This document shows, in pieces, positions 1 through 28,898 of a stretch of DNA of 28,898 nucleotides. The stretch lies in IMG/VR virus record IMGVR_UViG_3300043776_000231, positions 1 to 28,898 of that record; one strand, given 5' to 3'. Position numbers and translations under genes: made by a program. Within the stretch, counting starts at the first letter, position 1. Each line of letters opens with the position of its first letter. The notes beneath the pieces were generated by a model, which worked only from the letters and a program-made list of their open reading frames with translations, did no database searches and was not told the origin of the DNA. This stretch comes from a virus.

Positions 1-418
1 AGATGACCGCATCTGTAAATGCGTGAAGCCGAGTTGAAGCCGTAGTCTGTCCGTTGTTGGTGAACCAGTTGTCGAGATCGCGATCGTTGAAGATGATCAA
101 ACACTCATCTCCAGGCTCCACCGGAAAAGTCAAGTAAGAATCTCCGCCACCGAGAAAGATCACCGGAGCTCCGGTGATGGGAGCATAATTAACCAGCTGA
201 GTTTCATAGACGCCGTTAGTCCCCTTTTTAGTGTATGACTTCGCGTAGTTGATGGTGGCTTGCGCTGTTTGCGTGACAGCATCAAAAGACGTGATGGTCC
301 CGATCGCGTGACAGTTCAACGTCAGCATGATGTCTTTCTTGCGAAGATCCAACAAAGTCGCAAGAGATGGATCAGTTGGAGCTATCTGATTAGGACTGGC
401 ATAAGTTCCGGAGTTCAC
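1..418 (-). CDS. Gp138-family baseplate spike, 3' end beyond the window
   Basis: Only the first 139 codons are inside the window. The start is a GTG whose bases overlap the TGA stop of the hub gene (GTGA). The visible part has the pattern of the N-terminal OB-fold region of Gp138-type membrane-puncturing spikes: LGGGDSYLTFPVEPGDECL, then IIFNDRDLDNWF and an ARLH-like STRLHAFTDAV. In contractile phages this protein forms the tip of the tail tube and pierces the outer membrane. Its position just after the hub gene fits. The C-terminal apex domain cannot be seen. The family call rests on the GGG...TFP..pGDEC..iFNDRDID.W signature from memory. Confidence 0.85.
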   Translation of the reverse strand, partial: MNSGTYASPNQIAPTDPSLATLLDLRKKDIMLTLNCHAIGTITSFDAVTQTAQATINYAKSYTKKGTNGVYETQLVNYAPITGAPVIFLGGGDSYLTFPVEPGDECLIIFNDRDLDNWFTNNGQTTASTRLHAFTDAVI

Positions 419-1332
419 GTTTCCCCCAAGACGGAGAGCGATTCACCAAGAAGTGGGGCAAACAACCCCACTGAAGTAACCGCGTCTCCACAAACCGCAT
501 CTGAGATCAAACCTTTGTGATTTATTGACACCACCTTATACTGTCCTGACAGTTCTGGTTCAGTCTCAGAGATCAGCTGGATAGCCTGTCCGATGACGAG
601 CCGTGGTTCAAAGAGCATCTCAAAGTGCAAGATGGAATCTTCAAGAACCGGGGTGTTTAACAAACCTGCACTGGCATCGATGACCGTGATGTCTTCGGCC
701 GGCAAACATTCGTTCACTCCCAGCACGTTTGCAACCCCGTTGTCAACAAAGAATGAAGAACCTGTAAGCTGCCGGATCAGATCTGCCGAGTTACCATCGT
801 AGGAGTTAGCTCGACGTGTGGGCACATCGTATCCCTGCCCGATGGCACCAAGCGAGAAGTTTATGCTAGTTCCTGGTAAAGCCAGGGCTTGCACGTTCGC
901 CTGAGTTTGAGTCACCATGTCTGCGATGATCTGTTCTTGCGTAAAGCCCGGACCAAATGACCGGGAATATTCGGAGTTCACAAAGGCAAATCCCCAATCG
1001 TAGGCTTCGATCTGGGAGATGAAGTCTACGCCTTCACGAACAGAAAAAGCTTGCTGGATGTTGCCAGTAAATGCCATGGACAACTTGGTGCCATACCCTG
1101 CTCGAAAGGAGATGGTTCTTAGAGACAAAAAATCCTGGATGTTCTTTCGGATCTGACTCCGATGGTCTTGCGACAGGTTATACACCCGGATGGTGGCCGT
1201 GTTGCTATCTGACATGATCTGACGACTAACATCGAACTCCACCGTGAATGGCAACTGAACAGGCAAGATTGCCCCAGAGGCTGTTTGAATGTCTAGTTGA
1301 TAGATGCGACCAAACTTGGAAGGAGTGATCAC
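415..1332 (-). CDS. Baseplate hub protein (gp27/gpD-like)
   Basis: A 305-residue protein that starts ATG and overlaps the plug gene by ATGA. Seen: an N-terminal beta-rich segment (about residues 8-90) with FTVEFDVSRQIMSDSNTATI and RVYNLS, which resembles the first domain of hub proteins, followed by mixed alpha/beta segments with a GYDVPTRRANSYDG loop. Hub proteins of this class form the trimeric platform that joins the tail tube to the spike. The next gene being a Gp138 spike supports the role. It could also be called a tail protein of the late-control gpD type; the fold is the same. Confidence 0.75.
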   Translation of the reverse strand: MITPSKFGRIYQLDIQTASGAILPVQLPFTVEFDVSRQIMSDSNTATIRVYNLSQDHRSQIRKNIQDFLSLRTISFRAGYGTKLSMAFTGNIQQAFSVREGVDFISQIEAYDWGFAFVNSEYSRSFGPGFTQEQIIADMVTQTQANVQALALPGTSINFSLGAIGQGYDVPTRRANSYDGNSADLIRQLTGSSFFVDNGVANVLGVNECLPAEDITVIDASAGLLNTPVLEDSILHFEMLFEPRLVIGQAIQLISETEPELSGQYKVVSINHKGLISDAVCGDAVTSVGLFAPLLGESLSVLGET

Positions 1333-1682
1333 GTGCTCACCGCCGTTGCCAAGGTGGCGTTAAACGTAGCCAGATCAGTAGGTGTAAGAACATACAGTTG
1401 TGATGCTCCAGAAGAAAAATCTTGTGGAAGAGATGGCTCCCGGCCACCGGCGGTGATGCAGGCCAATCCAAATGGGATCAGGTTGCGCCAGGATAAAAGA
1501 AGATTGACGTTGTTCGTGATCCTAATCTCCTGTACCACGAAAGTACCCCAAGCTACTTCCTGCAAGAACCAGCCCTGCTGTTGTGGTCTGAAGTAGAGTT
1601 GAAGTGTCACGATGGAACCATCAGTCAAGACTATCTTCTGCTGTTGAAGAGCGTTGTCAGTCCAGTTTGAGATCAGGTTCAT
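1329..1682 (-). CDS. Baseplate plug family protein (DUF6983-like)
   Basis: A 117-residue protein that starts ATG and overlaps the next gene by ATGA. The pattern is IVTLQLYFRPQQQGWFL, a WG motif, then NLIPFGLACITAGGREPSL and QDFSSGASQLYVLTP. This order of conserved Tyr/Trp, PFGLAC, GREP and DFSSG..LY.L is the one I associate with small phage baseplate plug proteins. It probably closes or fits in the centre of the baseplate. Position between a Dit-like protein and the hub agrees. No signal peptide or membrane segment. Confidence 0.75.
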   Translation of the reverse strand: MNLISNWTDNALQQQKIVLTDGSIVTLQLYFRPQQQGWFLQEVAWGTFVVQEIRITNNVNLLLSWRNLIPFGLACITAGGREPSLPQDFSSGASQLYVLTPTDLATFNATLATAVST

Positions 1683-1684
1683 GT

Positions 1685-2524
1685 TTAGTTCCAGGAGCCC
1701 AGTGAGAAGGCTGAAGCAAGAGATATCGACGGTGTTGTAGAAGAGACTCCTAGGTCATCGAGTGGTTGTGATTGATATCCTGCACGTCCCACCGGCTGCA
1801 AAGTCTCACCTTCTTCTGTCAAAGAAGAAAAGCGGATCATCTTAAACGAGACATAGAAGTCGGTAATTACCCGGGTGCTCTCGTCTTGAGTAGCTCGAAG
1901 CTCCTCGATAGCCATGTTGGTAAACACGGCCCAAGGAGTCTGCACGTTAAACAACGTTCGACTCAACCAGTATCCATAAAACTGTTGAAACATAGCTTGC
2001 TGTAAGTTGAGACTTGCTCCAGAAACGAACACTCCCGAAGACCCGATCACCGTTTGCCCGTTGTTTCCAGTCAGGGCGCCCCAAGCTGATACCGCGGTGT
2101 TGCTAGCCACAAGAGCGGTTTGATAAGCTGCCGATGCTTGATCGATGGCTGCCTGCCCCGCTGTAGTAAAAGCTGGCACAAAAGAAGCTACATCCGGCAG
2201 GATAGCGCTGATCTGTCCGTTGTTGGGGATGGGCAGGGGCGAAACGTTGTTAAGTTCTCCGATGAACCCGTGGACGGTGATCTTCTCCGGCTTCAAGGAG
2301 ATCTGATCTTGGATGGCCGTGTTGTCTTCTACAAAATGATCCGTGATGTCGGATTGTAGATGCACCACGTTTTCTCCCTCATAGTGAAAGAGCAACGCAG
2401 GAGGTTGAGCCCCATCTGTAGGTACAGGTTGATAGCCATAGTTTGTCTGCGGGGTAACAAGGGCTACCGCCGTCGAGATCGACTGAACCGTGGTGCTGAT
2501 AGGTTGTGAATAGTTGGTGCTCAC
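1685..2524 (-). CDS. Dit-like tail/baseplate protein
   Basis: A 279-residue protein if translation starts at the GTG at 2524, one base after the tape measure stop (TAACGTG), with GAGGT nine bases upstream. A longer frame opens at a TTG at 2542 but would overlap the tape measure gene. The N-terminal third has FHYEGENVVHLQSDITDHFV and PEKITVHGFIGEL, a beta pattern resembling the Dit-like domain that joins the tube end to the baseplate. The middle (about 110-180) is Ala/Ser/Thr-rich and probably helical or flexible. The role is inferred from this pattern and from position between tape measure and plug. Confidence 0.6.
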   Translation of the reverse strand: MSTNYSQPISTTVQSISTAVALVTPQTNYGYQPVPTDGAQPPALLFHYEGENVVHLQSDITDHFVEDNTAIQDQISLKPEKITVHGFIGELNNVSPLPIPNNGQISAILPDVASFVPAFTTAGQAAIDQASAAYQTALVASNTAVSAWGALTGNNGQTVIGSSGVFVSGASLNLQQAMFQQFYGYWLSRTLFNVQTPWAVFTNMAIEELRATQDESTRVITDFYVSFKMIRFSSLTEEGETLQPVGRAGYQSQPLDDLGVSSTTPSISLASAFSLGSWN

Positions 2525-2525
2525 G

Positions 2526-3665
2526 TTATGAGGACCTCGCAAGTGTTGGTGTTTGATAGTGCGCTTGAGCTGCAGCTTTTTTCACGGAGTCTGCCGTCTT
2601 TTGATGATCAACTCCAGGATGTTGAAAGTGCAAGTTTTGAGTGGTGTTCTGGTTTACGATCATCTGGCCACCCGCTTCCATCTGTCTTAATCGCATCTTG
2701 GCATACGGGGTTAGACCTGTAGAGCCGGTGATGGCTCTCACCGCCTCATCCCACCTCTTCTTAACAACCCCAGTTCCAGCGGGTTCCTGCACGATGTCAT
2801 TTGGAGGTGACGTCTTATTTATCTTCTCAAGAATAAGATCCCATCCTTCAAGGGACTTGCCGATCAACTTGAAGACCTTAACTTTTTCAGCCAGTTTATC
2901 TAGACTATCAGCCAGCACCAAGATCTGCTTAACTATCTTCTCGATTTCCCCAGCCAGTTTTGCCCCATGAAGAGCGTTAAACTTGCCTACGGCCATGTCG
3001 ATGTTGAACGCCATGTTCTTCCAAGCGATGTCTGCTCGGTTAAGATTATCAACATCCGAGCCAGAGTAAGTAGGAGCTTTAGCTAACTTTCCGGGTTCAA
3101 AAGCACCGCGCGCCAGATCTGCTTTAAACGCGTCGGAGAGATGAAAGGAGTCTAAGATCATGTTTCTAAAAGCTGGAAGAATACCCTTAAGATCAGCAAA
3201 CTGCTGTAGCCGTTTCCCGAGTAAAGCTGAGTCAGTCGCCCACTTCTTTACCTCATCTTGCCCGATGTCGAGATGCCCTTTCTCATGAAGTGCTTTGATC
3301 ATCAGGGCCAGGTACTGTGGATTGCCTTTTCCCGCTAGCATCTGGGCTATCTGATCTTGTAAACCTTTAAACGTTCCCATCATGTCGGTGTTAGCATCAC
3401 CTACCTGAACAGCTGCCCATTTATATTGCTGCATGACTTTTGCTGACATCCCGGTCAGGGCGGTAAACTGCTTAAGGTCAGTGCCGAGGGTGGAGGAAGC
3501 TGACATCATCTGCTCAAGCTCATAAAAAGCAGCTACGATGGCTACCTTGGCCTCGATAGACGAGCTCCAAAGATCTCCCATCTTCTCATTGACAGAATCA
3601 ACGGCACCAACCGCGCCTTCGGACCCCTTGATTCCTAATGATACGAAGAACTCAGCGATGTTGAT
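2526..3665 (-). CDS. Tail tape measure protein with an apparent ATC start
   Basis: The first ATG in frame is at 3581, but the frame is open back to the chaperone TAG stop at 3681. The extra 28 codons read as INIAEFFVSLGIKGSEGAVG, the usual N-terminus of short myovirus tape measures (VNIAEFFV.LGIKGS.kavGa...). There is no ATG, GTG, TTG or CTG in this stretch. An ATC at 3663-3665 lies about seven bases after an AGAGG and gives the expected N-terminus, so I place the start there (379 residues). The protein is helical with few aromatics, ending in a His-rich tail (HFQHPGVDHQK). By the usual 1.5 angstrom per residue this would suit a short tail of about 55-60 nm. It acts as the ruler and is ejected ahead of DNA. 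Confidence 0.75.
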   Translation of the reverse strand: MNIAEFFVSLGIKGSEGAVGAVDSVNEKMGDLWSSSIEAKVAIVAAFYELEQMMSASSTLGTDLKQFTALTGMSAKVMQQYKWAAVQVGDANTDMMGTFKGLQDQIAQMLAGKGNPQYLALMIKALHEKGHLDIGQDEVKKWATDSALLGKRLQQFADLKGILPAFRNMILDSFHLSDAFKADLARGAFEPGKLAKAPTYSGSDVDNLNRADIAWKNMAFNIDMAVGKFNALHGAKLAGEIEKIVKQILVLADSLDKLAEKVKVFKLIGKSLEGWDLILEKINKTSPPNDIVQEPAGTGVVKKRWDEAVRAITGSTGLTPYAKMRLRQMEAGGQMIVNQNTTQNLHFQHPGVDHQKTADSVKKAAAQAHYQTPTLARSS

Positions 3666-3680
3666 GACGGCACCTCTTGC

Positions 3681-4240
3681 CTACTTATTTAACCAGATGT
3701 ATGTATCCTCATAGACACTTAAAAAATCTTCGTAGTAAAGCGCCTGAAGAACCGTTCTTGCATCAAGCTCCTCGGCTTCGTGCATAGACTTCGCGTATCC
3801 TTCTTTCATCAACCGAAGGTAAATGATCAGGGGATCATCAACTGAGTCGATGCTGGGTTTGCGGCGGTTTTCGAGCTTTGGGTTTCGGACCCGGAGAAGA
3901 GGCCCTTCGTAAAAGGGAGGATGTTATCTTGGACAACCTCCAAACAAACCGGAATGAAGTCCTGTCGGGCCTCATCTGGCTCAAAGGTATCTGGCACGAT
4001 CTTTGCCCCATTGTAGAGACTGCGCACAAGACATGGCCACAGCATCTTCTCAACTTCTGGTGAAGAAAAAGCCGCGGCAAACATAGCCGTGCCTCCATCT
4101 ACCACCGAGAAAGTACCTAGAGACGCTCCAGTCCACTCTTTCAGGACCACTTGAAACAGGTTCTTTGCGTCTTTAAATGGAGCCACGTGAACATCAAGCT
4201 CAGCTCCAGATGGCAAAGTAACTTTTCTTGAACCCATCAT
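3681..4240 (-). CDS. Tail assembly chaperone, predicted -1 frameshift product
   Basis: An open frame one base back from the short chaperone continues to a TAG at 3681-3683. The short form ends ATC CCC TGA (3835-3827). Slipping back by one on the four C residues (3833-3830) just before the stop avoids TGA and adds 49 residues (LIIYLRLMKEGY...YIWLNK), giving 186 residues in total. An alternative slip point is GCAAACCC about 30 bases upstream. The extension is charged and helical, as in the GT/T parts of other phage chaperones. No start codon with a good ribosome site exists for separate translation of the second frame, which supports frameshifting. The exact slip site is uncertain. Confidence 0.65.
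3827..4240 (-). CDS. Tail assembly chaperone, short (zero-frame) form
   Basis: A 137-residue protein starting at ATG 4240 (an ATGATG pair) behind a strong GGAGG. It lies between the tube and the tape measure, where contractile and non-contractile phages encode the chaperone that coats the tape measure during tail assembly. Composition and length are typical (LPSGAELDVHVAPFKDAKNL at the N-terminus, a disordered Ser/Thr/Ala tail). The sequence itself is not conserved enough to name a family, so the call rests on position and on the overlapping -1 frame described separately. Confidence 0.75.
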   Translation of the reverse strand: MMGSRKVTLPSGAELDVHVAPFKDAKNLFQVVLKEWTGASLGTFSVVDGGTAMFAAAFSSPEVEKMLWPCLVRSLYNGAKIVPDTFEPDEARQDFIPVCLEVVQDNILPFTKGLFSGSETQSSKTAANPASTQLMIP

Positions 4241-4262
4241 CGCCTCCCTTAAACTTTAGTTT

Positions 4263-4718
4263 TTACGTCAAGGCCCTCGGACCGTTGCTAAACACCATCT
4301 CATAGTCAGCTACAGCTTGATTGGTGTCGCCTTCCACGTTCTGAGTTCCTGGAACGTTCTTCTTAAAGATCCCACCTGACACGTCATACACGTCAGAAGT
4401 CAAGGAACCGGTGCCATCACCTAGCTTCTTGACAAACTGTCCGGTCATGAGCACGAAGCCAACGAAGTTGTTTCGTTGGTTGTTCAAGAGATTGAGCAGG
4501 AACTTATCGTCATCTGAGCCCCTTACAACACGAAGCTTGAAGTCGGCCTGACGACCGCCCTCATTGAGAGCATACAGACTGTTCCCGTTTTTTCCCGTCT
4601 TGACAGCAGCGATGTCGTTAGGGTAAGTGAGCTCCGCGACGTTGGCATCAGCCAGATCATTGAGCACCCTTCCGTTGATCACCACCGTATCTTGACCTGT
4701 CAAAGCCACGACGTTCAT
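4263..4718 (-). CDS. Tail tube protein (DUF3277-like)
   Basis: A 151-residue protein starting at ATG 4718 behind AAAGGAGGC. Features resembling the DUF3277 tube family: an N-terminal LTGQDTVVINGRVLNDLADA, then TGKNGNSLYALNEGG, LRVVRGSDDDKFLLNLLNNQ and a C-terminal YEMVFSNGP. It should form the inner tube of the contractile tail. It lies directly after the sheath gene, as expected for this pair, and before the chaperone. Length is normal for the family. Confidence 0.85.
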   Translation of the reverse strand: MNVVALTGQDTVVINGRVLNDLADANVAELTYPNDIAAVKTGKNGNSLYALNEGGRQADFKLRVVRGSDDDKFLLNLLNNQRNNFVGFVLMTGQFVKKLGDGTGSLTSDVYDVSGGIFKKNVPGTQNVEGDTNQAVADYEMVFSNGPRALT

Positions 4719-4751
4719 GTGCTGCCTCCTTTAGTTGATCCCCGGTTCATA

Positions 4752-6194
4752 TCAGGGATTGATGTAGACTACCACGTTTGAGCCGTTGATCCCACCGGCT
4801 TCTTTACCCGCGATCGACACCAACGGGGCTTGCCGAGTCATCCGCTGAGCCTCACTTTGTAAGGCAACTGGTTGGCTGTAGATGTAGAACCCAAATTGAC
4901 TCACGTTTGAGATAAGATCTGTCGGGTTACCAAATGTTGTCGAGGAGTCCCAGGCACCAGGTGCCAGGTAAGCGTTCGTGACGTATTGGTTACACACGGC
5001 GCGGTAAGCGCCTTTGAGACCATCCATACCCGCTTCCGTTTGAGGTATCTTCGTGGTAGTACCAGCCAGGTAGTTAAACCCAGCTACCTGAAGTGCTGAG
5101 GCAAAAGACAATTGATTGTATACTGCATCAAAGAACTCGTTAGCTCCAGAAGATGAGATACCTGAGTACCCCTGGAAAGACGGATAGCAGTCTACTCCAG
5201 CCGCTAAGCACTCGTTGTAGATAGTTTGGGTCATGCTTGGATCTGGGGCGACTCCAGTTAGCTGCTTGAGCTGCGCGTTCAAGGTGGTGTTACTGGCAGT
5301 GAAGTCCACAGAAAGTAACCGACCCACGTAAGCTGCTTTCATCAGCATCTCGTTTACCGGACCTGCGGCAGAGAGATCTCCATAATATAAACAACGTGTC
5401 TGCGTGTTCTTCGCGGTGGTGTTTGCGGTAAACTCACCGGTGACGTCAGCAGTCCGAGCCGAGACCTCAAAGTACATCAAAGGATTTGCTTGTATCAAGG
5501 TGGCCGCTGCCGCAAAGTCGGTGCTGCCTATCGTCTCGTAGGTAGCCGTTTCAAGAACACCGAAGTAGTTAACTAGGCCCTGGGTGCGAGTGATCGCAGT
5601 AGTCAGGGACTCACCGTTCGTGGATATGGTAGCAGCGATGGTTACTGGAGCTGAACCAGCAGTTTCCAACGTGTTGCTGGTGAAGGTCATGACAGCTGGG
5701 GTCGCCCCGTAGACTCCCCACAACTTGATAGACACGGTGGTGGCTAGTGTACCGGTGACGATGACTCCAGCCAACCCAGGCACAGCTTGAAGCTTGCCCT
5801 GAATCTGGGCTGCTGTGTCTCCAAAGTCTATGGCCGCGCTGGCGTTCCCGTTGTAGTTAGCTATCACGGAGCCAGAAGCCGGAACACCTGATGGTGTCCA
5901 CAGCTGCGTGGCGGTGAGCATCTCGATGATGATAAGCTGTCCATCGGGAGTCAGGATGTTAGGCTGTTGACTGAAGATAGCCTCAGCCATCTGAGCCGTG
6001 ATGGAGCTGGAGCCCCAATCGGTCTGCACTTGACTGGGCTGCACATAAAAACCAAATCCTGCCGCCGGCAAGGAAGCGTTTGGTTGATCGGTCGAGAACA
6101 GCGCGACGTTGCTCGTGTTGAGTACGTTCACTCCGGTGGGTGTTTCACTCACCGACACGTTGATGATGTTCAGCAATGGGATCGTGTTAGGCAT
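4752..6194 (-). CDS. Tail sheath protein (DUF3383-like) with an inserted domain
   Basis: A 480-residue protein starting at ATG 6194 behind AAGGAG. The N-terminus (INVSVSETPTGVNVLNTSNV, ALFSTDQP) and the C-terminal half (YLAPGAWDSSTTFGNP, GFYIYSQPVALQSEAQRMTR) match the DUF3383 sheath pattern. Residues about 100-195 look like an inserted beta domain: FGDTAAQIQGKLQAVPGLAG, followed by VTGT, LWGVYGATPAVMTF. That AAQIQ.kLqalPGl pattern is a small module seen in many phage surface proteins, so it probably decorates the outside of the sheath. It follows a strong promoter-like sequence and a leader of about 80 nt. Confidence 0.88.
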   Translation of the reverse strand: MPNTIPLLNIINVSVSETPTGVNVLNTSNVALFSTDQPNASLPAAGFGFYVQPSQVQTDWGSSSITAQMAEAIFSQQPNILTPDGQLIIIEMLTATQLWTPSGVPASGSVIANYNGNASAAIDFGDTAAQIQGKLQAVPGLAGVIVTGTLATTVSIKLWGVYGATPAVMTFTSNTLETAGSAPVTIAATISTNGESLTTAITRTQGLVNYFGVLETATYETIGSTDFAAAATLIQANPLMYFEVSARTADVTGEFTANTTAKNTQTRCLYYGDLSAAGPVNEMLMKAAYVGRLLSVDFTASNTTLNAQLKQLTGVAPDPSMTQTIYNECLAAGVDCYPSFQGYSGISSSGANEFFDAVYNQLSFASALQVAGFNYLAGTTTKIPQTEAGMDGLKGAYRAVCNQYVTNAYLAPGAWDSSTTFGNPTDLISNVSQFGFYIYSQPVALQSEAQRMTRQAPLVSIAGKEAGGINGSNVVVYINP

Positions 6195-6286
6195 GCTAGT
6201 CTCCTTAGATTGATGCTATATCGGAGCTAGCTGCCGGTAAGTGGCTGGCAATCCTGCGTTGATCTACGTGATGGTACCCTACCTAT

Positions 6287-6313
6287 ATTATATCATTTGA
6301 TGCCACATGTTAA
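6287..6313 (-). promoter_or_regulatory. Promoter of the sheath-to-spike operon
   Basis: Read on the minus strand: TTAACA (6313-6308), a 15-base spacer, then TGATATAAT, an extended -10 (TATAAT at 6292-6287). It lies in a 127-nt gap, about 90 bases before the sheath start, in an otherwise densely coding block. The perfect -10 with TGn outweighs the short spacer. It would drive all the tail genes from 6194 to 1. Confidence 0.65.
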
Positions 6314-6321
6314 CTAGGTAA

Positions 6322-7071
6322 TTACGCGTTGATGACTGGAGTCACTCCCGCGAACGACGTAAAAACATCGACGTTAGATGAGGTACCGATCGAGTAGATC
6401 AGGTTTATCATGATCGAGAAGTGGTAGGGAATAGCCGGACCATCTATCTCGCTGAGATTGTTAAATTGGGCCCCTGGAGGGATGCGCCCGATGCTGAAGT
6501 TGTTTCCTTCCTGCTGTGAGATGGAGTAAGGTGACATCAAGCTGGCTAGCACGATCTCCTTCAAGTATAGCGCGGAGTTATCCACACTGATGATGTGAAG
6601 ATCAAGAGTACAGCCGCAGTTGACAGAGTTGACCACGATCTCGGGGCCTGGGATGAACTTCGTGTTGTTCCCAAACACCTTTACGTTAAGAACCTCGACA
6701 GCTATATATAAACCTGCATCGGTAGGTTGGAACCCTTTCCCGTTGTAGAGAAAGCATCTTCCAGGAGGGAGCTTCATGACGGTGTTGATGATGTCGAGAA
6801 ATAAGATGAAGACCGGCCCAACAAGGATAGAAGCGCTAGCCGTGGCTCCAGTCGAGTCGGTTACTATGACGGTATCAGAGGCGTTGTCGGCGGTCGAGTT
6901 GTAAGCCGATAAGTTAGGAGCCGTGTAAGTACCACCAACTGGATCAATCGTTCCTCCCTGGCCTCCAGGTTGCACGGAGTAGGTATATGGTGGGGTGCCG
7001 TCAACTCCGAGGAATGAAGAGGTGTTGCCAGGCACCATCGCCGTCTTGGTCTGGGATAACGAGAGAGCCAT
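6322..7071 (-). CDS. Neck/tail terminator-like protein with N-terminal Ig-like domain
   Basis: A 249-residue protein in two parts. Residues 1-85 follow the phage Ig-like pattern: TPPYTYSVQPGGQGGTIDP, then GGTYTAP and TVIVTDSTGATASASI. The rest begins LFLDIINTVMKLPPGRCFLYNG, has GLYIAVEVLNVKVFGNNTKF, YSISQQEGNNFSIGRIPP and IPYHFSIMINLIYS. This second part resembles a family found just before the sheath gene in contractile phages and thought to be the tail terminator that caps the tube. Start ATG 7071 overlaps the TCA stop of the previous gene. The Ig part is probably a surface decoration. Confidence 0.6.
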   Translation of the reverse strand: MALSLSQTKTAMVPGNTSSFLGVDGTPPYTYSVQPGGQGGTIDPVGGTYTAPNLSAYNSTADNASDTVIVTDSTGATASASILVGPVFILFLDIINTVMKLPPGRCFLYNGKGFQPTDAGLYIAVEVLNVKVFGNNTKFIPGPEIVVNSVNCGCTLDLHIISVDNSALYLKEIVLASLMSPYSISQQEGNNFSIGRIPPGAQFNNLSEIDGPAIPYHFSIMINLIYSIGTSSNVDVFTSFAGVTPVINA

Positions 7072-7841
7072 CAGGCCACCGGTCCTTTCGCGGTCCAGTC
7101 TTGCGCAATCGAATATTCCATATAGCCGTAGAGCGAGTAGTCAGTAACGTCGGTGACCCGGGTTTGAACTCCCTGCCAAAGAATCACGTCATCAGTAAAG
7201 AGCTTCAAAGAGACTTCTGCATACACCTTCCAGAACTTCCACGTTCGTTGAGCCTCAGGTTTTAACAACAAAGACCACGATTTTTCCGGTACCACGATGC
7301 CGCGGAACGGAAGAAGAGTAGTAGTCTCCACGGCTTGAAAGGCCGTCCCGCTTGACACCAACTTTCCAACTTTTTCAAACACCAAGTTCTGGAACCAACC
7401 ATCTAGAGTCTCTCTAAGATCTGGGATGTCTCCCTGAGCCAAGTTGATGGCTCGATCTCGCCCGAGCCCGATCGGCCCAGCTAGAGGAAAACCACCAGAG
7501 ACAGGAGACACTCCCGCCACCGAGATGGGATTCAACAAGTACTGCGGGCCGGACATAACTGCCACCACTGTGAGCCCATCAGCTAGAACCGTCTCGGCAA
7601 AGAAGACATAAGAACATTTGGGATTAAGACCAGTCACCGGAACAACAAACCTGTTTTGTGGAGATGAAGTCGGCCCTAGTGTCACCTGTGAGTAGTTCAT
7701 GTTCGGCATGCCTGGTTGACCTGGAGCATAGAGCAGGTACCCGAAGGTGCCAGGTTGACCAGAAGTCCACTCCACCGTCGCGACGGTGTGATCTGTGGAC
7801 AAGGTAACATTGACGTTGATGATGACTTCAGGCATGCTCAC
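7071..7841 (-). CDS. Neck/connector protein with N-terminal FN3-like domain
   Basis: A 256-residue protein. Residues 1-95 look like a fibronectin type III or similar beta sandwich (VTLSTDHTVATVEW, FVVPVTGLNPKCSYVFFAETV). The C-terminal part has LRETLDGWFQNLVFEKVGKL, LLLKPEAQRTWKFWKVYAEV and YSLYGYMEYSIAQDW, a pattern found in uncharacterised head-tail joining proteins next to gp10/gpG-like genes. It overlaps both neighbours by 1-4 bases, which suggests translational coupling in the neck gene set. The exact job in the neck is not known. Confidence 0.5.
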   Translation of the reverse strand: MSMPEVIINVNVTLSTDHTVATVEWTSGQPGTFGYLLYAPGQPGMPNMNYSQVTLGPTSSPQNRFVVPVTGLNPKCSYVFFAETVLADGLTVVAVMSGPQYLLNPISVAGVSPVSGGFPLAGPIGLGRDRAINLAQGDIPDLRETLDGWFQNLVFEKVGKLVSSGTAFQAVETTTLLPFRGIVVPEKSWSLLLKPEAQRTWKFWKVYAEVSLKLFTDDVILWQGVQTRVTDVTDYSLYGYMEYSIAQDWTAKGPVA

Positions 7842-8437
7842 TGACTCGCTTTCACGTCAGAGATGATGCTGTCTCGAAGCTGCGTGGTCTCCACGAGGGT
7901 GTCTGCCGTGGTCTTGCCCTGAAGAGTGGCTGGTTTCAACGGGGCCCACTTACCATACCCATTTGAATCAAAAGCGCCACGCACGACTTCCTCCGCGAGC
8001 ACGCCGACTTTCTTAGTCCAGGGCACCAGGCTCTTTACTTCCAGGATCTCCTTCTGCTCAGCTTCAGAAAACGCTCCAGCAGCGTTGAGCTTCTTCTGCA
8101 GGTGCTCGATCAGGGGTTCACGAAGAAAAGATCTCTTAGGTAGCGACCGGGCCATCGAGCCAAACTCATGGGCTGCGCCGATGACCGCGTTGCCGGCACC
8201 GTAGATCCCTTTCGAGATCTTTGCAGCTGTCTCAGTCTTTGATGCTTTAAACCTGCTTTGAAACTTGGAACTGCTGCCAAAACCGCGAGAAGCTTTCTTC
8301 TGTTCTCGCCGAACGTTCTTGGGACCAAGTATCCCGATGCGGGCCATCGGAGCTCGCATCTTTAGAACTTTCAGAAAGGTCTCAAGACCTTCTAACTCAA
8401 CTCGGGTATCACGTTCATCGAAGGAGATGCCTCTCAT
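7838..8437 (-). CDS. HK97 gp10/Mu gpG-like virion morphogenesis (tail completion) protein
   Basis: A 199-residue protein whose ATG overlaps the DUF4054 gene stop (ATGA). The signature is AAHEFGSMARSLPKRSFLRE in the middle and GYGKWAPLKPATLQGK...LVETTQLRDSI at the C-terminus, which is the classic ending of phage virion morphogenesis proteins of the gpG/gp10 type. These take part in joining the completed head and tail. The N-terminal 70 residues are very basic (KNVRREQKKASRG), perhaps for DNA contact. Position among neck genes agrees. Confidence 0.8.
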   Translation of the reverse strand: MRGISFDERDTRVELEGLETFLKVLKMRAPMARIGILGPKNVRREQKKASRGFGSSSKFQSRFKASKTETAAKISKGIYGAGNAVIGAAHEFGSMARSLPKRSFLREPLIEHLQKKLNAAGAFSEAEQKEILEVKSLVPWTKKVGVLAEEVVRGAFDSNGYGKWAPLKPATLQGKTTADTLVETTQLRDSIISDVKASQ

Positions 8438-9159
8438 GGGTTCGTCTGCGCAAGTATCGGGAACATCTGGCCCGAGAGCTGCGGCAATATCATGTGTAGG
8501 TATTCCGCACCATAGTTAGTTTGGCACAGCCAGGCGAAGTCTGGGTTAGCCAGGATGCGCTCCGGGATCGCGGCACTCACCGAGATGCCCGCGCTCTTGG
8601 AAGACTGCAAGAAGCCAAACTGGCCTTTCATCCCCTGACTCGCTCGACGGATGTTCATCACCATGTAGTGAGCCGCCAACAGAAGATAGCCGGTGGTAAA
8701 CTCAGACTGGGTCCCGAAGAAACCAGGATTGAAGAAAGCTGTGCCTGCCATCTGGAGAGCGTTGGCGACACGATAGTCAGGGAACTGGGTCTGCGGGTCC
8801 AGGCCAAAGGGGAAGTCATCGATGAAATAAGACTTGAAGTCTGGGACTTGCGCGTACACATAACCACCAGCAGCAGGCCCGTTAGTCAGGGCTACTGCCT
8901 GAGGATAAGGCACCGTCAACGGAGTCGCGTCAGTAGCCTGCAGCACGTAATAATAAGGTTGGTTGGGGCTCAAGTTTTGATCAACGATGCCGAGGCTCGT
9001 TTGATTATCTAATGGAAGAAAAGTTCCGTTGAAGGTGGTAGAACGCGTCCATTGGTAAGTTACCGGGTCAGCCCCGCCTGTGGCAGGCTGGGCCTGCAGG
9101 GTGATAGAAGATTTAGAGACAGAGATGATGGTGGGAGTAGGACCTGGGGTTAGGGGCAT
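8434..9159 (-). CDS. DUF4054-like head-tail adaptor with N-terminal FN3-like domain
   Basis: A 241-residue protein. Residues 1-92 form an Ig/FN3-like domain (VTYQWTRSTTFNGTFLPL, LSPNQPYYYVLQATDAT) clearly related to the one on the cement protein (VSYQWGRSTTSGSGYVNI, YYYQLAATDST). The rest matches DUF4054 adaptors: FPDYRVANALQMAGTAFF, TTGYLLLAAHYMVMNIRR, and NYGAEYLHMI near the end. DUF4054 proteins sit under the portal as head completion adaptors. It is the first gene after the capsid terminator and overlaps the next gene by ATGA. Confidence 0.8.
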   Translation of the reverse strand: MPLTPGPTPTIISVSKSSITLQAQPATGGADPVTYQWTRSTTFNGTFLPLDNQTSLGIVDQNLSPNQPYYYVLQATDATPLTVPYPQAVALTNGPAAGGYVYAQVPDFKSYFIDDFPFGLDPQTQFPDYRVANALQMAGTAFFNPGFFGTQSEFTTGYLLLAAHYMVMNIRRASQGMKGQFGFLQSSKSAGISVSAAIPERILANPDFAWLCQTNYGAEYLHMILPQLSGQMFPILAQTNP

Positions 9160-9190
9160 GTTAGACGCTCCGCATCTTCGCTTAAAATCA

Positions 9191-9222
9191 AAAAGCTCCG
9201 AGCTCGAAAGCCCGGAGCTCTT
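9191..9222 (-). terminator. Rho-independent terminator after the major capsid gene
   Basis: On the minus strand AGCTCCG (9219-9213) pairs with CGGAGCT (9200-9194), with an inner GCT/AGC, and is followed by TTTTTGATTTT. It sits 64 bases after the capsid stop and 30 bases before the DUF4054 start, so it should limit read-through from the highly expressed capsid gene into the neck genes. Confidence 0.8.
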
Positions 9223-9285
9223 ATTAAGCTCAATCTACCACAACTAAATTAATTTTTACAACACCAACTTAACTTTCTCCTCTCA

Positions 9286-10377
9286 TCAAACGAAAGGAGA
9301 AGGTGTAGCAAACTGGAAATATAGCATCTCAAGTGGTCGGTAGCTCAAAACTCCAGTGAACTGGCCGTACCCGGCGTTCTCAAAGGTGAAATTGTTAACG
9401 CTGTTCGCCAACGTGTTGGTGTAATCCAACGGGATGTCCATCCTCAGTGACTCTTCGTCGTAGTTCAAGAGGATGTACACTTGCTTGTTCGCGATCTGGG
9501 ACACATCCGCATGATACGGCCCGTCTCCATAAGCCAGAGGCATGATCTTGAAGTTCTTGTTCCGGGTGATGACCTGGAAAGTTTCCTCCAAGAGTTGCAA
9601 CGTGGACTTGATCGGAAAGTCAGGCGAAGCCTGGCTGGCTAATCCGTTGTAGTCCGACTCAGGGATGATGAAGTGAGTCGGGAACGTAGTCCTGTTACAG
9701 TTGTTCCTGTAAGCTTCCACGATCTGCGCGGTGAACGTTTTCAGACTTCCAACGCTCAAGGTACTGATCGGGGCGGTCAACACGGTGGTGTTGATGGCCA
9801 CAGAAGGCTGAGTCAAAAGACCCAGAGAAGCACCACCAGGGTTGTTCGAGCCACGGGCTCCGAGGAAGGCAACCCTCTGAATACCCAAGTCCCAGTTGCG
9901 TTTCCGCGCTTTTTCTTTCGCGGCAACGAGATCCCAATTTCCGGCTTTCGCGGCCAGCTCCAGATCAAAGATGCTCCAACCAATAGCTTTCGCCCAGTTG
10001 AAGACCTTGATGTTCAGGGCATCCACGCCGGCATCAGCGGAGGCGAGCTTGGTGTTTGGTGAACCGGTGTTGATGACGCCAGTCTCGAAGTCGTCAGCAA
10101 TCTCGAACGTCCGGTAGGTAGTCAGGTTCGAAGACCACGCGCCCTCGCCCACCCGCACAGGCAGGTAGTCAGCAGGCGGGATCTCATAGAACTTTTGTTC
10201 CGAGATCTTCTTCATGATGGTAGTCAAAGTCGTGATGGGAACTTCATAAGCCAGCGCGTTTGCAAAGCGCTCGTTCACGATCCTTTGCATGTACTCAGCA
10301 TGATAGGCTTCGGCAGGAGTGAGCTTGATCTCCTCTCCCTTGCTGTTTAAAACCGGCGTGTACTTTAACTTGATCAT
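9286..10377 (-). CDS. Major capsid protein (DUF2184-like, HK97 fold)
   Basis: A 363-residue protein starting at ATG 10377 behind AAAGGAGAGG. It has the DUF2184 capsid pattern: YEVPITTLTTIMKKISEQKF, VGEGAWSSNLTTYRTFEIAD, GVDALNIKVFNWAKAIGWSI and a C-terminal GQFTGVLSYRPLEMLYFQF. Length is normal. No long N-terminal scaffold region is present, which agrees with a separate scaffold attached to the protease (11479-13104). It follows the cement gene by 20 bases. Terminator-like hairpins lie on both sides of the pair. Confidence 0.9.
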   Translation of the reverse strand: MIKLKYTPVLNSKGEEIKLTPAEAYHAEYMQRIVNERFANALAYEVPITTLTTIMKKISEQKFYEIPPADYLPVRVGEGAWSSNLTTYRTFEIADDFETGVINTGSPNTKLASADAGVDALNIKVFNWAKAIGWSIFDLELAAKAGNWDLVAAKEKARKRNWDLGIQRVAFLGARGSNNPGGASLGLLTQPSVAINTTVLTAPISTLSVGSLKTFTAQIVEAYRNNCNRTTFPTHFIIPESDYNGLASQASPDFPIKSTLQLLEETFQVITRNKNFKIMPLAYGDGPYHADVSQIANKQVYILLNYDEESLRMDIPLDYTNTLANSVNNFTFENAGYGQFTGVLSYRPLEMLYFQFATPSPFV

Positions 10378-10397
10378 GCTCTCACCTCTCCTTTAGA

Positions 10398-11165
10398 TTA
10401 AGCGAATTGGAACGTCGGGGTCTGAACGTGAACCCGGATCAACTGACCAGCAGCAGAGGCCCCGTCCACGGCCCAACCAACGATGTTAGCTCCAGATCCA
10501 CCGCTCTTCGCGGCAACCCCGCCCCCGGTGGTCAGGTCCAACTGAACCTGGGTGAAGGGGGTGATGGCGGTCGTAGACCACAGGTACAAGACGCCTTCGG
10601 TCGTGCACATCTCGATACGGTCGCCGGCGTTGTAGGAAAGACTCTTGATGTCATAGATGATGAACCCAGAGATCGAGTCGGTATCAGCCACGGCTCCGAT
10701 CACCATCGGCAACCGGTTCGCTCCGTTTTGAACGATGGCCGTGTCGATCTTGACCGCCATGCCGTTATAAAGAGGCGCGCTTTGGTTGGGGGAGACCAGG
10801 GCTGACAAAGTTCCAAGGGCAAAGCGCAGGTCGGGCATGCCAACGTAGACACTTTGAGCGAACGCGTTCTGACTCATGGACTGCGCTTGAGTGAGAACGA
10901 CCACCTGCGTGTAGTCCACGGTGGTGGGCCCGGTAGAGTCCGTGGCAGCCAGTTGATAGTAGTAGGTGGTGTTCGGCACGAGACCTGAATCGTTGAGGGT
11001 CAACGCGGTGGCCCCCGTGATGTTGACGTACCCACTTCCAGAAGTCGTAGACCGACCCCATTGATAGGAAACCGTTCCAGACGCGCCGGTAGCGGCGGTG
11101 GCCGTTAAGGTGGCCGTGGTATCTGTGACAGCCTGTAAACTCGCGACTCCAGCGGTGATAGCCAT
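10398..11165 (-). CDS. Capsid cement/decoration protein with N-terminal Ig/FN3-like domain
   Basis: A 255-residue protein starting at ATG 11165 behind AAAGGAG. Residues 1-92 are an Ig/FN3-like beta sandwich (TATLTATAATGASGTVSYQW, LVPNTTYYYQLAATDSTGP). The C-terminal part (MPDLRFALGTLSALVSPNQS, YNAGDRIEMCTTEGVLYLWS, a GGGVAAKSGGSGANIVGWAV end) resembles cement proteins of the DUF2190 or structural-cement type that stabilise the expanded shell. The gene just before the major capsid gene is the usual place for this. The Ig-like part would project from the capsid surface. Confidence 0.7.
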   Translation of the reverse strand: MAITAGVASLQAVTDTTATLTATAATGASGTVSYQWGRSTTSGSGYVNITGATALTLNDSGLVPNTTYYYQLAATDSTGPTTVDYTQVVVLTQAQSMSQNAFAQSVYVGMPDLRFALGTLSALVSPNQSAPLYNGMAVKIDTAIVQNGANRLPMVIGAVADTDSISGFIIYDIKSLSYNAGDRIEMCTTEGVLYLWSTTAITPFTQVQLDLTTGGGVAAKSGGSGANIVGWAVDGASAAGQLIRVHVQTPTFQFA

Positions 11166-11203
11166 GAAAATCTCCTTTTGTCGGTGTGGTTCCTGACAAA
11201 AGA

Positions 11204-11241
11204 AAAGCCAGGAAACCTTGCGGTTAGCTGGCTGGCTTTTA
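11204..11241. terminator. Bidirectional terminator-like hairpin upstream of the cement gene
   Basis: AAAAGCCAG (11204-11212) and CTGGCTTTT (11233-11241) are perfect inverted repeats of nine bases, with an inner AACC/GGTT hairpin. On the minus strand the stem is followed by CTTTTG, giving a U-rich tail. It sits between the HemP-like gene and the cement gene, only 39 bases before the cement start. I see no good promoter after it, so it may act as partial terminator or as a 5' stabilising stem after RNA processing. Confidence 0.6.
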
Positions 11242-11305
11242 TGCTCACTGGCTTAAACTACCTTCTATTTAATATTACCAAAAAACCCGGTCAGTTTAAA
11301 CTACT

Positions 11306-11479
11306 TTATTTCACCAAGATCAACTTGTTGTTCTTCGTCCGTTGTAGTCGGTACTTCGAACCACCGTGCGTGATGACTACCTCGGAAGATCCTCTCAACA
11401 ACTGCTCACTGGTCCAGGTGATCTGAGAGCTCGACAACTTAAGCCGCTCGACATCCTCGACCTGAACGCTATCGTTCAT
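11306..11479 (-). CDS. HemP-like small protein
   Basis: A 57-residue protein. Its ATG (11479-11477) shares one base with the protease stop (TGATG), so it is translationally coupled. Residues 19-57 have the HemP (hemin uptake protein) pattern: ITWTSEQLLRGSSEVVITHG, then GSKYRLQRTKNNKLILVK, matching the family form LF.G..EV.I.H.G..YRLR.T..GKLILTK. Cellular HemP proteins belong to iron and haem uptake loci. Here it sits between scaffold/protease and capsid genes, so a structural or assembly use of the small fold is more likely than haem uptake. The family match is by eye. Confidence 0.7.
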   Translation of the reverse strand: MNDSVQVEDVERLKLSSSQITWTSEQLLRGSSEVVITHGGSKYRLQRTKNNKLILVK

Positions 11480-13104
11480 CAATTCGTCCCGTACCGGCTC
11501 TTACCACGCTCGACCATCGACATCGAGGTCTGCGTGGAGACCGTTGGAGTCTCCTTGTTCAACCGAGCTTCAAACTCGGCGTTCTTAAGGCGTTCGAAGA
11601 TCTGCTTGCTTTCTTCTTCCTTTCGAACCCGAGCTGCTTTCAACTCGGTCGCGTTCTTCATCTTCCCGATGACTTTGAGGATCTGTGCTTGACGAACAGT
11701 CAGGGAGTTCTGCAAGGCTTTTTCCTGACCTTCCAGCTCCTCCATCTTGGCGTTCATCGCGGTTTCATCCTCGGGCATGTCGGCATCGTCCTGCATGGCT
11801 TCATCATCTCCAAACTTGTTGCAAAGATTGGAGAACTCTTCCTTGAGGGCATTGTGCTTTCCACGAAGAGCGTTATGCTTCCCTTTAAGGTCCATGTGAT
11901 CTTTGATCAGATCTCCCACGGTGGTTTCCTCGCCATCCATCACCAAGACGTGCTTCAAAGGAGAACCTTCAAGCTCGTCGTTCTTTTCATCTTCGAGCTC
12001 GTCGTCGTTTTCTTTCTTGTCTTTTTCCTCGTCCTCGTTGGCTTTATCGGTATCAGCTGGGGTGTTTTTCTCCCCGTTTTTTTGCTTGTTCTTCCGACGG
12101 TTCCTCCGAGCTTTCAACTCCTCCTCGGTTTCCTCGTCGTCGTTGTCTTTCTCATCTTTCTCGTCGTCGTTTTCCTTCTCGTCTTTTTCATCCTTGTTAT
12201 GCTCAGGACGCTCGACATCGAGTTCCTCTTCGTTGTGCTCGGGGCGATCTTTACCGGCGTTCAGATCCCAATCGTTGATGTCGGTTTCGAGATCATTCTG
12301 CACCTTGTCGAGGATCTGCGCGATGGTGATGGTCTTGCCTTTTCCGATCGCGACTTCGATCTTGCCGATGTCGCTGGAGTTTTCCACGGGTTCGACTTTG
12401 TCAACTTTATTGGTCTTGCGGAAAAATAGCTTGTCAAGGAGACTTTTCTTCGACTGTGGCATCGGTGCGTCCTCCGTTTGGGATCGTTTATCTTGGAAGA
12501 CGTCAGCCGAGTTTCTCATCGCTGCGAGCTCTTCTTGCTTAACCTTATTATAATCAGAAAACTGTTCGGGAGTAAATACCAAACTCTCCTTATATCTCGG
12601 GTTGGAGACAATTGCAAGGTGCTTGTATTCTGCATCTACAAATTCGCGTGAGTAGGTGACGCCATGCCATTCTCCGCCCGGACCTAAGTTTAATGGCTGG
12701 TAACAATTTGACAGCTTATCTCCACGCTCGATGGCGCGAACACCTTCTTCGCTAGTTATGATGAACTTTGCCCAATGCATGCCATCTGCTGGATTAAAGA
12801 AGCTCTCGATGACGTACCCATCGGCCGTCTTGGCTTCGGGATTTCCCTGTCCATCCTTGGTCACACCTTCGATGGTCTTGTTTTCTTTGTTAGGTTTTTC
12901 ATCATCCACGTGCGCGACGTACATCGGTTTCGTGGAAAAACTCGGGTCCATCTTCTTAGCCGTGTCAGGACCAATGAAGATCCGATACGGCTTACCCCCA
13001 GGGCCATCTGCATACTCAGCTACGCCTGGAACCATGTGGAGCCCGTAGTAGATGGCGGGCCACTTTTGACCGGTGATCGAATTTTTTATCCGCGGATGAG
13101 GCAT
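11479..13104 (-). CDS. DUF2213-like head maturation protease fused to an acidic scaffold
   Basis: A 541-residue protein. Residues 1-175 match DUF2213 proteases: a GPDTAKKM...KPMYVAHVDDE segment, RAIERGDKLSNCYQPL and DAEYKHLAIVSNPRYKES. By comparison with prohead proteases of the herpesvirus fold, Ser132 and His162, with His65, are the likely catalytic residues. Residues about 275-385 are a very acidic, Lys/Glu/Asp-rich disordered tract with heptad-like repeats (PEHNEEELDVE, PEHNKDEKDEK). Residues 410-520 form coiled coil (LKGKHNALRGKHNALKEEF). This is the usual protease-scaffold fusion; it should cleave itself and other head proteins after shell assembly. An RNSADVF peptide at about 193 marks the junction between protease and scaffold. 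Confidence 0.82.
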   Translation of the reverse strand: MPHPRIKNSITGQKWPAIYYGLHMVPGVAEYADGPGGKPYRIFIGPDTAKKMDPSFSTKPMYVAHVDDEKPNKENKTIEGVTKDGQGNPEAKTADGYVIESFFNPADGMHWAKFIITSEEGVRAIERGDKLSNCYQPLNLGPGGEWHGVTYSREFVDAEYKHLAIVSNPRYKESLVFTPEQFSDYNKVKQEELAAMRNSADVFQDKRSQTEDAPMPQSKKSLLDKLFFRKTNKVDKVEPVENSSDIGKIEVAIGKGKTITIAQILDKVQNDLETDINDWDLNAGKDRPEHNEEELDVERPEHNKDEKDEKENDDEKDEKDNDDEETEEELKARRNRRKNKQKNGEKNTPADTDKANEDEEKDKKENDDELEDEKNDELEGSPLKHVLVMDGEETTVGDLIKDHMDLKGKHNALRGKHNALKEEFSNLCNKFGDDEAMQDDADMPEDETAMNAKMEELEGQEKALQNSLTVRQAQILKVIGKMKNATELKAARVRKEEESKQIFERLKNAEFEARLNKETPTVSTQTSMSMVERGKSRYGTN

Positions 13105-13112
13105 CTTGGTCC

Positions 13113-13394
13113 TTAGATCTTCTTTACGTCTTCAATACCTACCGACACCTCGCCACCATCGCTGGTTTCGATGGCCACAGCTTCTTCATCTACTGCGACA
13201 ACCTTTCCTTCATCTCCCCGAAAAGGGCCTTTAACTACTCGAGCTTTATCGCCTCTCTTGATAGAAACAACGTTCTCTTTTTTCATCTCATCTTTGAGCT
13301 TGTCCTCTTCGGTACCAACCTTGACGGTGTCGTTCTGAACCCATTGCAAGTATTCTGTTACCGCATCTACGTGGTTGATCAGGTTTCCACCCAT
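13113..13394 (-). CDS. Small KOW-motif (SH3-like) protein
   Basis: A 93-residue protein. Residues 1-40 are helical and acidic. After a KKENVV peptide, residues 46-75 carry a textbook KOW motif: IKRGDKARVVKGPFRGDEGK followed by VVAVDEEAVAIET. KOW domains in NusG and ribosomal protein L24 bind RNA or protein. Here the protein lies between the lipase and the protease in the head gene block, so it is more likely a virion or assembly protein. The same arrangement, a Lys/Asn peptide followed by an SH3-like barrel, recurs in the 524-residue protein, the portal and the protein at 18727-19338. Confidence 0.6.
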   Translation of the reverse strand: MGGNLINHVDAVTEYLQWVQNDTVKVGTEEDKLKDEMKKENVVSIKRGDKARVVKGPFRGDEGKVVAVDEEAVAIETSDGGEVSVGIEDVKKI

Positions 13395-13467
13395 GGAAGG
13401 CGCCTTGGTCTATCTAGAGGTTATATAAAAACTGTACCAAAACAACACCTGTGGTTAAACAACAAAG

Positions 13468-14238
13468 TTAGGGATTCCTAGACTCCGCGTAGACTTGCAG
13501 GATTCTCACATACTTATCAACAGCATGATCTGCCACCCATCGAGGTAGGTTCAACGGGTTCAAGCTAGCCAATAGTCGCTTGGCGCTTGCCTCCCCACCT
13601 TCACATACTGTACCGTCATCTGCCAGATAGCGCACATCTCCGTAAGACCGGTAGCCCATGATCAACAAGGGCACAGCTGGTACCACGTCAGCATGGTGAA
13701 TCACCCGGTAAACTGGAACCTTGAAGATGCAATCTACCAATTGATCGGTTCCTACCCTCGGGCAACCAAAGGTGTAACAAGCAGCCACATGCTCCTCGTC
13801 TTTTAAGAAGATGCTGGCCAGCAAAGCCAGGGCTCCGCCTAGAGAGTGGCCTGTGATGAACACCGGAACTTTGAGCTTCTTTAGGTCCTGCTCGATGCTC
13901 CATCGCATCAACTTGAGCGCGTCTAGGAAGCCTCGATGAACGCTCCCATATCTCGAGTGAACCAGTTTAACATCAAGATCAGTCTCGACCGTCGAGATCT
14001 CATGAGGTACCGTGCCTTTAAAAGCCAGGACCGCGAAGTCGGTGTTGAGCGCCAGGTAAGCTTGGTTGCCGAAGTTGGAGCCATAGGAAGAAACTGGAGT
14101 TAGGTGGAGTCTCTTCAGGAGCCCAGCTTTGTGCGGAGCGTACGCGATCTTAGAGCACTCAGCCATCATGTAGGCAACCCGGTCACTGTAGGCAAGACGG
14201 TTAAGGGGGAGATTCTTGAGAACATTCTTTAGTGGCAT
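13468..14238 (-). CDS. Class 3 lipase-like alpha/beta hydrolase
   Basis: A 256-residue protein. I place the start at ATG 14238, just after GGAGGAAAATA and overlapping the stop of the head gene by one base; an ATG at 14277 would overlap it by 40 bases. Residues 69-76 (AVLAFKGT), 99-106 (SVHRGFLD), 130-134 (GHSLG), 157-164 (FGCPRVGT) and 181-190 (HHADVVPAVP) are the conserved blocks of class 3 lipases. The triad is probably Ser132, Asp184 and His238. There is no signal peptide or membrane segment. A lipase here is unusual; it could attack host lipids on entry or help release. Confidence 0.85.
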   Translation of the reverse strand: MPLKNVLKNLPLNRLAYSDRVAYMMAECSKIAYAPHKAGLLKRLHLTPVSSYGSNFGNQAYLALNTDFAVLAFKGTVPHEISTVETDLDVKLVHSRYGSVHRGFLDALKLMRWSIEQDLKKLKVPVFITGHSLGGALALLASIFLKDEEHVAACYTFGCPRVGTDQLVDCIFKVPVYRVIHHADVVPAVPLLIMGYRSYGDVRYLADDGTVCEGGEASAKRLLASLNPLNLPRWVADHAVDKYVRILQVYAESRNP

Positions 14239-15266
14239 TATTTTCCTCCAAAGCGTACTATAGGAATGGCTCGACATCTACAGTTAAAATCAAACCCGGG
14301 ATTCGCTCGTCGCCCAGTCTCGTCCACGATGGGCGGGTCGTCGAAGCGATAAGTCTTTCCATGTTTTTCCGACGCGTCGTTGAGAGCTTGATGAATGGGC
14401 CGAACAGGGTGAGCCGCTGTTCCATGCACGGCTTTCCACTTGTATTCTTGAACCCCTGCGTCTTCATACCTTGTCTCAGCGTATGAGTTCACCAAGGATT
14501 TGCTCTCCTGACGCGCGATAAGTCGAGCTCGGCTCTGGCTGACTCCGTACTCTGCCTGGATGCCCTTCACCAGGTTGGAGTACCTCGTGCCCACCTGAAC
14601 AGAAGCTGCAACCCGCCCTTTAAGCTTGATGATTTGATCTTCAACCAGGCCCTTGATGGAATGGTTCGCGTTCTCTTTCCACGTCGCGATGATCCTGGTC
14701 CTTTGTTCGTCGCTCAGCTCGGTGGTGAGAGTGATCGCCGCCACGTTCTGTTGGAAGGTCTTTTCGGTCTTCTTGATGGCGTTCTCGAACAGCCGGTTCA
14801 CAGCTACCTTACCGGAGATGGCCTCAGGGTCCAGGGCATCTAGGTACTTCTTTACCTGACCCACCCTCTCTTGATACTCGCCTCGCGTCGAGCTGATCAG
14901 TTGAGACAGTTCTGGAGAAAGTGCGTCTTCGGGAAGTCGAAACACGGCCCAGTGCCGGTCCCACGTAGCTCCGGCGGCCTTGAGCGCCTTTGTCAACCCA
15001 GCATCGAGAGACCCGGAGAACAGCCCGTTGTCGTAAGTCAGGGTCCCTGCCCTCAGCGCCTCACCGATCTTGTAGATGTCCGCGTGCGCCGCTCCGGTGA
15101 TGCTACGGTAGTCTCGAGCCTCGTTCTTGATGACCTTGGGCTTGAGCCGCAGGATAGATAGAAGCCCGGAGTAGATCTCTCTAGTCACGGCTCGTAGGAT
15201 CTCCCGCTCTAACTCGCTGGCTAGAGTGGGAGGAACGGTGACGGGTTTGAGAGGGACGAGCTTCAT
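14238..15266 (-). CDS. Head morphogenesis protein (SPP1 gp7/Mu gpF-like)
   Basis: A 342-residue protein. The C-terminal 110 residues have the Mu gpF pattern: RARLIARQESKSLVNSYAET, YKWKAVHGTAAHPVRPIHQA, and the end GRRANPGFDFNCRCRAIPIV. These proteins sit at the portal as minor head or ejection proteins. It normally follows the portal gene; here more than 4.8 kb of small genes and one modular protein have come between. The start overlaps a junction repeated at 19333-19354. Confidence 0.85.
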   Translation of the reverse strand: MKLVPLKPVTVPPTLASELEREILRAVTREIYSGLLSILRLKPKVIKNEARDYRSITGAAHADIYKIGEALRAGTLTYDNGLFSGSLDAGLTKALKAAGATWDRHWAVFRLPEDALSPELSQLISSTRGEYQERVGQVKKYLDALDPEAISGKVAVNRLFENAIKKTEKTFQQNVAAITLTTELSDEQRTRIIATWKENANHSIKGLVEDQIIKLKGRVAASVQVGTRYSNLVKGIQAEYGVSQSRARLIARQESKSLVNSYAETRYEDAGVQEYKWKAVHGTAAHPVRPIHQALNDASEKHGKTYRFDDPPIVDETGRRANPGFDFNCRCRAIPIVRFGGK

Positions 15267-15267
15267 C

Positions 15268-16842
15268 TTACACCTTCTTTACTTTATAGCGAATCTTGTA
15301 GTATTCCTTTTCACCTTTAGACAGTTGGGCGGTCATTCTCTTGGCTGTTTCTTTAGCTTCAACTTCGGTTAATGGTTCTGACTGCCATTCCTTTTGCCCA
15401 ATTGATCCGCCCTGACGTATAACTCGAAAATTGTGGGCCTCGTCATTTTTCTGCGGTCCCAACCCATGTTTTTTCTTCAAGCGATCCCAACGCTCTTTAA
15501 CCATGGATTTAACCTTGGATTCACTGGGCATACCGCCTGGAAGATCCCCGTTGTCCTCCGTGTCAGATAGATGATCCATAACAAGGTCTACAAGCTCATC
15601 AGCTGTATCTGGTGTAAACGACATGGCAGCCTCGTTGATAGTTGAAACAATATAAGAATCAGAAGCATTTTCCTTCTTGGTCTTCACGTCCACGGTGGTG
15701 GAGTTGGAGTTCTTACTAGATAGCTTATCTTCCCAATACCGCTTAGCATCAGCATATGCTTTCTTTGCAACATCCATCGGAACATCAAACTGTTTCACCA
15801 GCATGTTAATACACTGCTGTGCATTCCACCCCTCATGAATAGCCTCATCTAGGGCAGACGCCGTTTGAGCGGGAAGATTGGCATTTTCTTTCTTATCAGG
15901 AACGGAGTTAGAAGTCGGGGACGACTTTACCAGGTATAGCATATCATCGGGCACAGGTCCCAATTCTGGTAACCCAGAGACTTTTATCGACACCCGACTC
16001 CCAGAAGCAAACACAACGGTGCCGGTCTTCCCATAATACTTCATCAGCTTTTTTAACTCAGCCGGATCATCGTCATAAGCATCTTCAATGTCCATCTTAT
16101 AGTCCTGGCCAAACTTAACAACATCGCCCTTTTTCAAACCAACTGCATTTTTCTTCTCCCCGGTGTCATCGCCTTTGTTCTTCTTGCGCCAGGGATGTGT
16201 AGGAGAAGATGTTTTTTTCAGGTCCTTTTCAGCATACTTATTTCCGCCTTTTAATACAACTTTATTAGACGAGTCATCATATCCTGTAACCTCTGCAACC
16301 CATTCCTCTGGAGACTCTGCATATGTGACGTGATCTCCGATGGAAAACTTCCGTTTTTGATTGGGGGCTATTTCTACATCAGCCTCATCGTACCATTTCA
16401 CTCCACCTTTATCGAGTTGAATTTGATAAAAGATTACACCTTCATTTAAAGATTCAGAATCAGTGTCTTCCTTTACCTTAACAATTTTTCCAGGCTTTCC
16501 ATCAGCAAGTACTCTATCACCACGATTAAAGGAATTTGTTATTCTGGCGTTCTTCTTGGTCTTGATGTCCACGGTGGTGGAGTCTGAGTTCATCATCCCA
16601 TGGCCATCAAGAGCTTCTCTCCAAGCATCATCTAGATTGATGCTGGCACCAGTTGCTTTCTTTGACTTCGTAAGGTACATCTTGACATCTTGCTTAAGAT
16701 CCACAATGTCATTAGGAGAAAGTTCAAAATCTTGAATCTTTTTCATTGCCCAGGAAGGAATGCTAGCATTCTCCTTTTTCTCTTCCTCGTTCTGAATTCG
16801 TTCCAGCTCTTGTTCCAACGGTCCATGCAGGTTAAGTCCCAT
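15268..16842 (-). CDS. 524-residue modular protein with SH3-like and helical modules
   Basis: I do not recognise the whole protein. It is a chain of small modules separated by Lys/Asn peptides: KKENAS (about 23), KKNAR (95), KKNAV (231), KKENAN (319), KKENAS (396) and QKNDEA (469). After the second come two SH3-like stretches (NRGDRVLADGKPGKIVKV; FSIGDHVTYAESPEEWVAEV), after the third another (LKKGDVVKFGQDYKM). After the fourth is a three-helix UBA-like segment (CINMLVKQFDVPMDVAKKAY). After the fifth comes a helical segment, and the last 55 residues form an alpha/beta module ending KVKKV. The peptide STTVD[IV]KTKK[E]NA occurs twice. It is cytoplasmic in composition and probably a virion or internal-head protein. 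The linkers may be protease sites. Confidence 0.6.
   Translation of the reverse strand: MGLNLHGPLEQELERIQNEEEKKENASIPSWAMKKIQDFELSPNDIVDLKQDVKMYLTKSKKATGASINLDDAWREALDGHGMMNSDSTTVDIKTKKNARITNSFNRGDRVLADGKPGKIVKVKEDTDSESLNEGVIFYQIQLDKGGVKWYDEADVEIAPNQKRKFSIGDHVTYAESPEEWVAEVTGYDDSSNKVVLKGGNKYAEKDLKKTSSPTHPWRKKNKGDDTGEKKNAVGLKKGDVVKFGQDYKMDIEDAYDDDPAELKKLMKYYGKTGTVVFASGSRVSIKVSGLPELGPVPDDMLYLVKSSPTSNSVPDKKENANLPAQTASALDEAIHEGWNAQQCINMLVKQFDVPMDVAKKAYADAKRYWEDKLSSKNSNSTTVDVKTKKENASDSYIVSTINEAAMSFTPDTADELVDLVMDHLSDTEDNGDLPGGMPSESKVKSMVKERWDRLKKKHGLGPQKNDEAHNFRVIRQGGSIGQKEWQSEPLTEVEAKETAKRMTAQLSKGEKEYYKIRYKVKKV
15673..15714 (-). repeat. Linker-coding DNA repeat, copy 1
   Basis: This 42-base stretch is nearly identical to 16552-16593 in the same gene. 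Both encode the linker STTVD[VI]KTKK that precedes a KENA or KNA peptide. Differences are few, mostly silent or conservative, so the copies look recently duplicated or homogenised. Confidence 0.75.
16552..16593 (-). repeat. Linker-coding DNA repeat, copy 2
   Basis: Second copy of the linker repeat; the two copies are in the same orientation about 880 bases apart. They flank four to five modules of the 524-residue protein, and recombination between them would delete those modules in frame. Confidence 0.75.
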
Positions 16843-16870
16843 GATAGTTCTCCTTAGTTAGATAATTTGA

Positions 16871-17350
16871 TTAGTCTTGTGGAAACGTCTCTTTCATCAT
16901 AGTGGCAGTCTTAGCTGCAGCCGACACCGGGTCTCCGGCATTGGGCAACACAGCCACCAACGGGATCGCATTCTCCGGAGTCACCGAGCGACCAGCCAGG
17001 ATCTCAGCAGCTGAGGTCCCATCCAACCCTTCGGCTGGTTGTGCAGGAGCCTGCCCAGCGGGGAACGGCATGACGGTGTCCATCTGGGTCTCTGGGTCGC
17101 GGTAGACTAACCCGCGACTTCGAGCTAAAAACGTCAACCGCTCTTCGGTGTGCTTTTTATCGGCCGCCGCTTGCGCCTCTGCGTCAAACTGGCTCGCGGC
17201 CAGGATGCCTTTGAGCTCGACCACGGTGATCCCCAAGCTGTTGGCGGCGCTGGCATCGTTGCCGTTGTAAAAGCGCAACGCGTTTGCCACGAACTCCTTC
17301 TTCATCGAGTCGATCGTCATCCCCGGTGACCACATCAATTGTCCGTTCAT
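16871..17350 (-). CDS. Unknown protein with FIS-type helix-turn-helix pattern
   Basis: A 159-residue protein starting at ATG 17350 behind TTAAGGAGG. Residues 17-52 (KEFVANALRFYNGNDASAAN then SLGITVVELKGIL) follow the FIS/HTH_8 pattern al...gGN.s.AA..LGI....l...L, suggesting a DNA-binding or protein-binding helical domain. A helical stretch follows, then a Pro/Ala-rich flexible middle (FPAGQAPAQPAEG) and a helical C-terminus. It is the first gene after a non-coding, structured stretch. It might be a regulator of the head genes or a virion protein; nothing decides between these. Confidence 0.5.
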   Translation of the reverse strand: MNGQLMWSPGMTIDSMKKEFVANALRFYNGNDASAANSLGITVVELKGILAASQFDAEAQAAADKKHTEERLTFLARSRGLVYRDPETQMDTVMPFPAGQAPAQPAEGLDGTSAAEILAGRSVTPENAIPLVAVLPNAGDPVSAAAKTATMMKETFPQD

Positions 17351-17406
17351 CGCTGCCTCCTTAAGTTAACAACCTACTTGAACACTAACAACACCGATGT
17401 TAAGGT

Positions 17407-17517
17407 GCGGAGACCGGACTCGACACCGGCTGCCGGCGATCAAAAGATCGCGCGATCGGTCTGTATTCCTCGGGTTTTCCCAGGTCATAACCTGCTTGTC
17501 CTTCCAAGCGGCCCCGC
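17407..17517 (-). ncRNA. Structured non-coding stretch, tRNA-like at its 3' end
   Basis: A 219-nt gap in a dense block. On the minus strand a run of hairpins fills about 110 bases: GCTTG/CAAGC (17509-17494), CAGGT/ACCTG (17494-17481), GGG AAAA CCC (17481-17472), GCGATC TTTT GATCGC (17451-17436), CCGG/CCGG around TGTCGAGT (17429-17414). The ends GCGGGG and CTCCGC can pair. The last hairpin plus the 3' CTCCGCACC resembles a tRNA T-arm and acceptor, but there is no seven-base anticodon loop, so it is not a normal tRNA. It may be a phage small RNA, a leader structure for the gene at 17350, or a decayed tRNA. Confidence 0.4.
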
Positions 17518-17569
17518 GGTTTAATTATATCCTCAAAAGTGAACTCAAGATTAACTTTTAAGCGTCAGA

Positions 17570-17782
17570 TTAAACTTCTTTCGGAAACTCCTCCTTCAAG
17601 ACATCCAACCTTTTCTTCTCGCTCTTTGATGGGCACTTCCAAAACTCGGTGCACTTCCCGGTCTTCTTATCCATAGGCGTCTCGGCAAACATCGATTGCC
17701 ACTTGCTCGGGTTTGCCAGGTACCGGTAGCACTTCCCTCGAAGCTCGCACTCGCGTCCAGAGCACATCATGATGTCAGCCAC
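17570..17782 (-). CDS. Small Cys-rich protein, unknown function
   Basis: At most 70 residues, from a GTG at 17782; the ATG pair four or five codons inside (MMCSGRECELRGKCYRY) may be the true start. Cysteines occur as C-x5-C-x5-C near the N-terminus (including the GRECELRGKC stretch) and again as GKCTEFWKC, with conserved-looking aromatic residues in YRYLANPSKWQSMF. The pattern suggests bound zinc or iron-sulfur. Similar short proteins occur among phage head genes, but I know of no assigned function. It lies directly after the 70-residue protein at 17784-17996. Confidence 0.65.
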   Translation of the reverse strand: MADIMMCSGRECELRGKCYRYLANPSKWQSMFAETPMDKKTGKCTEFWKCPSKSEKKRLDVLKEEFPKEV

Positions 17783-17783
17783 G

Positions 17784-17996
17784 TTACCAGCTAACCGGAT
17801 CTTCGATGTTGTTGTCCCTCAGGATCTCCCAAAACTTGTCGCGAAACTCCTGAAGCTCGGCTCGATCTTTATACTTGATCTCGCTTCGCAGCCACTCGTC
17901 CAGCTCAATCAAGGAGGTGTGCATGGCCCCGGCGTTGTTCGCGATCTTGAAAGAAGACTGGTCCTCCGGTAAGTTGAACTCGAGAAGGGCTTTTAT
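17784..17996 (-). CDS. Small conserved phage protein with an apparent ATA start
   Basis: A 70-residue frame reading IKALLEFNLPEDQSSFKIAN...MHTSLIELDEWLRSEIKY...EFRDKFWEILRDNNIE. Phages commonly carry a small protein beginning MKA.L.FNLPE...f..a..a......l...d..LR..iKY, so the ATA codon (17996-17994) stands where ATG is expected. No ATG, GTG, TTG or CTG lies between the preceding in-frame TGA and this codon. The ATA overlaps the TAA stop of an eight-codon ORF (18019-17993) as ATAA, where neighbours use ATGA; one G-to-A change would give exactly this. Either ATA is used, or the gene is poorly translated. Function unknown, helical. Confidence 0.6.
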   Translation of the reverse strand: MKALLEFNLPEDQSSFKIANNAGAMHTSLIELDEWLRSEIKYKDRAELQEFRDKFWEILRDNNIEDPVSW

Positions 17997-18015
17997 GTTA
18001 GATCTTTTTCAGCGA

Positions 18016-18459
18016 TCATGCTCGTTGTCCGCGTTCTCTTTTTTTCTCGTTGGTGTTCTTATATGGCCTCGGGTTCTTGATAGCGTAGTTGCCAAGCCAC
18101 TTGATCGCGGCTTCTCGAGACATCGTGTAGTCTTTCATCAGCTCATCAAGCGCTTTGTCTTTAGTAGAAGTTCCATCGGCGATTTCACGAAGAAGCATAC
18201 CCAGATAAGCATCGGTGGGCTTATTTCCATTTTCTTTTTTCTCGTTGATGTTCTTTTTCTTCTTTTCATTCTTCTCCCCCATCACCTGCCTCACCACCGG
18301 GACCCCGTACTTGTCCTCGAGGGCCTCCATGGAAGTCCCTTTTTGAAACTCCTCCTTGATGCGTTTCACCAGCTCAAGCGGTACCGGGGCGTTCTCGATC
18401 GCGTTCTTGACTCGCTCGTCCAGGATAAATGGTGTTTGCAACGGGTATAGTTGACTCAT
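18016..18459 (-). CDS. Small two-module helical protein, unknown function
   Basis: A 147-residue protein behind GAGGAGAG. Two helical modules (about 15-58, LVKRIKEEFQKGTSMEALED..., and 78-130, LGMLLREIADGTSTKDKALD...MSREAAIKWLGNYA) are joined by a very basic linker with KKKKN and KKENGN. Each module has the form helix, Gly/Thr/Ser turn, helix, short turn, helix, as in UBA-like or small HTH domains. The C-terminus is KNTNEKKRERGQRA, rich in Lys and Arg. It may bind DNA or be packaged in the head; both are guesses. It belongs to the set of small module proteins downstream of the portal. Confidence 0.55.
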   Translation of the reverse strand: MSQLYPLQTPFILDERVKNAIENAPVPLELVKRIKEEFQKGTSMEALEDKYGVPVVRQVMGEKNEKKKKNINEKKENGNKPTDAYLGMLLREIADGTSTKDKALDELMKDYTMSREAAIKWLGNYAIKNPRPYKNTNEKKRERGQRA

Positions 18460-18499
18460 GATGCTCTCCTCTAGTTTTTATGCAACGAAACTTGACAAC

Positions 18500-18730
18500 C
18501 TACTTGTCAAACTTATCGATGTCCTTTTGAGATGGCCATAAAGGAGACGATGTGGCTACCAGATGCCGATACTTAGTTGCAACATCTGGAGAAACTCCAA
18601 ATTTTCGACTGATGGCGCGATCCATATCTTCATCATATTGATAGCTGCCTCGTTGTTGAGCTTGCATGATCCAACCAACGATGGTATCAGAATCGTGCTT
18701 GGCGTTCCTAATTAAAATAGGCGCCTTCAT
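18500..18730 (-). CDS. Single helical module protein, unknown function
   Basis: A 76-residue protein whose ATG overlaps the stop of the upstream gene (ATGA). It starts MKAPILIRNAKHDSDTIVGW, with an RNA-type Lys/Asn peptide at residue 8, then has helices around IVGWIMQAQQRGSYQYDEDM, ISRKFGVSPDVATKYRHL and a short tail. The helical part resembles the UBA-like segment of the 524-residue protein (KQFDVPMDVAKKAY against RKFGVSPDVATKYR). It ends in TAG inside a perfect 7+7 inverted repeat (18492-18510, TTGACAA/TTGTCAA). Confidence 0.55.
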   Translation of the reverse strand: MKAPILIRNAKHDSDTIVGWIMQAQQRGSYQYDEDMDRAISRKFGVSPDVATKYRHLVATSSPLWPSQKDIDKFDK

Positions 18731-19338
18731 TTGATCCTCCCGCCCATCTTCTTATACACTGCCGTCACCTCAGGCCAGTTATACTCTCCGCCCTTCTTGC
18801 CCACCGCTTTCTTTGCGGCTTCCCAAACGCCTTCATCGCGCATCCACGAAGGGTTCTCCACCCGTTCCATATCATCGTTCCTGAAGCCTGCTTCCTTCTT
18901 CAAGTTAACGTCTTTGACCGTCACCGTGTCACCGGTCTTGGCCAGCTTAACCGACCAGCCTTCAGCAGCGCTTCCTGATACGACCTTCGCAGGCTGCCAC
19001 TCACCGCCGTGAGAAACTTCGACGAAGTCTCCAGGTACTACCACTCGAGCGTTCTGCTTATCTTCCACGATGCTGGTGCCGGTGGTGATGGGGACTTCGA
19101 CGCCGAGGGCATTCTCCACGTCCTCTGGATACCTTGAGCTAGCCCCAGCTTCGAGATCGGGGAAGGTGTCTTTGTCATACATATCTCGCACGATGGCTTT
19201 AGCCTTATCTCGGGAGATCTTAAAAGCTTGCACCGCGTCATCTATGCACTGCTTGGGAGAGTCTGCGTGCCAGGACCTCTCCATCACAAACTTCCGGATC
19301 TCGGCATCTTGAGCGTTGGTGATGATGGGGATCTTCAT
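18727..19338 (-). CDS. Helical plus SH3-like module protein, unknown function
   Basis: A 203-residue protein. Residues 1-60 are a helical module beginning MKIPIITNAQDAEIRKFVME and containing AVQAFKISRDKAKAIVRDMY, related in form to the UBA-like segments nearby. After a DKQNAR peptide (about 97) comes an SH3-like stretch, VVVPGDFVEVSHGGEWQPAK...WSVKLAKTGDTVTV. The last 45 residues hold a small helical segment with two Trp (VENPSWMRDEGVWEAAKKAV, GGEYNWPEV). The first 22 bases around its start are shared with the start of the head gene at 15266. Confidence 0.6.
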   Translation of the reverse strand: MKIPIITNAQDAEIRKFVMERSWHADSPKQCIDDAVQAFKISRDKAKAIVRDMYDKDTFPDLEAGASSRYPEDVENALGVEVPITTGTSIVEDKQNARVVVPGDFVEVSHGGEWQPAKVVSGSAAEGWSVKLAKTGDTVTVKDVNLKKEAGFRNDDMERVENPSWMRDEGVWEAAKKAVGKKGGEYNWPEVTAVYKKMGGRIK

Positions 19339-19339
19339 C

Positions 19340-19402
19340 TTACACCTTCTTTACCTTCACGCTTCCATCCGCGCTGTTCGCAACGATGATCTGTTTGCTC
19401 AT
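19340..19402 (-). CDS. 20-residue mini-ORF, likely module remnant
   Basis: MSKQIIVANSADGSVKVKKV, start overlapping the stop of 19399-19593 (ATGA). It contains the NSAD peptide type (compare RNSADV in the protease and SNSADP in the portal) and ends in KVKKV like the 524-residue protein. Its stop and the next start fall in a 22-base repeat. It is too short to fold and looks like the end and start pieces of a deleted module gene. Confidence 0.4.
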   Translation of the reverse strand: MSKQIIVANSADGSVKVKKV

Positions 19403-19593
19403 TTTTTTGCCTCCGGTGCTTTGTACTCGATGTGCAGAGTTATATAAACAAACCTCTTGGCTTTCTCAGCATCCAGCTTGAGATCTGGGTCAGCGGCGAG
19501 CTGCTTGACGATGTCATCAGCTTTGATGTTTCCTTTATAGAACGAGTTCTTCACTCGCTCGGTCAGCAGCTTCACCATCTCTTGGTCGGTCAT
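19399..19593 (-). CDS. Small helical protein, unknown function
   Basis: A 64-residue protein starting MTDQEMVKLLTERVKNSFYK, then KADDIVKQLAADPDLKLDAE and KAKRFVYITLHIEYK. It looks like one UBA-like helical module. Its start region (19583-19646) is an exact copy of the portal stop and next gene start (20104-20167), so it inherited ribosome site, start codon and the first residues MTDQ from a duplication. It belongs to the small module set. Confidence 0.55.
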   Translation of the reverse strand: MTDQEMVKLLTERVKNSFYKGNIKADDIVKQLAADPDLKLDAEKAKRFVYITLHIEYKAPEAKK

Positions 19594-19646
19594 GCAGTAA
19601 CTCCTTCTAACAAAGTGTTCACGGCGATGTCTTCATCGGCTTCTCT
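19583..19646 (-). repeat. 64-bp exact direct repeat, copy 1
   Basis: Identical to 20104-20167, in the same orientation and 521 bases apart. It contains the last 17 codons of the NUDIX reading frame, the stop, the overlapping ATG and the first codons of the next gene. Here the upstream NUDIX part is missing, so this copy is a translocated end. Confidence 0.9.
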
Positions 19647-19678
19647 TCTTGAATGATCTCTCCGCCTAGCTTACTCAT
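19619..19678 (-). pseudogene. Chimeric 19-codon remnant
   Basis: ATG at 19678 gives MSKLGGEIIQEEKPMKTSP. The first part resembles the N-terminus of the neighbouring 81-residue protein (VVGGGKIIQEEKQEG). At 19646 the sequence switches into the 64-bp repeat and reads the NUDIX end out of frame. This marks a recombination joint between two small genes. Confidence 0.5.
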
Positions 19679-19689
19679 GAGAGACTTCT

Positions 19690-19935
19690 TTATCGACTTA
19701 GATCAACGAGAATGTTCTGCGCTACCACGACACCATCGTGCGCTTTCTTAAGCGCCGACTTCTCTGATGGATCTAACTGCCCGCGATCTAGCATGTGCAT
19801 GATCGTGCTAGCCGCGTTGTTCAAGTTTCTTCGAGCATACCTAATGTCATCGGGATTAGCGGCGTTCTTCACACCCTCTTGCTTCTCTTCTTGAATGATC
19901 TTTCCACCGCCCACGACTAGTGATCCGTCTTTCAT
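19690..19935 (-). CDS. Small protein with C-terminal helical hairpin, unknown function
   Basis: An 81-residue protein with ATG overlapping the upstream stop (ATGA). The N-terminus MKDGSLVVGGGKIIQEEKQE is a flexible lead, then a VKNAANPDD peptide, then a helical hairpin (IRYARRNLNNAASTIMHMLD, SEKSALKKAHDGVVVAQNIL). Helix-peptide-helix form and the KNA peptide match the rest of the module set. A shortened relative of its first part is at 19640-19678. Confidence 0.5.
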   Translation of the reverse strand: MKDGSLVVGGGKIIQEEKQEGVKNAANPDDIRYARRNLNNAASTIMHMLDRGQLDPSEKSALKKAHDGVVVAQNILVDLSR

Positions 19936-20114
19936 CTCAGTAACTCCTTGATCAGAATGTCTTCATCCACGTGCCTCATGATGGGTTTCAACTCCAGCGT
20001 ACCTGCTGCCAACGGAACCCACCGCCACTGGCTCACCTCTTCATCCGGGTCGTCGATCGTACGAGCCATCACGCGTTCTGGTAGTTGCACGGTGAAGGCC
20101 TGCTGGTCGGTCAT
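19932..20114 (-). CDS. 60-residue duplicate of the NUDIX C-terminal end
   Basis: Starts MTDQQAFTVQLPERVMARTI and continues DDPDEEVSQWRWVPLAAGTL. It aligns along its whole length with the last 56 or so residues of the portal-NUDIX protein (YTLTLPQKEQARTMNDPDLE, VERWRWVDLSPNTLEL, EADEDIAVNTLL). The catalytic NUDIX box is absent, so it cannot hydrolyse substrates alone. DNA identity outside the 64-bp repeat is low, so this is an old duplicate or the tail of a second NUDIX gene whose front was lost. Its ATG overlaps the portal stop. Confidence 0.7.
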   Translation of the reverse strand: MTDQQAFTVQLPERVMARTIDDPDEEVSQWRWVPLAAGTLELKPIMRHVDEDILIKELLR

Positions 20115-20167
20115 GCAGTAACTCCTTCTAACAAAGTGTTCACGGCGATGTCTTCATCGGCTTCTCT
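20104..20167 (-). repeat. 64-bp exact direct repeat, copy 2
   Basis: The resident copy: end of the portal-NUDIX gene with its stop overlapping the ATG of the next gene. See the copy at 19583-19646. Confidence 0.9.
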
Positions 20168-22849
20168 GTTCCAGGACCTCAGCTCCAACGTATTCGGTGA
20201 CAAGTCCACCCACCGCCAGCGCTCTACTTCCAAATCCGGATCATTCATAGTCCGGGCCTGCTCCTTCTGAGGCAATGTCAGTGTGTAGCAGACCACCTGC
20301 GTTCGGTGGTCGGGATAACTATAAACTTTTTCGGTCAAATGTTCCAATTGATCCACAGCGGCCACCAAGCCGGTTTCCTCTTGAAGCTCCCGGACTGCGG
20401 CATCTTCAAAGCTCTCACCTTCGTTACACGAGCCCCCGGGGTTCGTCCAGCAGCCGGTGTCTCGTCGCTTTCCCGTCAACAAGCTGTTGCCGCATCGGAC
20501 AGCCACGACTGCCACGCGCTTGAGGGGGCGAGGGTCTGCGGAGTTGCTCAACTTGCCTTCTTCCCACAGCTTCTGGGTAAGTAAGTTGGCTTCTTGCTCA
20601 AAGATGAACCGGCCTTTATGCATGAAGCCTTTATAGTAGTCAGATAGCACTGCCCCCTTAGGTAAACTGGCTAAGATGTCTAGATGAAGTTGGTCAAATC
20701 TACCCTCGTGAACAGCCTTAGTTTTTTTATCCATAAGGGCCGGTGTGAGACCAATCTTCAGCCGCTTTTTAACAATCATATCATCCTGTCGACCAGCGTT
20801 CATCTTCCGAACACTCTCAGCTCCAGTTTCATCCCATTCCGGACACCAAGAACCGTCGCTGAACTTTTGATACTCGCCTTTTGCCTTATAAAAAGAAACT
20901 CGGATACTGTTATCAGAATCAATACCATCAACAACCCCAGTTGCTCCTTTATAAGAAACTCTATCGCCACGTTTGATGATCTTGTTGTTGGCATCTCGAG
21001 CCGTTCTAGCTTCACCGTTATCCATGGTGACGTGCCCACGTCCATTGTTCACCCTTCTCTGCTCCGGCGCGTCTTTAGCCTCGGTCTTAGGAACGGTCTT
21101 TTGCGGTTTGGCTTCCTTGGCTTTAGGAACCTTGGGATCCGGCGCATCGTCGGTATCTTTAGCCGCTGGCTTTTCCAGCTTCAGCTCATGTTGCGCATCC
21201 TCATCGTGTTCCAGCGGCGCATCCATCCATTCCCGCTGAGTTGGGTTCTCCTCTTTTTGCTTTTGGGCAGGAGTAGCTTTGGTCTTATGCCCTTTACCAG
21301 AACCGCTATACTCAAATGGAGTAATGGAACGAGTATCTACACGGTTAGCTCCAGGATCGAGACTATCAAACGGTCGGTTAGGATCAACCAGATCGCTCTC
21401 CTTAGCTGTGTCAAATGGAGCTGAAGGGTTAAGCATGTTTGGTGATTCAAGTTGAATGTCAAAGAGGTTTCCTTTATTTGCCGCGTCGATAAACTGTTGT
21501 GGAGTTATAAGTCCCTCTGCAGCAGCTTCTTTAAGACGAGCAAACTTCTGCGTTTTAACCGTCTCTTCGTCCGGGGCTGATAAGACTCGTAGTGGTTTAA
21601 AGGTGACCATCAGGTCATCGGGTACCATCTGAAAAAGCTTCTGGCACTTGATCTCGATCATGCGAAGTACCATGTACTTCACCTTAGACCGAACTTCTGA
21701 TTCGACAGAGGCATTATAATTTTCGATGTCATCTTCACCGGAGTTAAACCCAGCAGCTGAGATGCCAAAAAGCTTGGTGAGTGGGATACGCATCTCTGAC
21801 GCGATCTGAATGCGGCACTGAACCATGACATCAGAAAGACCAGAGAAGTTTAACTGCTTCTGTTCGTATTCGTCTTCACTGTCAATCACAATCGCATTTT
21901 GAAAATTTTTGATCTGGTTCGCTGTTGCCACGCGTTGTTTAACTCTGTTCGCGCCTTGAGGTGATAGCAGAGTGTTAACCAGATTCTTGATATGATACAC
22001 GTCCACCTTAGCTTCATCAAGAAGTTCGAAAGTCAGGGATGTGTTTTTTATATATTGATTAAGGCTTCGCACCAACCGCTCTACGACTGAAAAACCCCAC
22101 CCCCGGAGCCGCGGGCGCACAAAGGAAGGTGCCACGAGACCTTTCAACCGCATCACCCGGCTGCGATGAACCAGTTTGCCATAGTAGTTATAATGCTCTT
22201 GAGTGTGCTCCATCAACGAGGGGTCAAAAGCGTCATTGACGTTCTGGTCCATGTAAAACAGCTCCCACATATCTACAGCCCTAAATTCAAGTGGAGAGTC
22301 TTCAGTGATCTTGGTAAGATCCAGAGGAGTTCGCGGGTCTTGGTCGGTCAGGATGATGACACCGCCTCCGCCAAACAACCGAGACCACTTAGCTGCTTGA
22401 GCCACGGTGTTTAGATCGTCATCACGGTCTAATGATATCTGAAGCTCTTCAACCTGCTCAGGAGAAAGTTGCTTAGACTTTATCTCCATTCCACCACGGA
22501 ACGCATCGTCTACTGGCACGTCTACGATGGTGGAAATCAATCCAATCTCGACGTACGCCTCGCTGAGGACTTGTCTGAAGTTGCTAACAAAATACCATCG
22601 TAATGCCTTAAAGATGGTGTTCGCGTTTGAAAGCATCTCGCCGCCGAACTCAGCAGACCCTGGAAGACCAAAGGGATTAAATGCAAAGCCCCCGTTCACA
22701 CCGCCAGGAAAGTTAGCTAAAGAAGACCCGAAACCAACAAAGTTGCCGCCGTCATTTTCGATACGGTCTTCCGCGTTCTTGAGACGGTTGCGCAAGATCT
22801 CCTCGGTGTTTACGCCAGGGGGAAGATAGATGACTTTTTGTTCAGACAT
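20111..22849 (-). CDS. Portal protein (DUF1073-like) fused to an SH3-like segment and a NUDIX hydrolase
   Basis: 912 residues from ATG 22849, which follows AGAGGTGG and overlaps the upstream stop by eight bases; an upstream ATG at 22903 would overlap further. Residues 1-490 are a DUF1073-type portal (VDVPVDDAFRGGMEIKSKQL, AKWSRLFGGGGVIILTDQDP, LFGISAAGFNSGEDDIENYN). Residues 500-620 are a charged, Pro/Lys-rich linker. About 640-700 is SH3-like (IIKRGDRVSYKGATGVVDGI). A helical segment follows, and a KLSNSADP peptide comes before the NUDIX domain (777-912). The NUDIX box is complete: G-x5-E-x7-REL-x-EE-x-GL in GGSCNEGESFED...RELQEETGL (about 806-828). The portal forms the DNA gate; the NUDIX part should hydrolyse nucleoside diphosphate-linked molecules and would be carried in the virion, about twelve copies. 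Confidence 0.88.
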   Translation of the reverse strand: MSEQKVIYLPPGVNTEEILRNRLKNAEDRIENDGGNFVGFGSSLANFPGGVNGGFAFNPFGLPGSAEFGGEMLSNANTIFKALRWYFVSNFRQVLSEAYVEIGLISTIVDVPVDDAFRGGMEIKSKQLSPEQVEELQISLDRDDDLNTVAQAAKWSRLFGGGGVIILTDQDPRTPLDLTKITEDSPLEFRAVDMWELFYMDQNVNDAFDPSLMEHTQEHYNYYGKLVHRSRVMRLKGLVAPSFVRPRLRGWGFSVVERLVRSLNQYIKNTSLTFELLDEAKVDVYHIKNLVNTLLSPQGANRVKQRVATANQIKNFQNAIVIDSEDEYEQKQLNFSGLSDVMVQCRIQIASEMRIPLTKLFGISAAGFNSGEDDIENYNASVESEVRSKVKYMVLRMIEIKCQKLFQMVPDDLMVTFKPLRVLSAPDEETVKTQKFARLKEAAAEGLITPQQFIDAANKGNLFDIQLESPNMLNPSAPFDTAKESDLVDPNRPFDSLDPGANRVDTRSITPFEYSGSGKGHKTKATPAQKQKEENPTQREWMDAPLEHDEDAQHELKLEKPAAKDTDDAPDPKVPKAKEAKPQKTVPKTEAKDAPEQRRVNNGRGHVTMDNGEARTARDANNKIIKRGDRVSYKGATGVVDGIDSDNSIRVSFYKAKGEYQKFSDGSWCPEWDETGAESVRKMNAGRQDDMIVKKRLKIGLTPALMDKKTKAVHEGRFDQLHLDILASLPKGAVLSDYYKGFMHKGRFIFEQEANLLTQKLWEEGKLSNSADPRPLKRVAVVAVRCGNSLLTGKRRDTGCWTNPGGSCNEGESFEDAAVRELQEETGLVAAVDQLEHLTEKVYSYPDHRTQVVCYTLTLPQKEQARTMNDPDLEVERWRWVDLSPNTLELRSWNREADEDIAVNTLLEGVTA

Positions 22850-23165
22850 GGACCACCTCTTTACCTTCATCCTCCGGTCTAAATCGTACTGCAGTTCCTT
22901 CAACCCAATCGGGGATCTCTACGATCTGGTTCTTTAACGCGTGCTCATAATCACCAAGATATTGGATTGACCCATTGCGGATGAAGGAGTGACAACGAAT
23001 AGGAGAAGGAACGAGTAGAGAGGGTGAAAAAGCGGGATGCGTCATCGAGTGATCCCAATGCCAGTCAGGAACATGCACAGGATGCATGTATTTGCACGCT
23101 GGACAAAAGAACGCGAAGATGCTCTTGGCGGGAGTAGATGCAAAAAGATGAAGCTTGATGCCCAT
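22842..23165 (-). CDS. DUF6527-like small zinc-binding protein
   Basis: 107 residues from ATG 23165 behind CGGAG; a TTG at 23186 is less likely. The pattern is FAFFCPACKYMHPVHV with a CxxC pair, a WHWD motif, then RCHSFIRNGSIQYLGDYEHA and VEIPDW near the end. This CHSFi.nG.iqfl.D..Hal....v.lPdw order is that of the DUF6527 family, for which I know of no function. It overlaps the portal start by eight bases, so the two are coupled. Confidence 0.7.
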   Translation of the reverse strand: MGIKLHLFASTPAKSIFAFFCPACKYMHPVHVPDWHWDHSMTHPAFSPSLLVPSPIRCHSFIRNGSIQYLGDYEHALKNQIVEIPDWVEGTAVRFRPEDEGKEVVHV

Positions 23166-23217
23166 GCCACAGCTCCGATGATTCAATGATTATCGCTGGC
23201 GGTGGCTGGCGGGACTT

Positions 23218-23391
23218 CTACCTAGATTCTCGCTTCTCGTTCTTCCTAGCTTTCTTGATAGCCTTGCCTGCGTCACGAGTGATAGACTTGGAGACGCTGA
23301 GCAACCTCTTGATTCCGCACTTGGAGCAGATCTTGAACGTACCCCCGGGTGGGATCTCCTTGCCGCAATCTTTACAGTGCTCTATAGCCAT
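23218..23391 (-). CDS. 57-residue zinc-ribbon protein
   Basis: Starts MAIEHCKDCGKEIPPGGTFK and continues ICSKCG, giving CxxC-x12-CxxC, a zinc ribbon. The rest is very basic (RDAGKAIKKARKNEKRESR), suggesting nucleic acid binding. ATG at 23391 lies 17 bases after the end of the tRNA gene. Small basic zinc ribbons are common in phages; the role is unknown. Confidence 0.65.
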   Translation of the reverse strand: MAIEHCKDCGKEIPPGGTFKICSKCGIKRLLSVSKSITRDAGKAIKKARKNEKRESR

Positions 23392-23408
23392 GTGATCCTC
23401 GGTATGAT

Positions 23409-23482
23409 TGGTCTTTCTACCTGGAGTCGAACCAGGGCCTCATGGTCCCAAACCACGAATGCTGCCATAACACCTTAGAAAG
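23409..23482 (-). tRNA. tRNA-Pro (anticodon TGG)
   Basis: The minus strand folds into a full cloverleaf of 74 nt with an encoded CCA. Acceptor CTTTCTA pairs with TAGAAAG, discriminator A. D-arm GTGT/GCAT has two wobble pairs around TATGGCA. Anticodon arm CGTGG-TTTGGGA-CCATG has T33, TGG at 34-36 and G37, as in proline tRNAs. T-arm CCTGG-TTCGACT-CCAGG is perfect. Position 8 is A, not the usual T. TGG reads CCA and, by wobble, CCG. It starts five bases after the upstream gene stop. Confidence 0.88.
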
Positions 23483-23487
23483 ATCCC

Positions 23488-23694
23488 TTAGTTAAACCTC
23501 GCAGCTGCTCTTAGCACCTCGATCAGCTCAAATTGATCTCGAGTAAAGTACATCATAGCGCCAGTCTCGAGCGCGATCAGATGAAGATCCTCTCGTTGTT
23601 TTAGATAATGCCCAGCCAGGGTGCATGGAGTAGATAGTCCATCAAGAGTCAACGTGACTTTAACGGCTACTGGTGCCCCTGGCTCAAAGCTCAC
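23488..23694 (-). CDS. Hypothetical protein, 68 residues
   Basis: Starts with GTG at 23694, two bases after the stop of the upstream gene. It reads as a small beta-rich protein: VKVTLTLDGLSTPCTLAGHY then HLIALETGAMMYFTRDQFEL, helical at the end. I do not recognise it. The alternation of strands suggests a single small barrel or sheet. Its stop is just before the tRNA. Confidence 0.5.
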   Translation of the reverse strand: MSFEPGAPVAVKVTLTLDGLSTPCTLAGHYLKQREDLHLIALETGAMMYFTRDQFELIEVLRAAARFN

Positions 23695-23696
23695 GT

Positions 23697-23969
23697 TTAC
23701 TCCTCGTTGGGTTCAACGGTCGCAGTTGCTTCAGCTGCCGGTGCAGAAACGGGCTTATCCTTACCCTTAACTTGACCCGTCTTAACGGGTTTCACCTTCT
23801 CGCTTTCCACGTCGCCCAGATCTTCATCCACGATCAGCTGTGCTACGATCCCCGCCAGCTTCTTGAGCGCGAGCGCCGATAAAGCTCGGCTCTCTGACAT
23901 AGAAGAATCTTCTACTTTTTCTGCTAGCTTGATGACTTCCGCAACATCGGCCCTCAGTTGATCGTTCAT
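23697..23969 (-). CDS. Hypothetical protein, 90 residues, helical with disordered tail
   Basis: I chose ATG 23969, which has AAGGAG eight bases upstream; a longer frame lacks a ribosome site. Residues 1-58 are acidic and helical (DQLRADVAEVIKLAEKVEDS, ALKKLAGIVAQLIVDEDLGD). Residues 60-90 are a low-complexity Lys/Pro/Ala/Glu tail. No motif. A dimerising coiled-coil accessory protein is possible, but nothing shows a function. Confidence 0.5.
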   Translation of the reverse strand: MNDQLRADVAEVIKLAEKVEDSSMSESRALSALALKKLAGIVAQLIVDEDLGDVESEKVKPVKTGQVKGKDKPVSAPAAEATATVEPNEE

Positions 23970-23989
23970 GCTCGTTTCTCCTTTAGTTT

Positions 23990-24265
23990 TTACCACTCAC
24001 TACGAAGATCGGTGTCAACGTGCGTACCTACAAAACCCGTGCGACATGGAACATCGGCAAGCGTGTATTTGCCCGCTGGTGGGTTCCACTCGTTGGCAGG
24101 CTTTCGATCTGGTTTAGGTCTCGTTACCGAGTTTACCGCCCCACACTCACAGATGTACATCGTCTCACCACCATCAAAGCACACGGTGAAAAACCGCGTC
24201 AGCTCTCGCTCACAGATGCGACAAAGCCGGCTCACTTGATCACCGGGACATGATAACAATACCAC
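23990..24265 (-). CDS. Zinc-ribbon-like hypothetical protein
   Basis: At most 91 residues from GTG 24265; the true start may be the GTG in front of SRLCRICERELTRFF. The metal site is CRIC (CxxC) followed about 22 residues later by CEC (CxC) in YICECGAVNSVTRPKPDRKP. The C-terminus is polar and has two Trp. Ends overlap the ribosome site of the following gene. Function unknown; nucleic acid or protein binding is likely for such ribbons. Confidence 0.5.
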   Translation of the reverse strand: MVLLSCPGDQVSRLCRICERELTRFFTVCFDGGETMYICECGAVNSVTRPKPDRKPANEWNPPAGKYTLADVPCRTGFVGTHVDTDLRSEW

Positions 24266-24324
24266 TCCATGAGACAGGCTGCTAGTAAACCATACAGCAC
24301 GATCTCCAAGAAAGGAAAGCGCAA
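24232..24324 (-). CDS. Possible 30-residue membrane peptide (TTG start)
   Basis: A TTG at 24324 lies five bases after GGAGGT, the best ribosome site of the neighbourhood. The peptide reads LRFPFLEIVLYGLLAACLME then WYCYHVPVIK, one hydrophobic span of about 16 residues flanked by charged and aromatic residues. It overlaps the start of the zinc-ribbon gene by 34 bases in another frame. The strong ribosome site could instead serve only as a leader. No known family. Confidence 0.4.
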   Translation of the reverse strand: MRFPFLEIVLYGLLAACLMEWYCYHVPVIK

Positions 24325-24390
24325 GGTGAACCTCCAGGGGGTATAGAGTTAGTTTACCACAACAACACTTGCTTTAAAACATCAAAACCA

Positions 24391-25839
24391 CTAATGACCT
24401 CCAAACGCGTATGCCAATGCCCCGGTGATGTCGCCCATGAATTGGGAGTTTTTAGCTAAGTGCGTAACCGCTTGTGTCATCGTGTCCACAGCGTCGTCAT
24501 GCTTGCCCATGGGGAACTGCCGGCACTCGAGGATAAAATCATCCACCCAATCGGCTTCAGCTGGGATGTAGATGTTGCCCGCTGATATAAAAGGCTCGAT
24601 AGCTAGTGCCCGCTGTACCTTGCTCTCAGTAGGGATCACTGGGATGATGCCTGAGATCCATCGAGAGAACATGTCGATGATAGCAGCCCCGTTGGCTTTT
24701 TTCTCGATGAGCTTTGTGGCTACCCATGGGCGTAGATCACAAAAGATGCGAAAAGCATTTAATTGCTGAGTCATGCCCCAAACGCCTTTAACCTGATCCA
24801 ACAAATAAAAGTACGCACCGCTCTTAGCCCAATGCTGGATCACAGTGTAGTCGTTGTTTTCTCCTACACTGACGTTGGTGTCCATGCTGATCAACTCGGT
24901 ATCAAACTCCGTTGGAATATCAGCCCGGGTCCAACGTTTAAATTTCTCCACATGAAGAATCGCGCCCTCCGCGACGGTAGGGTTCTGTTGGTATAGCGCC
25001 TCGAACTGAGTTGGCCCAAGTTTACTTGGGTTGTTTCGTAACGATAGTAGATATTCTTTGGAATAGCGCTCTGGCCACAAAGCATCTCCAACTTTACGGC
25101 CAAGAGGATCGTTCTCAACAGCTAAAGCGGGCAAGCAGATAATTTCCCATTCATGCTCATTGTCGTTCTCAAGAATAAACCCAGCTGGGTCTCCCCAAGA
25201 CCACCGAGTGCCAATATATACCACGGCAGCTCCTGGGTGTAAACGAGTCATGATATCGGCTTGTAAACTATTGTTCACCGCGGTAAGAACAGTCTCAGAT
25301 GAAGCATCCTTGCGCCCCTTAATTAAGTCGTCTAAGATAAGCAAATCTGCTCCAAATCCGGTTACGCCTGACCCGCCACCTCCGCCAATGCCGGCTGATA
25401 AAAAACCACCATCTTTATTTGTGTTCCATTGTCCGGCAGCGCGGGCGTCTGGAGATATACGAAGATCTGGAAACAGGTTTTGATATTTAATACCGCTGAT
25501 GACGTTTCGAACATCCCTCCCAAATACCTTCGCAAGACGTTCCTGATATGAAATTTCCATCACTTGTTTATCGGGGTTTTTAGCCAGGAAAAAAGCTGGA
25601 AATCGTCTCGACGCGATCAGGCTCTTGCCGTGCCGAGGCGGCATCCAGATCATCAATCTTTTACACAAACCAGCCAGCACGCGTTCTAGTGCGTTGATGA
25701 CCGCGGCATGATGTGGTTTGCAGATAAAATTTGGGTAAGTATATTCAATAAACCGTTGAAAAGAATCTCGCGCTTGCCGCCGTGTTAAAAGCTCTCTAGC
25801 CGCTAATCGCACCTGTTCATCATAAGATAGCTCAGCCAT
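24391..25839 (-). CDS. terL: Terminase large subunit
   Basis: 482 residues from ATG 25839, which overlaps the small subunit stop by eight bases (ATGGCTGA). A longer frame to 25935 only adds an Arg-rich shadow of the small subunit gene. ATPase: Walker A PPRHGKSL at 67-74, Walker B LLILDD at 166-171, coupling motif IGTRWS at 209-214. Nuclease (RNase H fold): SMDTNV with Asp320, then KHDDAVDTM with Asp448, Asp449 and Asp452. It pumps DNA into the prohead through the portal and cuts concatemers. Length is normal and all key residues are present. Confidence 0.95.
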   Translation of the reverse strand: MAELSYDEQVRLAARELLTRRQARDSFQRFIEYTYPNFICKPHHAAVINALERVLAGLCKRLMIWMPPRHGKSLIASRRFPAFFLAKNPDKQVMEISYQERLAKVFGRDVRNVISGIKYQNLFPDLRISPDARAAGQWNTNKDGGFLSAGIGGGGGSGVTGFGADLLILDDLIKGRKDASSETVLTAVNNSLQADIMTRLHPGAAVVYIGTRWSWGDPAGFILENDNEHEWEIICLPALAVENDPLGRKVGDALWPERYSKEYLLSLRNNPSKLGPTQFEALYQQNPTVAEGAILHVEKFKRWTRADIPTEFDTELISMDTNVSVGENNDYTVIQHWAKSGAYFYLLDQVKGVWGMTQQLNAFRIFCDLRPWVATKLIEKKANGAAIIDMFSRWISGIIPVIPTESKVQRALAIEPFISAGNIYIPAEADWVDDFILECRQFPMGKHDDAVDTMTQAVTHLAKNSQFMGDITGALAYAFGGH

Positions 25840-26482
25840 CTTTGCTCGCAAGTTGTGGCAGTGCCATCGTCTCCGCCGGCCTCGGTGCGGGAACCTGTGC
25901 TCTACGTCTCTCTGCTTCAAGGATCGCGGTCTCAAGCTGCTGGTCGGTCAACGAAAGAACGTTCTGTTGGTTCACTTGAATGTGTTGAGTGACTTGTGCT
26001 TGCAACGCCGTTTTTGAAAGCGGAGCAAACTTGACTGGATCAAAAAGCGCCGCTAACTTAAGCCGAGTCTCGACTCGACTTTTTTTATCTGCGGCAGCGC
26101 CACCATCAACCATGCCTAAAGGCGTGATGGGCAGGGGCTCATCGGCGATGTCTAAAGACTCATCCACCATCGCGAGCGCACGGTTTACTAGACCGGCTTG
26201 GAACCTGGCACGAAGATCGTCAAACTGTTGATCAGGATTCTGCAACCACTCAAAGATGAGAGAGCGTGCTGGTTTATTTGGTTGGGCGCAGTAACTCGAC
26301 AGTGCTCTTCCTGAGCTAAGCCACTGAAAGATCTCGCCAACCCAACGATCTTCAAATGCCACGAGAAGCCCGGCTTCGGCACGCTCAACGAGCTCCGTGG
26401 CCGGTGGTTCTAGCGCGATATAGCTCTCGAGGCAACGAAGGTTTCGGTTCATCGGTGAGTGGGAAGTCATCGGCGATACCAC
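25832..26482 (-). CDS. terS: Terminase small subunit
   Basis: Up to 216 residues from a GTG at 26482; ATGs at codons 5 and 11 are alternatives, and no clear ribosome site decides. Residues 45-105 fit the DNA-binding helical domain of small terminases: GEIFQWLSSGRALSSYCAQP, RSLIFEWLQNPDQQFDDLRA, ALAMVDESLDIAD. The middle and C-terminus are helical with a Gln-rich stretch (TALQAQVTQHIQVNQQNVLS), then a Pro-rich end. It should recognise the packaging site and form a ring that loads TerL. It is the first gene of the minus-strand block. Confidence 0.8.
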   Translation of the reverse strand: MVSPMTSHSPMNRNLRCLESYIALEPPATELVERAEAGLLVAFEDRWVGEIFQWLSSGRALSSYCAQPNKPARSLIFEWLQNPDQQFDDLRARFQAGLVNRALAMVDESLDIADEPLPITPLGMVDGGAAADKKSRVETRLKLAALFDPVKFAPLSKTALQAQVTQHIQVNQQNVLSLTDQQLETAILEAERRRAQVPAPRPAETMALPQLASKDG

Positions 26483-26811
26483 AAAAGTTTTTTGATGTTC
26501 AACGAGGTGAGCGTGATCATAAAACCACTATACACCAACTACACATCGTAGAGGTCAAAAAGGTGCACGCGGAGCGAAAGGCAGTGGTTCGAGTCTCCAC
26601 GACCTGTGTGATAGATTCACGTGGCATGCACCATCGGCCCACTGCATCCGCACCTGGCTTATCGCGTTTACATCTTGCATCAGCTACCCGCATCTTCATG
26701 TTGCGAGCACCGAGCACCTCGCAACACCGGCGTTTGTTGCAACGCGTGTTTCTCTTTTATATTACACATATTACAGAGGGGCATTGGCCAAAAGTCTCCA
26801 TTCCCATTATT

Positions 26812-26835
26812 ATTATAGATATTATAGATATTATA
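26812..26835 (-). promoter_or_regulatory. AT-rich tract with three phased TATAAT boxes
   Basis: ATTATA, read TATAAT on the minus strand, occurs at 26812-26817, 26821-26826 and 26830-26835, exactly nine bases apart, inside about 80 bases that are nearly all A and T. No good -35 is seen at the right distance. It may hold a promoter for the terminase gene 330 bases downstream, or be a DNA unwinding element. Confidence 0.4.
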
Positions 26836-26913
26836 GATAATATAAGATAAATATTAGGAGCTATATTTTATATTGACTTTAGAGAATAAGTGGGTCACTT
26901 TTTGACCGAACCT

Positions 26914-26931
26914 GTAATAGTCAATCGGTGC
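26914..26931. repeat. 18-bp direct repeat, copy 1
   Basis: GTAATAGTCAATCGGTGC; identical to 26981-26998. Nearby CACTTTTTG is also repeated in front of each copy. On the minus strand the unit reads CACCGATTGACTATTAC and so contains TTGACT, a -35-like hexamer. Confidence 0.8.
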
Positions 26932-26980
26932 GTGCCTGCCCAGGCCTTAGAGAGCCACTTTTTGCGAGTTTCGCCGACCC

Positions 26981-26998
26981 GTAATAGTCAATCGGTGC
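26981..26998. repeat. 18-bp direct repeat, copy 2 (inverted part copy at 27029-27038)
   Basis: Second exact copy, 67 bases after the first. The core TAATAGTCAA returns in inverted orientation at 27029-27038, as TTGACTATTATAGG on the plus strand. Three copies of TTGACTATTAYRGG within 125 bases suggest binding sites for a phage protein. Confidence 0.8.
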
Positions 26999-27112
26999 AC
27001 ACCCTTCGTGATTTCGCCATCCAGTTTCTTGACTATTATAGGTATTACAGCCTTTTTCAGAGGTCCTCGCGCCGAGGTCCACTGAAGCCCATCCCGTTCT
27101 CCACTTGGTCCC

Positions 27113-27140
27113 TTCACGAGCAACATATCCTCCATATACT
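27113..27140 (+). promoter_or_regulatory. Promoter candidate for the plus-strand block
   Basis: TTCACG (27113-27118), 16 bases, TATACT (27135-27140). The expected start point falls at the left edge of the 24-bp palindrome, 90 bases before the first plus-strand gene. Confidence 0.4.
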
Positions 27141-27147
27141 TCATATA

Positions 27148-27171
27148 TTTTGTATATTGATGTATACAAAA
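27148..27171. promoter_or_regulatory. Perfect palindrome, likely operator
   Basis: TTTTGTATA, six bases (TTGATG), TATACAAAA. The nine-base arms are perfectly complementary. Its position over or just after the promoter candidate and before a ribbon-helix-helix protein gene suggests an autoregulatory operator. There is no U-run, so it is not a terminator. Confidence 0.6.
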
Positions 27172-27235
27172 TTTCTCCTCTGTGATATATTGACACTGTT
27201 CCTCTTCGCCACAACCTGACCTTTAGGAGACGCTG

Positions 27236-27637
27236 ATGAGCAAAGAACCGAGAACCGAGAACCAAGAACCGCAACCCGAGTCGCCCGCCTCGAGGCTGCC
27301 CGCCCCAAGTTTATCTGTCTTTGACCCAATCACCGCTACGTCTATCATTCCCGGATCGGTCGTTCCTCAACCGGCCGCCCCGGTAAAGACTCACCTCGTG
27401 AGAGTGAGACACGAGACGTTTGCCCGAGCTTGGAGGTTTCGACAGATGATGTCCCATCCTTCCTGCAGCTTGCCGAACATGGGTGAGGTTTTCGACCAAC
27501 TGATCGCGATGGCGCTGGACCCGCTGGACGGAGGTGCCGAAGTCTTTGCTGATACTTCCGTACTTTCCGAAGCCACCACTCTGGCCGACGCTGCCACCAC
27601 GCTACCCGCCTCACCCAGCATCGAGGCGGCATCATGA
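27236..27637 (+). CDS. Ribbon-helix-helix-like DNA-binding protein
   Basis: 133 residues from ATG 27236 behind AGGAG. Residues 1-48 are disordered and Pro/Glu-rich, partly coded by a GAACCGA-type seven-base tandem repeat. Residues 51-94 (KTHLVRVRHETFARAWRFRQ, then SLPNMGEVFDQLIAMAL) fit strand-helix-helix: a short strand with alternating residues, a helix, a turn and a second helix, as in CopG/Arc repressors. The C-terminus is Ala/Thr-rich. It is the first gene of the plus-strand block and probably represses its own promoter. A DNA-binding adaptor role is possible. Confidence 0.55.
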   Translation: MSKEPRTENQEPQPESPASRLPAPSLSVFDPITATSIIPGSVVPQPAAPVKTHLVRVRHETFARAWRFRQMMSHPSCSLPNMGEVFDQLIAMALDPLDGGAEVFADTSVLSEATTLADAATTLPASPSIEAAS

Positions 27638-28056
27638 GCTCCCATCAGTCTCTTTATCTCACAGACCACTTCCCGATCCCCGCTGGCTCTGTCTTCCTAT
27701 ACGACGCATATGACGGTCCGTGGTTGTTCTGGCTAGCTCGGGAAGTAATGAGTGAGACTGACCCGGTTGTTGGTCGATGGTCCAGTGACCTTGGCCACTC
27801 ATGGTCACGGAGTAAGACGATCCAGCCGGTGCATCTTCTTAAGTTTCGGCAAGTGAAGCTTGACGGGGATCAACAGGAAGTGTGGAACGCAGCCACGAAC
27901 ATATCGGTGCGTGGGTCTTTTCCAGACCACAAGACCAACTGTGATTGTCAGTTGTGCTTTCTCTCTCGTGCCGCGAGTCTCGAGAAGGACTTACCGCGAC
28001 TCGAGAAGCTGGAAGCCGCTGCCGATCGCCGTCCCGTGCCTCGAGCTGTAAAATAA
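27634..28056 (+). CDS. Hypothetical protein with C-terminal Cys cluster
   Basis: 140 residues, ATG overlapping the upstream stop (ATGA), so coupled to the RHH gene. The N-terminal 75 residues look like a small beta-rich fold with many aromatics (GSVFLYDAYDGPWLFWLARE, SDLGHSWSRS). A CDCQLC cluster at about 103-108 may bind metal. The last 35 residues are charged and helical (LEKDLPRLEKLEAAADRRPV). No family recognised. Confidence 0.55.
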   Translation: MSSHQSLYLTDHFPIPAGSVFLYDAYDGPWLFWLAREVMSETDPVVGRWSSDLGHSWSRSKTIQPVHLLKFRQVKLDGDQQEVWNAATNISVRGSFPDHKTNCDCQLCFLSRAASLEKDLPRLEKLEAAADRRPVPRAVK

Positions 28057-28081
28057 GTACCTTGAACGAAAGGAAAACAAG

Positions 28082-28168
28082 ATGAAGACATCTTCACTTA
28101 CGCCTGAGCAGATCGCTAAGTTTATCGAGTTACATTTCAACGACAAGCCAACCCTGCCGGTGATCTAA
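28082..28168 (+). CDS. Possible 28-residue peptide
   Basis: ATG 28082 behind AAAGGAAA. MKTSSLTPEQIAKFIELHFN then DKPTLPVI. The first 20 residues form an amphipathic helix-like stretch. It lies in line with its neighbours and has a good ribosome site, so it may be real, but nothing else supports it. Confidence 0.4.
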   Translation: MKTSSLTPEQIAKFIELHFNDKPTLPVI

Positions 28169-28177
28169 GGAGAGTTG

Positions 28178-28204
28178 TTGACTAGTTGCGGGCTAGGGTA
28201 TATC
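28178..28204 (+). promoter_or_regulatory. Weak promoter candidate
   Basis: TTGACT (28178-28183), 15 bases, TATATC (28199-28204), just in front of GGGAGGT and the small membrane protein gene. The spacer is short. Confidence 0.3.
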
Positions 28205-28227
28205 AGTCAGCATAGGGAGGTAAGAAG

Positions 28228-28404
28228 ATGGAGCTGAGTGTAGCACCAAACGTGGCGTTCATGATCATCTTTTCTGCCGTGGCTTTGATAAGCTGGCTCG
28301 TGGCGGTAACTTCTCTTGATGCAGGGAGTCAAGTAACCACCAATTCCTTGTTGATCTCGGTGTTCTTTGCCGTGATGGCCTTGGTGGCGAAGCTGGCTTG
28401 GTAG
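28228..28404 (+). CDS. Small two-span membrane protein, possible holin
   Basis: 58 residues from ATG 28228 behind GGGAGGT. Two hydrophobic spans are seen: FMIIFSAVALISWLVAV (11-27) and LLISVFFAVMALVAKLAW (41-58), joined by a short polar loop with Asp31. Both ends carry little charge. Size and two spans fit class II/III holins, but no endolysin or spanin gene is visible next to it, so the lysis role is only a suggestion. Confidence 0.6.
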   Translation: MELSVAPNVAFMIIFSAVALISWLVAVTSLDAGSQVTTNSLLISVFFAVMALVAKLAW

Positions 28405-28489
28405 TGCCACAAGGCGAATTGAGACGCGATGGAAGGAGCGATTCGAGAGCAAGAGCGTAGGAGAGTAAGGGCCTTGAAAGGATAGGAAG

Positions 28490-28849
28490 ATGAAATTTTA
28501 CCCGGCAACTTCTGATTTGATGGCGGATCAATCTGAAAAAATTGGAGAACGCATTGAATATTATCTTGCTCAGGGATACACGCCAAACAAGGCTGAAATC
28601 GAAGCGGAAAATGATGTTTTAGGCCCTGTCGAAGCATGGGAACCCAAGCCGTGCGCCAGTGCCGCCTGGGCCACCTGGGCCGCCAGGGACGCCAGGAACG
28701 CCAATATGCTCCTATTCGCAGCCCATTCAAAATGGGTCACGGATTCCCCCGAACTTCTAACAAGGGGAATCCGAGACGCCTATTTGAACGGGCTGGAGAT
28801 CGTCATCCCCACCGATGAGAAGGAACTAGGTTGGGCGGTGAAGCTATGA
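28490..28849 (+). CDS. Hypothetical protein with Ala/Trp-rich repeat
   Basis: 119 residues from ATG 28490 behind AGGAAG. The N-terminal half is helical (SEKIGERIEYYLAQGYTPNK, AEIEAENDVL). Residues 58-72 (SAAWATWAARDARNA) are coded by a short imperfect GCCRCCTGGG-like repeat, which suggests slippage. The last part is helical, then TDEKELGWAVKL. No family recognised. Its end overlaps the next ATG. Confidence 0.55.
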   Translation: MKFYPATSDLMADQSEKIGERIEYYLAQGYTPNKAEIEAENDVLGPVEAWEPKPCASAAWATWAARDARNANMLLFAAHSKWVTDSPELLTRGIRDAYLNGLEIVIPTDEKELGWAVKL

Positions 28850-28898
28850 CAAACAATTTCGATAAAGCGGTGCGGCTGGCCATGGATGGCGGCCATTT
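28846..28898 (+). CDS. Start of a further plus-strand gene, cut by the window edge
   Basis: ATG at 28846 overlaps the stop of the previous gene (ATGA) and opens MTNNFDKAVRLAMDGGH. Only 17 codons are visible, so nothing can be said about function. Confidence 0.5.
   Translation, partial: MTNNFDKAVRLAMDGGH

Follow-up and report, generated by a model that had tools for sequence, protein, structure and literature searches.

A tiny regulator that in bacteria switches on haem-uptake genes, HemP, is encoded among the virion genes of a phage, which raises the question of what such a protein does there. The window (the whole stretch of DNA analysed, a 28.9-kb IMG/VR virus record) is a fragment of a contractile-tailed phage with the minus-strand gene order terminase; DUF6527; portal-NUDIX; small genes; MuF-like; class 3 lipase; KOW; protease-scaffold; hemP; decoration; capsid; and tail genes including the sheath. 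The actions reported for HemP in bacteria vary between those of a DNA-acting activator, a post-transcriptional activator and, in Stenotrophomonas, a repressor.

The initial annotation had recognized a 57-residue HemP gene at 11306-11479, and these coordinates are right, the coding strand being the minus strand. The product of 11479-11306 is MNDSVQVEDVERLKLSSSQITWTSEQLLRGSSEVVITHGGSKYRLQRTKNNKLILVK, which at 57 aa falls within the length of the HemP/HmuP family (<~90 aa), and the hemP ATG overlaps the stop of the preceding 541-aa protease-scaffold gene as AATTGATGAAC, in agreement with the coupling described earlier. The HemP identity was fully supported by a search of Pfam-A, in which PF10636 (hemP) matched at 58.3 bits (E 6.9e-16; curated cut-off 25 bits), residues 22-57 aligning with profile positions 2-37 of 37, while PHROGs held no family matching the protein. 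A PDB sequence search with phage HemP returned 2JRA, 2LOJ and 4YNX, all of the HemP/YdiE type, and the same three (4YNX, 2JRA, 2LOJ; E 0.008-0.05, probability 1.00) were the best PDB folds for an AlphaFold model built with 17 bacterial HemPs, whose mean pLDDT exceeds 90 over about residues 21-57. By sequence and fold, then, the gene encodes a genuine HemP/HmuP-family regulator. In the alignment with the 17 bacterial HemPs, H38, Y43 and the KLILVK end (KLILxK) are kept in the phage protein; the matching His and Tyr are residues reported to take part in haem binding (PMC9241770), making H38 and Y43 candidate haem-binding residues by alignment. The next folds after the HemP structures were C-terminal domains of ribosome hibernation factors (TM about 0.45, E 0.8-1.5), a model-based likeness that is weak, yet interesting for a proposed translation regulator. 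The phage gene was acquired from a bacterium, and its bacterial matches (about 40-63% identity) lie mainly in Alpha-, Beta- and Gammaproteobacteria, a spread over several classes that points to no single donor.

Bacterial HemP/HmuP acts via a direct-repeat response element, the HPRE (GCCAGCC...GCCAGCC), lying in the leader of whichever gene comes next after hemP. ChuP, the HemP homologue of Chromobacterium violaceum, has been described as a haem-binding post-transcriptional activator that works through HPREs in receptor-gene leaders, CCCGCAAGCCAGCCGACAGCCAGCCAGCG before chuR and GCCAGCCAGACGACGCCGCCG before vbuA (PMC9131926), and such leaders occur widely among alpha- and betaproteobacteria (PMC9241770). 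For 80 bacterial hemP genes, the 150 nt that follow were compared with the rest of the same loci, and in these flanks GCCAGCCAG was 73-fold and AGCCAGCCAGC 371-fold denser than elsewhere. A two-copy motif was present in 38 of the 80 flanks versus 2.6% of control pieces, the 80 loci being phylogenetically non-independent. The motif matches the HPREs of PMC9131926, and its enrichment identifies it as a hemP-linked element independently of the phage. Ten of the genes downstream of bacterial hemP were tested: eight code for TonB-dependent receptors or haem proteins of the HemS type, a ninth matched a different family and the tenth gave no Pfam match. The distance from the second repeat to the ATG in bacterial leaders is mostly 30-50 nt.

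A matrix derived from these bacterial elements found its best match, of all positions of the window on both strands, in the leader between hemP and the decoration gene. This gap contains AAGCCAGTGAGCATAAAAGCCAGCCAGCTAAC and holds the element as GCCAGTGAGC-N6-GCCAGCCAGC, with one perfect repeat copy and a first repeat bearing two mismatches, and the leaders of the tail sheath and of DUF6527-portal satisfy the two-copy rule. The core GCCAGCCAS occurs four times in the window, always on the sense strand, where 0.39 occurrences were expected and none of 100 shuffles attained four, and three of the four matches lie in these short leaders. Leader by leader, p is about 0.0003 for decoration/capsid, about 0.001 for the sheath and about 0.0003 for DUF6527-portal, values that are uncorrected for 20-34 testable leaders and concern short motif cores of 7-9 nt; four other intergenic leaders of the window scored nothing for an HPRE. 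With the DUF6527 start set at ATG 23165, and including the relatives described below, the second repeat lies 35-44 nt from the ATG in five of six phage leaders and 71 nt from it in the decoration leader. The repeats had gone unnoticed in the initial annotation, of which the HemP identity stands and the assembly role does not.

Table 1. Features of the window bearing on hemP and its putative target leaders
Feature	Position	Strand	Description
DUF6527-portal leader, HPRE direct repeat	23191..23210	minus	GCCAGCCACC (23210-23201), GCCAGCGATA (23200-23191)
DUF6527 gene, between HPRE leader and portal	22842..23165	minus	PF20137 E 6.1e-7
Portal protein fused to C-terminal NUDIX domain	20111..22849	minus	PF06381 E 2.5e-65; PF00293 E 9.1e-18
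Protease-scaffold gene, translated just before hemP	11479..13104	minus	phrog_2229 head maturation protease, weak (E 0.0028); homologue in phi1422
hemP	11306..11479	minus	57-aa HemP/HmuP-family regulator; PF10636, PDB matches by sequence and fold, invariant residues
Decoration and major capsid leader, HPRE direct repeat	11227..11252	minus	GCCAGTGAGC (11252-11243), GCCAGCCAGC (11236-11227)
Predicted hairpin masking decoration-gene ribosome-binding site	11173..11203	minus	UCUUUUGUC...GACAAAAGGA; folding z -4.2
Decoration-type gene, first behind HPRE	10398..11165	minus	Ig/PKD-like domain and minor-capsid-like domain
Major capsid protein	9286..10377	minus	PF09950 E 1.7e-16; phrog_264 E 8.5e-35
Tail-sheath leader, HPRE direct repeat	6226..6249	minus	GCCAGCCACTT (6249-6239), GGCAGCTAGC (6235-6226)
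Predicted helix of repeat 2 with sheath ribosome-binding site and start	6190..6235	minus	GGCAGCUAGCUCC with GGAG-ACUAGC-AUGCC; folding
Tail sheath protein	4752..6194	minus	phrog_205 E 2e-57

Several further features of the window were recorded. The only element found by an Rfam search was a tRNA, and a tRNA-Pro (TGG) gene lies at 23409-23482 (-), upstream of the portal operon. The class 3 lipase gene (13468-14277 (-), PF01764 E 1.2e-24) sits in the head cluster between the MuF-like and protease-scaffold genes, followed by the KOW-domain protein at 13113-13394 (-). Short SH3-like segments (GDRV...G.V) similar to the latter are visible by eye in neighbouring products, including 15268-16842, 18727-19338 and 20111-22849 (-), the last in the portal linker. 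In the portal protein, the NUDIX hydrolase domain follows a charged linker at the C-terminus, and a short ORF at 19932-20114 together with the gap 19689-19594 (-) resembles pieces of this NUDIX C-terminus (DPDEEVSQWRWVPLAAGTLEL...), in the manner of duplication remnants.

IMG/VR was searched with the capsid, portal and sheath proteins and yielded many relatives. In L109 and L110, the two closest by portal, a two-copy element stands directly before the portal gene, and the closest sheath relatives, L189 and L190, carry one before the sheath gene in which the 11 nt CGGCAGCTAGC are unchanged. When 434 leaders of eight late genes from relatives were scanned, a strict rule (random rate 0.05%) selected only L109, L110 and one chance case, the MuF leader of L012, and a relaxed rule (0.55%) added only L189; these counts are descriptive, since the elements were noticed before the rules were fixed. 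A terminase scan for closer relatives returned only L109. The position of the repeats is conserved within one clade, and the wider group has neither hemP nor the repeats. The portal-NUDIX fusion is also common to L109 (3850-6420) and L110 (451-3366).

Taken together, we consider it fairly probable that the captured HemP acts in trans on the HPRE leaders of the virion operons and increases their expression at a post-transcriptional step, perhaps in response to haem. The weakest point of this reading is that a single hemP-positive phage is known and that the relatives bearing the repeats are fragments. Among the alternatives, an unlikely one is that hemP is an auxiliary metabolic gene whose extra HemP raises host haem or siderophore receptors, the HPRE behind it being a leftover of a captured bacterial hemP-receptor intergenic region. 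This would fit the role of HemP known from bacteria, as well as the bacterial order in which an HPRE directly follows hemP, but it leaves unexplained why HPREs also precede the sheath and DUF6527-portal, at distances of 5 and 12 kb, and why they occur in L109, L110 and L189/L190. It also sits poorly with the window itself, which contains no gene for haem uptake or transport, a matter of genomic context that does not touch the identity of the protein. Nor did the window yield a Fur box within 3 mismatches, and Fur control was rejected as well. With response elements lying before virion genes of the phage itself, control of phage genes is a better explanation than altered iron handling.

Slightly less probable again is that the phage leaders make use of host HemP. 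The HPREs would then have been in place first and hemP joined them later, in a single lineage, to boost the dose or as insurance, with the elements perhaps serving as a sponge for host HemP. The occurrence of HPREs in several relatives when hemP was seen once speaks for this order of events, as does the breadth of HPRE leaders in the proteobacterial classes named above (PMC9241770). However, L109, L110 and L189/L190 are 4-7 kb fragments lacking head genes, so that these phages may still carry hemP, and a pure sponge would need no phage hemP.

It is improbable that the repeats are bound by some other factor, such as the KOW protein (13394-13113), or that the repeat-containing hairpin behind hemP, AAAAGCCAG...CTGGCTTTT with a T-rich tract after it, is an intrinsic terminator, the likeness to an HPRE being coincidental. 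The KOW protein does resemble transcription antiterminators (phrog_6386 E 2.8e-5), and the gap sequence behind hemP shows a 9-bp stem with TTTTCTTTT after it. Nevertheless, a terminator scan did not flag this gap, the two-copy motif recurs in other leaders and in relatives without such a stem, and the motif occurs exactly where the HPRE sits behind bacterial hemP.

From a supposedly fixed place between scaffold and capsid genes, the initial annotation had argued that HemP is used in head assembly, a view to be given up if close relatives lacked the gene. A conserved head component should occupy the same place in related phages, and a PF10636 search found hemP in 0 of about 70 related virus records, the slot itself being empty. 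Nearly all relatives with both genes have a scaffold-decoration spacing of 0-61 nt with no intervening gene, and the 152-nt gap of L008 is likewise without hemP. A HemP HMM built here detected no hemP in 184 viral loci, and viral collections scanned with HemP by itself or with alignments of HemP yielded no other confirmed phage HemP; one of the same alignment queries (A2) confirmed 300 bacterial hemP loci in a genome collection. The only HemP matches in a phage tblastn, to 'Acinetobacter phage MD-2021a', were rejected, the surroundings being ordinary bacterial chromosome genes in the one of two records inspected. L006 (CAKLQH020000004.1), filed under that name, is bacterial-chromosome-like, with penicillin-binding protein 1B, QseBC and secretion genes. 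Only one hemP-positive phage is known, and the gene is a rare acquisition, which argues against an assembly role. A structural or assembly role for HemP in the head is thus highly improbable and, by the earlier annotation's own standard, refuted. In its favour is that hemP adjoins the protease-scaffold gene with overlapping stop and start; against it, the same slot lacks hemP in all relatives with an otherwise conserved head module, and the fold and sequence of the protein are those of a regulator family.

For an action of phage HemP on the phage's own virion leaders, a mechanism can be proposed. By default, the HPRE leaders of decoration and major capsid, sheath, and DUF6527-portal would hide the ribosome-binding site and start codon, the second repeat itself forming part of the masking strand, and binding of HemP, possibly haem-bound, to the repeats would switch the RNA and raise expression post-transcriptionally, as has been proposed for HmuP and ChuP at haem-receptor genes. 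In the predicted folds of the phage leaders the ribosome-binding site or start is hidden, often with repeat 2 as the opposing strand. Outside the conserved core, the pairing partners in the window's sheath leader are not those of L189, yet in both leaders they are still predicted to pair. Compared with shuffles of the upstream part of the leader, SD+AUG pairing reached significance in the decoration leader (p 0.007) and in L189 (p 0.02) and was borderline in L109 and L110 (0.07). Taken singly, the window's sheath (p 0.25) and DUF6527 (0.76) leaders were not significant; the combined p was 0.007 when L189 was left out. In bacteria, words complementary to the repeat were enriched at the downstream start (14/28 vs 27/276), a figure inflated by related Thiobacillus, and SD accessibility in HPRE leaders was only slightly lower (p 0.04), too weak an effect for generally hidden ribosome sites in bacteria to serve as a main argument. 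Masking of the start site by the phage leaders is thus plausible but unproven, as a prediction from folding.

Translation of hemP falls between that of the scaffold/protease and that of decoration and capsid, so its product could time or boost the bulk synthesis of coat and tail, and it could couple that synthesis to the haem or iron state. More tentatively, and with somewhat less than even confidence, we suggest that this phage clade has rewired late expression, with a haem-responsive regulator of bacterial origin at its centre, HPRE translational switches on the portal, decoration/capsid and sheath operons being opened by phage HemP so that virion production is timed, and maybe gated, by haem or iron. 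Genes that viruses borrow from their hosts usually serve to alter metabolism; in this case a nutrient regulator of the host seems to have been captured with its target sequence and put over the genes of the virus particle. If this is true, virion production is linked to haem status, and the 57-aa protein and its direct repeat of about 25 nt form a compact natural pair for settling how HemP acts on RNA, so that the disputed mechanism could be tested directly without a haem operon. Set side by side, the bacterial and phage leaders suggest a concrete hypothesis for such work, namely that the repeat masks the ribosome-binding site.

In the literature searched, with most subscription papers outside its scope, there was no report of HemP in a phage or of HPREs on virion genes. 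The nearest named phage, Bdellovibrio phage phi1422, whose capsid protein is 55% identical, has the same order of portal, MuF-like, protease-scaffold, decoration, capsid and sheath genes, but it has no hemP, a 23-nt scaffold-decoration gap and no HPRE. Com-mom of bacteriophage Mu (PMC6483171) likewise involves a small phage protein made just upstream of its target and thought to act on a structured leader, although Com, a zinc-finger protein, is no relative of HemP and has one DNA-modification gene as its target rather than several virion genes. The closest parallels are the bacterial HemP/HmuP/ChuP systems (Ensifer meliloti HmuP-shmR; C. violaceum ChuP-chuR/vbuA, PMC9131926), which share with the phage a PF10636 protein with the His, the Tyr and KLILxK and, in the leader of the following gene, a direct repeat of the GCCAGCC type whose second copy mostly lies about 30-50 nt before the ATG. 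The phage pair differs in being carried by a virus, in having decoration/capsid, sheath and DUF6527-portal behind the repeats instead of haem receptors, in the absence of a detected Fur box and in having a scaffold/protease gene as the upstream neighbour of hemP. The HemP family and the HPRE are known from bacteria, and a phage HemP accompanied by HPREs on virion genes is the new part.
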